Positions 1 through 64,000 of a stretch of 64,000 nt of DNA are shown here, piece after piece. The translations under genes were made by a program, and so were the position numbers. The DNA is taken from the NCBI RefSeq assembly GCF_008630495.1, contig NZ_VWOJ01000004.1, positions 1 through 64,000 on the forward strand. The letters are read 5' to 3'. A model generated the notes under the pieces. The model ran no database searches. It was not told the DNA's origin and saw only the letters and a list, made by a program, of their open reading frames with translations. How positions within the stretch are numbered: the stretch's first letter is position 1; every line of letters starts with the position of its first letter. Source of the stretch: Alkalicaulis satelles. GTDB taxonomy: Bacteria > Pseudomonadota > Alphaproteobacteria > Caulobacterales > Maricaulaceae.

Positions 1-3
1 CAG

Positions 4-28
4 GGCCGGACGCCATGGCGTCGGGGCC
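4..28. other. Palindrome near the left edge
   Basis: A perfect 14-bp palindrome, GACGCCATGGCGTC, occupies 9-22 and is flanked by GGCC on both sides, so a bulged hairpin can form. No T-run follows. It may be the 3' end signal of the gene left of the window (often tuf in this operon order), but that gene is not visible. Confidence 0.3.
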
Positions 29-73
29 ACTGCACAAGGGCGCTTCGGGACGCAGCAATCTGGCTGGCAGGTG

Positions 74-102
74 TTGACGGGACGCGGCGCAGGGAGTATT
101 CA
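74..102 (+). promoter_or_regulatory. Candidate sigma-70 promoter for the S10 operon
   Basis: TTGACG at 74-79 and TATTCA at 97-102 are separated by 17 bases. A leader of roughly 130 bases then precedes rpsJ. It contains a small GCCC/GGGC hairpin near 127-138. No coding region was recognised in 1-238. Confidence 0.4.
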
Positions 103-238
103 CCCGCCCTCTAGCGAGCTGGCTGTGCCCTTTGCGGGCAAACGCAGCTTTCAGAAGCGAACACAATTTGGCGCGCGAGTGCTGCGGGGGGCGAGGACGC
201 CCTTGGCGCGGCCCTTCGCGCATGTTGGGACCGGATCA

Positions 239-553
<315 letters not shown>

Positions 554-557
554 GGCC

Positions 558-1379
558 ATGAGTCAGGCTGAAAAACTGCGCACCGGCCTTGTGGCCAAGA
601 AGCTGGGCATGACCCGGGTCTTCACCGAAGAGGGCAATCACGTGCCCGTCACTGTCCTGCATCTGGACGGCGGCGTGCAGGTAGTGGCCCAGCGCACGTC
701 CGAGCGCGACGGTTACACCGCCCTGCAGCTCGGCGTGGGCAAGGCCAAGGTCAAGCGCACCACCAAGGCCATGCGCGGCCATTTCGCCAAGGCCGCCGTG
801 GAGCCCAAGCGCAAGCTGGTGGAGTTCCGCGTCAGCGAGGACGCCCTGCTGGAGCCCGGCTCTGAGCTCTCGGCTGAGCATTTCGTGCCCGGCCAGATGG
901 TGGATGTGGCCGGCATCACGATCGGTAAAGGTTTCGCCGGCGCCATGAAGCGCTGGAATTTCGGTGGTCTGCGCGCCTCGCACGGCGTGTCCATCTCGCA
1001 CCGCGCCCACGGCTCCACCGGTCAGAACCAGGATCCGGGCAAGGTGTTCAAGGGCAAGAAGATGGCCGGCCATCTGGGCTCCGAGCGCGTCACCACGCAA
1101 AGCCTTGAAGTGGTGCGCGTGGACGCTGATCGCGGCCTGATCCTGATCAAGGGCTCCGTGCCGGGTTCGGCGGGTTCCTGGGTTGAGGTGCGTGATGCGG
1201 TCAAGGGCGCGGGCGGTCATGAGCTGCCCTGGCCGGCGGCCCTGCGCGCCGAGCCGGTTGCGGCCGACGAGCCGGCCCCGGCCAGCGAAGAAGCCGCCAT
1301 GGTCGCCGAAGGCGCTCCGACCGAAGATCAGGTCCGCGCCGCCGAGGCTGCCGCCCGTGATGAAGGGGCCAAGGAATGA
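558..1379 (+). CDS. rplC: 50S ribosomal protein L3
   Basis: L3 binds 23S rRNA early in 50S assembly and lies near the peptidyl transferase centre. The product begins [20 protein letters not shown] and has the L3 signature region around [13 protein letters not shown] and the loop [23 protein letters not shown]. At 273 residues it is longer than the usual 205-220. The extra part is an Ala/Glu/Pro-rich acidic tail from about residue 225, beyond the last conserved beta strand. Its stop overlaps the rplD start by four bases (ATGA), suggesting translational coupling. Confidence 0.97.
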
Positions 1380-2014
1380 AAATCGACGTCGTCAAGCTGG
1401 ATGCCGGCAAGGCCGGGTCGGTTGAGCTGAACGCGGACATTTTCGGCATCGCCGAGATCCGCGCCGACCTCCTGCAGCGTTGCGTCAAGTGGCAGCTGTC
1501 GCGCCGTCAGGCCGGCACCCACAAGACCAAGGAGCGCAGCGAGATCGCCCGCACCAAGAAGAAGATGTACAAGCAGAAGGGCACCGGCGGCGCACGCCAC
1601 GGCGCGCGTTCGGCTCCCATCTTCGTGGGCGGCGGCGTGGCCCATGGCCCGCGCGTGCGCTCGCACGCCACGGACCTGCCCAAGAAGGTGCGCGCCCTGG
1701 CGCTGCGCCATGCGCTGTCGGCCAAGGCCGGCGGTCAGCAGCTGATCGTGCTGGACGAGGCGCGCCTGGATGCGCCCAAGACCCGCGAGCTGGCCGATCG
1801 CTTCGCCAAGCTGGGCCTGACCAATGCGCTGATCATCGACGGCGAGACGCTGGACGAGAACTTCGCGCGCGCCGCGCGCAATCTGCCGCGCATCGACGTG
1901 CTGCCCGCCCAGGGGCTGAACGTCTATGACGTCTTGCGCCGGGACACCCTGGTGCTGACCCGCGCAGCTCTGGACAAGATCAATGAGCGGCTCGCGCCGC
2001 AGGAGGCTGCGTGA
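1376..2014 (+). CDS. rplD: 50S ribosomal protein L4
   Basis: L4 is an early-binding 50S protein whose extended loop lines the exit tunnel. The 212-residue product contains the tunnel-loop region [19 protein letters not shown] and the following [13 protein letters not shown], both typical of L4. In enterobacteria L4 represses the S10 operon through the leader; no equivalent leader structure could be established here. It overlaps rplC by four bases and the rplW start codon by one base. Confidence 0.97.
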
Positions 2015-2307
2015 TGCCCGCTCCGCGTCATTACGACACCCTGATCGCGCCGGTGATCACGGAAAAATCAACCCTTTTGTCGGAAGACAACAAGGTGGTG
2101 TTCCGCGTGCCCCTGACTGCGACCAAGAAGGACATCGCCGAGGCGGTGGAAGAGCTCTTCAAGGTCAAGGTCAAGGCGGTCAACACCCTGCGCCAGAAGG
2201 GCAAGACCAAGCGCTTCCGCGGTATCGCGGGCGTTCGCAGCGACGTCAAGAAGGCGGTTGTGACCCTCGAAGAGGGCCACTCCATCGACGTCACCACCGG
2301 CCTGTAA
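2014..2307 (+). CDS. rplW: 50S ribosomal protein L23
   Basis: L23 sits at the polypeptide exit and is a docking site for trigger factor and SRP. Two adjacent start codons exist, GTG at 2011 and ATG at 2014. The AGGAGG at 2001-2006 is seven bases from the ATG, so 2014 is preferred (97 residues). The start codon shares one base with the rplD stop (TGATG). The product shows the L23 pattern [10 protein letters not shown] near the N-terminus and the basic stretch [10 protein letters not shown]. Confidence 0.96.
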
Positions 2308-2329
2308 GCGCGCCGCAAGGAGAGAGACC

Positions 2330-3166
2330 ATGGCTCTGAAATTCTTCAAGCCGACCTCGCCGGGCCGCCGTGCTCTGGTGCTGGTGGACCGCAGCGAACT
2401 GCACGCGGGCAAGCCCGAGAAAACGCTGGTCGAGGGCCTGCGCAAGAAGGGCGGCCGCAACAATACCGGCCGCATCACCGCCCGCCGCATCGGCGGCGGC
2501 GCCAAGCGCCTCTACCGCGTGGTGGACTTCAAGCGCCGCAAGTTCGACGTGCCCGCCACGGTCGAGCGTCTGGAATACGACCCGAACCGCACCGCCTTCA
2601 TCGCGCTGATCCGCTATGAAGACGGCGAGCTGGCCTACATCCTGGCGCCCCAGCGCCTGGCGGTGGGCGACAGCGTGGTGGCCGGCGAGCGTGTGGACGT
2701 GAAGCCGGGCAACGCCATGCCGCTGAAATCCATGCCGGTGGGCACCATCGTGCACAATGTCGAGCTCAAGCCCCTCAAGGGCGGCCAGATCGCGCGTTCG
2801 GCGGGCGCCTACGCCCAGCTGGTCGGCCGCGATGCGGGCTACGCCCAGCTGCGGCTGATGAGCGGCGAGCTGCGCGCGGTGCACCAGGACTGCATGGCCA
2901 CGATCGGCGCGGTGTCCAACGCGGACCACCTGAACATCAATCTGGGCAAGGCCGGCCGCAAGCGTCACATGGGCAAGCGCCCGTCGGTGCGCGGCGTGGC
3001 CATGAACCCGGTCGATCACCCGCACGGCGGCGGCGAAGGCCGCACCTCGGGCGGGCGTCATCCGGTGACCCCGTGGGGCAAGCCCACCAAGGGCCCCAAA
3101 ACCCGCCGGAACAAGACGACCAACAAATTCATCATCCGCTCGCGCCACGAGCGCAAGAAACGCTAA
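2330..3166 (+). CDS. rplB: 50S ribosomal protein L2
   Basis: L2 is needed for subunit joining and lies by the peptidyl transferase centre. The 278-residue product has normal length and starts [16 protein letters not shown]. It includes the conserved C-terminal segment [19 protein letters not shown], in which the histidine of the DHPHGGG motif is functionally important in the family. An AGGAGAG element lies a few bases upstream. It sits 22 bases after rplW in the same operon. Confidence 0.97.
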
Positions 3167-3178
3167 GGGACGGCTGAC

Positions 3179-3457
3179 ATGCCTCGCTCTGTCTGGAAAG
3201 GCCCGTTCGTTGACGGGCACCTCCTGAAGAAAGCCGAAGCCGCGCATGCCGGCGGGCGCAAGCAGGCGATCAAGACCTGGTCGCGCCGCTCGACGATCAT
3301 GCCGCAATTCGTGGGCCTGACCTTCCAGGTGCACAACGGCAACAAGTTCATCCCCGTGAGCGTCTCCGAGGAGATGGTGGGTCACAAGCTGGGCGAGTTC
3401 GCGCCGACCCGCACCTATTACGGTCACGCGGCGGACAAGAAAGCCAAGAGGAAGTAG
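3179..3457 (+). CDS. rpsS: 30S ribosomal protein S19
   Basis: S19 forms part of the 30S head and pairs with S13 near the A site. The 92-residue product starts [18 protein letters not shown] and carries the family core [15 protein letters not shown] and [13 protein letters not shown]. Length and order (rplB-rpsS-rplV) are standard. It ends two bases before rplV. Confidence 0.97.
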
Positions 3458-3459
3458 CG

Positions 3460-3840
3460 ATGGGCCAGGCGAAGAATCCCCGGCGGGTCGCCGAGACCGA
3501 AGCGCGCGCCAAGCTGCGCATGCTGCGCATCAGCCCGCAGAAGCTCAACCTCATTGCCGCCATGATCCGCGGCAAGAAGGTCGAGCGCGCGCTCAACGAT
3601 CTCGAGTTCTCGCGCAAGCGCGCCTCGCAGGACGTGAAAAAGCTGCTGCAGTCCGCGATCGCCAATGCGGAAAACAATCATGGCCTGGACATCGACTCGC
3701 TGGTCGTGTCCGAGGCCTATGTCGGCAAGAACCTGGTGATGAAGCGCTTCCGGGCCCGCGCACGCGGCCGCGGCGCGAAGATCCTCAAGCCGTTCTCCGA
3801 GCTGACGATCGTCGTGCGTGAAGTCGAGGAGGCCGCCTGA
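3460..3840 (+). CDS. rplV: 50S ribosomal protein L22
   Basis: L22 contacts all 23S domains and its beta hairpin lines the exit tunnel. The product is 126 residues, contains [19 protein letters not shown] near the N-terminus, and has the tunnel-hairpin region with the basic run [13 protein letters not shown]. Spacing to rpsS is two bases. The stop codon overlaps the rpsC start by one base (TGATG). Confidence 0.97.
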
Positions 3841-4544
3841 TGGGTCAGAAAGTCAATCCGATCGGCCTGCGGGTCGGCATTAACCGCACCTGGGACTCGC
3901 GCTGGTTCGCCAAAGGCGAGGAATACGCCGATCTCTTGCACGAGGATCTCAAGATCCGTGCGTTCCTGAAGGACAAGCTCAAGAACGCCTCGGTCTCGCG
4001 CATCATCATCGAGCGTCCGCACAAGAAGTGCCGCATCACCATCCATACCGCCCGTCCGGGCGTGGTGATCGGCAAGAAGGGCGGCGATATCGAGAAGCTG
4101 CGCCGCGAGATCGCGTCCATGGTGGACAGCGAGGTGTTCCTGAACCTCGTGGAAGTGCGCAAGCCGGAAGTCGACGCCACCCTGGTGGCCGAGAGCATCG
4201 CCCAGCAGCTCGAGCGCCGTGTGGCGTTCCGCCGGGCGATGAAGCGCTCGCTGCAGACCACCATGCGCATGGGCGCTCTGGGCTGCAAGATCATGGTGGG
4301 CGGCCGTCTGGGCGGCGCGGAAATCGCGCGCGTTGAAAAATATTCCGAAGGCTCTGTGCCGCTGCACACCCTGCGGGCTGACATCGATTACGGCTTTGCT
4401 GAAGCCAAGACCGCGATGGGCATTATTGGCGTGAAGGTGTGGATCTACAAAGGCGAGATCCTCGAGCACGATCCGATGGCCCAGGAGCGCCGCATGCAGG
4501 ATTCCGGCGAGCAGCGCACACGGTCTGGCCGTCAGGCGGCGTAA
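3840..4544 (+). CDS. rpsC: 30S ribosomal protein S3
   Basis: S3 contributes to the mRNA entry channel and has intrinsic mRNA helicase activity in family members. The 234-residue product begins [21 protein letters not shown] domain is seen around residues 60-110, including the [14 protein letters not shown] loop, and a C-terminal S3 domain follows. Its start overlaps the rplV stop. A gap of 24 bases with a GGGAG element precedes rplP. Confidence 0.97.
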
Positions 4545-4568
4545 GAGCGGAACAAGGGAGCTGTCACC

Positions 4569-4982
4569 ATGCTTCAACCGAAGCGCACCAAATTCCGCAA
4601 GGCGTTCAAGGGCCGTATCCACGGCGCGGCCAAGGGCGGATACACGCTGAATTTCGGTTCCTATGGCCTCAAGGCCATGGAGCCCGAGCGCGTCACCGCG
4701 CGTCAGATCGAGGCGACCCGCCGGGCTATCACGCGCCACATGAAGCGCGCTGGCCGGGTGTGGATCCGCGTATTCCCCGATCTGCCGGTGTCGAAAAAGC
4801 CGACCGAGGTGCGGATGGGTAAAGGCAAGGGCTCGCCCGAATACTGGGTGGCTAAGGTCAAGCCCGGGCGCATCATGTTCGAGATTGACGGCGTGCCCGA
4901 TGACGTGGCCCGCGAGGCGCTGCGCCTGGGCGCGGCCAAGCTGCCGATCAAGACCCGGGTCGTGACCCGGCCTGGCGAGTAA
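4569..4982 (+). CDS. rplP: 50S ribosomal protein L16
   Basis: L16 helps shape the A-site side of the 50S subunit. The product is 137 residues, the usual size, and begins [19 protein letters not shown]. It contains the L16 signature [21 protein letters not shown]. The AAGGGAG upstream at about 4554-4560 fits the ATG at 4569. It is transcribed with rpsC and rpmC. Confidence 0.97.
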
Positions 4983-4995
4983 GGGAGAGGTCCTG

Positions 4996-5211
4996 ATGGC
5001 CAAGCAGCTGACAGGCGAAGACGTGCGCGCGCTTAGCGACGACCAGCTTCAGGAATCGCTCCTCAAGCTCAAGAAAGAACAGTTCAATTTGCGGTTCCAG
5101 CAGGCCACCGGCCAGCTCGAGAACACCGCGCGCTACAAGCAGATCCGCCGGGACATCGCCCGGATCAAGACGGATCAGCGCCGGCGCGCGCTCCAGACTC
5201 AAGGGAGCTGA
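4996..5211 (+). CDS. rpmC: 50S ribosomal protein L29
   Basis: L29 is a small helical protein next to L23 at the tunnel exit. The 71-residue product contains the family pattern [19 protein letters not shown] followed by RRDIARIKT. It lies 13 bases after rplP and four bases before rpsQ, the normal order for this operon. Confidence 0.96.
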
Positions 5212-5215
5212 GGCC

Positions 5216-5452
5216 ATGCCGAAGCGCATCCTTCAAGGCGTCGTGGTCAGCGACAAGCAGCACAAGACAGTGGTGGTCCGCGTCGAGCGCACCTTCCTGC
5301 ACCCGCTGCTGCGCAAGACCGTGCGGCGGACCAAGAAATACCACGCCCATGATGAAAACGGCGTGGCCAAGGTGGGCGAGCGCGTCCAGATCCAGGAGTG
5401 CGCGCCCAAGTCGAAACTCAAGCGGTGGGAGATCGTTCCCGCTCAGGCGTAA
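5216..5452 (+). CDS. rpsQ: 30S ribosomal protein S17
   Basis: S17 is a primary 16S rRNA-binding protein with an OB fold. The product of 78 residues starts [18 protein letters not shown] and has the motif [15 protein letters not shown] and a KYHAHDE segment. Length and position between rpmC and rplN are standard. A 42-base gap with AACGGAGA separates it from rplN. Confidence 0.96.
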
Positions 5453-5494
5453 GCCTGAAACGGGAATGGTTGTTCCGATAACGGAGACCTTCCA

Positions 5495-5863
5495 ATGATC
5501 CAGATGCAAACCAATCTGGACGTGGCCGATAATTCCGGCGCCCGCCGCGTGCAGTGCATCAAGGTGCTGGGCGGCGCCAAGCGGCGGTACGCGAGCGTGG
5601 GCGACATCATTGTCGTCTCGGTCAAGGAAGCCGCGCCCAAAGGCCGTGTCAAAAAAGGCGATGTGCGCAAGGCTGTGGTCGTGCGCACCGCCCGGGATAT
5701 CAAGCGACGTGACGGATCGGTGATCCGTTTCGACACCAACGCCGCTGTCCTGATCAACAACAATAACGAGCCGATCGGCACCCGGATCTTTGGCCCGGTG
5801 CCGCGTGAGCTGCGCGCCAAGCAGCACATGAAGATCGTCTCCCTGGCGCCGGAGGTGCTGTAG
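5495..5863 (+). CDS. rplN: 50S ribosomal protein L14
   Basis: L14 forms an intersubunit bridge with 16S helix 14. The 122-residue product starts [19 protein letters not shown] and has the L14 signature region [17 protein letters not shown] and the conserved [11 protein letters not shown]. It has standard length and order, and its stop is two bases before the rplX start. Confidence 0.97.
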
Positions 5864-5865
5864 CC

Positions 5866-6183
5866 ATGGCCGCGAAGATCAAGAAAGGCGACAAGGTCGT
5901 CGTCCTGACCGGCCGCGACAAGGGCAAGTCCGGCGAGGTGGTCAAGGTGCTGCCGTCTGAAGACCGCGTGGTGGTCTCCGGCGTGAACACCGTCAAGCGC
6001 CACCAGCGTCCGACCCAGACCAGCGCGGGCGGCATTGTGGAAAAAGACGCGTCCATCCACGTCTCCAACGTGGCTCTGACCGATCCCAAGTCCGGCGAGC
6101 CGACCCGCGTCGGTTTCAAGACCGGCAAGGACGGCAAGAAGGTGCGCGTGGCCAAGAAGTCCGGCGAGGTGATCGATGTCTGA
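5866..6183 (+). CDS. rplX: 50S ribosomal protein L24
   Basis: L24 is an assembly initiator for the 50S subunit. The product has 105 residues and carries an N-terminal KOW motif, [20 protein letters not shown], followed by the [13 protein letters not shown] segment. Its 3' end overlaps the start of rplE by eight bases, so the two are probably translationally coupled. Confidence 0.96.
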
Positions 6184-6736
6184 CACCGCTATTTACGAGC
6201 CGCGCCTGAAAGCGCGCTACCGCGAAGAGATTCGCGCGCGCCTGAAGGAAAAGTTCGGCTACAAGAATGACCTTGAGATCCCGCGCCTTGAGAAGGTCGT
6301 GATCAATATGGGCGTGGGCGAGGCGGCTCAGGATTCCAAGAAAATCCAGGGCGCTCTCGCCGATCTGGAGGCGATCGCCGGCCAGAAGCCGGTGGCGACC
6401 GCCGCCAAGACCTCCATCGCCGGTTTCAAGCTGCGTGAAGAGCAGCTGATCGGCGCCAAGGTCACGCTGCGCCAGGACCGGATGTACGAGTTCCTCGACC
6501 GTCTGGTGACTATCGCCCTGCCGCGGGTCCGCGACTTCCGCGGCCTCAACGGCAAGAGCTTTGACGGGCGCGGCAACTACGCCATGGGTCTCAAGGAGCA
6601 CATCGTGTTCCCCGAGATCAACTACGACAAGGTCGACAAGGTTCGCGGCATGGACATCGTCGTGTGCACGACCGCGAAGACTGATGAGGAAGCGAAGGCC
6701 CTGCTGGCCGAGTTCGATTTCCCGTTCACGAACTGA
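6176..6736 (+). CDS. rplE: 50S ribosomal protein L5
   Basis: L5 binds 5S rRNA and contacts the P-site tRNA. The 186-residue product shows [33 protein letters not shown] and [20 protein letters not shown], all conserved L5 blocks. It overlaps rplX by eight bases. A 50-base spacer with AGGAGAG leads to rpsN. Confidence 0.97.
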
Positions 6737-6786
6737 CGCAGCAGGAGCGCGGGGCCAGGGTGGCGCCGCACGCAGGAGAGATTTGA

Positions 6787-7092
6787 ATGGCCAAGAAGAG
6801 CGCTATCGAGCGTAACAGCAAGCGTCAGCGGCTGGCGGAGCGTTTCGCCGCCAAGCGCGCCGCGCTGAAAGCGATCGCCCGCGATACGTCCAAGCCCGTG
6901 GAAGAGCGGTTTGCCGCCCAGATGAAGCTGGCCGGCCTGCCGCGCAATTCCGCGCCCACGCGCATCCGCAACCGCTGCCAGGTCAGCGGGCGCCCGCGCG
7001 CGTATTACCGCAAGCTGAAAATGTCGCGCATCGCGCTGCGTCAGCTGGCCAGCCACGGGATGATCCCTGGCATGGTCAAGTCGAGCTGGTAG
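6787..7092 (+). CDS. rpsN: 30S ribosomal protein S14
   Basis: S14 is a late-assembling 30S head protein. The product is 101 residues and ends [21 protein letters not shown]. It is the long form without the paired CXXC zinc ligands; only one cysteine is visible, in [11 protein letters not shown]. It sits in the usual place between rplE and rpsH. Confidence 0.97.
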
Positions 7093-7103
7093 GAGGTCAG
7101 GAC

Positions 7104-7502
7104 ATGTCTGTGAACGATCCGCTCGGCGATATGCTGACCCGCATCCGCAACGCGCTGATGCGCAAGCGCACCAGCGTCACCACGCCGGCCTCGACGCTGC
7201 GCGCGCGCGTGCTCGATGTGCTGCTCGAAGAGGGCTATATCCGCGGTTACACCGAAACCACGGATGATCGCGGCTTCAAGCAGTACGACATCGAACTGAA
7301 ATACTATGAGGGCGCGCCGGTCATTTCCGACATCAAGCGCGTCTCCAAGCCGGGCCGTCGCGAATACCGCAAGGTGCGCGACCTGCCTCTGGTCCAGAAC
7401 GGTCTGGGCATCGCCATCATTTCCACGCCCCAGGGCGTGATGAGCGACGCCGCTGCGCGCGCCAAGAATGTTGGCGGCGAGATCCTCTGCCACGTCAGCT
7501 AG
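7104..7502 (+). CDS. rpsH: 30S ribosomal protein S8
   Basis: S8 binds the central domain of 16S rRNA and in enterobacteria represses the spc operon. The 132-residue product begins [18 protein letters not shown] and ends with the typical [30 protein letters not shown]. An AGGAGG lies at about 7092-7097. A 16-base spacer precedes rplF. Confidence 0.97.
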
Positions 7503-7518
7503 GAAACAGGAGGCTAAC

Positions 7519-8052
7519 ATGTCGCGACTGGGCAAGCTGCCTGTTGAAATCCCCTCCGGGGTCACCGCTTCGGTGGCTGCCGGCGTGGTCTCCGTGAAGG
7601 GACCCAAGGGCGAGCTGACCTTCTCGGCGCCCTCGAGCGTGCGCATTCTCCAGGAGGATGGCGCGCTGAAGGTGGAGCCGGCGGAGAACTCGAAATCGGC
7701 CAAAGCCATGTACGGCACGGCGCGTGCGCGCATCAAGAACATGGTCGCGGGCGTCACCAAGGGTTTTGAAAAGAACCTGGAGCTTGTGGGCGTGGGCTAT
7801 CGTGCCCAAATGCAGGGCAGCGATCTCAAACTTGCGCTCGGCTTCTCGCACGATGTGATCTACACCCCGCGCAAGGGGATCACGATCACGGTGGCCAAGC
7901 CGACCGAGATCAAGATCGAGGGCGCGGACGCCCAGGCGGTTGGACAGACGGCGGCTGAAATCCGCCGGTTCCGCGCGCCGGAGCCCTATAAGGGCAAGGG
8001 CGTGAAGTATGCGGACGAGCATGTCCGCCGCAAGGAAGGCAAGAAGAAGTAA
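7519..8052 (+). CDS. rplF: 50S ribosomal protein L6
   Basis: L6 lies near the sarcin-ricin loop and factor-binding site. The chosen ATG at 7519 follows AGGAGG by five bases and gives [15 protein letters not shown], the normal L6 N-terminus (177 residues). An in-frame ATG at 7468 lies inside rpsH and is rejected. Conserved blocks are VKGPKGEL and the C-terminal [23 protein letters not shown]. Confidence 0.97.
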
Positions 8053-8061
8053 GGGCCGGTG

Positions 8062-8415
8062 ATGAAAACCTCAGCTGAGAAAATGCGCCGCCGCGCGCAG
8101 CGCACCCGCGCCCGGATCCGCAAGCTGGCCAATGGCCGGCCGCGCCTGTCCGTGTTCAGGTCGTCCAAGCACATCTACGCGCAGATCATTGATGACGCCA
8201 ACGGCCAGACCCTGGCCGCGGCTTCCTCGCTCGAACAGGGCAAGGACTCCAATGGCGCCACTGTCGACGCCGCCTCCACGGTGGGCAAGCTGGTGGCCGA
8301 GCGCGCCAAGGAAAAAGGCCTGACCGAGGTCGTGTTCGACCGCGGCGGCTACATGTATCACGGGCGGGTCAAAGCGCTCGCCGACGCCGCCCGCGAGGGC
8401 GGACTGAACTTCTAG
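8062..8415 (+). CDS. rplR: 50S ribosomal protein L18
   Basis: L18 binds 5S rRNA together with L5. Adjacent GTG (8059) and ATG (8062) codons are both possible starts; the ATG is used, giving 117 residues. The product shows [18 protein letters not shown] and ends with [22 protein letters not shown], the L18 core. It is followed 13 bases later by rpsE, with GGGGAGCGAA upstream of it. Confidence 0.96.
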
Positions 8416-8428
8416 GGGAGCGAACGCC

Positions 8429-9013
8429 ATGGCTCGTGAAGACAATCGCGGCGGCCGCGACCGCCGCCGCAGGGAAGAAGACAACGCGGACTCCGATCTG
8501 GTCGACAAGCTCGTCCAGATCAACCGCGTCGCCAAGACCGTGAAGGGCGGCCGGAACTTCCAGTTCGCCGCACTCGCGGTTGTGGGCGACCAGAAGGGCC
8601 GCGTCGGCTTCGGCCAGGGCAAGGCCCGCGAGGTGCCTGAAGCCATCCGCAAGGCGACCGAGGAAGCCAAGAAGATGATGGTGCGCATTCCCCTGCGCGA
8701 AGGCCGCACCCTGCACCACGACGCCCACGGGCGCTGGGGCGCGGGCAAGGTGGTTCTGCGCTCGGCGCCTCCGGGCACCGGCGTGATCGCGGGTGGTCCG
8801 ATGCGCGCGGTTCTGGAATCCCTGGGCGTTCAGGACGTGGTGGCCAAGTCCACCGGCTCGTCCAACCCCTACAACATGGTGCGCGCCACGTTCGAGGCCC
8901 TCAAGGCCCAGAACAGCCCGCGTTCAGTCGCCGCCAAGCGCGGCCTGAAGGTGGCGGATCTGGTGGAGCGCCGCCAGGATGGCGCCAGCGCGCCTGAAGC
9001 GATCGAGTCCTGA
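8429..9013 (+). CDS. rpsE: 30S ribosomal protein S5
   Basis: S5 acts in decoding fidelity and mRNA entry. The 194-residue product has the S5 N-terminal domain [25 protein letters not shown] and the C-terminal block [29 protein letters not shown]. An Arg/Asp/Glu-rich N-terminal extension (about 20 residues) is also typical of alphaproteobacteria. It lies directly upstream of rpmD. Confidence 0.97.
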
Positions 9014-9024
9014 GGGAGGGGCGC

Positions 9025-9210
9025 ATGGCTACCAAGACAACCATTCGCGTGCGCCAGACCGGGTCCTCGACCCGGCGTCCCGCCTATCAGGCCGCGACCC
9101 TCAAGGGTCTGGGCCTGGGCCGCATCGGGCGCGAGCGCGAGCTTGAAGACACACCGGCCGTGCGCGGCATGATCCGCAAGGTCGCCCATCTGATCGAGAT
9201 CGTGGACTAA
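9025..9210 (+). CDS. rpmD: 50S ribosomal protein L30
   Basis: L30 is a small peripheral 50S protein. The 61-residue product contains the signature [20 protein letters not shown] and ends [12 protein letters not shown]. It is preceded by GAGGGAGGGGCGC and followed by a 33-base spacer before the rplO start. Confidence 0.95.
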
Positions 9211-9243
9211 GGCCTGAAGGGCCGGTCCTGAAGGAGAATGGCA

Positions 9244-9726
9244 ATGCGCTTGAATGAATTGCGCGACAATGACGGCGCCGTCAAAGAGCGCCAGCGCGTC
9301 GGGCGCGGCATCGGCTCTGGCAAGGGCAAGACCGGCGGACGCGGCGTAAAAGGCCAGAAGTCCCGCTCGGGCGTGTCCATCAAGGGCTTCGAAGGCGGTC
9401 AGATGCCGCTGCACCAGCGTCTGCCCAAGCGCGGCTTCAACAAGCCGAACCGGGCGCGCTTCGCCGAGGTCACCCTCGGCCGGCTGCAGGCCGCTGTGGA
9501 TGCGGGCCGTCTGGACGCGGCCCAGCCCGTGGACGCCGCAGCCCTGATCGCGGCCGGCGTGATCCGCCGCGCCAAGGATGGCGTGCGCGTGATCGGCGGC
9601 GGGGAGCTGAAAGCCAAGCTGGCCCTGACCGTGGCTGGCGGCTCTGCGCCCGCCATCGCCGCTGTCGAGAAAGCGGGCGGGTCGGTCACGGTGACCGCCG
9701 CCAAAACCGAGACGCAAGACGACTAA
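9244..9726 (+). CDS. rplO: 50S ribosomal protein L15
   Basis: L15 organises the 50S core near 5S rRNA. Two in-frame ATGs occur, 9238 and 9244. The AGGAG at 9232-9236 is only one base from 9238 but seven from 9244, so 9244 ([14 protein letters not shown]) is chosen; this gives 160 residues. Conserved features are [20 protein letters not shown] near the N-terminus and [26 protein letters not shown]. It is the last ribosomal gene before secY. Confidence 0.96.
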
Positions 9727-9793
9727 GCTGAAAGCGCGCCGGCGCGGCCCTGTCCGCCCGGCGCCTTTTCGCGCGAGGGAGTGAACGACCGCC

Positions 9794-11146
9794 ATGGCGT
9801 CAGCCGCCGAACAACTCGCCGCGAACATGAATTTCGGGGCCTTCGCCCGCGCCAAGGAGCTGCAGAAGCGGCTCCTGTTCACGTTGATGGTTCTGATCAT
9901 CTACCGCATCGGCACCTATGTGCCGTTGCCGGGCGTGGACATGGTCCAGTTTGCGATGATCTTCGACCAGCACAGCCAGGGCGCGGTGGGCATGTTCAAC
10001 ATGTTCTCCGGCGGCGCCGTGGAGCGCATGGCGATCTTCGCGCTCAACGTCATGCCCTATATCTCGGCCTCCATCATCATGCAGCTCATGGCGGCCACCG
10101 TGCCGGCCCTGGAGCGCATGAAGAAGGAAGGCGGCGAGCAGGGCCGCAAGCAGATCAACCAGTATTCGCGTTATCTCACCGTGGTGCTGGCCGCCGCTCA
10201 GGGCTTCGCCATCGCGATCGCCATGCAGCAGCCGGATCCGTCCACAGGCAATACTGTGGCGCTCAATCCCGGCCTGTTCTTCATCATCGTGACTGTCAGC
10301 ACGCTGGTGGGCGGCACCATGCTGCTGTTGTGGCTGGGCGAGCAGATCACGGCGCGCGGCGTGGGCAATGGCGTGTCGCTGATCATCTTTGCAGGCATTA
10401 TCGCGGAAATGCCGCGCGCGCTGTTCCAGACCATGGAGCAGGGCCGCACCGGCGAGCTGGACGCTGCGCTGGTGGTGGCGCTGCTGGCCATGCTGGTGGC
10501 GGTGTTGACCTTCGTTGTGTTCATTGAGCGCTCCCAGCGCCGGCTGCTGACCCAGTATCCCAAGCGCCAGGTGGGCAACCGCATGATGGGCGGGGAATCC
10601 TCCTTCCTGCCGCTCAAGCTGAACACCGCGGGCGTGATCCCGGCGATCTTTGCCTCCTCGCTCTTGCTGCTGCCCATGACGGCGGCGGGCTTCCAGGCCG
10701 ATTCCGGTCCGGCCTGGCTGCGCGACCTGGTGGCCACGCTCGGCCCGGGCCAGCCCATGTTCATCGTCTTCTATGGCGCGATGATCGTGTTCTTCACCTT
10801 CTTCTACACCTCCATCACCTTCAATCCCGAAGACGTGGCGGATAATCTCAAGAAGTATGGCGGCTTCCTGCCGGGCATCCGGCCGGGCAAGCGCACGGCT
10901 GAATATCTCGATTATGTGCTGACCCGCCTGACGGTGATCGGCGCGGCCTATCTGGCGGCGGTGTGTCTGTTGCCCGAGCTGCTGCGCATGCAGAACCCGT
11001 CCATCCCGTTCTATATCGGCGGCACGGCGCTTCTCATCGTGGTGTCGGTGACGCTCGATACGATCGGACAGATCCAGTCCCACCTGCTGGCCCACCAGTA
11101 TGAAGGTCTCATCAAGAAGACCAAGCTTCGGGGACGCAAGCGATGA
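9794..11146 (+). CDS. secY: Protein translocase subunit SecY
   Basis: SecY is the channel of the Sec translocon in the inner membrane. The 450-residue product has ten expected hydrophobic helices and starts MASAAEQLAANMNFGAFARAKELQKR. Family blocks seen are RIGTYVPLPGV, LNVMPYISASIIMQL and the cytosolic loop FFYTSITFNPEDVADNLKKYGGF, where SecA and ribosomes bind. It overlaps adk by four bases (ATGA), a common alphaproteobacterial arrangement. Confidence 0.97.
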   Translation: MASAAEQLAANMNFGAFARAKELQKRLLFTLMVLIIYRIGTYVPLPGVDMVQFAMIFDQHSQGAVGMFNMFSGGAVERMAIFALNVMPYISASIIMQLMAATVPALERMKKEGGEQGRKQINQYSRYLTVVLAAAQGFAIAIAMQQPDPSTGNTVALNPGLFFIIVTVSTLVGGTMLLLWLGEQITARGVGNGVSLIIFAGIIAEMPRALFQTMEQGRTGELDAALVVALLAMLVAVLTFVVFIERSQRRLLTQYPKRQVGNRMMGGESSFLPLKLNTAGVIPAIFASSLLLLPMTAAGFQADSGPAWLRDLVATLGPGQPMFIVFYGAMIVFFTFFYTSITFNPEDVADNLKKYGGFLPGIRPGKRTAEYLDYVLTRLTVIGAAYLAAVCLLPELLRMQNPSIPFYIGGTALLIVVSVTLDTIGQIQSHLLAHQYEGLIKKTKLRGRKR

Positions 11147-11703
11147 ACATCGTCCTGTTCGGACCGCCGGGCGCTGGCAAGGGCACCCAGGCCAAGCGTC
11201 TGGTCGCCGAACGCGGCTGGGTTCAGCTGGCCACCGGCGACATGCTGCGCGCGGCGCGCGCGGCGGGCACCGAACTGGGCAAGCGCGTGGCCGATATCAT
11301 GGATCGCGGCGATCTGGTTTCCGACGAGATCGTCATCGCCCTGATCGAGGAGCGCCTGCCTGAAGCCGAAGCGGCGGGCGGGGCCATCTTTGACGGCTTC
11401 CCGCGCACCGTCGCCCAGGCCGAGGCGCTGGACGCGCTGCTGGCCAAGCGCGGCGCGCCGATTGCGCGCGTTGTGCGCCTGGTGGTCGACCAGGACGAAC
11501 TGGTCGCGCGCATGACCAAGCGGGCCGGGGAAGAGGGCCGGGCGGATGACAATGCCGAGGCCTTCAAGATCCGCCTGAACAACTATAATACCCAGACCGC
11601 CGCCCTGATCCCGTACTATCAGGCTCAGGGCAAGATGGCCGATGTGGACGGCAGCGGTGATATCGACACGGTTGCGGCGCGCATCGCCGCAGCGCTGGAC
11701 TAA
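11143..11703 (+). CDS. adk: Adenylate kinase
   Basis: Adk interconverts ATP + AMP and 2 ADP in the cytoplasm. The P-loop GPPGAGKGTQAKR is at the N-terminus and the AMP-binding DGFPRTVAQAEALD is near residue 85. The enzyme is 186 residues, about 28 shorter than the E. coli enzyme: the region around KRAGEEGRADDNAEAFKIRL is the short-LID form without the extra beta lid or zinc cysteines. It overlaps secY by four bases. Confidence 0.96.
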   Translation: MNIVLFGPPGAGKGTQAKRLVAERGWVQLATGDMLRAARAAGTELGKRVADIMDRGDLVSDEIVIALIEERLPEAEAAGGAIFDGFPRTVAQAEALDALLAKRGAPIARVVRLVVDQDELVARMTKRAGEEGRADDNAEAFKIRLNNYNTQTAALIPYYQAQGKMADVDGSGDIDTVAARIAAALD

Positions 11704-11717
11704 AGCAGACGGGCCGC

Positions 11718-11734
11718 GCCCGGATGGTCCGGGC
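11718..11734 (+). other. Small hairpin after adk
   Basis: GCCCGGA-TGG-TCCGGGC forms a seven-bp stem with a three-base loop shortly after the adk stop. There is no T-run, so it is at best a weak or factor-dependent end of the spc transcript. Confidence 0.3.
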
Positions 11735-11768
11735 GAGGCGAAATGTGAGGCTGCGCCGCTCATTCCGG

Positions 11769-11796
11769 TTGACGGAACCGGGGCGGCGCCTATAAG
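11769..11796 (+). promoter_or_regulatory. Candidate sigma-70 promoter for rpsM-rpsK-rpoA-rplQ
   Basis: TTGACG at 11769-11774 and TATAAG at 11791-11796 are separated by 16 bases, close to the housekeeping consensus. The 201-base gap between adk and rpsM has no gene, so this is the likely start of the alpha operon with a leader of about 100 bases. Confidence 0.65.
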
Positions 11797-11904
11797 AACC
11801 GCCCTTCGCTCGCAGGGGCAGATGCTGTCATCCGCGCCGCCAGGACTGGCGGAGCGGTCAAGCATCCTTCGCGGGCGCAGGCTGATGAGGACAAGGAGAG
11901 CGTC

Positions 11905-12273
11905 GTGGCACGGATCGCCGGCGTCAATATTCCGACCAACAAGCGCGTCACAGTCGCGCTGCGCTATATCCATGGCATTGGCGAAGCCAAGGCCGCCGAG
12001 ATCTGCGAAAAGGTGGGCATTCCCGCCGACAAGCGGGTCAATCAGCTGACCGACGCCGAGGTGCTGCAAATTCGCGAGACCATTGATGGCGGTTACATGG
12101 TGGAGGGTGACCTTCGCCGTGAGGTGGCGGTCAACGTCAAGCGGCTGATGGATCTGGGCTGCTATCGCGGCCTGCGTCACCGCCGCGGCCTGCCTGTGCG
12201 CGGCCAGCGCACCCACACCAATGCGCGCACCCGCAAGGGTCCCGCCAAGCCGATCGCCGGCAAGAAGAAATAA
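11905..12273 (+). CDS. rpsM: 30S ribosomal protein S13
   Basis: S13 is a 30S head protein contacting the P-site tRNA and the 50S subunit. The 122-residue product uses a GTG start, supported by AAGGAG at 11893-11898 and by the family N-terminus [15 protein letters not shown]. The basic C-terminus [18 protein letters not shown] is diagnostic. It is the first gene of the alpha operon here, 13 bases ahead of rpsK. Confidence 0.97.
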
Positions 12274-12285
12274 GGAACGAGGGCC

Positions 12286-12675
12286 ATGGCCAAGGAACCG
12301 TCCCGCGTCCGCCGCCGCGAGCGCAAGAATATCACCGCTGGCGTCGCGCATGTGAACGCGAGCTTCAACAACACCATGATCACCATCACTGACGCCCAGG
12401 GCAACGCCATTTCATGGTCGTCGGCGGGCACCATGGGGTTCAAGGGGTCGCGCAAGTCCACGCCCTACGCCGCGCAGGTCGCCGCTGAAGATGCGGGCCG
12501 CAAGGCGCAGGAGCACGGGCTGAAGACCCTCGAGGTGAAAGTCTCCGGTCCCGGTTCGGGCCGTGAAAGCGCGCTTCGCGCTCTGCAGTCCATCGGGCTG
12601 GTGATCACCACGATCCATGACGTGACGCCGATCCCGCACAATGGCTGCCGCCCGCCGAAGCGCCGCCGGGTCTGA
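12286..12675 (+). CDS. rpsK: 30S ribosomal protein S11
   Basis: S11 lies on the 30S platform near the mRNA exit. The 129-residue product has [39 protein letters not shown] and the C-terminal [18 protein letters not shown], all S11 signatures. It follows rpsM by 12 bases. A hairpin lies in the spacer to rpoA. Confidence 0.97.
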
Positions 12676-12684
12676 CGCCGCGTC

Positions 12685-12720
12685 CAGCGCCCCCTTTTGC
12701 GGGCGCTGAGCTGTTATTTT
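12685..12720 (+). terminator. Hairpin with T-rich tail between rpsK and rpoA
   Basis: CAGCGCCC at 12685-12692 pairs with GGGCGCTG at 12701-12708, and TTATTTT follows at 12714-12720. The tail is five bases from the stem, so this may be an attenuator that lowers rpoA relative to the ribosomal genes rather than a full terminator. Confidence 0.4.
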
Positions 12721-12781
12721 CAGGGCGCGCAGCTCTCCTTGTAGGGAGCGGCGCGCCTCACGCCTCGAAGGGGTGACGTCC

Positions 12782-13801
12782 GTGATTGAGAAAAACTGGC
12801 AAGAACTGATCCGCCCGATGAAGCCGGAAATCCAGTCCGGCTTTGACCCGTCGCGTCACGCCAAGCTGATCGCCGAGCCGCTCGAGCGCGGCTTTGGCAC
12901 CACGCTGGGCAATGCGCTGCGCCGCGTGCTCCTGTCCTCGCTGCAGGGCGCGGCTGTGACCTCGGTGCAGATCGACAACGTGCTGCACGAGTTCTCCTCC
13001 ATCAAGGGCGTGCGCGAAGACGTCACCGAGATCATCCTGAACCTCAAGCAAATCGCGCTGCGCATGCAGGGCGAGGGCCCCAAACGCCTGATGCTGCGCA
13101 AGAGCGGCCCGGGCGAGGTGAAGGCCGGCGATATTGAGGAAACCGGCGATATCTCGGTGATCAACAAGGACCTGGTCATCTGCACCCTGGATGACGACGC
13201 CGAAGTGCGCATGGTGCTGACCGTCAATACCGGCAAGGGCTATGTCCCGGCGGAGAATAACCGCGCCGAAGACGCCCCCATCGGCCTCATTGGCGTGGAC
13301 GCCCTGTACAGCCCGGTCAAGCGCGTCTCCTACCGGGTGGAGAACACCCGCGAAGGCCAGGTGCTGGACTATGACAAGCTGATCCTGGAAGTCGAAACCA
13401 ATGGCGCGGTGAAGCCGGAAGACGCTGTGGCCTACGCCGCGCGCATCCTGCAGGACCAGCTCCAGGCGTTCGTGAATTTCGAGGACCCCAACCAGGGCCG
13501 CACCGAAACCTCCGACAAGCCCGATCTGGACTTCAACCCGGCCCTCCTCAAAAAGGTGGACGAGCTGGAACTGTCGGTGCGTTCGGCCAACTGCCTGAAG
13601 AACGACAATATCGTCTATATCGGCGACCTGATCCAGAAGTCCGAGGCGGAAATGCTCCGCACCCCGAACTTCGGGCGCAAGTCGCTCAACGAGATCAAGG
13701 AAGTTCTCGCCCAGATGGGTCTGCATCTGGGCATGGAGGCGCCCAACTGGCCGCCTGAGAATATCGAGGATCTCGCCAAGAAATACGAGGATCAGATCTA
13801 G
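12782..13801 (+). CDS. rpoA: RNA polymerase alpha subunit
   Basis: RpoA dimerises to nucleate RNA polymerase assembly and contacts UP elements and activators. The GTG at 12782 gives [17 protein letters not shown] (339 residues), matching the usual alphaproteobacterial start; an in-frame GTG at 12773 would add three residues and lies too close to the AAGGGG at 12767-12772. The N-terminal domain includes [20 protein letters not shown]; the C-terminal domain has [23 protein letters not shown] and [14 protein letters not shown]. Confidence 0.97.
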
Positions 13802-13849
13802 GACGGAGCGCCGCGAGGCGTCCCAGTCCCGATCTCAAGGAGAATAGTC

Positions 13850-14266
13850 ATGCGTCACGGCGTCGCCCACCGCAAACTGAACCGGACCGCGAGCCACCGC
13901 CGCGCCATGTTCGCCAATATGGCGGCCTCGCTCATCGAGCATGAGCAGATCGTCACCACCCTGCCCAAGGCCAAAGAGCTCAAGCCCATCATGGACAAGC
14001 TCATCACCCTGGCCAAGCGCGGCGATCTGCATGCGCGCCGCCAGGCGATCGCCAAGATCCGCAACAAGGATCAGGTGGCCAAGCTGTTCGAGACCCTGGG
14101 TCCGCGCTATCAGGAGCGCGCCGGGGGCTATACCCGCGTGCTCAAAGCCGGCTTCCGCTATGGCGATAATGCTCCGCTGGCCGTGATCGAGCTGGTGGAC
14201 CGCGATCCCGAGGCCAAGGGCGCCATTGACCGCACCCGCGCCGAAGAGGCGGGCTCGGAAGACTAG
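13850..14266 (+). CDS. rplQ: 50S ribosomal protein L17
   Basis: L17 lies near the tunnel exit on the 50S surface. The 138-residue product starts [20 protein letters not shown] and contains the L17 core [29 protein letters not shown]. An AAGGAGAATAGTC precedes the ATG. It is the last gene of the cluster and is followed 27 bases later by a strong terminator. Confidence 0.97.
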
Positions 14267-14293
14267 GCGGCCTTATCCGTCAAAAACACGAAC

Positions 14294-14325
14294 AAGGCCG
14301 TCCGGGCGTCCCCGGGCGGCCTTTT
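14294..14325 (+). terminator. Rho-independent terminator after rplQ
   Basis: A 13-bp stem, AAGGCCGTCCGGG paired with CCCGGGCGGCCTT (one G-T wobble), has a four-base loop and ends in TTTT. It closes the ribosomal cluster. Confidence 0.85.
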
Positions 14326-14330
14326 CATAT

Positions 14331-14358
14331 CTTGAAGGACCCGGCCCTGGCGCCATGC
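14331..14358 (+). promoter_or_regulatory. Candidate heat-shock (sigma-32) promoter for the Deg protease
   Basis: CTTGAA at 14331-14336 and CGCCATGC at 14351-14358 are separated by 14 bases. This resembles the sigma-32 consensus (CTTGAA, 11-16 bases, CCCCATNT). The position, just after the rplQ terminator and before a periplasmic protease gene, fits. No convincing housekeeping promoter is seen in the same gap. Confidence 0.45.
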
Positions 14359-14440
14359 CCGCTTTCAGCCCCTGTTCAGCCGTGATCGTGTCGCCTAAAT
14401 CGTTGGCGCAGTTTTTACAGGTCTGAACAGGAGAGGGCTC

Positions 14441-15889
<1,449 letters not shown>

Positions 15890-15910
15890 AGGCTGTCAGG
15901 GCAGGGGGTC

Positions 15911-15984
15911 TGGAGCGGGCGATCGGAATCGAACCGACATATTCAGCTTGGAAGGCTGACGTTCTACCGTTGAACTACGCCCGC
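15911..15984 (-). tRNA. tRNA-Gly (anticodon TCC)
   Basis: On the minus strand the sequence folds as a standard cloverleaf: acceptor GCGGGCG/CGCCCGC, D arm GTTC/GAAC, anticodon stem TCAGC/GCTGA with loop CTTCCAA, and T arm with loop TTCGATT. The anticodon TCC reads glycine GGA/GGG codons. Discriminator U73 is typical of bacterial tRNA-Gly. The 3' CCA is encoded (TGG at 15911-15913 on the plus strand). Confidence 0.96.
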
Positions 15985-16048
15985 GCCTGAGAGGTTAGAT
16001 AAACGCGCGCGCGCGCCGCGTCGAGAGGGCGGGGCGCCGCGCACGGTT

Positions 16049-16555
16049 TCAGCCCCGCGCCGGAATCAGCAGGGCGCAGATGGCCTCGAGCCCCGCGCGG
16101 TCATCCTCGTCGAACGCATCGGCTTCGGTGGAATCCACATCCAGCACGCCCGCCAGCGTGCCGTCCGGGGCGAAGACCGGCACGACAATCTCCGAGCGCG
16201 AACGGCTGTCGCAGGCGATATGGCCGGGAAACGCCTCCACATCGGGCACGATCAGCGTTTCGCCCGAGGCGGCCACGGTTCCGCACACGCCCCTGCCAAA
16301 CGCGATGCGCAGGCAGCCCAGCGTGCCCTGATAGGGTCCCACCACCAGCTCGCGCGGCTTCTCCGGGTCCACCATGTAAAAGCCGGTCCAGAAAAAGCGC
16401 GGCGCGAAATTGTGCGCCAGCAGGCAGGCCGTGCTGGCCAGCCGGGCGGTGAGACTGGTTTCGCCCTCGATCACGGCGGCAAGCTCAACCTTGATGCGCT
16501 GATAGGCTTGCGCCCGGGTCTCGCCATCAGGCGCAGTGCTCATCGCTTCGGCCAT
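16049..16555 (-). CDS. msrC: Free methionine-(R)-sulfoxide reductase (GAF domain)
   Basis: The enzyme reduces free L-methionine-(R)-sulfoxide in the cytoplasm. It is a single GAF-domain protein of 168 residues from the ATG at 16555, which has GGAG nearby; an upstream in-frame start at 16591 lacks support. Three cysteines sit at C81, C91 and C115, with the same 10 and 24 residue spacings as the catalytic cysteines I recall for the E. coli enzyme (84, 94, 118). FFWTGFYMVDP and GVLDVDST are further family blocks. It lies head-to-head with the M3 peptidase gene. Confidence 0.9.
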   Translation of the reverse strand: MAEAMSTAPDGETRAQAYQRIKVELAAVIEGETSLTARLASTACLLAHNFAPRFFWTGFYMVDPEKPRELVVGPYQGTLGCLRIAFGRGVCGTVAASGETLIVPDVEAFPGHIACDSRSRSEIVVPVFAPDGTLAGVLDVDSTEADAFDEDDRAGLEAICALLIPARG

Positions 16556-16608
16556 AAGGGTCTCCGATAAAACGCGTTCAGGGCCACACATAGGGGCTTG
16601 CGCGCGCC

Positions 16609-16637
16609 TTCACACCCCCTTGCGGCGCCCGTATATT
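16609..16637 (+). promoter_or_regulatory. Candidate promoter for the M3 peptidase gene
   Basis: TTCACA at 16609-16614 and TATATT at 16632-16637 are 17 bases apart in the 190-base divergent gap. The AT-rich -10 region stands out from the GC-rich surroundings. It would give a leader of about 100 bases. Confidence 0.4.
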
Positions 16638-16745
16638 ATTACATCCGCAGCGGGCGGGATTGTGCGAAAGCCCTTGCATGCCTAGAAAAGGGCGCAATGT
16701 GACAAGGCCGCGCCAAGCGGTCCAATTCATCCTAAGGGGAAGACG

Positions 16746-18923
16746 ATGAAGACCCATCTCTATCTCGGCGCGGCCGCCGCCGCCCTCCTGCTCGCCGCCT
16801 GTGATCCGGCTGCGGACGCGCCCGCGCCCGCGCCTGGCCCCCAGGCTGAAGAGGTTGAAGCCAATGGCGCAACGCACGAGGCGCTCGCGGACAACCCGCT
16901 GCTGGCCGAGTGGAACACGCCCCATGGCGCGCCGCCCTTCAGCCAGATCCAGCCCGAGCATTTCATCCCGGCCTTCGAGGCGGCGATGGAGACTCACCGC
17001 GCCGAGATCGAGGCCATCGCCTCCAATCCCGAAGCGCCCACCTTTGAAAACACCATGCTGGCCATGGAGCTGGCCGGCGCGGATCTGGGCCGCATCTGGC
17101 GCGTGTTCGGCAATCTGACCAGCTCGGCCTCCAATGACGAGCTGGATGCGGTGCAGGCGGAGATGAGCCCGCGCCTGGCCCGCCACAGCTCGGCGATCAC
17201 GCTGAACGCCGACCTGTTTGCGCGCATCGACGCCATCCATCAGAACGTTGAGCAGCTGGGCCTGACGGCGCAGCAGGCGCGCCTGGTGGAAGTCACCCAC
17301 GAGAGCTTCGTGCGCTCCGGCGCCCAGCTGGAAGGCGAAGACCGCGAGCGCTTTGCCGAAATCCGCGCCGAGCTGGCCGGTCTTTACACCCGCTTCGCCC
17401 AGAACGAGCGCCGCGACAGCGAGCTGTGGACCCTGCCTCTGTCGTCTGAGGATCTGGCTGAGCTGCCGTCCGACATCGCTTCGGCGGCGCGCGCAGCCGG
17501 TCAGGCGCGTGAGCTCGACACGCCGGTGATCACCCTGTCGCGCTCCTCGGTGGAGCCCTTCCTGCAGCAATCGCCCAACCGCGCCCAGCGCGAGCAGGCC
17601 TGGCGGGCCTTCTATAATCGGGGCAATAACGCCAACGAGTTCGACAATAACGACAATATCCGCACCATCCTGGGCCTGCGCCTGGAGATGGCCAATCTTC
17701 TGGGCTTTGAAACCTTCGCCCATTACCGCGCCGCCGGCACCATGGCCGGCACGCCGGACGCCGCCATCGCGCTGATGGAGCAGGTCTGGGAGCCCGCCCG
17801 CGCGCGCGCGCTGGAGGAAAAAGCCGACATCGCCGCACTGATGGCTGAAGACGGTGTCGAAGATGACGTGATGGGCTGGGACTGGCGCTTCTATACCGAG
17901 CGCGTGCGCGCCGAGCGCTATGATCTCGACGAGGACGAGGTGCGCGCCTATCTCGATCTGGAAAACATGATCGCGGCCCAGTTCTACGTGGCCGAGCGCC
18001 TGTTCGGCGTGCGCTTCACCGAGCGCGATGATATCGAGGTCTACCATCCCGATGTGCGCGTGTGGGAGATGACCAATGCCGAGGGCGAGCATCTGGGTCT
18101 GTTCTACGGCGATTATTTCGCCCGTCAGGGCAAGCGCTCGGGCGCCTGGATGAGTTCATTCCGTCCGCAGAACGGCATCACCGGCGACACCCCGATCATC
18201 ATCAATAACTGCAATTACAACAAACCCGATGAGGGCGAGCCGGCGCTGATCTCCTTCACCGACGCCACCACCTTGTTCCACGAGTTCGGCCATGGCCTGC
18301 ACGGGCTGTTGTCCAACACCGAATTCCCGTCCCTGGCGGGCACCTCGGTGGACCGTGACTTCGTGGAATTCCCCGCCCAGGTCTATGAGCACTGGTTCTC
18401 CCAGCCCTACATCCTGGAGCGCTTCGCGCTGCATTATGAGACCGGCGAGCCCATGCCCGCCGAGCTGCTGGAGCGCGTGCTGGAAGCCCAGAACTTCAAT
18501 GAAGGTTTCAGCACGGTGGAGTTCCTGAACTCCGGCTTCGTGGACATGGCCTATCACCTGGACACCAACCCGTCCGAAATTGACGTGGAGGCGTTCGAAA
18601 CCGAAGTGCTGACCCGCTATGGCAGCCCGCAGGCCATCCCGATGCGCCACCGCTCCACCCACTTCCTGCACTCCTTCGCCGGTGAAGGATATGCGGCGGG
18701 CTATTACAGCTATATGTGGGCTGGCGTTCTGGACAATGACGGCTTTGACGCCTTCATCGAGGCGGGCGACATTTTCGATCCGGAAACGGCGGCGCGCCTG
18801 AAGGATGTCTACTCCTCGGGCAACACCATCCCGGCCATGGAGAACTTCATCAATTTCCGCGGCCGTGAACCGTCCGTGGAGCCGCTGCTGCGCAATCGCG
18901 GCTTCATCGAGGCCGAAGGCTGA
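16746..18923 (+). CDS. dcp: M3-family zinc metallopeptidase lipoprotein (peptidyl-dipeptidase Dcp-like)
   Basis: A 725-residue zinc peptidase that probably removes dipeptides from C-termini of peptides. The N-terminus is a lipoprotein signal ending LLAAC at about residue 19, then an Ala/Pro-rich linker, so the enzyme should be anchored in the periplasm. The zinc motif is H512-E513-F-G-H516 in TTLFHEFGHGLHGLLS. The Dcp segment GAWMSSFRPQNG and the C-terminal FAGEGYAAGYYSYMWAGVLDNDGF are present. E. coli Dcp is about 680 residues. A bidirectional-looking terminator follows. Confidence 0.9.
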   Translation: MKTHLYLGAAAAALLLAACDPAADAPAPAPGPQAEEVEANGATHEALADNPLLAEWNTPHGAPPFSQIQPEHFIPAFEAAMETHRAEIEAIASNPEAPTFENTMLAMELAGADLGRIWRVFGNLTSSASNDELDAVQAEMSPRLARHSSAITLNADLFARIDAIHQNVEQLGLTAQQARLVEVTHESFVRSGAQLEGEDRERFAEIRAELAGLYTRFAQNERRDSELWTLPLSSEDLAELPSDIASAARAAGQARELDTPVITLSRSSVEPFLQQSPNRAQREQAWRAFYNRGNNANEFDNNDNIRTILGLRLEMANLLGFETFAHYRAAGTMAGTPDAAIALMEQVWEPARARALEEKADIAALMAEDGVEDDVMGWDWRFYTERVRAERYDLDEDEVRAYLDLENMIAAQFYVAERLFGVRFTERDDIEVYHPDVRVWEMTNAEGEHLGLFYGDYFARQGKRSGAWMSSFRPQNGITGDTPIIINNCNYNKPDEGEPALISFTDATTLFHEFGHGLHGLLSNTEFPSLAGTSVDRDFVEFPAQVYEHWFSQPYILERFALHYETGEPMPAELLERVLEAQNFNEGFSTVEFLNSGFVDMAYHLDTNPSEIDVEAFETEVLTRYGSPQAIPMRHRSTHFLHSFAGEGYAAGYYSYMWAGVLDNDGFDAFIEAGDIFDPETAARLKDVYSSGNTIPAMENFINFRGREPSVEPLLRNRGFIEAEG

Positions 18924-18959
18924 TCCTCAGCCCTTCGCCCTGACGCGGCGATGACATAC

Positions 18960-18994
18960 AAGGCCCGGCCGCTTTGGCGCGCCGGGCCTTTTTT
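18960..18994 (+). terminator. Terminator between dcp and the convergent small gene
   Basis: AAGGCCCGGC pairs with GCCGGGCCTT across an 11-base loop, and the T-run extends to 18994. It sits between converging genes; only the plus orientation has a proper T-tail. Confidence 0.8.
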
Positions 18995-19004
18995 GTGGGA
19001 AAAA

Positions 19005-19418
19005 TCAGGCGCGCAGGCGCTGGGGCGCGTGGGACCAGACCGACAGATTGACCGCGTGGCTGGAGAGCTTGCCGCCCTCCTGCAGCTCGCGCAGCTGGCT
19101 GATGGTGACCAGCGAGACCGAGGCCAGGCGCACCTGCACCTGGGCGGGCGTGCTGATATGGCGCGCGGCTACGGCCAGAAGAGCGTTGGCCTCATCGGTC
19201 TTCCAGGCCAGAAGGGCGGAGAGGAAAGCGGCCTTGTCCGGGCAGGTGCGCGCCAGCTGGGGTTCATCGAACACCGCCTCACGCACCATTTTCACCACAC
19301 GCCCGACGCGCAGGGTCAACAGGGCATGCTGACCATACTCTCCAGCCAGCGGGCTTTCGAGCGCGAAGCTGCGCGCATCACCCAGATCAAAAACGACATC
19401 ATTGAACAGGAATAACAT
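19005..19418 (-). CDS. Hypothetical protein
   Basis: I do not recognise this 137-residue protein. It starts MLFLFNDVVFDLGD, has no signal peptide or obvious membrane helix, and is mixed alpha/beta in character, with an Ala-rich helical centre and a C-terminal region rich in Val, Ser and Leu. It converges on the dcp gene from the other strand across a terminator. The 108 bases between it and the next minus-strand gene hold no clear signal. Codon use resembles that of its neighbours, so it is probably real and native. Confidence 0.6.
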   Translation of the reverse strand: MLFLFNDVVFDLGDARSFALESPLAGEYGQHALLTLRVGRVVKMVREAVFDEPQLARTCPDKAAFLSALLAWKTDEANALLAVAARHISTPAQVQVRLASVSLVTISQLRELQEGGKLSSHAVNLSVWSHAPQRLRA

Positions 19419-19526
19419 CCTAGCGACACCCGCCCTGAGTGGGATGAACCATGCCCGGCAAGCTAGCGCGCGCGCGTTAAGACTTCGCCAGCGCGCCGTT
19501 TACCGGGCGTCGACCATGATGGGATT

Positions 19527-19865
19527 TCACCCCGCCTCAACCGGCTCGGTGAGGAAGTGGCGGCCCTGGCGGTCCTCGATCTCCACCACCCAGATGTCCG
19601 GGTCGCTGTCCATGCGCCGGGCGGCATAGGCGTCGGCTTCGGTCTCGCTGACCGGGTCGGCGCCCAGGGGCTGGCTCCATATCCGTTCGCCATCAAAGCC
19701 GCGCACCGGAGCGTAAAGCCGCGCCAGGCCATCGCGCAGCACCAGCTTGACCAGCACTGCGCCCGCATCGGGATCACCCCGGCGCGAGACATAGACATGC
19801 GCCCCGGCCCCTTCGGCGCGCCAGCGCAGCGCCTCGACCCAGAATTTTGCTTTGAGTTCGTTCAT
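19527..19865 (-). CDS. DUF1491-family protein
   Basis: The 112-residue protein matches the alphaproteobacterial DUF1491 family: ELKAKFWVEALRWRAEGAGA, then VSRRGDPDAGAVLVKLVL, then a C-terminal DIWVVEIEDRQGRHFL. It is likely cytosolic. Function is unknown. Its start is 55 bases from the divergent BcsB-like gene, and the CtrA box at 19890-19904 lies between the two start codons and could act on either gene. Confidence 0.75.
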   Translation of the reverse strand: MNELKAKFWVEALRWRAEGAGAHVYVSRRGDPDAGAVLVKLVLRDGLARLYAPVRGFDGERIWSQPLGADPVSETEADAYAARRMDSDPDIWVVEIEDRQGRHFLTEPVEAG

Positions 19866-19889
19866 CGAACTTGATGGCCGGGCAATTGC

Positions 19890-19904
19890 TTAATAAAGTC
19901 TTAA
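19890..19904 (+). promoter_or_regulatory. Perfect CtrA-type box (TTAA-N7-TTAA)
   Basis: TTAA at 19890-19893 and TTAA at 19901-19904 flank exactly seven bases (TAAAGTC). The motif is the full CtrA recognition pattern known from Caulobacter. It ends 16 bases before the ATG of the BcsB-like gene, close to its ribosome-binding site, and lies 25 bases upstream of the divergent DUF1491 gene. AT-rich TTAA pairs are rare in this genome. Confidence 0.7.
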
Positions 19905-19920
19905 ATGAGGGGAGTGTTTC

Positions 19921-21489
19921 ATGTCGATACGTCTGCGGTTTTGCGCCTTGTGGACGGGCTTGCTGTGCGCCTTCGGCCTGATGGCCGCAGCCGCAGGGGC
20001 GTCTGATACGCGTCCGGCCCGGTCCGAGGAAATGCGCCTGAACTCCATGGTCCCCGAGGCGGAAGCCATGGAGCTCAGTCCGGACGCGCGCGAACTGCGC
20101 ATCCCCTTCACCATCGCGCCCGGCGCCGTGCCTGAGGGGGTGGAGCTGATCCTCAGCGCCAACCCGCTCTCGGACCGCTCCAACGGCGAGATCGAGGTGT
20201 TCGTGAACCGCTCGCGTGCGGTGGCCCTGGCCCCGCGCCCGCAGAGCTTTGAAGCGCGCTTTGCGCTCTATTCCGATACGCTGCGCGCAGGCGAGAACAC
20301 GCTGGTGCTGCGCCTGAGCGAAGGCGCGCGCGATGGCTGGGCGGTCAATACGCAGGCCAGCCGGTTGCGCATCAGAACCGTGCCCGCATCGGGCTATGCC
20401 AATCTGGCCGATCTGGAAGCGGGTCTGCGCGCGCATTTCGCCGCGCCGCGCCGCGTGCATATCGATGCGGCCTCCGCTGGCCGCGATGCGTTGGCGGTTT
20501 CAGCCCTGGTCGCGCAAGGGTTGGCGCTGCGCATGGGCGAGACCCCCATTCTGGTCAATCAGGCCGAGGTGGCTGAACTGACCGTTACCGTTCAAGTGCG
20601 CGGGGGCGGCGGCTTGCCCGCCATCGACATGGCTACGCCGTCCCAATTGCGCCTGTCAGCAGGTGATGCGGGCGCGCTGATCGCTTCGGCCCGCCTGTTC
20701 GCTGCACGCTCCATGAATCTTCATGCCGTGCGCTTTGAACTGGCCGATGCGCTGGCCGCCCCCCGGCTTGAGAGCGTTGGCGCGCCCGTGCGCGCCGGTG
20801 CGGCGCTGGAGGCTTTGGCCCGGGGCGGCGCGCCTTTTGGCGCTGACCAGGGCGGACGCGCCGCCGTGGTGTTCGCATCGGATGATGAAGAGGACCGCTC
20901 CGGGGCCCTGGCCGTGGTGGCGCGCGCTGCGCTCGCCTCGGGTTCAGCCTGGCTCTATGCCTGGTATGGCGAGCGGGTGGAGGATGCGCCGGCGGGCCAT
21001 GATCTGATGATCCTGGGGCCCCAGGCCGCGATTGATCCGCGCCTCATCGCGGCTGCGCCCGCCGAGGTGCGCGCCGCCGCCAGCGCTGCGGCCAATCGTG
21101 TGCCGCGCCGGCACAATTACGGTTCCACCGCGTTCGCCGACGACAGCGTGCGCAGCGCCCGGGTGACCGGTATGGCCGCGCTGTTCGAAGAGGCCAGCGG
21201 GCGCCGGGTGGCCCTGATCACCGCGCCCCAGGGCGCAGACTTCCCGCGCGCAGCCAAGCGGCTCGCCCGTTCCAGCCTGTGGACTGGGCTTGAGGGCCGC
21301 GCGGTGGTGTGGGACGCCGCCGCTGTGACCAGTTTCGGCCCCAGCGCCGCGCCGCGCTTCAGCGGTGAATGGATCAGCACCCAGATTCAGCGTCATGACC
21401 GCTGGGTGGCGCTGGGCGCGTTTTCGCTGGCGGTGCTGCTTTTGCTGATCAGTCATGGCGTAAACCGCACGTCAAGACGAAAGGCGTAA
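19921..21489 (+). CDS. BcsB-like envelope protein with one C-terminal membrane anchor
   Basis: The 522-residue protein has a signal peptide (cleavage near residue 27) and a single hydrophobic helix at about 495-514 followed by a short basic tail, so the bulk should be periplasmic. It resembles BcsB, the periplasmic cellulose synthase subunit: a beta-sandwich region with IEVFVNRSRAVAL and DTLRAGENTLVLRLSEGARDG, then an alternating domain with QLRLSAGDAGALIASARLFA. It is shorter than typical BcsB (700+). No bcsA, bcsC or bcsZ is visible here. The family call is by eye and moderate. The next gene starts 11 bases later. Confidence 0.55.
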   Translation: MSIRLRFCALWTGLLCAFGLMAAAAGASDTRPARSEEMRLNSMVPEAEAMELSPDARELRIPFTIAPGAVPEGVELILSANPLSDRSNGEIEVFVNRSRAVALAPRPQSFEARFALYSDTLRAGENTLVLRLSEGARDGWAVNTQASRLRIRTVPASGYANLADLEAGLRAHFAAPRRVHIDAASAGRDALAVSALVAQGLALRMGETPILVNQAEVAELTVTVQVRGGGGLPAIDMATPSQLRLSAGDAGALIASARLFAARSMNLHAVRFELADALAAPRLESVGAPVRAGAALEALARGGAPFGADQGGRAAVVFASDDEEDRSGALAVVARAALASGSAWLYAWYGERVEDAPAGHDLMILGPQAAIDPRLIAAAPAEVRAAASAAANRVPRRHNYGSTAFADDSVRSARVTGMAALFEEASGRRVALITAPQGADFPRAAKRLARSSLWTGLEGRAVVWDAAAVTSFGPSAAPRFSGEWISTQIQRHDRWVALGAFSLAVLLLLISHGVNRTSRRKA

Positions 21490-21500
21490 GACTGGCGGGC

Positions 21501-22391
21501 ATGATCACGCCCGCGCTCGCCGCTCTCGCTCTTGCTTTTTCAGAAGCCCCGCCGGCCGCTCCGGCGGACTATGACGCCCTGCTGCTATTGCAGGCGGGTG
21601 ATGAGGCTTGTGCGCTTCTGACACCTGTGGAGCGCGGCTATCTCGAGGCTGTGCTGGCCCAGGCGCGCGACGACGCTATTCTGGCCGGTGCAACAAGCGC
21701 TGAAATCTCGGCGCGTGCGCGCATCGAGGCGCCCGCCTGCACTGATAGCGCGCTTGAAGCGGCCGCCGCCAGCCACCGCGCACGTCTGGCGGAGCTGTCT
21801 GAGCTGAGCTGGCCGGTTTTGCCCGGGCGGTTGCGCGAATGGCGGGTGCGCCCGCCGCTCACGCAAGGACGCACAGGCTGGCGCGTCTCCCAGCCGCTGG
21901 GCGAGGCGCCGGCCATGTTCGGACTTTATGAATCGCGCACCGCCCGCGCCCCCGCGGCCGCCTGGCGATCTGACCGGATGGCGGCCCATATTGTCCTGGT
22001 CCTGCGTGATCCTGCGCGCCAGGCCGAGCCGGTGGACCGTACGGCCGGCGGCATGCGTTCGGCGCCCGGCGCAGATCCGGTCAGCGCCTGGGGGGCTTAT
22101 TCCGGCGGGGAGCAGCGCTTCCTGTCCAGTGCGCGTCTGGACGCCGAGACCGCCGCACACCTGGCTCCGGCCGGCGCCGGGCAGGCCCAGGGCTTTGTGT
22201 TTCCCGACGCGGCGCTGGCGGCGCTATCCGCCCTGGAGCCGCGTGAAAGCGCGCGCCTGGACATCCGCGCGCGCGATGGCGCTCTTGCAGGCCGGTTCTG
22301 GATCGAGGCGGGCGCCTTGCGCGCCGCCCTCATGCTCGCCAGCGAGGCCGACGCCCGCCCGCAGGCCCAGCCTGTGACGCCTTCTCGCTAA
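21501..22391 (+). CDS. Hypothetical secreted protein
   Basis: I do not recognise this 296-residue protein. It starts with a short hydrophobic stretch (MITPALAALALAFSEAPPAA) that could be a signal peptide, then an Ala-rich helical region with two cysteines (about residues 34 and 75), and a C-terminal beta-like half with SAWGAYSGGEQRFL. It starts 11 bases after the BcsB-like gene and is probably co-transcribed, so it may act with it in the periplasm. Confidence 0.6.
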   Translation: MITPALAALALAFSEAPPAAPADYDALLLLQAGDEACALLTPVERGYLEAVLAQARDDAILAGATSAEISARARIEAPACTDSALEAAAASHRARLAELSELSWPVLPGRLREWRVRPPLTQGRTGWRVSQPLGEAPAMFGLYESRTARAPAAAWRSDRMAAHIVLVLRDPARQAEPVDRTAGGMRSAPGADPVSAWGAYSGGEQRFLSSARLDAETAAHLAPAGAGQAQGFVFPDAALAALSALEPRESARLDIRARDGALAGRFWIEAGALRAALMLASEADARPQAQPVTPSR

Positions 22392-22604
22392 GCGGACCGA
22401 TATCCACCCTTCCGCTGCAAATGCGAATCAGCTTTCCACAGGTCTGAGCTGCACGCATCTTGTGCCCCGTTATCCAGCCGATACTGTATTTCGTGGCTAA
22501 CCCCAACATCTAGGGATGCCGGCAAGACCGGCGCCTAGGGGTAGCGTCCCATTCCGGGGCGCGCGCCGTGATGACAGAGCGTAACAGGCGAGGAGCGCAC
22601 CGCC
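22392..22604 (+). promoter_or_regulatory. gcrA upstream region with DnaA-box-like motifs and a GANTC site
   Basis: This 213-base gap carries three sequences each matching 7 of 9 bases of the DnaA box TTATCCACA on the plus strand: ATATCCACC (22400-22408), CTTTCCACA (22432-22440) and TTATCCAGC (22470-22478). A GANTC (CcrM methylation) site, GAATC, is at 22425-22429. In Caulobacter, DnaA activates gcrA. No TTAA-N7-TTAA motif is present. The assignment as real DnaA boxes is inference. Confidence 0.4.
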
Positions 22605-23168
22605 ATGGCTTGGACTGATGAACGCGTCGAAACCCTGAAAAAACTGTGGGCTGACGGGCTGAGCGCCAGTCAGATCGCCAAGCAGCTTGGCGGGGTCACC
22701 CGCAATGCCGTGATCGGCAAGGTGCACCGTCTCGGCTTGTCAGGGCGCGCCGCGCCCTCGCGCCCGGCCCGGCGTCCCGCACCGCGCCCTGCAGCTGTAC
22801 GCGCCCCGCGTCCTGCAGCAGCTGCGCAAGTGAACAAGACCGCCCGCAACGGGACCGACAGAAAGGAATTGATCGCTCAGCCCGCCCCGGCCGCGCCTCC
22901 GCCTGCGCCGGTGGACGCCAAGCGTCTGGCCAATGGCGAGTACGCCACGGTGCTGACCTTGCGCGAAGGCATGTGCAAATGGCCGATCGGTGATCCGGCG
23001 GACTCCCAGTTCCGCTTTTGCGGCCATCCCACCAAGCCGGGCGCGGCCTATTGCGAGGCCCATGCCCAGCAGGCCTACCAGCCCCAGGCCAAGCGCAAGC
23101 GCAAGCCCAGTGATGACGCGCGCGCCGTGCTGGACTCGCTCCAGACCCTGCGCCGGGCGAATTTCTAG
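22605..23168 (+). CDS. gcrA: Cell-cycle regulator GcrA
   Basis: GcrA is a sigma-70-associated activator that, in Caulobacter, works at promoters methylated at GANTC by CcrM. The 187-residue product has the diagnostic N-terminal helix-turn-helix (MAWTDERVETLKKLW, SQIAKQLGGVTRNAVIGKVH) at residues 1-46. A long Ala/Pro/Arg linker follows, then the C-terminal domain with MCKWPIGDPADSQFRFCGH, the region that binds sigma-70 in the family. GAGGAG precedes the ATG. Upstream DnaA-like motifs suggest cell-cycle control. Confidence 0.95.
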   Translation: MAWTDERVETLKKLWADGLSASQIAKQLGGVTRNAVIGKVHRLGLSGRAAPSRPARRPAPRPAAVRAPRPAAAAQVNKTARNGTDRKELIAQPAPAAPPPAPVDAKRLANGEYATVLTLREGMCKWPIGDPADSQFRFCGHPTKPGAAYCEAHAQQAYQPQAKRKRKPSDDARAVLDSLQTLRRANF

Positions 23169-23190
23169 AGATGTCTGGAGCGTGTGGCGG

Positions 23191-24009
23191 TCAGTCCGCT
23201 GCGCGCTCCAGCGCCTTCAGGCGCACCAGCAGGGGATGGGTGGCGTCAAACGCCTGTCCGTCCAGCGCCGACACCGGCACGATCCCCATCACCGCATTGG
23301 CGATAAAGGCCGCATCGGCCTGCGCGAACGCCTTGGGTTTGACCGCTGCGCGCTCCAGCGCGATCCCCGCATCCTCACAGGCCTGATCGATGGCGGCGAG
23401 CGCCGTGCCCGGCAGGGCCGCGCTCTGCGCACCGGGGGTGAAGACCGTCTCGCCCCGGATCCAGAACACCGTCGCGCTGTCCGCGCAGGAGACGGTTCCA
23501 TCGGAGGCCAGAACCAGCGCCATGTCCGCGTCTGCAGCCATGGCCAGGCGCCGGGCGTGCAGCATGTCGGCGTACTGGGTCAGCTTGTGCAGGCTGGCCA
23601 GGCTGGACGGCTCGCGCCGGGGCGCGTCCACCAGGGCCAGCGTCACGCTGTCCGGCGGCGCCAGGCGCGTCCGGGCGGTGACCAGCACCGTGCCCTCTTC
23701 GCCTGATGGTGCGGTCATGCCCGCCCCGTGGGGCCCGCGGCTGACCGTCAGGCGGATCACCGCCTCGGGCATGCCGGCGGCCAGATGCAGGGCGGCGGCC
23801 TGCACCCCGGTCCAGTCCGGCGGAGCGATCTCCAGCACCTCCAGCGCGCGCGTCAGGCGCGCACGGTGACGCGCCCAGCGGCGCAGGCGCCCGTTTTCCA
23901 GCCGGATCGTCTCGAACGCGCCATCTCCCAGAAGGAAACCGCGATCGGACACGCTCAGGCGCGCGGTATCCGCCTCTTCGAACCGGCCATTGAGCCAGAC
24001 CTGGGTCAT
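23191..24009 (-). CDS. pabC: Aminotransferase class IV, probable aminodeoxychorismate lyase
   Basis: A PLP enzyme of 272 residues that probably converts 4-amino-4-deoxychorismate to p-aminobenzoate and pyruvate for folate synthesis. Fold-type IV features are VSDRGFLLGDGAFETIR near residues 20-36, the probable PLP lysine in LHKLTQYADM, and ALPGTALAAI. Its start overlaps the stop of pabB by one base, which supports the PabC assignment over a branched-chain aminotransferase or D-amino-acid transaminase. It is the last gene of the minus-strand operon. Confidence 0.82.
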   Translation of the reverse strand: MTQVWLNGRFEEADTARLSVSDRGFLLGDGAFETIRLENGRLRRWARHRARLTRALEVLEIAPPDWTGVQAAALHLAAGMPEAVIRLTVSRGPHGAGMTAPSGEEGTVLVTARTRLAPPDSVTLALVDAPRREPSSLASLHKLTQYADMLHARRLAMAADADMALVLASDGTVSCADSATVFWIRGETVFTPGAQSAALPGTALAAIDQACEDAGIALERAAVKPKAFAQADAAFIANAVMGIVPVSALDGQAFDATHPLLVRLKALERAAD

Positions 24010-25322
24010 TACGCCGTCTCCACAGCCTGTTTGAGCGCGGACGCCTTGTCGCGGGTCTCGGCCAGTTCCCCGTGAGGGTCGGACCCGATAGTCACCGCGC
24101 CGCCCGAGCGCACCTCCACATCCCAGCCGGACTCGCGTCTCAGGAGAGCGGCTGTGCGGATCATGACATTGAAATCGGCCGCGCCGTCAACGCCTATCCA
24201 GCCCATGGCGCCGCAATAGGGTCCGCGGCTCTCAGCCTCGAGCTCGGCGATGATCTCCATGGCGCGGGTCTTGGGCGCGCCGGTGATGGAGCCGGGCGGG
24301 AAGCTGGCGGCGATGAGGTCGAACACATCGCGCCCGCGCGCCAGGCGCCCTTCCACGCTGGAGACCAGATGGTGGACATTGGCGAAGGCTTCCGCCTGGA
24401 ATAGCGCGCCTGCGCGCACGCTGCCCGGCGCGCATACGCGCGCCAGGTCATTACGCATCAGGTCCACGATCATCAGGTTTTCCGCCCGGTCCTTGTCCGA
24501 CGCCGCCAGGGCAGCGGCCTCGGCGGCGTCCTCGTCCGGTTCGGCGCGGCGCGGGCGCGTGCCCTTGACGGGCCGGGTCTCCACCCGTCCATCAGACCCC
24601 AGCGTGATGAAGCGTTCAGGCGAATTGCTGGCCACCGCCCGGTCTGTGTCCAGCCTGAGATAGGCGGCGAACGGCGCCGGGCTCGCCTGCGCCAGCCGGG
24701 CGATCAGGCGTTCGGGCGCATCCCCGCCAGCCATATGCCCGCGCCAGGGGTGGGAGAGATTGACCTGGAATACATCGCCCGCGGCCACATAGGCGCGCGC
24801 GCGCCGGACCGCCTCGAGATAGCGCGCCTCGCTCCAGACCGGCGCCAGCGCGCCGCCGGGCGCAGGCGCAGGATCATAGGAGCCGGCCTGTTCCAGGCGC
24901 CGGGCCAGGCGCCGGGCGGCGCGCGCCTCGCCGCGCACCATGACCTCCCCGGTCACATGATCGAAGCGGGCCGCGGCCGGATACCAGCCCATGGCCAGCA
25001 CCGGCCAGGCCGTCAGGCCCGGGGGCAGGGGCGGAACCGCCTCGAAGGCCTGACCCAGATCATAGGAGAGCAGCCCGGCATAGCCGCCTGAAAACCCGCC
25101 GCCATCAGAGGCGCCGGGCCGGAAGCCCTTGCGCAGGCGGGCGAAGCCGCGCTGCGGATCATCATCGATTATGGTGAAGTCCGGCTCAGCGCACAGATAG
25201 CTGTAGCGCCCGCGCCCGTCCGCGCCCGAACCCATGAGCAGCAGCGTCCAGGGCTCGCCGCCGAAAGCGGCCAGGGCCGCGGGGGGCGCGATCCAGCCAG
25301 GCAGGCGCAGGGCCTCGCTCAC
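24009..25322 (-). CDS. pabB: Aminodeoxychorismate synthase component I
   Basis: PabB aminates chorismate to aminodeoxychorismate using ammonia from a glutamine amidotransferase subunit. The 437-residue protein shows the chorismate-binding core: PVKGTRPR, AENLMIVDLMRNDLARV and FPPGSITGAPKTRAMEII. The N-terminal part is the weakly conserved TrpE/PabB domain. Some alphaproteobacteria fuse PabB and PabC; here they are separate but overlapping. Its own start overlaps the stop of the upstream phosphatase by four bases. Confidence 0.9.
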   Translation of the reverse strand: MSEALRLPGWIAPPAALAAFGGEPWTLLLMGSGADGRGRYSYLCAEPDFTIIDDDPQRGFARLRKGFRPGASDGGGFSGGYAGLLSYDLGQAFEAVPPLPPGLTAWPVLAMGWYPAAARFDHVTGEVMVRGEARAARRLARRLEQAGSYDPAPAPGGALAPVWSEARYLEAVRRARAYVAAGDVFQVNLSHPWRGHMAGGDAPERLIARLAQASPAPFAAYLRLDTDRAVASNSPERFITLGSDGRVETRPVKGTRPRRAEPDEDAAEAAALAASDKDRAENLMIVDLMRNDLARVCAPGSVRAGALFQAEAFANVHHLVSSVEGRLARGRDVFDLIAASFPPGSITGAPKTRAMEIIAELEAESRGPYCGAMGWIGVDGAADFNVMIRTAALLRRESGWDVEVRSGGAVTIGSDPHGELAETRDKASALKQAVETA

Positions 25323-26089
25323 GGGGCGATCAGCCGCGCCTTGACCGCATCCAGCGTCGCCTCACTCAGGGCCAGCTCGCCGCGCAGATAGGCGCTGACA
25401 TCGCCCACGGCCTCCATGGCGGCGTCCAGATAGGCTTCTTCCACGCCCAGAAAGGCGCGCATCTCGCGGTCGCCCACGCGCTTGCCCAGATCCTTCTGGA
25501 TGCGCGCCTGAACCATCGGCGCCAGCGTGTCGTAATCGACCGCGGTATTGGTCATCAGATAGTCTTCGCGCGCGGTGTCGGCGTCCACGCCCAGCTCCAT
25601 CAGGAGGAAGGCGCAGAATATCCCGGTGCGGTCCTTGCCCGCCGCGCAGTGGACCACGAAACCGGCCTCGTCATCGGCTTCGGCCAGCGCCTCGAACCCG
25701 GCGCGGAACACCGCCTTGTTGCCCGGATCGAAGGGCAGGCGCTTATAGGTCTCGGTCATGAACTGGCGGATGGAGGCCAGGCTCATATCGCTTTCGCGCA
25801 GGAACACCAGATGGGGCGGCTCGGCGTGGCCGGCATGATCGCTGGCCAGCACGCGCACCGCCTCGCGCTGCACCCAGAAGCTGGGCTCCAGCTCGCGCTC
25901 ACGCGGGCGGCGCAGATCGGCCACTACCTGGATATTGAGCGCATCCAGCCGGGCCTGATCGTCCGGCGTGGCGCGTGAGAACTGGCCCGACCGGTAAAGC
26001 CGGTCGGCCACATGCCCGCCATCAGCCCGGTAGGCGCCGAAGCGGCGGAAATTATGAACCCCCGACAGGGGAAGGACTCGCTGTGTCAT
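25319..26089 (-). CDS. Tyrosine/serine protein phosphatase (DSP family)
   Basis: A 256-residue phosphatase with the Cys-based P-loop HCAAGKDRTG; catalytic C148 and R154 are present. The N-terminal NFRRFGAYRADGG and LYRSGQFS match the tyrosine phosphatase family PF13350. Substrates may be protein phosphotyrosine or phosphoinositide-like lipids; the sequence does not decide. It is the first gene of the minus-strand operon phosphatase-pabB-pabC and overlaps pabB by four bases, with no obvious link to folate synthesis. Confidence 0.85.
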   Translation of the reverse strand: MTQRVLPLSGVHNFRRFGAYRADGGHVADRLYRSGQFSRATPDDQARLDALNIQVVADLRRPRERELEPSFWVQREAVRVLASDHAGHAEPPHLVFLRESDMSLASIRQFMTETYKRLPFDPGNKAVFRAGFEALAEADDEAGFVVHCAAGKDRTGIFCAFLLMELGVDADTAREDYLMTNTAVDYDTLAPMVQARIQKDLGKRVGDREMRAFLGVEEAYLDAAMEAVGDVSAYLRGELALSEATLDAVKARLIAP

Positions 26090-26246
26090 TCCCCTGACCT
26101 AGCCCGCTGCACGCGGCGCGGCAAGCCGCAGGGCGGGGGCTGGCCGGTGCAGATCATCAGGGCGGGGCGCCGGTATATCCCTCTTGCCAGACACATGGCG
26201 CAGGCGCATGGAGCGTGAATTGACGCGCTAGCGGAGACCTTGCGCC

Positions 26247-26612
26247 ATGCCCAGCCTGTCCTGGCCGCATATCACACCCGTCCTGCTGCTGATCGGGTCC
26301 AACTTTTTCATGACGCTGGCCTGGTACGGGCATCTCAAATACAAGCACGCGCCCATCTTGCTGGTGATCCTCATCAGCTGGTCGATCGCGTTTGTGGAAT
26401 ACTGCCTGGCCGTGCCGGCCAACCGCTATGGCCATGCGGTGTATTCGGCCGCCGAGCTGAAAACCATGCAGGAGGTGATCACGCTGAGCGTGTTCGTGCT
26501 GTTCTCCTGGCTGTATCTCAATGAGCCTTTAGGCGTGCGCCATCTGATCGGCTTCGGCTTGATCGCGGCGGGCGCGGCGGTGATCTTTTTCAAGCCGCCG
26601 GTTGCGGCCTGA
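26247..26612 (+). CDS. DMT-superfamily small membrane protein (DUF486)
   Basis: A 121-residue protein with four predicted membrane helices, beginning near HITPVLLLIGSNFFMTLAW and ending GLIAAGAAVIFF. The central FVEYCLAVPANRYG is a DUF486 signature. It is distantly related to small multidrug transporters, but the substrate is unknown. It is divergent from the phosphatase gene and 13 bases ahead of the DUF4169 gene. Confidence 0.85.
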   Translation: MPSLSWPHITPVLLLIGSNFFMTLAWYGHLKYKHAPILLVILISWSIAFVEYCLAVPANRYGHAVYSAAELKTMQEVITLSVFVLFSWLYLNEPLGVRHLIGFGLIAAGAAVIFFKPPVAA

Positions 26613-26625
26613 ACAAGGGGGCGTC

Positions 26626-26823
26626 ATGACCAAACCTGTCAATCTCAACCGCTACAGGAAGGCCCGGGCGCGCGCTGACAAGGCGCGGCAGGCTGATATC
26701 AACCGCGTGACGTTCGGCTCGCCCAAGGCGCTGCGCGAGGCGCAGAAGGCGCGTGAGGAGCAGGCTGCGCGCGCGCTTGAGGGACACCGGCGTGAGGGTG
26801 GTGATGGCGAGGGAGACAACTGA
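26626..26823 (+). CDS. DUF4169-family small protein
   Basis: A 65-residue basic, highly helical protein beginning MTKPVNLNRYRKARARADKA, then FGSPKALREAQKA, which matches DUF4169 found in alphaproteobacteria. The ATG at 26626 follows AAGGGGG; an in-frame upstream start at 26602 is rejected. The stop codon overlaps the next gene's start by one base (TGATG), so it is translated together with the ribbon-helix-helix protein. Confidence 0.8.
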   Translation: MTKPVNLNRYRKARARADKARQADINRVTFGSPKALREAQKAREEQAARALEGHRREGGDGEGDN

Positions 26824-27092
26824 TGCTGCGCAAACGTTCGGTGACGCTGGCCGGCCACGCCACCTCGCTGGCGCTGGAAGAGGATTTCTGGGCGGTGCTG
26901 GATGAAGCTGCGCGCGCCGAGGGCGTATCCCTGGCCCGTCTGATCGCCCGGATTGACGAGATGCGCGCCAGACACGATCCCGACGCGCCCTTGTCGAGCG
27001 CGTGCCGGGTGTGGGTGTTGCGCCGTGTGCTGGAGGGGCCGGTCAGCCCTGAGCGCGCAGGGCCTCTGCCGTCTGGGCCTCGCGCAGATTGA
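26823..27092 (+). CDS. Ribbon-helix-helix domain protein
   Basis: An 89-residue protein with the alphaproteobacterial RHH_4 domain: LRKRSVTLAGHATSLALEEDFW, then the helices DEAARAEGVSLARLIARID. RHH folds usually bind DNA as dimers, but targets of this family are not known to me. It follows the DUF4169 gene with a one-base overlap. Its last 50 bases overlap the 3' end of lpxC on the opposite strand. Confidence 0.82.
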   Translation: MLRKRSVTLAGHATSLALEEDFWAVLDEAARAEGVSLARLIARIDEMRARHDPDAPLSSACRVWVLRRVLEGPVSPERAGPLPSGPRAD

Positions 27093-27945
27093 CCCAGCGC
27101 CAGGCGCTGGTGTCGGCCAGCAGGGCGCCCAGCGCTTTCGCATTGAGGCCATGGCCGGGCCGGCTGGCGCGGTAAAGGCCCAGAATGGGCGCGCCAGCCA
27201 GATACAGATCGCCCAGCACGTCCAGGGCCTTGTGGCGCACGAACTCGTCGGCGAAGCGCAGGCCTTCGGGATTCTCCACGCCGTTCTCGGTGAGCACGAC
27301 TGAGTTTTCCAGCGAGCTCCCGCGCGCCAGGCCCGCCTTCAAAAGCGCGCCCAGATCGCGGCGGAAGCCGAAGGTGCGCGCAGGCGCAACCAGGGTGCGG
27401 AAAGTCTCGCGCGTCACCTCGAAGGCGAAGCTCTGCTTGCCGATGGACGGGTCGGAGAAATCGATCTCGATATCGATGGCCTGTTTCAGGGCGGGAATGA
27501 ACCCGGCCTGACGCGCGCCGTCGGTGACGCTCACCGGCTTGAGCACCTGGATGGCGCGGCGCGGCGCAGCGCTGGTCTTCAGGCCGGCATGAAGCATCAG
27601 CTCCACAAACGGAGCGGACGAACCGTCCATGGCCGGGGCTTCGGGACCGTCGAGCTCGATGAGCACATCATCCACGCCCAGCCCGGCCAGCGCCGCCATG
27701 AGATGCTCCACCGTCGCCACCGAAGCGCCCGCGTCGTTGATGAGCGTGGTGCCCAGATCTGTGGAGCGCACAAACTCGCGCCGGGCGGGCACGCGCGTGT
27801 CGGGCAGGTCAAGATCGGTGCGGTCGAAGACAATGCCTGAGCCGACAGCGGCGGGCTTCATCACCATGCGCACGCGCGCGCCGGTATGCAGGCCGACGCC
27901 TGCGCAGACCGCCGGAGCGGCCAGTGTGGTGCGTTCCATCATCAT
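27043..27945 (-). CDS. lpxC: UDP-3-O-acyl-N-acetylglucosamine deacetylase
   Basis: LpxC is the zinc-dependent committed step of lipid A synthesis. From the first of three consecutive ATGs (27945) the product has 300 residues, the family norm; starts further upstream to 28167 are in non-homologous sequence. The zinc site is visible as H81 in VATVEHLMAAL and the pair in RHKALDVLGDLYLAG. GSSAPFVELM is also conserved. The 3' end overlaps the ribbon-helix-helix gene by 50 bases. ftsZ lies upstream, beyond a three-gene cassette. Confidence 0.95.
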   Translation of the reverse strand: MMMERTTLAAPAVCAGVGLHTGARVRMVMKPAAVGSGIVFDRTDLDLPDTRVPARREFVRSTDLGTTLINDAGASVATVEHLMAALAGLGVDDVLIELDGPEAPAMDGSSAPFVELMLHAGLKTSAAPRRAIQVLKPVSVTDGARQAGFIPALKQAIDIEIDFSDPSIGKQSFAFEVTRETFRTLVAPARTFGFRRDLGALLKAGLARGSSLENSVVLTENGVENPEGLRFADEFVRHKALDVLGDLYLAGAPILGLYRASRPGHGLNAKALGALLADTSAWRWVNLREAQTAEALRAQG

Positions 27946-28177
27946 TCCAGCCCGGTCTTTCTGTCTTCCGCTGTGCGTGATCTGCGCCCCCAGCGCATCA
28001 CCCCGACGCACGGCGCCCCTCGGTGAGCCTGTCACTCTAGGGGGATGCTGCAAGTGCGCAATTAAACGATTGTTGCACCATGTTACGCGCTCAAGGCCTT
28101 GACGCGGCAAGGCAAGGTGCAAGCGCTTCGGATACGAAAAGGCGGCATGGCGTGACGCCGCGGACATGGGAAAGGCG
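27946..28177. other. Intergenic region upstream of lpxC
   Basis: This 232-base gap should hold the lpxC promoter. It has one TTAA half-site near 28062 (spaced seven bases from TTGC, not a full CtrA box) and an AT-rich patch around it. I see no gene, no clear -35/-10 pair and no terminator here. Confidence 0.4.
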
Positions 28178-28480
28178 TCAGCCGCTATCGCGAAACAGGA
28201 TGGCGAGCGTGTCGAGATAGGACCGCCATGCGGCTTGCCCGGCCGGGGTCATGGACGCCCGGGTCAGGGGTTTGCCTTTCACGAAGCGTTTGTCGATCTC
28301 GACATAGCCTGCCGATTCCAGCTTTTTCAAGTGGATGGAAAGATTGCCGTTGGTTGTTTCCAGCGCCCGGGCAAGCTCGGCGAAACTCGCGCGCGGCTGC
28401 TGGGCGAGATAGGCCATCACGCCCAGGCGGATGCGCCCGTGAATGACGTCATCAAGGGCGTCTGGCCGCAAGCGCGCCAT
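28178..28480 (-). CDS. Winged-helix transcriptional regulator (HTH_34 type)
   Basis: A 100-residue DNA-binding protein. RLGVMAYLAQQPRASFAELARALE and NLSIHLKKLESAGYVEIDKRFV form the helix-turn-helix and wing of the MarR/ArsR-like HTH_34 family, and TPAGQAAWRSYLDTLAIL is a terminal dimerisation helix. GTG (28483) and ATG (28480) are both possible starts; the ATG overlaps the upstream stop (TGATG). It is the last gene of the cassette. An inverted repeat over the cassette promoter is a candidate autoregulatory operator. Confidence 0.88.
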   Translation of the reverse strand: MARLRPDALDDVIHGRIRLGVMAYLAQQPRASFAELARALETTNGNLSIHLKKLESAGYVEIDKRFVKGKPLTRASMTPAGQAAWRSYLDTLAILFRDSG

Positions 28481-29118
28481 CACAGCGTCTCGTCGTCCAG
28501 CGCCGGCGGTTCGGCCGCCATGAGGCGCAGGCCTGGCGCAACCGCGATGATCAGCACAATCACGGCCAGGGCGGGATAAAGGGCCTGTGTGCCCGTGAAG
28601 GCGGGCACGGCTGCCGCCCCTGCAAAGGAGATCCAGGCGGGTATGCGCATCCAGCGCAATCCCGAGGCGGCGGCGGTCGCCAGGAAGGCCGCGCCATACA
28701 GAGCCAGAGCCACGGATGCGACAAGATCAAACATCAAGACCGGCGCGCCGCGCAGCGTCGTGGCCAGAAAGACGCCGATCACAAACAGGAAAATGCCGAT
28801 ACCGGCGCCAAACCAAACCTCGCGCTCAACTTGGTTGCCCACGGCTTCCTGGCCGGGCTTGCGCGCCATGCCGCGTGACAAAATGAAGGTTCCCGTCGCG
28901 CCGATAGCGCCGAACCCGACCCAGATCCAGCCCAGGGCGCCGGGCGACGCGACAAGGCCGGACGCGGCGAGGAAATGGGCGATATACGCCAGGGCGAGCA
29001 AACCGCCCCAGAACACAAGAAAGCGCCCGCCGAGCAAGGGCGCGCGCGCCGCCCGCTCGGTCATCCGCCTGACATAGGCCAGATCATCACGCGGGTCAGT
29101 CTGTTGAGTGCTGGTCAT
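28480..29118 (-). CDS. Six-helix inner membrane protein of unknown function
   Basis: The 212-residue protein has a short soluble N-terminus (TSTQQTDPRDDLAYVRRMTERA) and six hydrophobic segments, at about 31-55, 60-80, 100-122, 127-152, 158-175 and 180-200. I do not recognise the family. Such membrane proteins are often paired with a small winged-helix regulator, as here, where the stop overlaps the regulator start. The Asp/Glu-rich C-terminal end is cytosolic if the N-terminus is. Confidence 0.8.
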   Translation of the reverse strand: MTSTQQTDPRDDLAYVRRMTERAARAPLLGGRFLVFWGGLLALAYIAHFLAASGLVASPGALGWIWVGFGAIGATGTFILSRGMARKPGQEAVGNQVEREVWFGAGIGIFLFVIGVFLATTLRGAPVLMFDLVASVALALYGAAFLATAAASGLRWMRIPAWISFAGAAAVPAFTGTQALYPALAVIVLIIAVAPGLRLMAAEPPALDDETL

Positions 29119-29178
29119 GATCGCCTCCGTATTGAAGAAAGAACCCGGACGCGCAAGGGCGCCCGGGTGAGATGGACC

Positions 29179-29586
29179 CTAGTCAGGATAGACCATCTGC
29201 AGCGTGACCGAAGCGCCGTCCGGGCCGACGCTGATGGCGACGTCCTCAAAGCTGGGCGCGCCCTGTCCGATCTCGCCTGACATCGCCCAGCCGTCCAGCG
29301 GGCGGCCATATGCGTCCCGGTCAAAAACGCCATTGCCGTCATCATGCCAGACAGACACGGCGTACGCGCCGGGCGGCACGTCAAAGGTGAAGTTGTGGGC
29401 GCCAGGATGTGGCGTCTGGACCATCGTGCTGGCCGCAGCCTCTTCCTGCATGAACTGGTCCTCGCTCTGCACCGAAATATAAAGCGGACCCTCCCAGCGG
29501 ACCCCGTCCAGCGTGACGGTGAGCGGTGCAGCGTAGGCGGATGCGCCAAACATGGCGGCCATCGAAGCCAGAATGATGCGTTTCAT
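29179..29586 (-). CDS. DUF2141-family periplasmic protein
   Basis: The 135-residue product has a signal peptide (MKRIILASMAAMFGASAYA) and a DUF2141 beta-sandwich: VPPGAYAVSVWHDDGNGVFDRDAYGRP is characteristic, and its DxDGNGxxD-like segment may bind calcium. The ATG at 29586 follows AGGAGG; the upstream in-frame ATG at 29616 lies next to the promoter and is rejected. It is the first gene of the cassette, with the membrane protein and regulator after it. Function is unknown. Confidence 0.85.
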   Translation of the reverse strand: MKRIILASMAAMFGASAYAAPLTVTLDGVRWEGPLYISVQSEDQFMQEEAAASTMVQTPHPGAHNFTFDVPPGAYAVSVWHDDGNGVFDRDAYGRPLDGWAMSGEIGQGAPSFEDVAISVGPDGASVTLQMVYPD

Positions 29587-29614
29587 GTCGAGTCCTCCTG
29601 TGGTGACGACAAAC

Positions 29615-29647
29615 AAGTTTATAAATTAAACTTAGCAATCGCGTCAA
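29615..29647 (-). promoter_or_regulatory. Promoter with overlapping inverted-repeat operator
   Basis: On the minus strand, TTGACG (29647-29642) is followed after 17 bases by TTATAA, or after 18 bases by TATAAA, a near-ideal sigma-70 promoter. The -10 lies inside the inverted repeat AAGTTTA-N5-TAAACTT at 29615-29633. A protein bound there would block the promoter. The start codon of the DUF2141 gene is 29 bases downstream. Confidence 0.6.
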
Positions 29648-29696
29648 CCCATGATTTCGTCACTTGCGCGAAGGGGGCAAGCTGTTGGCGGCGCAC

Positions 29697-29724
29697 AAAA
29701 AACCCCGCGCCTTGGCGCGGGGCT
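29697..29724 (-). terminator. Rho-independent terminator after ftsZ
   Basis: On the minus strand, CCCCGCGC-CAAG-GCGCGGGG is followed by six T residues (AAAAAA at 29697-29702 on the plus strand). It ends ftsZ transcription before the DUF2141 promoter, so ftsZ and the cassette are separate units. Confidence 0.85.
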
Positions 29725-29803
29725 TGATGTGTGAGGCCGTCTCAATTGCTCAGAGCCTAACCCGGCCTGAGTGCGTCAGGCCGGGGGCTCCAGGCGCGCC
29801 CTG

Positions 29804-31411
29804 CTAATTGGCCTGGCGGCGCAGGAAGGCGGGGATTTCCAGCTCGCTCTCATCCAGGGTTTCGCCGAACAGATCGCCGCGTGGCGCCGGCGCCGGCTCG
29901 GGCGCAGGCGGGGCATGACGCACGCTGGCTGCGGGACGCGCGGCCGGCGCGTGATCGGCCGGGCGCGAGCTGAGCGGATCGCGGCGCACCGGCGCCGGGG
30001 CCGGTTTGGAGCGGCGTCCGAACATGGACATGAAGCCGCGCGGTTCGTCGCGGGGCGCGGGGGCCGCAGGGGACGGCGCTGTAGCGCGCGGCGCCGTGAT
30101 TTCGCGGGCCAGGCGCTCCTGGGCTTCCAGCACCGCGGGACGGGGCGCCGGCTCAGCGTCAGCATGCGTGTCCGCCGGGGTGGCGGGAACATCGTCCCAC
30201 ACGCCTGCATCGCTTTCAAAGCCAGCCGCCTGGGTGTCCGGCGCGGTGTGGACCGCGGCGGGCTGGGCCGGCTCGTTCACAGGGCGCGCGGCAGGCGGGA
30301 CCGCCCGCGGGGTTTCGTTGACAGCGACCGCATCGGCGGCGCGGCGCACCATCGGCTCGGCCTGACGCACCGGACGGGTCTCGCGGCCTTTCCAGGCCGG
30401 GGTGACCTCCGCCGGGCGGCGGCGCGGATCGGTCTGCTGCAAGGCTTCGCCGTCAATGCCGGTGGCCACCACCGACACGCGGATGACGCCATCCAGCGCC
30501 TCGTCGAAGGTGGAGCCCACGATGATATTGGCGTCCTCGTCCACCTCGTCGCGAATGCGGTTGGCGGCCTCGTCGACCTCGTACAGCGTCATGTCCATGC
30601 CGCCGGTGATGTTGATCAGCACGCCCTTGGCGCCCTTCATCGACACATCGTCCAGCAGCGGGTTGTTGATGGCGTTATTGGCCGCCTCGATGGCGCGCTT
30701 CTCGCCGCTGGCCTCGCCGGTGCCCATCATCGCCTTGCCCATCTCGTTCATCACGGTGCGCACATCGGCGAAGTCCAGATTGATCAGGCCGGGCATGACC
30801 ATCAGGTCGGTGATCCCGCGCACGCCCGAATGCAGCACCTGGTCGGCCAGGGCGAAGGCCTCGGCGAAGGTGGTCTTCTCGGTGGCGATGCGGAACAGGT
30901 TCTGGTTGGGGATGATGATCAGCGTGTCCACATGCTGCTGCAGACGCTCAATGCCTTCCTCGGCCAGGCGCATGCGGCGCGAGCCCTCGAACTGGAACGG
31001 CTTTGTGACCACGCCCACGGTCAGGATGTTCAGCTCACGCGCCGCGCGCGCGATCACCGGCGCCGCGCCGGTGCCGGTGCCCCCGCCCATGCCGGCGGTG
31101 ATGAACACCATATGGGCGCCTTGCAGCTGCTCGGTGATTTCGGCCAGGGAATCCTCGGCGGCCTGCTGGCCGACTTCCGGACGCGCCCCGGCGCCCAGCC
31201 CTTCGGTGATCCCGGCGCCCATCTGCACCCGGCGCTCGGCGCGCGAACGGGCCAGCGCCTGGGCGTCGGTATTGGCGACCGCAAAATCCACGCCTTCCAG
31301 AGCGGCGTCGATCATGTTGTTGACGGCGTTGCCGCCGGCGCCGCCGACGCCGAACACCAGGATGCGCGGCTTGAGTTCTGTCGTTTCGGGCGCGGACAGA
31401 TGAAGGGGCAT
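29804..31411 (-). CDS. ftsZ: Cell division protein FtsZ
   Basis: FtsZ is the GTP-binding tubulin homologue that forms the Z ring. The ATG at 31411 gives [17 protein letters not shown], as in Caulobacter-type FtsZ, with GGAG upstream; an in-frame ATG at 31459 is rejected. The GTP motif GGGTGTG is at 109-115, and the T7 region [11 protein letters not shown] is present. The product is 535 residues: after the core (about 325) comes a Pro/Ala/Arg-rich linker of some 180 residues, ending in the partner-binding tail [13 protein letters not shown]. Long linkers are typical of Caulobacter relatives. Confidence 0.97.
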
Positions 31412-31440
31412 GGATCTCGGCTCCGGCGTGGATCGCGGCC

Positions 31441-31493
31441 TTAAGGCCTCATTATCCATTCACCATGCGCCGCGTTGTTTAATCGCACGTTAA
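31441..31493 (-). promoter_or_regulatory. ftsZ upstream region: perfect CtrA box plus a second imperfect one
   Basis: A perfect TTAA-N7-TTAA lies at 31479-31493. A second site, TTAA-N7-TTAT at 31441-31455, has one mismatch. A DnaA-box-like TTATCCATT (7 of 9) overlaps it at 31452-31460. Two GANTC sites, GAGTC, are at 31548-31552 and 31571-31575. In Caulobacter, CtrA represses and DnaA activates ftsZ. The -35/-10 elements are not clear. Confidence 0.75.
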
Positions 31494-31573
31494 GCCAAAC
31501 GACGGGTGTAAAAGGTTTTTTGCAGAACGCTTCAGGAACGAAGGAGCGAGTCGCAGGCCCGTTCCCGCCAGAG

Positions 31574-32413
31574 TCAAGCCGGATCCACGCCGAACAGGTC
31601 GGCTAGCGGCTTGAACACCCCGCCCTCGGGATTGGGGACCTGACCGGCGGTCAGCCCGCCATCCACGCAGAAGCTCTGGCCAGTGACGAAGCGTGACGCA
31701 TCACTGGCCAGATAGAGCACCGCCTCGGCGATATCGCGGCCCTGACCGGCCACGGGCAAAGGCTGCATCAGCTCGGCGATGGAGCCCATCACCGCCGCCT
31801 TGGCCTCGCTGGTTTCCTGGTCCAGGCCTAGCGCCCGCCCGAAAATCGCTGTGGCGATGAGGCCCGGCTGGATGGCGTTGACGCGCACCTTGTCGGCGGC
31901 CAGGCGCACCGCGGCCAGACGCGTCATGTGCAGCACGGCGGATTTGGCGATGGAATAGAGGATGGGCCCATAGGTGGTCCCCTCCGCCGCTACCGAACTG
32001 GTGGTGATGATGGCGCCCGATTTCTGCGCGCGCATATGCGGTTCGGCGTGCTTGATGCCGTACAGGGCGCTGGCCAGATGCAGCTGCATCACCCGGTTGA
32101 AGCTGGCCTCGTCAATGGAGGCGAAGCCCTCGTCGCGCTCGGCCGCGCCGGCATTGCTGAACAGGATGTCGATGCGCCCGAAGCGCTCCACCGCCGCGTC
32201 GATCAACGCCTTGACGTCCGCCTCGCGGGTCACGTCGGCGTGCTGGTAGACGGCGTTGGGAGAGGTTTGCGCCACGCTGGCGCCCAGCGCGTCCTGGACA
32301 TCGCCGATGACCACATTGGCGCCTTCGGCCAGGAACAGCTCCACCGTGGCGCGCCCGATGCCGCTGGCCCCGCCCGTGATCACCGCCGTCTTGCCGCTCA
32401 GCCGTCCGCTCAT
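31574..32413 (-). CDS. Short-chain dehydrogenase/reductase (SDR)
   Basis: A classical NAD(P)-dependent SDR of 279 residues. The cofactor loop TGGASGIG is at about 13-20. NAG occurs in FSNAGAAERDE, and the catalytic Tyr and Lys are in the YSIAK motif, preceded by the serine region ITTSSVAAEG. Asp in GDVQDALG after beta-2 favours NAD(H). The substrate is not clear; the length and C-terminal tail resemble alcohol or steroid-type oxidoreductases. It is separated from lgt/MidA by 115 bases with a candidate operator. Confidence 0.85.
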   Translation of the reverse strand: MSGRLSGKTAVITGGASGIGRATVELFLAEGANVVIGDVQDALGASVAQTSPNAVYQHADVTREADVKALIDAAVERFGRIDILFSNAGAAERDEGFASIDEASFNRVMQLHLASALYGIKHAEPHMRAQKSGAIITTSSVAAEGTTYGPILYSIAKSAVLHMTRLAAVRLAADKVRVNAIQPGLIATAIFGRALGLDQETSEAKAAVMGSIAELMQPLPVAGQGRDIAEAVLYLASDASRFVTGQSFCVDGGLTAGQVPNPEGGVFKPLADLFGVDPA

Positions 32414-32480
32414 GATACGCCTCCCATATGCTTGTTTTCGCGCAGGGGATCACGCCGGGCGGGACCGGGCAAGAGAAAAA

Positions 32481-32493
32481 TGAACACTGTTCA
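32481..32493. promoter_or_regulatory. Short perfect inverted repeat upstream of the SDR gene
   Basis: TGAACA-C-TGTTCA is a perfect 6+1+6 inverted repeat, 67 bases upstream of the SDR start and downstream of the convergent-direction MidA-like gene end. The pattern is like many TetR-type operators. No regulator gene is adjacent. Confidence 0.35.
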
Positions 32494-32528
32494 CTGACGC
32501 CGGGCGGCCCGGCTGCCGCGCGCACCCG

Positions 32529-33671
32529 TCAAGCAGCTTCGGAGGCTGGCGCGTAACGGCCGAGGCCCGGCGGGGGCGGCAGGTCCGGGGAGGCAAACGC
32601 GATCACCTTGAACAGCTCGCCCATCTCGTCCGGGTCGCACAGCCGGGCGGCCTGACGGGTGATGCGCGCGCGCCCGGCCTCGTCCTGGCCCTGGGCCAGC
32701 AGCCCGGCGCGCACATCCAGGCCGAGCCCTTTGAGGAACGCGCCCTGACCCATGACGCCGAACACTTGCAGCCCGGCTTTCAGCCCCTCTTGGGCGACGG
32801 CCTCGAAATTGACCCAGGCGGTGAGATCCGCCGCACCCGGCGCCTCGAGCGGATCGACCTTCTCATGGCGGGCGATGGCTTGCAGCGTGTCGCCGGGCTC
32901 AGCTGTGTCAGACCCGTAATCGATAAACAGGGCATAGCCCGGATGGGCGTGCAGGCGTTCGGCCAGCGCGGCGATCAGGGGCGCATCGGCCGGGCGCAGC
33001 TCCACCAGCGTCCCGTCGGGCAGATCACGCAAGGACGGGTCGATCAGATCAAGATCGGCTTGCGCCAGCGCGGTCCCCAGAACAAAGGCGAAGCGGCCGG
33101 CCTCGTCCGGGTGCATGGCTACACAGCGCTCGCGCCAGACGCCGTCCGTCTTCACCGCCTGGCGGATGGGCAGGCAGTCGAGAAATTCATTGGCCAGAAG
33201 GAGGGTGGGGCCGGGGCGAATGGCTTCCAGCCGGGGCGCCCAGCACACGGGGACCGGCGCGCCGGCCAGCGTGCGTCCCTGCACCATTTTCAGGGCCGGG
33301 CTGGCTTCCACCAGCGTGGCTTCAGCCGCTTCCACAAGGCCCGGCGCGGCGCGCAGCACCCGGGCCACATCGCTCATCATCCGGCCCGTGCCCGGTCCCA
33401 GCTCGATCAGCTGGACCGGATCGGGCGATCCCATCTGGCCCCAGCACTCCACGGCCCACAGGCCGATGAGCTCGCCGAACATCTGGCTGATTTCCGGCGC
33501 GGTGATGAAGTCGTTATGGGCGCCCAGCGGATCCTTGGTGGCGTAGAAGCCGGCCATGGGATCAAACAGCGCTTCCATCATGAAGGCGCTGACGGGCAGG
33601 GGCCCTTCGCTGGCGATGCGCGCGCGCAGGCGTTCGGCCAGCATCTCCACGGGTCTGAATTCGTCCGTCAT
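32529..33671 (-). CDS. SAM-dependent methyltransferase, MidA/NDUFAF7 family
   Basis: A 380-residue class I methyltransferase. The mitochondrial homologue NDUFAF7 methylates an arginine of a complex I subunit; a respiratory assembly role here is inference. The SAM motif is ELGPGTGRMMSD at about 91-102. The family block GFYATKDPLGAHNDFITAPEISQMFGELIGLW is present, as is NEFLDCLPIRQ. It starts 10 bases after the lgt stop, so the two genes form an operon. Confidence 0.9.
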   Translation of the reverse strand: MTDEFRPVEMLAERLRARIASEGPLPVSAFMMEALFDPMAGFYATKDPLGAHNDFITAPEISQMFGELIGLWAVECWGQMGSPDPVQLIELGPGTGRMMSDVARVLRAAPGLVEAAEATLVEASPALKMVQGRTLAGAPVPVCWAPRLEAIRPGPTLLLANEFLDCLPIRQAVKTDGVWRERCVAMHPDEAGRFAFVLGTALAQADLDLIDPSLRDLPDGTLVELRPADAPLIAALAERLHAHPGYALFIDYGSDTAEPGDTLQAIARHEKVDPLEAPGAADLTAWVNFEAVAQEGLKAGLQVFGVMGQGAFLKGLGLDVRAGLLAQGQDEAGRARITRQAARLCDPDEMGELFKVIAFASPDLPPPPGLGRYAPASEAA

Positions 33672-33681
33672 GGCCTCAAAA

Positions 33682-34533
33682 TCAGGCTTTTGCCGGGGGC
33701 TGGGTCAGGGCGCGCCGGATCAGCCAGGCGCCCGCCACGATCATCGGAATGCAAAGCAGCATGCCCATGGTGACATAGCCCCGCAGCGCCTCTGGCATTT
33801 GCAGGTCCGGCTCGCGCACCAGCTCCACCATGGCGCGGAACACGCCATAGCCCAGAAGGAACACGCCGGTATTGAGCCCCGGCCGGGCCAGCGAGCGAAA
33901 ACGCCAGACCAGAAACACCAGAATGGCCAGCAGCACCGCGCCTTCCAGGAAGGCCTCGTAGAGCTGGCTGGGATGGCGCGGCAGGCACAGCGGGTCAGCC
34001 GCGAAGGTCATGGCCCAGGGCAGGTCCGGGGCGTGGCGGCCCCACAGCTCGCCATTGATGAAATTGGCCAGCCGCCCGAGCAGGAGCCCGATGGGGGTGG
34101 CCAGCGCCACCGCGTCCGCCACGCGCATCAGCGGCGCGTTGTGGGCGCGGGCGGTGAAATACAGCGCCAGCGCCACGCCGATCAGGCCGCCATGGAAGCT
34201 CATCCCGCCTTCGGTGATGCCGGTCACCACTCGCAGCGGCTCCTCCCAGATCATGCTGGTCTGGTAGAACAGCACAAAGCCCAAGCGCCCGCCCGCGATG
34301 ACGCCCACCATAACCCATAACAGCAGGTCCTCGACAAAGCGGGTGTTGAAGGGCGCGGCCTGGGTCTTGGGCGTCAGCCCCCACAGGGCGGGGCGTTTGA
34401 CCACGTGCAGCACCAGCGCATAGCCCAGAAACAGTCCGGCGATATAGGCCAGCGCATACCAGCGCAGCTCGAACCAGCCGATGGAAAACAGCACCGGATC
34501 AATAAGATCGAAGCTGGACTGACACGGCTGCAT
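33682..34533 (-). CDS. lgt: Prolipoprotein diacylglyceryl transferase
   Basis: Lgt transfers diacylglycerol from phosphatidylglycerol to the lipobox cysteine of prolipoproteins in the inner membrane. The ATG at 34533 follows GGAG and gives 283 residues; an in-frame upstream ATG at 34584 is rejected. Seven hydrophobic helices are evident. The HGGLIG motif and the Lgt signature GRLANFINGELWGR are present, as is FEPIDPVLFSIG-like FDLIDPVLFSIG at the start. Its product would mature the dcp and CpcT-like lipoproteins found in this window. Confidence 0.95.
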   Translation of the reverse strand: MQPCQSSFDLIDPVLFSIGWFELRWYALAYIAGLFLGYALVLHVVKRPALWGLTPKTQAAPFNTRFVEDLLLWVMVGVIAGGRLGFVLFYQTSMIWEEPLRVVTGITEGGMSFHGGLIGVALALYFTARAHNAPLMRVADAVALATPIGLLLGRLANFINGELWGRHAPDLPWAMTFAADPLCLPRHPSQLYEAFLEGAVLLAILVFLVWRFRSLARPGLNTGVFLLGYGVFRAMVELVREPDLQMPEALRGYVTMGMLLCIPMIVAGAWLIRRALTQPPAKA

Positions 34534-34639
34534 GGGCGGCTCCGGTAGGCTGGGAGGCAAGGTGCGGCGCCGCGCGCGTTGCATCAGGGCGGGGCGAGCG
34601 ACTATATAGCGCCTTCATAGCAGAGCAGGCGGTGATGTC

Positions 34640-34942
34640 ATGCAGTCTCGCACTCCCTTGTTCGCCGATTTCGCGGACCTGATGACCGACGCGTTCAGCG
34701 CCGCCCAGGCCGCCGGGGAAGAGGCGCGCGCGGTGTTCCGCGCCCAGGCCGAACGCATGGCGGGCGAGCTGGATCTGGTCAGCCGCGAGGAGTTCGAGGC
34801 ATTGCGCGCCCGCGCTGACGCGGCGGATGCGCAAATCGAATCACTGATGGCCCGGCTGGCGGCGCTGGAAGCCGCAGCCCAGCCCAAACCCGCCGCGCGC
34901 AAACCGGCCGCCAAACGCAGTGCGGCAAAAAAGTCTAATTGA
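34640..34942 (+). CDS. ubiK: Accessory factor UbiK-like (BMFP) protein
   Basis: A 100-residue coiled-coil protein: TPLFADFADLMTDAFSAAQ at the start, then the heptad-rich SREEFEALRARADAADAQIESLMARLAALE, then an Ala/Lys/Pro tail. This is the BMFP architecture; in gammaproteobacteria UbiK supports the ubiquinone biosynthesis complex. It is divergent from lgt and heads the small plus-strand group with the YbjN-like protein and proC, a common alphaproteobacterial order. Confidence 0.8.
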   Translation: MQSRTPLFADFADLMTDAFSAAQAAGEEARAVFRAQAERMAGELDLVSREEFEALRARADAADAQIESLMARLAALEAAAQPKPAARKPAAKRSAAKKSN

Positions 34943-35065
34943 GCAAACACCTTGCAGCGTCCCTCAATTGCGCGGTTGCGCGTGCGTGAGCGGGCGGCTT
35001 ACGGTCAGGATATGCGCGGCGCGCGCCTGACCGAGTCGCCAGCGCAGTGAGGGGGAGAGGACCAC

Positions 35066-35563
35066 ATGGATCTCAATACCCAGGAAGCAGCGGACATCTT
35101 TGATCCGCTGGAAGCCATCGAGCAGGCCGTCGCCGCCGAGCAATACCCGTATGAGCGCGACGAGCTGGAGCTGCACATGGCCGTGCCGGGCGCATGGCGC
35201 GATCACCAGATCTGGTTCGCCTACCGTCCGGAGCTGGACGTCATCCATATCTGCGCCAGCCTGGAGCTGAAAGCGCCCGACCACCGCCTGCGCGAGGTGT
35301 GCGAGCTGATCGCGCGCCTCAATGAGCGTTTGTGGATCGGCCATTTCGACGTGTGGAGCGATGACGGCTCCATCGTGTTCCGTCACGCCCTGACCCTGCC
35401 GGAAGCCGACCGGGTCTCCGAGGCCCAGGCCGCGTCCCTGATCGCGGCGGCGCGCGAGGCGGGCGAGCGCCTCTATCCGGCTTTCCACTATCTGTTGTGG
35501 AGCGGCAAGTCGCCGGCGGAAGCCGTGGCGGCGTCCATGTTCGATACAGCCGGGGAAGCCTGA
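35066..35563 (+). CDS. YbjN domain-containing protein
   Basis: A 165-residue protein of the YbjN sensory-domain family, structurally related to type III secretion chaperones. The pattern HQIWFAYRPELDVIHICASLELKAP and ERLWIGHFDVWSDDGSIVFRHAL matches. The ATG follows GGGGGAGAGG. Function is unknown; in E. coli YbjN affects motility and stress. It lies seven bases before proC. Confidence 0.85.
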   Translation: MDLNTQEAADIFDPLEAIEQAVAAEQYPYERDELELHMAVPGAWRDHQIWFAYRPELDVIHICASLELKAPDHRLREVCELIARLNERLWIGHFDVWSDDGSIVFRHALTLPEADRVSEAQAASLIAAAREAGERLYPAFHYLLWSGKSPAEAVAASMFDTAGEA

Positions 35564-35569
35564 ACGGAC

Positions 35570-36412
35570 ATGCCAGGGACATCGGGGCTTGTCGCGCTTC
35601 TCGGCGCGGGACGTATGGGGTCGGCGCTGGCTGCAGGCTGGCTGAAGAAATCGCGCAACCAGATCGCGCCCGAGCGCCTGATCTTCGTGGATCCGCGCCC
35701 TGGCGAGGCGGCCAGAGCCCTGGCCGAACGCCACGGCGTGCGCATCGCCCCGGCGCTGGACACCGCCCAGGCGGACCAGGTGAGCGCGCTGGTGGCGGCG
35801 GTCAAACCCTCGATGACCGGCGAGGTGCTGGCGCCTCTGAACGCCATGCTGAAACCGGATGTGCTGGTGGTGTCGATCGCTGCGGGCGTGCCGCTGCGCT
35901 CGCTGAGCCGTGCGCTGCCGGGGCGCGCCATTGTGCGGGCCATGCCCAACACGCCTGGCGCCATCGGCAAGGGGATTTCAGTCAGCGTGGCCAATGAGGC
36001 CGCCGATACGCCTGAGATCCGCCAGCGCGCCGAACAGCTGCTCAAGCCCGCAGGTCCTGTGGAATGGATCGAGGACGAGCGCCTGATGGACGTGGTCACC
36101 GCCGTGTCCGGGTCCGGGCCGGCCTATGTCTTCCTGTTCACCGAAGCGCTGGCCGCCGCCGCCGAGGCCGAAGGCCTGACGCGCGAGCTGGCCCAGGAAC
36201 TGGCCATCCGCACGGTGGCGGGGTCCGGCGCGCTTTTGACCAGCGGCATGGGCGACCCGGCCGAGCTGCGCCGCATGGTCACCTCGCCCAATGGCACCAC
36301 CCAGGCCGGGCTCGACGCCCTGATGGGCGGCAGCGGCCTGCCGGGCCTGATCCGCAACGCGGTGGCTGCGGCGGCGAGGCGTTCACGGCAGATGGGGTCG
36401 GATTCGCTATAG
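35570..36412 (+). CDS. proC: Pyrroline-5-carboxylate reductase
   Basis: ProC catalyses the last step of proline synthesis, reducing P5C with NADPH. The 280-residue product has the N-terminal Rossmann motif LGAGRMGSALAAGW, the block VRAMPNTPGAIGKG, and the C-terminal signature RRMVTSPNGTTQAGLDAL. Length is normal. It converges with the Tat-SDR gene, with 19 bases between stops. Confidence 0.95.
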   Translation: MPGTSGLVALLGAGRMGSALAAGWLKKSRNQIAPERLIFVDPRPGEAARALAERHGVRIAPALDTAQADQVSALVAAVKPSMTGEVLAPLNAMLKPDVLVVSIAAGVPLRSLSRALPGRAIVRAMPNTPGAIGKGISVSVANEAADTPEIRQRAEQLLKPAGPVEWIEDERLMDVVTAVSGSGPAYVFLFTEALAAAAEAEGLTRELAQELAIRTVAGSGALLTSGMGDPAELRRMVTSPNGTTQAGLDALMGGSGLPGLIRNAVAAAARRSRQMGSDSL

Positions 36413-36431
36413 CGCCGGCGTGTCTTGCCGC

Positions 36432-37433
36432 TCACCGCTCCAGCACGTTCCGGATCCAGGGCCCGAAGGGCGAACCGCCCAGCCAGGCGAGCTGGGCCTC
36501 CCGGCTGGCGTCATTGATGGCGAGCTGAGGCCGGACGCCCGGATGCACCGCGATGCGCAGGGGCCGCGCGCCCTGCGGCCTGGCGATCACATCTGCGATA
36601 GCGTGCGGGATGTCCATCGGATCGGTGTCGCCGCCCCCGCCGCGCGCTTCGCCCATCCCGGCGGTCAGCTCGGGATAGGCGGCCAGGGTCTCTTCCGGCG
36701 TGCGGTCACGCAGCGACGCGGCCAGCGCGCTGGCGTTATTCCAGATTTCAGTCGGGTAGCCGCCCGGCTGGATGATCGTCACATCAATGCCGTGGGGGAC
36801 CAGCTCATAGGCCATCGCCTCGCTCATGGCCTCCAGCGCAAACTTGGTCGGCGAGTAATGGCCCAGGCCCGGCGCGATCACCCGGCCGAGCTGGGAGGAT
36901 ATTTGCACGATCAGGCCACGGCCCGCCGCGCGCATCGCCGGCAGGACGGCGCGCGCCATGCGATGGGGACCGTAGGTATTGGTCTCGAACATGAGGCGCG
37001 TCGCCTCCATGTCCTGCACCTCGACCGGACTGCCCAGCCCGATGCCGGCGTTATTGATCAGCACGTCCAGCGTTCCGCCCGTCGCCTCCAGGACAGTCGC
37101 CACGCCGCGCGCAACGCTGTCATCGGACGTGACATCGATCTCCACCACGTCGATGGCGAGCCCCTCGGCCTCGGCCAGCGCCGTCAGCTCATCAGCCTCT
37201 GGCCGGGGCAGGTTGCGCATGGACGCAAACACCCGCGCGCCCAGCCGCGCATAATATTCCGCCCCGAGCCGCCCGAAACCGGAGGACGCGCCGGTGATCA
37301 ATATGGTCTGGCCTTCAAGGGAGCGCTCGCCCTCGCGCGCTGCGCCCAGGGCCGCCGGCGCTGCGCTGGCCGCGCCCATCACCGCCGCTGAACCCCCCAG
37401 CAATTGCCGCCGGTTTACGCCCTGTCTGGCCAT
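36432..37433 (-). CDS. Tat-exported short-chain dehydrogenase
   Basis: A 333-residue SDR with an N-terminal twin-arginine signal (VNRRQLLGGSAAVMG followed by an Ala-rich hydrophobic stretch), so it is likely exported folded with its cofactor. The nucleotide motif is TGASSGFG; NNAGIG and the catalytic Tyr/Lys in YSPTKFALEAM are present. Tat signals are unusual for SDRs, which are normally cytosolic. The substrate is unknown. It is divergent from the cytosine methyltransferase gene. Confidence 0.82.
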   Translation of the reverse strand: MARQGVNRRQLLGGSAAVMGAASAAPAALGAAREGERSLEGQTILITGASSGFGRLGAEYYARLGARVFASMRNLPRPEADELTALAEAEGLAIDVVEIDVTSDDSVARGVATVLEATGGTLDVLINNAGIGLGSPVEVQDMEATRLMFETNTYGPHRMARAVLPAMRAAGRGLIVQISSQLGRVIAPGLGHYSPTKFALEAMSEAMAYELVPHGIDVTIIQPGGYPTEIWNNASALAASLRDRTPEETLAAYPELTAGMGEARGGGGDTDPMDIPHAIADVIARPQGARPLRIAVHPGVRPQLAINDASREAQLAWLGGSPFGPWIRNVLER

Positions 37434-37561
37434 GTCGTCGTCTCCTCAATGCCTTTGGCGTTCACGATAGGCAGATCACGCCGGAAGACAAACCACCTTG
37501 ATGGCTCCCGCGCCACACCGCCACGCTTCGCGCGGGCGCGCATCACGCTATGCTGGCGCGC

Positions 37562-38725
37562 ATGAGCGCTGATTCCCGATACGGCTTTTATGAATTCTTC
37601 TGCGGCGGCGGCATGGCCCGTCTGGGGCTGGGGCGGCGCTGGCGGTGTGATTTCGCCAATGATATCGACCCGGACAAGCTGGCGGCCTACCGGGCCAATT
37701 TCGGCGACGATGATCTGCGGCCTGGCGATGTGGCCGGGGTGGCGCCCGATGAACTGCCCGGCTTTGCCGATCTCGCCTGGGCGAGCTTTCCCTGTCAGGA
37801 CCTGTCGCTGGCCGGCCCGCGCAGCGGACTGAAAGGCGCGCGCTCGGGCGTGTTCTACAGCTTCTGGCGCCTGATCGAGGCTCTGCAGGCCGAGGGCCGG
37901 GCGCCGCGCCTGATCGGGCTGGAGAATGTGCCGGGCCTTCTGACCTGTTCGGGCGGTGATGATTTCACCGCGCTGTGCGCCGCGCTGGATGAGGGCGGCT
38001 ACCGCTTCGGGGCGCTGGAGATTGATGCGCGCTGGTTCACGCCCCAGTCGCGCCCGCGCCTGTTCGTGATCGCCCTGCGCAAGGACATCCCCATCCCCGC
38101 CGATCTGGCGCTGGACGATGCGCCCGGCCACCTCTCCCCCTTCCACACCGGCGCGGTGCAGAGGGCGGCCCGGCGCCTGCCTGAGCCTCTCAAGAAGAAC
38201 TGGGTGTGGTGGGCCTTGCCCGTGCCGCCGCGGCCCAACGAAACCCTGATCCACAAGATCGAAGCGCCGCGCGCCGTGCCCTGGCACAGCCCGGAAGAGA
38301 CGCGCCGCCTGGTGGAGATGATGAACGCGCCGTCCAGAGCGCGCCTCAGGGAGGCCCGCAAGGCCGAAGGCCCGGTGGCCGGGGCGCTCTACCGCCGCAT
38401 GCGGGTGGAGAACGGCGTCAAGGTGCAGCGCGCCGAGGCGCGCTTTGACGGGCTGGCCGGTTGCCTGCGCACGCCCGGCGGCGGGTCGTCGCGCCAGTTC
38501 GTGGTCTGGGTCAGGAACGGCCGGGTGCGCACCCGGCCCATGACAGCGCGCGAATACGCCCGCCTGATGGGCCTGCCGGAGGACTACAAACTGCCGGCGC
38601 GCGAGAGCGCGGCGCTGCACCTGTCGGGTGATGGCGTGTCGGTGGATGTGGTGGCGTTCCTGCGCGAAAATCTGTTCGAACCGGTGCTGGACCACGCGCG
38701 CGCCTGCGCGCTGGCGGCGGAGTAG
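37562..38725 (+). CDS. dcm: DNA (cytosine-5-)-methyltransferase
   Basis: A C5-cytosine methyltransferase of 387 residues from the ATG at 37562 (MSADSRYGFYEFFCGGG). Motif I is EFFCGGGMARLGLG; motif IV is SFPCQDLS with catalytic C78; motif VI is ENVPG at 121; motif VIII is QSRPR at 162. The target-recognition region lies at about 190-320, and motif X is near the C-terminus. No cognate restriction endonuclease is visible. A Vsr gene two cistrons later suggests a Dcm-type solitary enzyme. The next start is four bases after its stop. Confidence 0.93.
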   Translation: MSADSRYGFYEFFCGGGMARLGLGRRWRCDFANDIDPDKLAAYRANFGDDDLRPGDVAGVAPDELPGFADLAWASFPCQDLSLAGPRSGLKGARSGVFYSFWRLIEALQAEGRAPRLIGLENVPGLLTCSGGDDFTALCAALDEGGYRFGALEIDARWFTPQSRPRLFVIALRKDIPIPADLALDDAPGHLSPFHTGAVQRAARRLPEPLKKNWVWWALPVPPRPNETLIHKIEAPRAVPWHSPEETRRLVEMMNAPSRARLREARKAEGPVAGALYRRMRVENGVKVQRAEARFDGLAGCLRTPGGGSSRQFVVWVRNGRVRTRPMTAREYARLMGLPEDYKLPARESAALHLSGDGVSVDVVAFLRENLFEPVLDHARACALAAE

Positions 38726-38729
38726 TTCG

Positions 38730-39911
38730 TTGCGTGTGGCGGTGGCCGGCAGCGGGATTGCGGGTCTGGCCAGCGCCGCCCGCCTCGCTCGCGCCGGTCA
38801 TGACGTGACGATCTTCGAACGCTTCGACGCGCCGCGCCCTGTGGGGGCGGGACTGCTCCTGCAGCCCAGCGGGCTCCAGGCGCTGGAGGGGCTCGATATC
38901 CGCGATCAGGTGGAGGCGCGCGGGGCGCATGTCTCGCGCCTGATCGGGCGCAATATGCGCGGGCGCGCCGTGCTGGATTTGCGTTACAGGGATGCGCGCC
39001 GCGACGATTACGGCGTGGGCATTCACCGCGCCAGCCTGTTTGATCTCTTGCTCACCGCCGCGCGCGAGGCGGGCGCGCAGTTCCGCACGGGCTGCGACGT
39101 GGCCTCCATCGCGGGTATCGACACGGACGCGCCGCGCCTCTCTTTGGCGGGCGGGGAGGAGACGGATGGCTTTGATCTGGTGCTGGTGTGCGACGGCGCC
39201 CATTCGCGCCTGCGCCGGATCGTCTGCTCGCAGGCGCGCGAGCGGGTCTTCCCGTGGGGCGCGTTCTGGGCCATTCGCCCGGACCCGGACGGGGCGCGCG
39301 AGGGCGAGCTGGAGCAGGTCTATGACGGTTGCCGCATCATGATCGGGCTGTTGCCGGTTGGCGATAATCCGGCGGACGCCGAAGGGCGTCCGGGCGTGAG
39401 CGTTTTCTGGTCGGTGCGCGCCGATGCGCGCGAGGCGGTGCTGGCGGCGGGCGATGAGGCCTTCCGCGACGGGTTCGCGCGCTACTGGCCGCGCGCGGCG
39501 CGAGCGGTGGGAGATGCCGGGCTCGATGAGTTCGCCTATGCCGCCTATCAGGACGCCATCGTGCCGCGCTGGCGCCGGGGCCGGGTGATGCTGCTGGGCG
39601 ATGCCGCCCACGCCATGAGCCCGCAGCTGGGCCAGGGCGCCAATCTGGCCCTGTGCGACGCCGCGGCGCTGGCGCAGGCGTTTGCGGGCGAGGCGCGTGT
39701 CCTGCACGCCATGAAAAGCGCCGAGCGCGCGCGGCGTCCGGCCACCACCTATTACAGCCTGATGAGCCGGGCGCTGACGCCGGTCTTCCAGTCCTCCTCG
39801 AAGCTGCTGGGATGGGCGCGCGACATCGTGTTCAATCTCTCCGGCCGCCTGCCGGGCCTGCGCCACTGGATGGGCTGGACGCTCACGGGCCGCGGGCGCA
39901 TGCCATGGTGA
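38730..39911 (+). CDS. FAD-dependent monooxygenase
   Basis: A 393-residue class A flavin hydroxylase of the UbiH/salicylate hydroxylase superfamily. Motifs: GSGIAGLASA dinucleotide-binding loop at 7-16, VCDGAHSRLRR (DG motif), and LLGDAAHAMSPQLGQGANLALCDA (GD motif). The start is taken as TTG at 38730, seven bases after GGAG; GTG at 38736 is the alternative. It is tightly packed between dcm and vsr (four-base gap, seven-base overlap), so co-transcription is likely. Its substrate and any link to DNA modification are unknown. Confidence 0.85.
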   Translation: MRVAVAGSGIAGLASAARLARAGHDVTIFERFDAPRPVGAGLLLQPSGLQALEGLDIRDQVEARGAHVSRLIGRNMRGRAVLDLRYRDARRDDYGVGIHRASLFDLLLTAAREAGAQFRTGCDVASIAGIDTDAPRLSLAGGEETDGFDLVLVCDGAHSRLRRIVCSQARERVFPWGAFWAIRPDPDGAREGELEQVYDGCRIMIGLLPVGDNPADAEGRPGVSVFWSVRADAREAVLAAGDEAFRDGFARYWPRAARAVGDAGLDEFAYAAYQDAIVPRWRRGRVMLLGDAAHAMSPQLGQGANLALCDAAALAQAFAGEARVLHAMKSAERARRPATTYYSLMSRALTPVFQSSSKLLGWARDIVFNLSGRLPGLRHWMGWTLTGRGRMPW

Positions 39912-40357
39912 GCGGGCCGGGCAGCGACGTCTTCACCCCCGCCCAGCGCTCGGCGGTCATGGCGGCGGTGAAGGGGCGCGACACAAGGCCGGAAATGATC
40001 GTGCGCAGGCTGGTCCATGGCCTGGGCTATCGCTTCCGCCTGCACCGCAAGGATTTGCCCGGCAGGCCGGACCTGGTGTTCGCCGGCCGGCGCAAGGTGA
40101 TTTTCGTCCACGGATGCTTCTGGCATGGCCATGACTGCGCACGCGGGCGCCGCGAGCCGAAGCAGAACGCCGATTACTGGCGCGCCAAGATCGCCCGCAA
40201 TGTGGCGCGCGATGCGGCCAGCCTCGCCGCCCTCGAGGCGGACGGCTGGCAGGCTCTGGTCGTGTGGGAGTGCGCACTGAAGGACCGCGAAGCGCTGGCC
40301 GCGCGCCTGCAGGCGTTTCTCGGCCCGCCGGGCGGGCGATCAGCGCGGCGCGTTTGA
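39905..40357 (+). CDS. vsr: Very short patch repair endonuclease Vsr
   Basis: Vsr nicks DNA 5' of the T in T:G mismatches produced by deamination of 5-methylcytosine. The 150-residue protein starts MVSGPGSDVFTPAQRSAVM and carries TRPEMIVRRLVHGLGYRFRLHRKDLPGRPDLVF with catalytic-type D56, then FVHGCFWHGHDC with the family histidines and zinc-binding cysteine residues. The ATG lies inside the last codons of the monooxygenase gene (seven-base overlap). It is downstream of the methyltransferase whose damage it would repair. Confidence 0.93.
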   Translation: MVSGPGSDVFTPAQRSAVMAAVKGRDTRPEMIVRRLVHGLGYRFRLHRKDLPGRPDLVFAGRRKVIFVHGCFWHGHDCARGRREPKQNADYWRAKIARNVARDAASLAALEADGWQALVVWECALKDREALAARLQAFLGPPGGRSARRV

Positions 40358-40419
40358 CGCCTGACCCCAGCCGGTCTAAAGCCGCCATCCCTTGATCCTG
40401 CAGCAGGCCGCGTCCCGCC

Positions 40420-41766
40420 ATGACCGTGAAAGTCCGCTTCGCCCCGAGCCCGACCGGGCGCCTTCATGTGGGCAATGTGCGCACCGCGCTGATGAACGTG
40501 CTGTTCGCGCGCGCCCAGGGCGGCAAGGTGCTCCTGCGCATCGATGACACCGATCTGGAGCGCTCCACGGCCGAATACGAGCAGGGCATCAAGGATGACC
40601 TGACCTGGCTCGGCCTGCACTGGGACGAGACCTTCAACCAGTCCCACCATTTCGACCAGTATGAAGCGGCCAAGGCGCGCCTTGTGGAGGCCGGCTATCT
40701 CTATCCCTGCTACGAGACCGAGGACGAGCTGGAGCGCAAGCGCAAGATCCAGCGCGCCCAAGGCAAGCCGCCGGTCTATGACCGCGCCGCGCTGAGCCTC
40801 ACCGAGGCCGACCGCGCCAAGCTGGAGGCCGAAGGGCGCACGCCCCACTGGCGCTTCAAGCTGTCGGGCGGGCGCATTGAATGGACCGATCTGGTGCGCG
40901 GACCCAGCCATATCGAGACCAGCTCGGTCTCCGACCCGATCCTGATCCGCGCCGATGGCAGCTATCTCTACACACTGCCCAGCGTGGTCGATGATCTGGA
41001 CGCGGCCATCACCCACATCATCCGCGGCGAGGACCACGTCACCAATTCGGCCGCCCAGATCGAGATTTTCGAGGCGCTGGGCGGCAAGGGCGCCGCGCCG
41101 CAAATGGGCCATCACCCGCTGCTGGTGGGCAAGGATGGCGAGAAACTCTCCAAGCGCCTGGGCTCGCTCTCGGTGCAGGGCCTGCGCGAGGAGGAGGGGA
41201 TCGAGCCCCTGGCGGTGCTGTCGCTGCTGGCCAAGCTGGGCACCTCCGATCCGGTGGAGCCGCGTGGCTCTTTTGAGGCGCTGGCGGCCGATTTCGATCT
41301 GGCCAAGCTGTCGCGCACCCCGGCGCGCTTTGATCCGGCGGAGCTGGAGCGCCTGAACGCCAAGTTGGTTCATGATCTGAACTATTTGGATGTGAAAGAT
41401 AAGCTCGCGGCCATCAACGCCGATGGCGGCGAGGCGTTCTGGAACGCCGTGCGCGCCAATCTCACCCGGGTGCGCGATGCGGCCGAATGGCGCCAGCTGG
41501 TGGACGGCCCGGTCACCCCGGTGATCGAGGATGCGGAGTTCTGCGCCGCCGCCGCCGGCCTGCTGCCCGAAGGGACGCTGGACGGCGACAGCTGGGGCGC
41601 CTGGACCGGCGCGGTCAAGGCGGCCACGGGCCGCAAAGGCAAGGATCTGTTCATGCCGCTGCGCCTGGCGCTGACCGGTCAGCCGCGCGGTCCTGAAATG
41701 GCCGTGCTGCTGCCCCTGATCGGCGCGGACAAGGCCCGCGCAAGGTTGTCGGGCAAGACCGTCTAG
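40420..41766 (+). CDS. gltX: Glutamate--tRNA ligase
   Basis: Class I aminoacyl-tRNA synthetase charging tRNA-Glu, 448 residues. The HIGH-type motif is in [16 protein letters not shown] (8-23), and the KMSKS-type motif is KLSKR at 242-246. [10 protein letters not shown] follows the first motif. Alphaproteobacteria often have two GltX copies, one of which may also charge tRNA-Gln; which this one is cannot be decided. Its last four bases overlap the stop of the GNAT gene on the other strand. Confidence 0.95.
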
Positions 41767-42299
41767 GTTTTCCGCCCCCGCCACAGCACCAGCGTGGCGT
41801 GGTCGCCCAGCTGGGCGGTTTGTGCGCCGCCATAGCCCAGCTTGCGCGCCACATTGAGCGAGGCGGCGTTATCGGGATCGATGAGGCAGCAGGTTTGCGG
41901 CGCGTCCAGCTCACGGTCCGCCCAGTCCAGCACTGCGCCCATGGCCTCGGTGGCGTAGCCGCGTCCATGCACGCGCGGGCTCAGCACCCAGCCCGCTTCG
42001 GGAATGCCTGAGATATCCACGCTGAGATCGCGCCTGAAATCGGCCAGGCCCACCTGACCGGCGAAGGAGCCGGTCTCGCGCTCGGTCATCGTCCAGTAGC
42101 CATAGCCCAGTAGCGCCCAGAGCCCGGGAAAACGCAGCATGCGCCCCCAGCTTTCCGACGGCGTGGAGACCCGCCCGCCAATATGGCGCACCACGCGCGC
42201 ATCGCCCCATAGCGCCGCGCACGCCTCGAAATCCTCGGCGCGGGTTTCACGCAAGATCAGGCGCGGGGTTTCAAGAACCGGCGTCAGGGCTGCGGTCAC
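41763..42299 (-). CDS. GNAT-family N-acetyltransferase
   Basis: A 178-residue acetyltransferase of the RimJ/RimL-like type: [23 protein letters not shown] at the start, [17 protein letters not shown] (acetyl-CoA binding R/Q-x-x-G-x-G/A region) at about 105-121, and [18 protein letters not shown] near the end. The substrate is unknown. It is seven bases downstream of the DUF1330 gene and converges with gltX, overlapping it by four bases. Confidence 0.88.
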
Positions 42300-42306
42300 G
42301 GATGGC

Positions 42307-42753
42307 TTACTCAGGCGAGGGGGGCAAAGCCGGGATCAGCACCACGTTGAAATCGCCCCATTCGCCGTCGATGCGCGCATCGGCCAGCGCGCGGTAATCG
42401 GGGTCGTCCCAGAAATCGCGGGCCGATTGCAGGTCCGGCCAGCGGCTGAGCACCACGGACTGAAATCCGGTCTCGCCCTCCAGCGTCTCCACCTCGCCGG
42501 TCACCGCCATATAGCGCCCGCCATGGCGCGCATAGAGATCGGGCAGGCCGGGCATATAGCCCGAGAAGAAGGCCGGGCGGTCATGGACCGTGCCCATTAC
42601 GATCATGTAGGCGCCGTCGGCTGGAGCCGGTTCCGCCGCAGCGGCGGATGACCCGCCCGCCGCGAACAGATGTCCCTGACCCAGCACCAGCCCCAGCGAC
42701 AGGCCAGCCAGACCCGCTCCGGCGGCGATCAGCACGCTTCGCACCACGCTCAT
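42307..42753 (-). CDS. DUF1330-family protein with N-terminal membrane anchor
   Basis: A 148-residue protein. Residues 5-27 form a hydrophobic signal or anchor. The DUF1330 ferredoxin-like domain follows: AYMIVMGTVHDRPAFFSGYMPGLPDLYARHGGRYMAV and FQSVVLSRWPDLQSARDFWDDPDY. DUF1330 proteins are usually soluble, about 95 residues and of unknown function; the export signal here is unusual. It is divergent from the DUF1838 gene, with an 18-bp palindrome between them. Confidence 0.82.
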   Translation of the reverse strand: MSVVRSVLIAAGAGLAGLSLGLVLGQGHLFAAGGSSAAAAEPAPADGAYMIVMGTVHDRPAFFSGYMPGLPDLYARHGGRYMAVTGEVETLEGETGFQSVVLSRWPDLQSARDFWDDPDYRALADARIDGEWGDFNVVLIPALPPSPE

Positions 42754-42802
42754 ATCATCCTCTCCCCGGCAAGCTGGCCTGTAGAATGCGGCAGGTGGCG
42801 CT

Positions 42803-42820
42803 GAAAAGATATATCTTTTC
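42803..42820. promoter_or_regulatory. 18-bp perfect palindrome between divergent genes
   Basis: GAAAAGATATATCTTTTC reads the same on both strands. It lies between the starts of the DUF1330 gene (50 bases away) and the DUF1838 gene (83 bases away), and its AT-richness stands out in this GC-rich genome. It is a candidate dimeric-regulator operator. No regulator gene is adjacent. Confidence 0.5.
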
Positions 42821-42903
42821 CATTCCCTCTTGCGCCAGCCTTGCTATCCTTGTCCGGACACGCGCCCGGATTCAATATGGGCGGGACAGGCGAGGAGACG
42901 ATG

Positions 42904-43704
42904 ATGACGGCCATGGTTATCAGGGGATTGGCGCTGGCGGGCGCGCTGATATGGAGCGGCGCGGCGCAAGCCGAAGAGACCGGCCCCTTCACCCAGGAGA
43001 TTTTTGACGCCTGGATGGAGGCGCGGGCCGGAAGCGGAGAGCCGGTCTACTGGTATTCCACCGGCACGGTGCGCGCCTATCCGTCCGGCGAGCTGCTCTA
43101 CACCATGGAAGGGTTCGACACTGCGGTGTCCTACCGGCCCGAAGGCCACGGCGCGCCCATCGCCCACCAGTATGGCCGCAAGATTTTCATCTATCGCGAT
43201 CCGGTCACTGGCGAGGTGGCGCGCGAGGCGGGCGGCATGGCCATCGACCCCATCGCCTATCCCTATCAGTTCATCGAATACCGGCTGGACGAGGGCCAGG
43301 TGATCGGCGTGGTCGAGCAGGGCTCGGGCGAGCGCATCCAGTCCATCGAGGCCGAGCCCATGAGCTGGCGCCGGATCGGCGACACCTATGTGTTCACAGC
43401 GCCGCTCTTCCTGGACTTCCCCATTCCCGGCACGGACCGGCGTGTGGAGGCGTGGGAGAATTATGACTTCTTCATCCAGCCCGAAGGCGTGGCGCGGCGC
43501 TATCAGCTGAGCTGGGCGCGCATCGGCCGCCTGCCGGCCTGGGCGCAAGGGCAGATGGCGGTGCTGCATCTGGTCAACTGGCGGGTGGACTCCTATGAGG
43601 ACCTGCCCGCCTCCATCCGCGAATACGTGGAGGCCGAAGCGCCGCTCTGGCTTGAGCCGCCGGCCGATCTGGACGCCATCCGCGCCCTGCAGGCCGGGGA
43701 GTAA
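42904..43704 (+). CDS. DUF1838-family secreted protein
   Basis: A 266-residue protein with a signal peptide (cleavage near GAAQA/EE). The body matches DUF1838: EPVYWYSTGTVRAYPSGELLYTMEGF, ENYDFFIQPEG and the C-terminal DSYEDLPASIREYVE. Adjacent ATGs at 42901 and 42904 are possible; AGGAG at 42893-42897 favours the second. Function is unknown; the family resembles heme or lipid-binding barrels only loosely. It is five bases from the next gene. Confidence 0.82.
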   Translation: MTAMVIRGLALAGALIWSGAAQAEETGPFTQEIFDAWMEARAGSGEPVYWYSTGTVRAYPSGELLYTMEGFDTAVSYRPEGHGAPIAHQYGRKIFIYRDPVTGEVAREAGGMAIDPIAYPYQFIEYRLDEGQVIGVVEQGSGERIQSIEAEPMSWRRIGDTYVFTAPLFLDFPIPGTDRRVEAWENYDFFIQPEGVARRYQLSWARIGRLPAWAQGQMAVLHLVNWRVDSYEDLPASIREYVEAEAPLWLEPPADLDAIRALQAGE

Positions 43705-43709
43705 GCGGG

Positions 43710-44426
43710 GTGGAGGCGGCCATCCGCAACACTGTGTGGCGCGCAGGCGCCGCTCTTAGCGCGTTGGGCCTGGCCGCCTGCACCGCTCCTCAGGGCGCGG
43801 GCGATGAACGCGCGCCTGACGCGCCCGCCGCTCAGGCGGCGGCGCTGGAGGGTGTGGCCATCGCCCGCCTCATGGCGGGCCGGTTCGACAATGCGGCGCA
43901 GTCAGAGGCTGACGGCCGTACGCGCCTGCATGTGATCCATGAGGCGGCGGCGAGCCAGGCGCTGCCCGGCGCGCTGATCTACGCCCAGCTGCATACCGGC
44001 GGGCCGGACGGGCCGGTCTACCGCCAGCGCCTCTATCAGTTCGCCGATGCGCCGGGCCCGGACGGGCGCCTTGCAATGGCGGTGTGGACGCTGCGCGATC
44101 CGGCGGCGTTTGCAGATGAGGATGAGCGTCCGGCTATGCTGTCTCAGCTGACGCCAGATGCGCTGGAGCGCTTTGATCCGGGCTGCGACTTCCACTGGAC
44201 GGGCGATGGCGGCCTCTATCGCGGCGAGATTTCCAAGGGCGATTGCCGCATGATCTCGCGCCGCTCCGGACGCGAGCTGGTGGTGACGGCTGAATTCACC
44301 ATCTCGGCCGACCTCTTCACCCATGGCGAGGCCGGGCGCTATGGCGATGACGGCGAGTACGCATTCGCGCCTGAAGGCGGGATCGATAATCACTATGACC
44401 GGCTGACCGAACTGCCGAGGGACTGA
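43710..44426 (+). CDS. CpcT/CpeT-like lipoprotein
   Basis: A 238-residue protein with a lipoprotein signal (ALSALGLAAC, C24) and a GTG start. The mature part resembles the CpcT/CpeT chromophore lyase family: ARLMAGRFDNAAQSEAD, GALIYAQLHTG, YRQRLYQFAD and FDPGCDFHWTGDGGLYRGEI. In cyanobacteria these attach bilins to phycobiliproteins. No phycobiliproteins are expected here, so a different lipocalin-like ligand-binding role is likely. It forms an operon with the DUF1838 gene. Confidence 0.75.
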   Translation: MEAAIRNTVWRAGAALSALGLAACTAPQGAGDERAPDAPAAQAAALEGVAIARLMAGRFDNAAQSEADGRTRLHVIHEAAASQALPGALIYAQLHTGGPDGPVYRQRLYQFADAPGPDGRLAMAVWTLRDPAAFADEDERPAMLSQLTPDALERFDPGCDFHWTGDGGLYRGEISKGDCRMISRRSGRELVVTAEFTISADLFTHGEAGRYGDDGEYAFAPEGGIDNHYDRLTELPRD

Positions 44427-44437
44427 AAAGCACACCC

Positions 44438-45136
44438 ATGACCCAGAGATTCGAGCCGACCATGATCCGGTCTGACAAGACCGCCCGGGAGATTTTCGAG
44501 GAGGTGCGCGCCAATCCCGCCCGCGCCCGGTTCGGCTTTGGCGGCAAGATCGCCATCGTCAATGTGGACCCGCAAAAGGCCTATACGCGCCCGGACCTGT
44601 TTCCCAAGACCGCCTATGTGACCGATCCCGACCAGCTCACCCATATCAACGCCATCTCGAAAGCGGCTCGAGCCAAGGGGCTGCCGGTGGTGTGGACCCG
44701 CGTGGCCTATATGGACAATGCCGCGGACGCAGGGGTGTGGGGCACGCGCACCGATACGCCCGACAGCCTGCAGAACATCAAATACGGCTCGCCGCGCCAT
44801 GAATTCGACGACCGGGTGGAGATCGAGAGCGGCGTCGACGCGGTCTACACCAAGCGCATGCCGAGCGCCTTTTTCGAAACCCCGCTGGCGAGCTTTCTGA
44901 CCTGGCACCGGGTGGACACGGTGGTGATCACCGGCGGGTCCACATCGGGCTGCGTGCGCGCCACGGCGGTGGACGCGCTCTCCCACGGCTACCGCGCTAT
45001 CGTGCCCATGGAGTGCGTGGCCGACAAGCACGAGAGCTATCACTTCGCCAACCTCACCGACCTCCAGCTCAAATACGCCGACGTGGTGGCGGTGAAAGAG
45101 GTGTATGAGTGGATTGAAGGCTACGGGGGCGAGTGA
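44438..45136 (+). CDS. Cysteine hydrolase, N-carbamoylsarcosine amidohydrolase-like
   Basis: A 232-residue isochorismatase-fold amidohydrolase. The catalytic triad is visible as D44 (IVNVDPQKAYT), K139 (VYTKRMPS) and C172 (GSTSGCVRAT). The Lys-Cys spacing of 33 equals that I recall for Arthrobacter N-carbamoylsarcosine amidase. It probably releases ammonia and CO2 from a carbamoyl amino acid or a related ureide. Two PuuE-like hydrolases follow, with a repeat element in the gap. Confidence 0.85.
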   Translation: MTQRFEPTMIRSDKTAREIFEEVRANPARARFGFGGKIAIVNVDPQKAYTRPDLFPKTAYVTDPDQLTHINAISKAARAKGLPVVWTRVAYMDNAADAGVWGTRTDTPDSLQNIKYGSPRHEFDDRVEIESGVDAVYTKRMPSAFFETPLASFLTWHRVDTVVITGGSTSGCVRATAVDALSHGYRAIVPMECVADKHESYHFANLTDLQLKYADVVAVKEVYEWIEGYGGE

Positions 45137-45149
45137 TGATCAGCCGCGC

Positions 45150-45303
45150 CCCCTCACCTTTATCCTCTCCCCCATGTCCATGGGGGAGAGGGGGCTTCTA
45201 CGCCGCGCTTTATCCTTTGGGCTTGGGGCTTAGCATTTCCGAAAAGATCGCAGCGCCAAAGCCCCCTCTCCCCTCCCTGAGGGGAGAGGATAAAGGTGAG
45301 GGG
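45150..45303. repeat. Nested-palindrome repeat element (REP/MITE-like)
   Basis: The element is bounded by a perfect 23-base inverted repeat (45150-45172 and 45281-45303, arm CCCCTCACC to CTCTCCCC). Each end holds its own hairpin: 13-bp arms at 45164-45176 and 45179-45191, and 10-bp arms at 45265-45274 and 45280-45289. An inner 11-base inverted repeat is at 45187-45197 and 45259-45269. It has no coding capacity. It sits in an otherwise tight operon. Confidence 0.85.
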
Positions 45304-45343
45304 TGGGGGCGTGCGGCGCGCCGCGAATATCCAGGTCCCGCCC

Positions 45344-46291
45344 ATGACTGACCCCAATCTCTATGACTACAACCCGTACAGCGCGCGCCCGAAGATCGCA
45401 TGGCCGGAAGGTAAAAAGCTCGCTTTCTGGCTTGCGCCCAATATCGAGTTCTACGAATTCGATCCGCCCAGGAACCCCAAACGGCCCGGCTGGCCGCGCC
45501 CGGCGCCGGACGTGACGGGCTATGCCCAGCGCGATTACGGCAACCGGGTGGGCCACTGGCGCCTGATGGAGGCCATGGACCGCCATGATCTGCGCGGCTC
45601 GGTCAGCCTGAACGTGGCCATGTGCGACCACTGCCCGGAGATCATAGAGGCGTGTGCGCAGCGCGGCTGGGAGTTCTTCTCCCATGGCGTCTACAACACC
45701 CGCTATTCCTACGAGATGGACGAGGCTCAGGAGCGCGCGGTGATCGAGGATTCCATCCGCACGGTGGAGGCCGCCACGGGCCAGCGCATTCGCGGCTATC
45801 TCGCCCCGGCCCTAACCCATACGACCCGCACGCTCGATCTCATCGCCGAGTATGATTTCTGGTACACGTGCGATCTGTTCCAGGACGACCAGCCCCAGCC
45901 AGTGAAGACGAAAACGGGCCGTCTGCTCTCCATGCCCTATTCGCTGGAGGTCAATGACGTCATCACCTACGGCCAGCTGGCCATGGATCCCTGGCGCTAC
46001 GCCGATGTGCTCAAACGCCAGTTTGATCAGCTGCTGAAAGAGGGCGAGGCCAGCGGCACGGTGATGTGCATCCCGCTGCACGCCTATCTGGTCAGCCAGC
46101 CCCACCGCCTGCGCGCGTTTGAAACCGCGCTCGCCCATATCCGCGCCCATGGCGATGAGGTCTGGTTCGCCACCGCCCAGGAGATCGCCGGCCATGTGCG
46201 CGATCACTACTGGGACGCGATCCAGGACGATCTGGACGACAAGGGCCTGAAAACCGGCGGCACGGCGTTCGACGCGTGGAGCCAGCCATGA
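45344..46291 (+). CDS. Polysaccharide deacetylase-fold hydrolase, PuuE/allantoinase-like
   Basis: A 315-residue protein of the NodB/CE4 fold, in the subgroup of PuuE allantoinase and HpPgdA cyclic imidase rather than true sugar deacetylases. RDYGNRVGHWRLMEAMDRH at 63-81, and WEFFSHGVYNTRYSYEM with metal-type H114, are subgroup features. RGYLAPALTHTTRT and the C-terminal MCIPLHAYLVSQPHR also fit. The ATG at 45344 is preferred, because an upstream in-frame start lies in the repeat element. It overlaps the next gene by four bases. Confidence 0.82.
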   Translation: MTDPNLYDYNPYSARPKIAWPEGKKLAFWLAPNIEFYEFDPPRNPKRPGWPRPAPDVTGYAQRDYGNRVGHWRLMEAMDRHDLRGSVSLNVAMCDHCPEIIEACAQRGWEFFSHGVYNTRYSYEMDEAQERAVIEDSIRTVEAATGQRIRGYLAPALTHTTRTLDLIAEYDFWYTCDLFQDDQPQPVKTKTGRLLSMPYSLEVNDVITYGQLAMDPWRYADVLKRQFDQLLKEGEASGTVMCIPLHAYLVSQPHRLRAFETALAHIRAHGDEVWFATAQEIAGHVRDHYWDAIQDDLDDKGLKTGGTAFDAWSQP

Positions 46292-47202
46292 GCCTTGATC
46301 CGTCCTATCTCGACTATCCGAAGCGGGGATATGGCCAGGACATGGACCGGTATGACTGGGCGCTGGCGAAAGACCGCGCGCCGGTGCATCTGGCCAGCGG
46401 GGCCAAAATCGCCGCGATGATCGTGGTGGCGTGCGAATATCACCCGATTGACCCGAAGAAAGCCCCGTTCAATCACCCCCACGGCATGATCACGCCGTTT
46501 CCGGACCTGCGCCATTTCACCAGCCGCGATTATGGCAACCGGGTGGGCGTGTTCCGCATCCTGGCCGCCTTGCGCGAGGCCGGGCTGAGCGCGACCTTCG
46601 CCCTGTCGGCGGCGCTGCTGGAGCGCGCCCGGCCGCTGGCGGACGCCATTCTTAATGACGGCCACGAGATCGCGGCGGCGGGCCTGCATGGCGACGCCCT
46701 CCATCACGCCGGCCTCAGCGAAGACGAGGAGCGCGCCCTGATCGCCCGGACCCGCGAGGCGTTCGCCGCCGCAGGGATCGAACCGGTCACCTGGCTGTCG
46801 CCTGCGCGCCAGCAGAGCTTTGCGACGCCTGATCTCCTCACCGAAGCCGGCTTCACCCGCGTGCTCGACTGGGAGAGCGACCAGATCCCGCTGCCCCTTC
46901 GCACAAGCCACGGCCCGCTCAGCGCCTTGCCGCTCCTCAACGAGCTGGAGGATTTCAAGCTGCTGGTGGAGCGCAAGCAGGACGAGGCGTCCTGGGTGCG
47001 CCAGATCCTGGAAGCCAAGGATTATCTCAAAACCGAATACGCCGCGCGCGGCGCGTCGGTGCTGGGCTTCCAGCTGACGCCCTTCGTGGCCGGTCAGCCG
47101 TTTCGCATCACCGCGCTGGAGGCTTTGCTGGCGGGCCTTGCGCAAGACACAGATGTCTGGTGCGCGGGCGCGGACGTGATCGCCAGCGCTTTCGAGCGTT
47201 AG
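46288..47202 (+). CDS. Second polysaccharide deacetylase-fold hydrolase
   Basis: A 304-residue paralogue of the preceding protein. It starts MSLDPSYLDYPKRGYGQDM and shares the DYGNRVGVFRILAALREAG block and HEIAAAGLHGDALHHAGLSEDEERAL with PuuE-like enzymes, but the active-site region differs: GLHG-x4-H replaces SHGVYNTR. It may have a different substrate or form a heteromer with its neighbour, to which it is coupled by an ATGA overlap. Confidence 0.78.
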   Translation: MSLDPSYLDYPKRGYGQDMDRYDWALAKDRAPVHLASGAKIAAMIVVACEYHPIDPKKAPFNHPHGMITPFPDLRHFTSRDYGNRVGVFRILAALREAGLSATFALSAALLERARPLADAILNDGHEIAAAGLHGDALHHAGLSEDEERALIARTREAFAAAGIEPVTWLSPARQQSFATPDLLTEAGFTRVLDWESDQIPLPLRTSHGPLSALPLLNELEDFKLLVERKQDEASWVRQILEAKDYLKTEYAARGASVLGFQLTPFVAGQPFRITALEALLAGLAQDTDVWCAGADVIASAFER

Positions 47203-47286
47203 GCGTCAGGCGTCCCGCCGCACCTTCACCACAGCGCCCCCAGTGCCGGGGACGGAGCGGAAGGCGCGGCGTTTCTCCCGCTCAGA

Positions 47287-48504
47287 TCAGCCGTTCATCG
47301 CTTTGGCGAAGCGTTCGCCGACCGTGTCCAGGAAGCCCTCGGTGGACAGCCAGCCCTGCTGGTCGCCGACCAGGAGGGCCAGATCCTTGGTCATATAGCC
47401 CGACTCCACCGTCTTGATGATGGTCTGCTCGAGCTTGTCGGCGAAGTCCACCACCTGCTCATTGCCGTCCATCTTGCCGCGGAAGTGCAGGCCGCGCGTC
47501 CAGGCGAAGATCGAGGCGATGGAGTTGGTGGAGGTTTTCTCGCCCTTCTGGTGCTGGCGGTAGTGGCGCGTGACGGTGCCGTGGGCGGCCTCGGCCTCCA
47601 CGGTCTTGCCGTCCGGCGTCATCAGCACCGAGGTCATCAGGCCCAGCGAGCCGAAGCCCTGGGCCACCGTGTCCGATTGCACGTCACCGTCATAGTTCTT
47701 GCACGCCCACACAAAGCCGCCCGACCATTTCATCGCGGCGGCGACCATGTCGTCGATCAGGCGGTGCTCATAGGTGATCTTCTTGGCCGCAAAGGCGTCT
47801 TTGAATTCGCTTTGATAGACCTCTTCGAAGATGTCCTTGAAGCGCCCGTCATAGGCTTTCATGATCGTGTTCTTGGTGGACAGATAAACCGGCCAGCCGC
47901 GATCCAGGCCATAGCGCAGCGAGGCGCGGGCGAAGTCGCGGATCGATTCGTCCAGGTTATACATGCCCATGGCCACGCCCGATGACGGGAATTTGTAGAC
48001 CTCATGGGTGACCGGCGCGGAGCCGTCTTCAGGCGTATAGGTCAGCGTCAGCGTGCCCGGGCCGGGGATCAGCATGTCGGTGGCGCGGTACTGGTCGCCA
48101 AAGGCGTGGCGGCCGATCACGATGGGCTTGGTCCAGCCGGGCACCAGGCGCGGCACGTTCTTGATCACGATGGGCTCGCGGAACACCACGCCGCCCAGGA
48201 TGTTGCGGATCGTGCCGTTGGGCGACTTCCACATCTTCTTCAGGCCGAACTCCTCCACCCGGGCCTCGTCCGGGGTGATGGTGGCGCATTTGACGCCCAC
48301 GCCGTAATGCTTGATGGCCTCGGCGGCCTCCACCGTGATCTGGTCGTCGGTCTCGTCGCGCTTCTGGATCGACAGATCATAGTATTTCAGATCGATATCC
48401 AGATAGGGCAGGATCAGCTTGTCCTTGATCAGCGCCCAGATGATGCGGGTCATCTCGTCGCCGTCGAGTTCAACAACCGGGGTGTCGACTTTGATCTTGG
48501 CCAT
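47287..48504 (-). CDS. icd: NADP-dependent isocitrate dehydrogenase
   Basis: Icd converts isocitrate to 2-oxoglutarate in the TCA cycle. The ATG at 48504 gives [20 protein letters not shown] and 405 residues, the usual length of the eukaryotic-like type II homodimeric enzyme common in alphaproteobacteria. [17 protein letters not shown], the metal-binding [14 protein letters not shown], and [16 protein letters not shown] are present. It is divergent from trmJ across 128 bases. Confidence 0.96.
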
Positions 48505-48632
48505 GGGGAGGGTCTCTTCTGCTTGGCGTGGGGCGCGGCCTGCACCGGAAGGAGCGGTGCGCGCGCGGATGAGGGGTGGACGAATGCCGCGGCGGTGTCT
48601 AGCACCCCGCCGCAGCAAGAGAAAGGGCGCCG

Positions 48633-49424
48633 ATGAACCGCGATGAACCTGCGGGCCGCATGACTGAACCGGGGGCGGCCAGCGGCGCGCCCGCGCCGGT
48701 CTTCATCCTGGTCGGCCCGCAAATGGGCGAGAATATCGGCGCCTGCGCGCGGGTGATGGGCAATTTCGCGATTTCCCAGCTGCGTCTGGCTGCGCCGCGC
48801 GATGGCTGGCCCAATCCGGCCGCGCAGGCCATGGCGGCGGGCTCGCCGGTTCTGGACAACGCGCAGGTGTTTGACGATTTCGAGGCCGCTGTGGCCGATT
48901 GTCATACGCTCTACGCCACCACCGCGCGCCCGCGCGGCATGGTCAAGCCGGTGCTCACAGCCCGCCAGGCCATGGCGCGCGCGCGCAGCGAGCTGGAAGC
49001 GGGGATGCGCGTCGGCGTTCTGTTCGGGGCGGAGAAGTCCGGCCTGCCCAATGCGGCGGTGACACGCGCCAGCGCCATCGTGACCTTGCCCGTGGACCCT
49101 GATTTCGCCTCGCTCAACCTGGCCATGGCGTGCGGGGTTATGGCCCATGAATGGCGCGCGGGCGACCCGGCGCCGGACATGTTCGAGCCGCTGGCTGACC
49201 GGGCGGGCGCCGCCGAGATGGAGGGGCTCTACGCCCATCTCCAGGACGAGCTGGAGCGGGCGGGCTTTTTCTATCCGCCCGAAAAGACGCCGCTGATGAT
49301 GCAGAACCTGATCAACGGGTTTGCGCGCGGCGGGCTGACCAGCCAGGAAGTGCGCACCCTGCGCGGGGTGATCAAGGCGCTGACCCTGGGCCGGGGCAAG
49401 GCGCGCATCGTGCGCGAGGACTGA
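48633..49424 (+). CDS. trmJ: tRNA (cytidine/uridine-2'-O-)-methyltransferase TrmJ-like
   Basis: A SPOUT-family RNA methyltransferase of 263 residues. [22 protein letters not shown] at about 24-45 and [37 protein letters not shown] are diagnostic of the TrmJ/TrmL group; TrmJ modifies position 32 of several tRNAs. The C-terminal helical extension supports TrmJ over TrmL. It is upstream of rpsB but separated by a promoter region. Confidence 0.88.
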
Positions 49425-49459
49425 ACGCCGGGTCCGGAGCGGGGCGCGGCGATGCGCGC

Positions 49460-49488
49460 TTGCAGGGACGGGCCTCTACCCGTATAAG
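49460..49488 (+). promoter_or_regulatory. Candidate sigma-70 promoter for rpsB-tsf
   Basis: TTGCAG at 49460-49465 and TATAAG at 49483-49488 are 17 bases apart. The leader to rpsB is about 150 bases, with no gene. S2 autoregulation through such leaders is known in other bacteria but was not demonstrated from this sequence. Confidence 0.6.
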
Positions 49489-49644
49489 CGCGCGCGATCC
49501 CGCACGCGGGGCTCGGCGCGCCATGGGGTGCGTCGCTCCGGTGCCGTGTCCGGCTTCTGGGCTGTTTCGTTCCTAACCAGGGCGGCAGGTCAGGCCGGCC
49601 CGGCTCCGCCCCGCGGAGGCCAACCGGAAAAAGGACCGATCAAC

Positions 49645-50544
49645 ATGGCTCTTCCTGACTTCTCCATGCGTCAGCTGCTCGAAGCCGGCGCGCATTTCGG
49701 ACACCAGACCCACCGCTGGAACCCGAAGATGAAATCCTACATCTTCGGCGAACGCTCGGGCATTCACATCATCGACCTGTCCCAGACCGTGCCGCTGCTG
49801 CACCAGGCTCTGGTGAAGGTGCGTGAAGTCGCCGCCGGCGGCGGGCGCATCCTGTTCGTGGGCACCAAGCGCCAGGCCTCCGAGCCGATCGCGCAGGCCG
49901 CCCAGCGCTGCGCGCAATACTATATGAATCACCGCTGGCTCGGCGGCACGCTGACCAATTGGGCGACCATCTCCAATTCCATCGCGCGCCTGCGCGAGCT
50001 GGAGGCGCTGCTGGACGCCGAGGGCGGGCCTGAAGGCCTGACCAAGAAAGAAACCCTGATGCTCACCCGCGAGCGCGAGAAGCTCGAACGCTCCCTGGGC
50101 GGCATCAAGGAAATGGGCGGCACGCCCAATCTGATGTTCGTGATCGACACCAACAAGGAAGCGATCGCCATCCAGGAAGCCAAGCGTCTTGGCATTCCGG
50201 TGGTCGCGGTGATCGACACCAATTGCGATCCCGACGCCATCGATTTCCCGATCCCGGGCAATGACGACGCCGCGCGCGCCATCGCGCTGTATTGCGACCT
50301 GATCGCCGACGCGGTGCTGGACGGCATCTCCGACAGCCAGGCCTCGCTGGGCGTGGATCTGGGCGCCAGCGCCGCGCCGAGCGCGGCGGCTCTGGGCCTG
50401 GACGAGGTGAAGGCTGAAGCGCCGGCTGAAACGCCTGCCGAGGCTGCGCCGGAAGCGGCCGCCGAAACACCTGCCGAAACACCGGCTGAAGCTGCGCCTG
50501 AAGAAGCTGCAGCCGAGACCGGCGCGAAAGCCAAGGCCGACTAG
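49645..50544 (+). CDS. rpsB: 30S ribosomal protein S2
   Basis: S2 is the last 30S protein to bind and is needed for S1 attachment. The ATG at 49645 gives [20 protein letters not shown]; an upstream in-frame start at 49528 is rejected. The family blocks [22 protein letters not shown] and [15 protein letters not shown] are present. At 299 residues it has an Ala/Glu/Pro-rich C-terminal tail of about 45 residues with repeated AETPAEA-type units, absent from E. coli S2 (241). It is followed by tsf. Confidence 0.97.
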
Positions 50545-50571
50545 GCCAGGCCTGACGCGCGACGACACATG

Positions 50572-50599
50572 GCCGGCCGGGGCGCACGCTCCGGCCGGC
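50572..50599 (+). other. Hairpin between rpsB and tsf
   Basis: GCCGGCCGG at 50572-50580 pairs with CCGGCCGGC at 50591-50599 across a ten-base loop. No T-run follows, so it looks like a partial attenuator or mRNA stabiliser, as often found between rpsB and tsf. Confidence 0.45.
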
Positions 50600-50659
50600 T
50601 CCTCTACAAAAAGTCCGTCCCGGTCAGGGGCGGGTGCAATGACTTAAGGAGACCTCCCC

Positions 50660-51592
50660 ATGGCCGAGATCACCGCCGCCCTCGTCAAGGAGCTTCGCGA
50701 GAAGACCGGCGCAGGCATGATGGACTGCAAGAAAGCCCTGGCCGAGACCAATGGCGATCTGGAAGCGGCCATTGACTGGCTGCGCACCAAGGGCCTGTCG
50801 AAAGCCGCCAAGAAGGCTGACCGCGTCACCGCCGAGGGCCTGGTGGCCGTCGCAGCGCGCACCCGGGGCGCAGGCATGGCCGCTTCTGCGGTCGAGGTGA
50901 ATTCCGAGACCGACTTCGTGGCGCGCAACGCCCAGTTCCAGGCCGCCGTGGCCGAAATCGCGGGCCTGGCCGTGGATGCCGATGATCTGGCCGGCCTGCT
51001 GGCCGCCAAGACCGCGGCGGGGACCAGCGTCTCGGACACGCTGACCAATCTGATCGCCACCATTGGCGAGAACATGTCGGTGCGCCGCATGGCCACGCTT
51101 TCGGCCGATCCGGGCGTGGTCTCGCTTTATGTGCACAATGCTGCGGCTGAAAACATGGGCAAGATCGGCGTGCTGGTCGCGCTCAAATCGGCTGGCGACA
51201 AGGCCGTGCTGGAAGAGCTGGGCCGCAAGATCGCCATGCACGTGGCCGCTACGGCGCCGGCGGCGACCACCGAGGCCGAGGTCGATCCCGCCCTGGTGGC
51301 GCGCGAGCGTGAAGTGTTCGCCGCTTCCGCGCGCGAATCGGGCAAGCCGGACAACATCATCGAGAAGATGGTGGAAGGGCGCATCCGCAAGTTCTTCGAG
51401 GAAGTGGTGCTGCTCAAGCAGTCCTTCGTGCTCGATCCCGACAAGACCGTGGCCGAGGCGGTGAAAGCCGCCGAGAAGGACGCCGGCGCGCCTGTCGAAC
51501 TGACCGGATTCGTGCGCATGGTGCTCGGCGAAGGCGTCGAGAAGAAGCAGGAAGACTTCGCCGCTGAAGTGGCTGCGGCGGCCAAGGGCTAG
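50660..51592 (+). CDS. tsf: Elongation factor Ts
   Basis: EF-Ts is the nucleotide exchange factor for EF-Tu. The 310-residue product starts [20 protein letters not shown] and has the TS-N (UBA-like) domain with [23 protein letters not shown], then [13 protein letters not shown] in the core domain. Length matches family members with a dimerisation domain. AAGGAGACC precedes the ATG. Confidence 0.97.
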
Positions 51593-51601
51593 ACTGCATG
51601 C

Positions 51602-51626
51602 CGGGCCCGGCCAGGCGCCGGGCCCG
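51602..51626 (+). other. Hairpin between tsf and pyrH
   Basis: CGGGCCCGGC at 51602-51611 and GCCGGGCCCG at 51617-51626 form a ten-bp, very GC-rich stem. No T-run is present, so readthrough into pyrH is likely. Confidence 0.4.
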
Positions 51627-51670
51627 CGCGCGGTCTGACGGCCGGTCAAAGGCAAGGGGAGGCTAGAGAC

Positions 51671-52450
51671 ATGAGCAAGCCGTGTAGCGAAGCGTCCCGT
51701 GCCGTTCCCTCAGGGCCGTACAAGCGCGTGCTCCTGAAAGTCTCCGGCGAGGCCCTGATGGGCGCGGAGCCCTACGGCATCGACATGAACACCGCCGAGC
51801 GCATCGCGCGCGAGGTGGGCGAGGCGGTGGAGGCTGGCTACGAGCTGTGCCTGGTGATTGGCGGGGGCAATATCTTCCGCGGGCTGCAGGCCGCCGCCAA
51901 GGGCATGGAGCGCGCCGCTGCCGATTATATGGGCATGCTGGCCACGGTGATGAACGCGCTGGCCATGCAGACCGCGCTGGAGCGCCTGGGCGTGCCCACG
52001 CGGGTGCAGTCGGCCATCCCCATGACCACGGTGTGCGAGCCCTATATCCGCCGGCGCGCCGTGCGCCATATGGAAAAGGGCCGCGTGGTGATCTTCGCCG
52101 CCGGCACCGGCAATCCCTTTTTCACCACCGATACGGCTGCAGCCCTGCGCGCCGCCGAGATGGGCTGCGACGCCCTGTTCAAGGGCACGGGGGTGGACGG
52201 GGTGTATGACAGCGATCCGCGCGTCAATACGGACGCCAAGCGGTTTGAACGGCTCGACTATATTGACGTTCTGGCGCGCGATCTCAAAGTGATGGACGCC
52301 TCGGCCGTGACGCTGATGCGCGACAACCAGATTCCCATCGTGGTGTTCAATATCCGCGAACAGGGCGGGCTGGCGCGCGTGTTGGACGGTCAGGGCACCT
52401 GCACTGTAGTGGGGCCTTCGGGCGAATCCGGCCACACAGGCGGGCGGTAA
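51671..52450 (+). CDS. pyrH: Uridylate kinase
   Basis: PyrH phosphorylates UMP to UDP. The 259-residue product has the amino-acid-kinase core: [55 protein letters not shown] and [10 protein letters not shown] 15-residue N-terminal extension and a short Gly/Ser tail are present. The tsf-pyrH-frr order is standard. Confidence 0.97.
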
Positions 52451-52471
52451 AGCCGAGTTCGGGAGACAAGC

Positions 52472-53029
52472 ATGTCCGGTTTCAGCCTCAAAGACATCGA
52501 AAAACGCATGGATGGCGCGGTAGACGCGCTGCGCAAGGAATTCACCGGCCTGCGCACGGGCCGCGCCAGCGCCGGCCTGCTCGATCCGATCAAGGTGGAC
52601 GCCTATGGCTCGCTCACGCCGATCAACCAGGTCGGCACGGTCAGCACGCCCGAGGCGCGCATGCTCTCGGTGCAGGTCTGGGACCGCAATCTGGCCGGCG
52701 CGGTGGACAAGGCGATCCGCAATTCCGGGCTGGGCCTCAACCCGGTCATGGAAGGCGCGCTGATCCGCATCCCGATCCCGCCGCTCAATGAGGAGCGCCG
52801 CGCTGAACTGGCCAAGACCGCCGGCGGTTACGCTGAACAGGCCCGCATCGCCGTGCGCAATGTGCGCCGTGACGGCATGGACGCCCTGAAAAAGGCGGAA
52901 AAGGATAATGAGATCAGCGAGGACGAACACAAGAAGCTCGCCGATCAGGTGCAAAAAGCCACCGACAACCACATCGCCGTCATAGACGAGCTGCTCAAGA
53001 CCAAGCAGGAAGAAATCACGCAGGTCTGA
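52472..53029 (+). CDS. frr: Ribosome recycling factor
   Basis: RRF splits post-termination ribosomes with EF-G. The 185-residue product has [38 protein letters not shown] and [23 protein letters not shown], all family signatures. It lies 21 bases after pyrH and is followed by uppS. Confidence 0.97.
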
Positions 53030-53061
53030 GCCTTGCTGGCCAGATCAAGGGAGGCCGCCGC

Positions 53062-53778
53062 ATGGCGCAGCCTGACGCCAAGGACCGGCTGCCGCGCCAT
53101 GTGGCCATCATCATGGACGGCAATGGACGCTGGGCCGCCGCGCGCGGGTTGCCGCGCGCGTTTGGCCACAAGGCCGGCGTGGAGGCTGTGCGCAAGGCGG
53201 TGCGCGCGGCGGGCGATCTGGGCCTGACCCATCTGACCTTGTTCAGCTTCTCCACCGAGAACTGGCGCCGTCCCGCCGCCGAGATCGACACGCTGTTCGA
53301 TCTTCTGCGCCAGTATGTGGCCGCCGATCTGGAAAGCCTGCACGCCGAGGGCGTGCGCGTGCGCATTATCGGCCGGCGCAAGGGGCTGACGGCGGACCTT
53401 CAGGCCACCATTGACCGGGTGGAGGCGCGCACGCGCCATAATGACAAATTCCACCTGACCATCGCTTTCAATTATGGCGGGCGCGACGAGCTGGTGCGCG
53501 CAGCTGCGCGCGCAGCCAGGGCGTCGGGCGGCGATCTCTCCGAACTCACCGAAGCCGGGCTGGAGTCGCATCTGGATACGGCGGGCCTGCCTGATCCCGA
53601 TCTGGTGATCCGCACCAGCGGCGAACGGCGCCTGTCCAATTTCCTTTTGTGGCAGGCCGCCTATGCCGAGCTGATCCTGATTGATGTGCTCTGGCCGGAT
53701 TTCGGTGAAGCCGATCTTCGTGCGGCGCTGGACGAATACGCCAGGCGCGAGCGCCGCTTCGGCGCGGTGCGCGCATGA
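53062..53778 (+). CDS. uppS: Undecaprenyl diphosphate synthase
   Basis: UppS makes the C55 lipid carrier for peptidoglycan and LPS by successive cis-condensations of isopentenyl diphosphate. The 238-residue product has HVAIIMDGNGRWA with catalytic-type D19, LTLFSFSTENWRRP, and the C-terminal PDLVIRTSGERRLSNFLLWQ. Its stop overlaps the cdsA start by four bases. Confidence 0.96.
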   Translation: MAQPDAKDRLPRHVAIIMDGNGRWAAARGLPRAFGHKAGVEAVRKAVRAAGDLGLTHLTLFSFSTENWRRPAAEIDTLFDLLRQYVAADLESLHAEGVRVRIIGRRKGLTADLQATIDRVEARTRHNDKFHLTIAFNYGGRDELVRAAARAARASGGDLSELTEAGLESHLDTAGLPDPDLVIRTSGERRLSNFLLWQAAYAELILIDVLWPDFGEADLRAALDEYARRERRFGAVRA

Positions 53779-54614
53779 GCGCTGACAATACCGCGCGCCG
53801 GCGGGGCGCGCCGGGCGATCCGGTCTTCGTCAAGCGCGTGGTCTCTGCGCTGGTGCTGGCGCCTGTCGCCATCCTCCTGGTCTGGGCCGGCGGAACGGCG
53901 TTTTCCATTTTCGTGGCCGCTTTCGCCGCCGCCATGGCGTGGGAATGGGTGCGCATGTCCGACCGCGCCGCCCCGCCGCGCGCCTTCGCCATCGCCACCG
54001 GTGCGGCGGTGGGCGCTGCGCTGCTGGCCGGGCAGGGCGAACCGCTGTGGACGCTGGCCTGGATCGCGGGCGGGGCGGTATGCGCCGGCCTTGACCGCCG
54101 CCGGCGCGGGCGCGCCCTGGACGCCATGATCGGCGCGGCCTATGTGGCGGGCGCGGCGGCCATGCTGGTGTCCTTGCGCGAGGGCGAGCAGGGCGGGCTG
54201 ACCGCCGTTCTCTTTCTGCTGGCGGTGGTCTGGGCGGCGGACACCTTCGCCTATCTGGCGGGCAGCTGGATCGGCGGGCCGAAGCTTCTGCCCGCCGCCA
54301 GCCCCAACAAGACCTGGGCGGGCCTGGCCGCAGGGCTGATATGCGGTACGGCGGCGGGCGCAGGCGTGGCGGCGCTGGTGGGCTTTGATCCGGTCTATGC
54401 AGCCATGGTCGCCCTGCCCACGGCCCTGGCCGCCGTCATGGGCGATCTGGCGATGTCTCTGGCCAAACGCCGCTTTGGCGTGAAGGATGCGGGCGATCTG
54501 ATCCCGGGCCATGGCGGGGTGCTTGACCGTGTGGATGCGCTGATGCTGGCGGTACTGTTTGCCGGCGCCTGGCGGGCGTTGGGCCCGGACGGCTGGCCGG
54601 GGGCGGGCCTGTGA
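53775..54614 (+). CDS. cdsA: Phosphatidate cytidylyltransferase
   Basis: CdsA makes CDP-diacylglycerol, the precursor of membrane phospholipids. The 279-residue membrane protein has multiple helices. The signature region is SLAKRRFGVKDAGDLIPGHGGVLDRVD near the C-terminus, with DTFAYLAGSWIGGPKLLPAASPNKTW upstream. It overlaps uppS and dxr by four bases each, so it is translationally coupled to both. Confidence 0.95.
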   Translation: MSADNTARRRGAPGDPVFVKRVVSALVLAPVAILLVWAGGTAFSIFVAAFAAAMAWEWVRMSDRAAPPRAFAIATGAAVGAALLAGQGEPLWTLAWIAGGAVCAGLDRRRRGRALDAMIGAAYVAGAAAMLVSLREGEQGGLTAVLFLLAVVWAADTFAYLAGSWIGGPKLLPAASPNKTWAGLAAGLICGTAAGAGVAALVGFDPVYAAMVALPTALAAVMGDLAMSLAKRRFGVKDAGDLIPGHGGVLDRVDALMLAVLFAGAWRALGPDGWPGAGL

Positions 54615-55792
54615 GCGCGCGCACCGTCACCCTGCTGGGCGCGACCGGCTCTGTGGGCCAGGCCACGCTGGACCTGATCGCGCGCGCGCCTGAGGGCGCC
54701 TATGACGTCATGGCGCTCACCGCCAATACCGATGCTGAAAGCCTGGCCGCCGCCGCCCGCCGGGTCGGCGCGCGCTTCTGCGCCGTGGCGGATGAACGTG
54801 CGGGCCCCGCGCTGGAAGCCGCGCTTGCCGGAACCGGCGTTACCTGGGGCGCCGGTCCCCAGGCCGTGCTGGATGCTGCGGCCATGGAGGCAGACTGGGT
54901 GATGGCCGCCATTGTGGGCGCCGCCGGGCTGCAGCCGACCCTGGCCGCCGTGCGCCGGGGGGCGTGTGTGGCGCTGGCCAACAAGGAAGCGCTGGTATGC
55001 GCCGGCGTGATGATGCTGGAGGAGGCCGCGCGCTCCGGCGCGGTCATGCTGCCGGTGGATTCCGAACACAATGCCGTGTTCCAGGCCTTTGATCCGGCCC
55101 AGCGTGATCAGGTGCGCCGCATTATCCTGACCGCCTCGGGCGGGCCGTTCCGCAGGGCGGACCTCGAGACCATGCGCCAGGCCAGCCCGGCCCAGGCGGT
55201 GGCTCATCCCACCTGGTCCATGGGCGCGAAAATCTCCATCGACAGCGCCACCATGATGAACAAGGGGCTGGAGATCATCGAGGCCTGCCATCTTTTCGCC
55301 CTGCCGCAAGAGCAAGTGGATGTGCTGGTTCATCCCGAGGCCATCGTGCACGGGCTGGTGGAATACGCCGATGGCGGACTGCTGGCGCAGATGGGCTGTC
55401 CGGACATGCGCACGCCCATCGCCCACGCCCTGGCCTGGCCCGCGCGCATGGAGACGCCGGTGGAGCGCCTGGATCTGGCGCAGATCGGCCAGCTCAGCTT
55501 TGAAGCGCCTGACCTGGAGCGCTTTCCCGCCCTGGCGCTGGCGCGCGGGGCGTTCGCAGCGGGCGGCGCCGCGCCGGCGGTGCTCAATGCAGCCAATGAG
55601 GTGGCGGTGGCCGCATTCCTGTCGGGACAGATCGGCTTTCTTGACATCACCGCAGTGGTCTCGGAGGCTCTGGCCGCAAGCGAGGGGGGCGTTGACGGCG
55701 CGCCAGCGCCCGGCAGTCTGGACGCCGTGCTGGCCGCTGATGCGCTGGGACGGCGCCTGGCGGGCAAGGCGGCGGCGAAACTGGCGCGATAG
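54611..55792 (+). CDS. dxr: 1-deoxy-D-xylulose 5-phosphate reductoisomerase
   Basis: Dxr forms MEP in the non-mevalonate isoprenoid pathway, feeding UppS. The 393-residue product has the NADPH loop TLLGATGSVGQATLDL, CVALANKEALVCAG, the metal-binding VDSEHNAVFQAF, and MMNKGLEIIEACHLF. It begins with GTG, with its start overlapping the cdsA stop. Confidence 0.96.
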   Translation: MSARTVTLLGATGSVGQATLDLIARAPEGAYDVMALTANTDAESLAAAARRVGARFCAVADERAGPALEAALAGTGVTWGAGPQAVLDAAAMEADWVMAAIVGAAGLQPTLAAVRRGACVALANKEALVCAGVMMLEEAARSGAVMLPVDSEHNAVFQAFDPAQRDQVRRIILTASGGPFRRADLETMRQASPAQAVAHPTWSMGAKISIDSATMMNKGLEIIEACHLFALPQEQVDVLVHPEAIVHGLVEYADGGLLAQMGCPDMRTPIAHALAWPARMETPVERLDLAQIGQLSFEAPDLERFPALALARGAFAAGGAAPAVLNAANEVAVAAFLSGQIGFLDITAVVSEALAASEGGVDGAPAPGSLDAVLAADALGRRLAGKAAAKLAR

Positions 55793-55838
55793 CTGCACGG
55801 CAAAGACGCTCTGTGCCGGATATAACTGAGGGTGACGC

Positions 55839-57026
55839 ATGACCGAGCTGTTTGGCGCTGGCCTGTTGTCCGTCGCCGCCTTTGTGGCGGTGATCTCCTT
55901 CGTGGTGGTGATCCACGAGCTGGGCCATATGTGGGCCGGACGGATGTTCGGCGTGCACGCCGAGGTGTTCTCGGTCGGCTTCGGCCCCACGCTGGCCACC
56001 TGGCGCGACCGGCAGGGCACGCTCTGGCGCATCGCCGCCCTGCCTCTGGGCGGATATGTGCGCTTTCGCGGTGATGAAAACGCCGCCAGCGCGCCCGACC
56101 ACCAGGCGCTGGAACAATTGCGGGCCGGGCGCGCGGACGCTGACAGCGTGTTTCATTTCAAGCCGGTCTGGCAGCGCGCCATCATCGTGGCGGCCGGGCC
56201 GCTGGCCAATTTCCTGCTGGCGATCGTTGTGTTCGCCGCTCTGGGCATGGCGCGCGGGGAGTTCATAACGCCGCCCGTGATTGGCCAGGTGCAGGCCGGC
56301 TCGCCCGCCGAAATCGCCGGGTTTGAGCCCGGCGACCGGGTGGTGGCCATCAACGGGCGCACGGCGCGCAGCTTTACCGACATCTCGCAGGCCGTGATCG
56401 TGCGCACCGGCCAGGACATTCGCTTTGATGTCGAGCGGGGCGATGAGATCGTGCGCCTGAACGCCACGCCGCGCCGCGAGATTCGCGCTGATGGCCTGGG
56501 CGGCGAGCGGGCGATGGGTTTTCTGGGCGTCAGCTCCCAGACCGGCCGGCCCGAACAGGTGCGTTATTCACTCCTTGAGGCGCCGGGATATGGCGTGCGG
56601 CGGACCTGGGAAACCGTGTCCATGATCGGCGACTATATGGTGCGCCTGGTGACGGGCCGCGCCTCGTTCGAAATGATCAACGGACCCATCGGAATCGCCA
56701 CCACGGCGGGCCAGGTGGCCAATGTGTCCGTCGCCGCCCCTGCACAGGATTCGCCGCCCGCCCATGAGCGGGTCTGGCGCATGGTTCTGTCTCTGGCCGC
56801 CCTGTCGGCGGTGATCTCGGTGGCGCTGGGTTTGATGAATCTCCTGCCCATCCCGGTTCTCGACGGCGGCCACCTCGTGTATTACGCCTACGAGGCCGTC
56901 ACCCGGCGCGCGCCCAGCTTGGCGGTGCAGGAGATCGGTTTCAGGATCGGAGTCGGCCTCGTCCTGACCTTGCTGGTCGTGGCGACATGGAATGATTTGA
57001 ATTATTTGCGCGGTCTGTTCTTCTGA
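55839..57026 (+). CDS. rseP: Site-2 protease RseP
   Basis: RseP is an intramembrane zinc protease that cleaves anti-sigma factors in envelope stress. The 395-residue product has H26-E27-L-G-H30 in the first helix, a periplasmic PDZ domain at about 125-220 (IGQVQAGSPAEIAGFEPGDRVVAING), and the third zinc ligand D342 in NLLPIPVLDGGH. It lies between dxr and bamA, a conserved order. Confidence 0.95.
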   Translation: MTELFGAGLLSVAAFVAVISFVVVIHELGHMWAGRMFGVHAEVFSVGFGPTLATWRDRQGTLWRIAALPLGGYVRFRGDENAASAPDHQALEQLRAGRADADSVFHFKPVWQRAIIVAAGPLANFLLAIVVFAALGMARGEFITPPVIGQVQAGSPAEIAGFEPGDRVVAINGRTARSFTDISQAVIVRTGQDIRFDVERGDEIVRLNATPRREIRADGLGGERAMGFLGVSSQTGRPEQVRYSLLEAPGYGVRRTWETVSMIGDYMVRLVTGRASFEMINGPIGIATTAGQVANVSVAAPAQDSPPAHERVWRMVLSLAALSAVISVALGLMNLLPIPVLDGGHLVYYAYEAVTRRAPSLAVQEIGFRIGVGLVLTLLVVATWNDLNYLRGLFF

Positions 57027-57066
57027 TCCGGAAGCAGGCTGGCAGCCGAGGGGACGAGGCGGTTTC

Positions 57067-59463
57067 ATGACGCGTATTTTTCTGGCTTTTGCGGCGATCT
57101 GGGCCGCGCTGTGCATCACCGGCGCGGCGTCCGCTCAAACCCCTGTACAGCCAGCCCCGGAGGTCCAGCCTCCTGACAGCGCTCTGGCCGAGGCCGCGCC
57201 CCAGCGCCCCGTCTTGCAGATTCTGGTGCGCGGCAATCAGCGCGTCGAGGCGGCCACCATTCTCTCTTATGTGCTGGTCCAGCCCGGTGAGATTCCCAAT
57301 CCGCGCCTGATCAACCTGTCGATCCAGACCCTTTACGCCACCAATCTGTTCTCTGACGTGCGCATTGCGGTCGATGGCTCGACCATGGTGGTGCAGGTGG
57401 AGGAGAACCCGATCATCAACCGCGTGGTGCTGGAGGGTAATCGCGCCGTGCGCGACAGCCGCATCACCGACGAGATCGAGCTGCAGCCGCGCGCCATCTT
57501 CACCCGCGCGCGCGTGCAGGCCGACGTGCAGCGCATTCTTGAAGTCTACCGGCGCGCCGGCCGCTTCGCGGCCACGGTGACGCCCCAGATCGTGGAGCTG
57601 TCACAGAACCGGGTCGATCTGGTGTTCGAGATCGCCGAAGGCCCTGTCACCGGCGTGCGGCGGATTGCGTTTGTGGGCAATGAGCGCTTTTCCGACCGGC
57701 GTTTGCGCGGCGAGATCGTGACGACGGAGGCGCGCTGGTGGCGCTTCTTCTCCTCACACGACAATTACGACCATGACCGCATCGAGTTCGATCGCGAACA
57801 GCTGCGGAACTTCTACAATGACCGGGGCTTTGCGGACTTCCGCGTCACCTCCGTGGTGGCCGAGCTGACCCCGGACCAGCGCGACTTCTTCATCACCTTC
57901 ACCCTGGACGAGGGCCAGCGCTACCGCTTCGGGAATATCTCGGTCGAAACCCGTATTGAAGATCTCAATATCGAACTGCTTGAACGCGCCGTGCCCACCC
58001 AGGAGGGCGATCTCTATGTGGGCAGCAAGATCGAGGAATCTATCGAGACCCTTACCTTCGCAGCGGGTGCGGCGGGCTATGCCTTCGTGAATATCAATCC
58101 GCGCGTGCAGGTGAACCGCGACACCCAGACCGTGGACATCACCTATGTGATCAATGAAAGCCCGCGGGTGTATATCGAGCGCATCGACATTGTCGGCAAC
58201 ACCCGCACGCTGGACCGGGTGATCCGGCGCGAGCTGGACATTGTGGAAGGCGACGCCTTCAACCAGGCTCTGCTCAACGTGTCGCGTTCGCGCGTGCGCC
58301 GGCTGGGCTTCTTCGAAAATGTGGAAATCGAGCCGGTCCAGGGCAGCCAGGCGGACCGCGCGCGCGTTCAGGTGCGCGTGACCGAACAGCCCACGGGCGA
58401 GCTGGCCTTCGGGGCGGGCTTCTCCTCGCTTGACGCCTTCCTGATCGACTTCTCCATCTCGGAGCGGAACTTGCGCGGACGCGGCCAGTTCCTGCGCTTG
58501 CGGGTCTCGGCCAGCTCCCGGCGCGAGCAGGTGGATATCCGCTTTACCGAGCCGCGCTTCCTTGACCGCAATCTGGCGGCGGGCTTCGACCTGTTCACCG
58601 TGCGCTCGGACTTCTCGCGCGAGGCCTCGTTCCAGACCCAGTCCACGGGTCTGAGCCTGCGCGCCGGCTTCCCGCTGACGCGTTCGGTGCAGGCGGGTCT
58701 GAACTACACCATCCGGGTCGACGAGGTGACCGCCTTCTCAGGCGTCGCCGAATCCATCCGCCGCGCGGCGGGCTCGCGCACCACCTCCCTGGTCGGTTAT
58801 TCGCTGAGCTGGAACCGGGTGGATGACTTCATCAACCCGTCGAACGGATTCCAGATCAGTTTCAACCAAGATTTCGCCGGAATCGGGGGTGATGTTCGGT
58901 ATGTCCGCTCCGAATTGTCGGGCGGGGTCTACAGGAACGTGTTCCGTGACGATGTCGTGCTCAGCTTCACCGGCACCGCAGGCTATCTGCTCTCATGGGG
59001 CGGGGACGTGGCCCGGGTCAATGACCGCTTCTTCAAGGGCGGCAACAGCTTCCGCGGCTTCGAAACCGCAGGCATCGGTCCGCGCGTCGTGCAGCGGCGC
59101 CTGGACAGCGACGGCAATGAGCGCCTGTTTGCGGGCGATGCGCTGGGCGGCAATCTTTATGCTATCGGCGCCTTTGAGCTCGCCTTCCCGACCGGCTTGC
59201 CTGAACAGTACGGCGTGCGCGCCAGCCTGTTCACCGAGTTCGGCACGCTCGGCCTGCTGCCGGGCGAGGACAAAGTGGATGATGAGGGCGGTCTGAATGC
59301 GATCTTCACGGTGGACGAACTGGCTCCACGCGCCTCGGGCGGCCTGTCCGTCTTCTGGGATTCGCCTTTCGGGCCGGTGCGGTTCGACTTCGCGCACGCC
59401 TTCATCAAGGAAGACTATGACCGCGGACGCTTCTTCCGCTTCAGCACAATGACAGGGTTCTAA
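57067..59463 (+). CDS. bamA: Outer membrane protein assembly factor BamA
   Basis: BamA inserts beta-barrel proteins into the outer membrane. The 798-residue protein has a signal peptide ending ASA/Q near residue 23, five POTRA domains to about residue 440, and a C-terminal 16-strand barrel with the L6 motif KGGNSFRGFE (VRGF-type). It ends in a terminal phenylalanine (STMTGF), the usual barrel signal. It is 40 bases after rseP and four bases before the skp-like gene. Confidence 0.97.
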   Translation: MTRIFLAFAAIWAALCITGAASAQTPVQPAPEVQPPDSALAEAAPQRPVLQILVRGNQRVEAATILSYVLVQPGEIPNPRLINLSIQTLYATNLFSDVRIAVDGSTMVVQVEENPIINRVVLEGNRAVRDSRITDEIELQPRAIFTRARVQADVQRILEVYRRAGRFAATVTPQIVELSQNRVDLVFEIAEGPVTGVRRIAFVGNERFSDRRLRGEIVTTEARWWRFFSSHDNYDHDRIEFDREQLRNFYNDRGFADFRVTSVVAELTPDQRDFFITFTLDEGQRYRFGNISVETRIEDLNIELLERAVPTQEGDLYVGSKIEESIETLTFAAGAAGYAFVNINPRVQVNRDTQTVDITYVINESPRVYIERIDIVGNTRTLDRVIRRELDIVEGDAFNQALLNVSRSRVRRLGFFENVEIEPVQGSQADRARVQVRVTEQPTGELAFGAGFSSLDAFLIDFSISERNLRGRGQFLRLRVSASSRREQVDIRFTEPRFLDRNLAAGFDLFTVRSDFSREASFQTQSTGLSLRAGFPLTRSVQAGLNYTIRVDEVTAFSGVAESIRRAAGSRTTSLVGYSLSWNRVDDFINPSNGFQISFNQDFAGIGGDVRYVRSELSGGVYRNVFRDDVVLSFTGTAGYLLSWGGDVARVNDRFFKGGNSFRGFETAGIGPRVVQRRLDSDGNERLFAGDALGGNLYAIGAFELAFPTGLPEQYGVRASLFTEFGTLGLLPGEDKVDDEGGLNAIFTVDELAPRASGGLSVFWDSPFGPVRFDFAHAFIKEDYDRGRFFRFSTMTGF

Positions 59464-59467
59464 GACT

Positions 59468-60076
59468 ATGAAACGTATTGGTATCAATCTCTCCGGCGCG
59501 CCGCTGCGTATGCTCACGGCCCTGGTTCTGGCCGCAGCCGCCAGCGCCGCGGCGTCGGCTCAGCAAATCCTTGTCGTGGACCAGGAGCGCGCCCTCAACG
59601 AGAGCGCGGTGGGCCAGCACATCGCCGCCCAGCTCGAACGCATCGGCACGGAAATGACCAGTGAGCTGCAGCCGATCCAGGCGGCTGTGCGTTCTGAAAA
59701 CGAGGCGCTCACCACCGAGACCTCGGCCATGACCGAAGAAGCCATCCGCCAGCGCCCCGACCTGATCGAGCGTTTCGGCCAGCTTCAGCAGGATATGCGC
59801 AATCTCGAGGCCCAGGGCCGCATGCGCCAGCAGGAGCTGGCGGCGACCGAGCAGGCCGCCCTGCAGCCTGTCGTCCCGATTCTGCAGGAGATCATGCAGG
59901 AAGTGATGTCCGAGCGTAGCGGCGTGATCTTGCTGGACCAGTCGGTCACCGTCATGACGTCGGGCAGCGTGGACATCACCGATGTGGTGATCGAGCGGCT
60001 CAACGCGCGCATCACCACCACGCCGGTGAACCGCGTGCGTGCGCCTCAGCGCAACGCCAACAACAACAACCAGTAA
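59468..60076 (+). CDS. skp: OmpH/Skp-family periplasmic chaperone
   Basis: Skp holds unfolded outer-membrane proteins in the periplasm. The 202-residue protein has a signal peptide (to about residue 33, ASAAASA), then a helical, Gln/Glu-rich coiled-coil region typical of OmpH (QRALNESAVGQHIAAQLERI-like VDQERALNESAVG). The C-terminal Asn-rich tail is unusual but short. It follows bamA by four bases; bamA-skp-lpxD is standard. Confidence 0.85.
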   Translation: MKRIGINLSGAPLRMLTALVLAAAASAAASAQQILVVDQERALNESAVGQHIAAQLERIGTEMTSELQPIQAAVRSENEALTTETSAMTEEAIRQRPDLIERFGQLQQDMRNLEAQGRMRQQELAATEQAALQPVVPILQEIMQEVMSERSGVILLDQSVTVMTSGSVDITDVVIERLNARITTTPVNRVRAPQRNANNNNQ

Positions 60077-60083
60077 GCCTGTC

Positions 60084-61109
60084 ATGGGGGCCGATCCGCG
60101 CTTCTTCGAGCGGCTCGGCCCGCTGACAGCCTCCAGCCTCGCCGCTCTTGCCGGCGCGCGTCTGGAGGGCGATGGCGAGGCGCAGGTTTGCGATGTGGCC
60201 GAGCTCGCCGGGGCGGCTTCGGGCGCGCTTGTCTTCATCGACAAGGCGCCTGCCGAACCGCTGGACGCCCATGGCGCATGCGTCATCGCGCCTGAAAACG
60301 CCGTCTCTCTCATCGGCTCGGCCAGTGCTGTGCTGGTGCACGCTGCTCCGCGCGCGGCCTTCGCCCGTGCGTTGCAGGCCCTGTTGCGGGTGCGCGAGCA
60401 TGAGGGCTCGGAGCCGGTGGCCGCGTCAGCGCAGATCGACCCTTCCGCGCGCCTTGCGCCGGGCGTGGTGATCGGGCCTGACGCACGGATCGGCGCGGAT
60501 GTGGTGATCGGTCCGGGCGCCGTGATCGGCCCGGGCGTGGACATTGGCCCGGGCTGCCGGATCGGCGCGCGCGCCGTGATCCTTTGCACGATCATGGGCC
60601 GGGACTGCGAGATCGCCGCCGGCGCCATTATCGGCGAATCGGGCTTTGGCCTGGCCTATGAGGGCCGCGAAGTGCTTTCCCTGCTGCATGCCGGACGGGT
60701 GATGATGGGCGACGCCGTCACGGTCGGCGCCAACACCACCATCGACCGGGGCATGTTGCGCGATACAGTGATCGGCACGGGCTGCCGGATCGATAATCTG
60801 TGCCAGATCGCCCATAATGTGGAACTGGGCGAATACACCATCATGGCCGCCCTGGCCGGGCTGTCCGGCAGCGTGAAAACCGGACCCGGGGTGATGCTGG
60901 GCGGGCGCGTGGGGCTGGCCGATCATGTCACAGTGGGCGCGGGCGCCCGGCTGGCGGCCAGTTCAGGCGTAATGCATGATATACCTGCGGGCGAAACCTG
61001 GGGCGGCACGCCGGCCCAGCCGATGCGTGGCTGGATGCGTGAAACCGCCTGGCTGCGCCGGGAGAGCGCACGCAAACCGGGCCGGTCCAAGCCGGAAGGA
61101 TCTTCATGA
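60084..61109 (+). CDS. lpxD: UDP-3-O-acylglucosamine N-acyltransferase
   Basis: LpxD adds the second hydroxyacyl chain in lipid A synthesis. The ATG at 60084 gives 341 residues; upstream in-frame codons to 60039 lie inside skp. The N-terminal LpxD domain (LGPLTASSLAALAGARLEG) is followed by left-handed beta-helix hexapeptide repeats such as IGPDARIGADVVIGPG, and by the catalytic-type CQIAHNVELGEYT. It overlaps fabZ by four bases. Confidence 0.95.
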   Translation: MGADPRFFERLGPLTASSLAALAGARLEGDGEAQVCDVAELAGAASGALVFIDKAPAEPLDAHGACVIAPENAVSLIGSASAVLVHAAPRAAFARALQALLRVREHEGSEPVAASAQIDPSARLAPGVVIGPDARIGADVVIGPGAVIGPGVDIGPGCRIGARAVILCTIMGRDCEIAAGAIIGESGFGLAYEGREVLSLLHAGRVMMGDAVTVGANTTIDRGMLRDTVIGTGCRIDNLCQIAHNVELGEYTIMAALAGLSGSVKTGPGVMLGGRVGLADHVTVGAGARLAASSGVMHDIPAGETWGGTPAQPMRGWMRETAWLRRESARKPGRSKPEGSS

Positions 61110-61561
61110 CCGAGCAAGCTGAAATCACCCCGGACGAAATCCTGCGCCGCCTGCCCCACCGTTTTCCTTTCCTGCTGGTGGACAGGGCGGTCGATTATGT
61201 CGAGGGCCAGTCCATCACCGGGATCAAATGCGTGTCCGCCGCCGATCCCTATTTTCCCGGCCATTTCCCCGACAATCCGGTCATGCCGGGCGTGTTGGTG
61301 ATCGAGGCGCTGGCCCAGACCGGCGCCATCTTGATGTCCAAGACCCTCAACGCCGATATCGCCAACACCGTGATCTATTTCATGGGCGTGGAGAACGCCC
61401 GCTTCAGAAGGCCGGTGCGTCCGGGCGATGTGCTGGAAATGCCGGTGCAGGTGGTCGCCAGCCGGCGCGGCGTTTTCAAGTTCAAGGGCGAGGCGCGGGT
61501 CAATGGCGTGCGCTGCGCGGATGCGGAGTTTTCCGCCACCTCGGCCCAGCGGCAGGCATAG
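61106..61561 (+). CDS. fabZ: 3-hydroxyacyl-ACP dehydratase FabZ
   Basis: FabZ dehydrates 3-hydroxyacyl-ACP in fatty acid synthesis and competes with LpxA/LpxD for 3-hydroxyacyl chains. The 151-residue hotdog-fold enzyme has LPHRFPFLLVDRAV and the active site PGHFPDNPVMPGVLVIEA with H53 and E67. It lies between lpxD (overlap) and lpxA (six-base gap). Confidence 0.96.
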   Translation: MTEQAEITPDEILRRLPHRFPFLLVDRAVDYVEGQSITGIKCVSAADPYFPGHFPDNPVMPGVLVIEALAQTGAILMSKTLNADIANTVIYFMGVENARFRRPVRPGDVLEMPVQVVASRRGVFKFKGEARVNGVRCADAEFSATSAQRQA

Positions 61562-61567
61562 GCGGTC

Positions 61568-62356
61568 ATGTCCAAAATCCACCCCACCGCTCTCATCGAC
61601 CCTTCCGCGCGTATTGGCCAGGACGTGGAGATCGGCCCGTATTGCGTGATCGGCCCGCATGTGGAGATCGGTGCGCGCACGCGGCTTCTGTCCCATGTTT
61701 CGATCCAGGGCTGGACGCGCCTGGGCGAGGATTGCGTGCTGCACCCCTTTGTGGCGGTGGGCGAGCCGCCCCAGGACTTCAAGTACAAGGACGGCGAGGT
61801 GCGTCTGGAGATCGGCGTGCGCAATACGCTGCGCGAGCATGTCACCATGCATCTGGGCACCCCCACCGCGCGCGGCGTCACCCGCGTGGGCTCGGGCGGG
61901 TATTTCATGGTCGGCTCTCATGTGGCCCATGACTGCATCGTCGGGGACAATGTGGTGTTCGCCAATAACGCCACTCTGGGCGGTGAATCCACCGTGGGTG
62001 ATTTTGTGATCATGGGCGGGCTTTCGGCCCTGCATCAGAAATGCCGCGTGGGGCGCTACGCCTTCATCGGCGGCGGCGCGCCGGTCACGGGCGATGTCAT
62101 CCCCTACGGCATGGTGGATAATGACGGCTGGCTGGCCGGGCTCAATCTGGTCGGGCTCAAGCGCCGGGGCTTCTCGCGCGAGACCATCCATAATCTGCGC
62201 GCGGCCTATCGCCTGCTCTACGCCGAGGAAGGCGCCTTCAACGAACGCATCGAGGATGCTGCGCGCCTGTTCGCCGGCGCGCGCGAGGTGATGGACATCA
62301 TCGAATTCATCAAGGCGCCTGCGGCGCGTCCGCTCGCCATTCCGGAACCGCGCTGA
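61568..62356 (+). CDS. lpxA: UDP-N-acetylglucosamine acyltransferase
   Basis: LpxA catalyses the first step of lipid A synthesis. The 262-residue product has hexapeptide repeats from the start ([20 protein letters not shown]), the catalytic-type His in [13 protein letters not shown], and [20 protein letters not shown] in the C-terminal domain. It is followed after one base by lpxI. Confidence 0.96.
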
Positions 62357-62357
62357 C

Positions 62358-63212
62358 ATGGCCCGGCCCTGGTCCAGGCTGGGCCTGGTGGCCGGCGGCG
62401 GAGACCTGCCGGTGCATGTGGCCGAGGCGGCGCGCGCGGATGGCCGGCTGGGCGCGGTGGTCGCGCTCAAGGGGTTCGCCGACCCGGCCCGGTTCGACAG
62501 CGCCAGCGAACGCCGGCTGGGCGAGATCGGCGCGATCCTCAAGGACTTTGAAGCGGCTGGCTGCGATGCGATATGCCTTGTGGGCCAGGTGGCGCGGCCC
62601 GATTTCAGCCAGCTCAGACCTGACCTGAAGACGATAAGCATCCTGCCGCGCATCATGGCCGCCGCCACGCGCGGGGATGACGCCCTGCTGCGCGCCGTGA
62701 TCGCCGTGTTCGAGGAGGAAGGCCTGATCGTGGCCGGCGCTGACGAGATTGCCGGCGAGCTGACCGCGAAGCCCGGTTATCTCGGTGCGGTGCGCCCGGA
62801 TGAGGCCGCGCGCGCCGATGCGCTCAGGGCCCTGCATGTGGCCGGTGTGATCGGCTCGGAAGATATCGGTCAGGGCGCGGTGGCGTGCGCGGGGCTGGTG
62901 CTGGCGGTGGAGGCCCAGGAGGGCACGGACGCCATGCTGGCGCGGGTGGCGGCGCTGCCCGAGACGCTGCGCGGCACGCCGCAGGCGCGCCGCGGCGTGC
63001 TCGCCAAGCGGCCCAAGCCGGTGCAGGAGCGCCGCATCGATCTGCCCGTCATCGGCGTATCCACTGTTGAAGGCGCTGCGCGCGCGGGGCTGGCGGGCCT
63101 TGTGGTTCCCGCCGGCGGGGCGCTGATCCTGGGCGCGGATGCGGTGGCGCGCGCCGCCGGGGCGCATGGCCTGTTTGTCTGGATCACGGACGGCGATGAT
63201 GGCCCGGCCTGA
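62358..63212 (+). CDS. lpxI: UDP-2,3-diacylglucosamine pyrophosphatase LpxI
   Basis: LpxI hydrolyses UDP-2,3-diacyl-GlcN to lipid X; it replaces LpxH in most alphaproteobacteria. The 284-residue DUF1009-type protein has LGLVAGGGDLPVHVAEAAR at the N-terminus and the C-terminal domain with DLPVIGVSTVEGAARAGLAG. Its 3' end overlaps the lpxB start by 14-17 bases. Confidence 0.94.
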   Translation: MARPWSRLGLVAGGGDLPVHVAEAARADGRLGAVVALKGFADPARFDSASERRLGEIGAILKDFEAAGCDAICLVGQVARPDFSQLRPDLKTISILPRIMAAATRGDDALLRAVIAVFEEEGLIVAGADEIAGELTAKPGYLGAVRPDEAARADALRALHVAGVIGSEDIGQGAVACAGLVLAVEAQEGTDAMLARVAALPETLRGTPQARRGVLAKRPKPVQERRIDLPVIGVSTVEGAARAGLAGLVVPAGGALILGADAVARAAGAHGLFVWITDGDDGPA

Positions 63213-64000
63213 GCGCATTTTCATCGCCGCCGCAGAGCCCTCGGGCGATGTGCTGGGCGCGGAGCTGATCGACGCCCTGCGCGCGCGGGCGCCGGACGTG
63301 GTCATCGCCGGTGTGGGCGGCGCCCAGATGACGGCGCGCGGCGTGGTGTCTCCCTTTGATATCTCCGAATTGTCCGTGCTGGGCATTGCCGAGGGCGTGA
63401 AAGCCTATGGCCGGGTCAAGGCGCGCGCAGCCGAGACGGCGGCGGAAGCTGCGGCCTTCGGCGCGGACGCCGCCGTGCTGATTGATTCCTGGGGCTTCAT
63501 GGTGCGCGTGGCCTGGCGGTTGAAGGCGGATGCGCCGGAGATCGCCCGGATCAAATATGTCGCCCCTCAGGTCTTCGCCACCCGTCAGGGGCGGGCGAAA
63601 ACGCTCGCTGAAGCGGCCGATCATCTGCTGGCCATCCATCCCTTTGACGCGCCGTATTTTGAACCCCACGGTCTGACCACGACCTTTGTGGGCAATCCGG
63701 CGCTGGCGCGCGACTTGTCAGGTGACGGGGCGGCGTTTCGCACTCGACATGGCATTGGCGCGGATGAAGAGATGCTGCTGATGCTGTTCGGCAGCCGGCG
63801 TTCGGAGCTGGAGCGCCTGTTCGAGCCCTTCGCGGCGGCGGCGGGCCGGCTGAAGGAAGCCCGCCCCGAAACACGCCTGGTCACCGTCCTGTCGCCCTCC
63901 ATCGCCGATGCGGCGCGCGCCCTGATCGCGGCCGAGCCGTCCCTGTCAGAGCTGATCGTGGTGGACGGGGCGCAGAAGCTGGACGCTTTCCATGCCGCCG
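63199..64000 (+). CDS. lpxB: Lipid-A-disaccharide synthase (partial, runs off the right edge)
   Basis: LpxB condenses lipid X with UDP-2,3-diacyl-GlcN. The frame from ATG 63199 (63196 is also ATG) stays open to the window end, giving 267 codons of an expected 380 or so. It begins MARPERIFIAAAEPSGDVLGAELI-like (AAEPSGDVLGAELIDALR), then DISELSVLGIAEG and IDSWGFMVRVA, a family-specific block. It overlaps lpxI by 14 bases. The active-site C-terminal half (UDP-binding) lies outside the window. Confidence 0.94.
   Translation, partial: MARPERIFIAAAEPSGDVLGAELIDALRARAPDVVIAGVGGAQMTARGVVSPFDISELSVLGIAEGVKAYGRVKARAAETAAEAAAFGADAAVLIDSWGFMVRVAWRLKADAPEIARIKYVAPQVFATRQGRAKTLAEAADHLLAIHPFDAPYFEPHGLTTTFVGNPALARDLSGDGAAFRTRHGIGADEEMLLMLFGSRRSELERLFEPFAAAAGRLKEARPETRLVTVLSPSIADAARALIAAEPSLSELIVVDGAQKLDAFHAA

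Follow-up and report, generated by a model that had tools for sequence, protein, structure and literature searches.

A flavin monooxygenase gene between dcm and vsr

Why should a gene for a flavin monooxygenase (FMO) lie between those for a cytosine methylase and the repair endonuclease Vsr, and does it belong there? In the 64,000-nucleotide stretch of the Alkalicaulis satelles genome that was analysed (hereafter the window), the forward strand carries dcm, encoding a C5-cytosine DNA methyltransferase of 387 aa (positions 37,562 to 38,725, stop TAG, with an alternative in-frame ATG at 37,550), followed after a gap of 4 bases (38,726 to 38,729) by the gene for a class A flavin monooxygenase of 393 aa (38,730 to 39,911, forward strand, start TTG, stop TGA). 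The end of the latter overlaps by the 7 bases ATGGTGA (39,905 to 39,911) with vsr, encoding a very-short-patch-repair mismatch endonuclease of 150 aa (39,905 to 40,357, forward strand, start ATG, stop TGA). This order and both junctions are read directly in the sequence, just as the initial annotation had described them, and all three reading frames are intact. The flanking genes outside the unit encode a short-chain dehydrogenase (SDR), divergent from dcm (36,432 to 37,433, reverse strand, PF00106), and a glutamyl-tRNA synthetase-type protein, GltX (40,420 to 41,766, forward strand, PF00749, E 1.9e-69).

Dcm methylates cytosine within a short motif; the T:G mismatches that result from deamination of 5-methylcytosine (5mC) are nicked by Vsr. 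The window proteins are predicted to have these activities, as judged from their sequences: Dcm matches the DNA_methylase family (PF00145, E 4.5e-39) and scores above the cut-off of TIGR00675, and Vsr matches PF03852 (E 1.2e-34), the solved enzyme PDB 1cw0 (E 3.8e-30) and, above its cut-off, TIGR00632. The FMO matches FAD_binding_3 (PF01494, E 5e-28), and its TTG start is supported by an ATG at the same distance, 4 bases after dcm, in the genus relatives L281, L202 and L203. The source genome holds one match each to the FMO and to dcm (E<=0.001). The genes for S3, L24, L6, SecY and RpoA lie within the first 14 kb of the window, which is therefore regarded as core chromosome. Few and weak matches to the FMO were found among plasmids (8 records, 33-37% identity), phages (3 records, best 34%) and viral contigs (one, spanning 30 residues), and a mobile or phage cargo was rejected as an origin.

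With C5-methylase and Vsr genes in one operon-like cluster and the FMO gene between them, the locus is of the dcm/Vsr very-short-patch-repair type. No restriction endonuclease gene lies beside the window dcm, the neighbours being the SDR, FMO, vsr and gltX genes, and the locus is not classed as a restriction-modification system; a GIY-YIG gene does accompany distant dcm homologues in two genomes (G027 and G066). An exact LexA-type box, following the pattern given in PMC12907096, is absent from the window operon, and SOS regulation was rejected for it on this basis. With the same pattern, 8 of the 142 loci scanned have a box within or close to dcm, cysK, FMO or vsr; three of these 8 carry FMO (L318, L324 and L335), and only in L318 does the box lie at the dcm start. 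A scan of the window operon for a sigma-70-like promoter found none.

Linkage in the genus and family of the window

In a sample of 15 genomes of the genus, window included, an FMO orthologue (59% identity or more) is present in 12, always directly 3' of dcm, and vsr follows directly in 10 of these 12, the two others (G011 and G012) having dcm-FMO without vsr at that place. A dcm match of 51-85% identity occurs in each of the 14 other genomes. The three genomes lacking FMO carry dcm-vsr (G014), dcm alone (G008), or an apparent short dcm remnant next to vsr plus a separate dcm of 51% identity (G004).

Among 137 genomes of the family (f1), with thresholds of 49% identity for FMO and E<=1e-60 for dcm, FMO was found in 18 and dcm in 29. 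The 15 genomes with both (the 12 genus genomes plus G045, G056 and G057) have the two genes adjacent without exception, and vsr follows FMO in 12 of them; the G057 contig stops after FMO. Of the 12 other family genomes measured, 11 have dcm and FMO spaced by -4 to 4 bases; in L195 the distance is 36 bases. FMO without dcm at E<=1e-60 is seen in G096, where vsr is missing at E<=1e-30, in G097, where vsr lies elsewhere, and in G044, the contig of which stops after FMO. At the level of the 19 genera, FMO occurs in 5, dcm in 11 and both in 4; this co-occurrence is weak, so that the evidence for an association is physical linkage and not presence.

The genes occupy two places in the family. One is a locus with a LysR gene at one end and thioesterase-like, TPR and lipoprotein-like genes (the last without a Pfam match) at the opposite end, where the full order lipoprotein-like-dcm-FMO-vsr-LysR is seen in G009 and G001, other genomes showing parts of it; dcm stands there alone in G136 and G088, and FMO alone in G096 and G097. 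The other is beside gltX, where dcm-FMO is found in all six genomes of the window subclade (the window, G005, G006, G007, G010 and G011), with vsr in five (G011 lacks it), and gltX is absent from the cluster in the five other genus regions tested. The more widely spread of the two places is presumed to be the older.

Linkage in other families of the order

Relatives of the FMO (E<=1e-45) are present in 157 of 398 genomes of the order and 20 of 385 of the class; regions were compared for a chosen part of the 109 distinct sequences (85), the rest being covered with a 1.5 kb flank. In family f3, FMO at E<=1e-70 occurs in 40 of 299 genomes. Both dcm and cysK lie near it in 36 of 36 cases from the genera g28 and g29, and vsr does so in 34. 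In L318 dcm is inverted within the dcm-cysK-FMO locus, and in L252 and L338 an additional stretch of about 1 kb separates dcm from cysK. No dcm or vsr lies near any of the four FMOs of a further f3 genus, g55. In family f4 a single genome, G167, carries dcm-vsr-FMO, with a GTGA overlap at each junction.

The lipoprotein-like gene of G167, which diverges from dcm, is similar to its f1 counterpart (32% identity, E 8e-9); used as a query against f3 it gives weak matches in 19 of 76 regions (24-34% identity, E 4e-6 to 1e-3), and the f1 lipoprotein-like queries have no match in these 76 regions. The presence of such a gene beside dcm in f1 and f4, and weakly in f3, suggests that the loci of the three families derive from one ancestral locus. 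The overlap between FMO and vsr is also widespread, with 4 or 7 bases in 32 of the 43 loci besides the window in which vsr follows FMO (9 of 9 in f1, 23 of 34 in f3); of the remaining junctions, six have no vsr start assigned by the rule used and five have other values. The adjacency of dcm and FMO exceeds chance, being conserved across genera and families. The view of the initial annotation that the FMO may belong with dcm and vsr thus holds over its alternative of an unrelated local insertion, the linkage recurring in three families, and a lack of conservation in related genomes, named there as grounds for doubt, was not found.

Optional presence and inheritance

FMO is an optional member of the locus. 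In genus g28, dcm is present in 74 of 75 genomes, and besides the 21 genomes with FMO, 40 methylase regions from 39 further genomes were compared (14 lay outside this sample). The arrangement is dcm-cysK-vsr without FMO in 35 of the 40, and FMO is present in one (L390). Four regions lack vsr: L391, L415, L379, where dcm is a second copy lying apart from cysK, and L409, which is at the end of a contig. In the close pair G418, with FMO, and G250, without it, the whole gene is gone from the latter and vsr is still present. On a dcm+cysK tree of 73 loci, 36 of them with FMO (L318 and short rows were dropped), the presence of FMO needs 13 changes, as against 24.8 in shuffles, and 10 of the 13 are forced by well-supported branches. 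FMO distances track cysK distances in f3 (r 0.89, 34 loci). FMO in f3 seems to have been inherited vertically with frequent loss, and since the adjacency there reflects one vertically inherited locus, the 36 f3 cases are not independent.

In a 108-row tree of the FMOs themselves, linkage, present in 52 rows, requires 4 changes, 3 of them forced, compared to 36.4 in shuffles. With f1 and f3 constrained to one clade (54 rows, 51 of them linked), the likelihood was higher than in the free quick search (p-AU 0.638), and adding G167 to this clade was not rejected (p-AU 0.48); these tests do not amount to proof of a common clade. In the linked lineages (the f1 and f3 clades plus G167), 52 of 55 FMOs are at a dcm locus, while in the sister group the count is 0 of 46 rows, with 21 unlinked rows seen with a 1.5 kb flank only.

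Fold, motifs and family of the enzyme

The GxGxxG, DG and GD fingerprints, which the initial annotation had reported as intact, are present in the window FMO (G7, G9, G12; D155-G156; G290-D291) and show a conservation of at least 94% in each of the two linked clades. DG, a textbook hydroxylase motif, occurs in all 54 rows of the linked clades but in only 8 of 53 unlinked relatives, which more often have SG (20) or LG (17) at this position. Its aspartate is one of 17 positions conserved in both linked clades and common to less than half of the 53 unlinked relatives. The intact DG motif marks the linked enzymes as a distinct group.

An AlphaFold model built from a 10-row alignment (pLDDT 84) shows a single PHBH-type domain, with the C-terminal part beyond about residue 350 poorly predicted. 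Its best structural matches, extending over the whole length of the fold at about 16-27% identity in the structural alignments, are 3-hydroxybenzoate 6-hydroxylase, MHPCO, TrlE, HpxO and PHBH; by sequence, the best match is 6-hydroxynicotinate 3-monooxygenase (E 1.7e-22). The substrates of such solved relatives are small aromatics, N-heteroaromatics and urate. With FAD_binding_3, the fingerprints and a single-chain PHBH fold along the whole protein, the FMO falls into class A, and its predicted catalysis is that of an NAD(P)H- and FAD-dependent hydroxylase. Among the best 25 of 86 NCBIfam models, no named cut-off is reached: the top score is to PRK06847 (146.5 of 372 bits), the urate hydroxylase HpxO is fourth (117.6 of 500 bits), and Ubi-OHases gives 98.7 of 224.65 bits. 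Of five relatives given, the four with any match, including the unlinked L248, all match the HpxO model. The initial annotation had also held that a link to DNA would be unlikely if the closest relatives were ubiquinone or aromatic hydroxylases in catabolic contexts. The aromatic and N-heteroaromatic hydroxylases were indeed found, at the distance given above, but a shared catabolic context was not, as no gene family besides FMO is common to more than 4 of 33 regions around unlinked relatives.

Other assignments were rejected. No Fe(II)/2-oxoglutarate dioxygenase domain is among the Pfam matches of the FMO, which is matched over its whole length by flavin hydroxylases and is not a 5mC oxidiser of the TET/JBP type. 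Residues 2-31 alone match one PADLOC model (E 1.5e-7), and the lack of a match there over the length of the protein speaks against a known anti-phage defence component. The mean net charge is 8.9 in the linked f3 FMOs versus 2.1-4.8 in unlinked relatives; it is 4.8 in the clade of the window's family, equal to that of unlinked f3 relatives, and basic charge was dismissed as a sign of DNA binding. The dN/dS of the FMO is 0.08-0.25 in the 11 pairs tried. The value of 0.19 between G096 and G097 shows that purifying selection maintains the gene in these two genomes despite the lack of dcm (E<=1e-60).

A proposed role for the monooxygenase

The FMO gene is a genuine and old member of the methylase/Vsr locus. 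With moderate confidence, we regard its product as an accessory small-molecule hydroxylase of this locus that is translated with Vsr, a reading built on the observed gene order, overlaps, conservation, purifying selection, predicted fold and optional presence. An old locus of a solitary methylase and very-short-patch repair would bear an optional third gene, the product of which would probably be translated together with Vsr via the overlapping stop and start codons, as a predicted translational coupling. The enzyme would add oxygen to an aromatic or N-heteroaromatic molecule, its substrate presumably being small, and would act beside DNA rather than on it; co-expression with vsr may have been favoured by selection. 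Counting against this are the retention of vsr in loci without FMO, the absence of a tie to dcm at the genus level (4 of the 5 FMO genera have dcm), and the finding of neither a sigma-70-like promoter nor an exact LexA-type box at the window operon. Stronger, and unlikely, is the claim that FMO has been a true third partner of the 5mC and very-short-patch-repair module since the ancestor of the order, with a reaction serving the module, for example through action on a nucleobase product that is methylated or repaired, or through control of Vsr. If true, it would tie a flavin monooxygenase to bacterial 5-methylcytosine biology, for which we know of no earlier case.

The main rival to the accessory hydroxylase, tentative yet a substantial possibility, is an unrelated metabolic FMO that chanced to be part of the locus in an order-level ancestor and was held there by slow local rearrangement rather than by a common function. 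Probably there was one such ancestral locus, and the lipoprotein-like gene has likewise stayed by dcm in f1 and f4 (weakly in f3); the vertical inheritance of FMO in f3, its frequent absence where vsr is kept and its occurrence without dcm at the other f1 locus in G096, G097 and G044 all fit an inherited neighbour. Slow rearrangement accounts less well for genes that are contiguous and tightly spaced both at gltX and at the other f1 place, for a tight cluster that persists with cysK in between (f3) or with vsr and FMO swapped (G167), or for the contrast between linked lineages and sister group (52/55 versus 0/46 rows, 21 unlinked rows having a 1.5 kb flank). It is quite improbable that the FMO handles a pyrimidine-like metabolite, or a nucleobase or nucleotide set free when methylated or repaired DNA is turned over. 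The rank and recurrence of the HpxO model, and the purine or pyridine rings on which the structural matches HpxO and MHPCO act, point that way, but the family scores are far under the curated cut-offs and the gene persists without dcm. Oxidation of 5-methylcytosine or another base in DNA, in line with the role in DNA modification suggested in the initial annotation, has close linkage to methylase and Vsr and the more basic f3 proteins in its favour. It is nevertheless highly improbable and was set aside as the leading reading, as one complete PHBH-type domain spans the model and is matched best by flavin hydroxylases of small molecules. In addition, the clade of the window's family does not exceed unlinked f3 relatives in basic charge, and the gene persists without dcm (E<=1e-60) in three genomes and is often missing where dcm and vsr remain.

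In many relatives within the order, vsr belongs to the methylase locus, often together with a conserved flavin hydroxylase gene that overlaps vsr. The FMO offers a concrete and testable extra partner for this locus, and close relatives with and without it constitute a natural experiment on the purpose of the methylase/Vsr locus.

Comparison with known systems

As the initial annotation had surmised, no description of a dcm-monooxygenase-vsr arrangement was found among the papers listed in the literature searches made. The FMO resembles class A monooxygenases such as 3-hydroxybenzoate 6-hydroxylase, MHPCO, HpxO, TrlE and 6-hydroxynicotinate 3-monooxygenase in its whole-length fold and FAD-binding fingerprints, and differs from them in sequence (about 16-27% identity in structural alignments); to our knowledge, no such enzyme is encoded together with a DNA methylase, nor is the E. 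coli dcm-vsr operon known to include a flavin monooxygenase gene. As in E. coli, where dcm and vsr form an operon according to PMC12907096, the C5-methylase and Vsr genes of the window lie in one co-directional cluster; unlike there, an FMO gene stands between them and overlaps vsr. For Caulobacter crescentus, the same source describes a solitary cytosine methylase, ScmA, without a clear role, linked to VsrA functionally and not genetically; the words flavin and monooxygenase are absent from its main text. The window dcm may be orthologous to ScmA. If so, and if g28 corresponds to Caulobacter, most congeners examined would link methylase and Vsr via cysK, and G274, with dcm-cysK and no vsr (L415), would fit the exception in PMC12907096. 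An oppositely directed gene right beside the methylase is common to C. crescentus (PMC12907096) and the f3 loci, and in contrast to scmA and vsrA, which that source gives as unlinked, the methylase and vsr genes described here are linked, and linked together with FMO.

Genomic setting and relatives of the window Dcm

The dcm-FMO-vsr trio, in which a class A flavin monooxygenase (FMO) gene separates the C5-cytosine methyltransferase gene from that of the very-short-patch-repair endonuclease, lies about 24 kb downstream of genes for the ribosomal proteins S3, L24 and L6, secY and rpoA (3840-13801). The top PADLOC model for the encoded Dcm (37562-38725) is DruM2 of Druantia (471 bits); genes called across the window reach 745 codons at most, which is short for a Druantia helicase. 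Among distant dcm homologues (44-51% identity) a GIY-YIG gene comes after the methylase gene (L269:2948-3667 and L273:1560-2120), which suggests a restriction-modification ancestry for the window-type methylase. In genome G004, a short dcm-like piece adjoins vsr (L200:5312-5926), and a second dcm, 51% identical, is found at a separate site. LexA-type boxes are located at most about 50 bases from the start of the dcm match in five loci (L270, L272, L273, L274 and L318), only the last of which contains an FMO gene.

FMO relatives away from dcm

In 37 of the 53 FMO relatives compared that are unlinked to dcm (including L032 and L150-L157), the position of the DG motif is occupied by SG or LG, and because of this predominance the widespread unlinked group may consist of proteins other than ordinary hydroxylases. 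In family f4 of the order, genes resembling guaB, guaA and an RsmB-type RNA cytosine methylase, named by eye and not forming the full set of three at some loci, are situated near such relatives (L339, L340 and L342-L344). In a genome of genus g55, genes resembling the rut pyrimidine-use cluster, likewise named by eye, lie in convergent orientation to the FMO relative (L248:5418-9699).

Methylase and vsr in genus g28

Among the g28 regions examined (L376-L415, for example L414) the usual gene order is dcm-cysK-vsr; vsr is absent from the dcm-cysK cluster of L415 (G274, 4.0 Mb). Should g28 correspond to Caulobacter, the ScmA-type methylase would be linked to vsr in most congeners, in contrast to C. 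crescentus, where the gene of the solitary C5-methylase ScmA is reported to lie apart from vsrA (PMC12907096).
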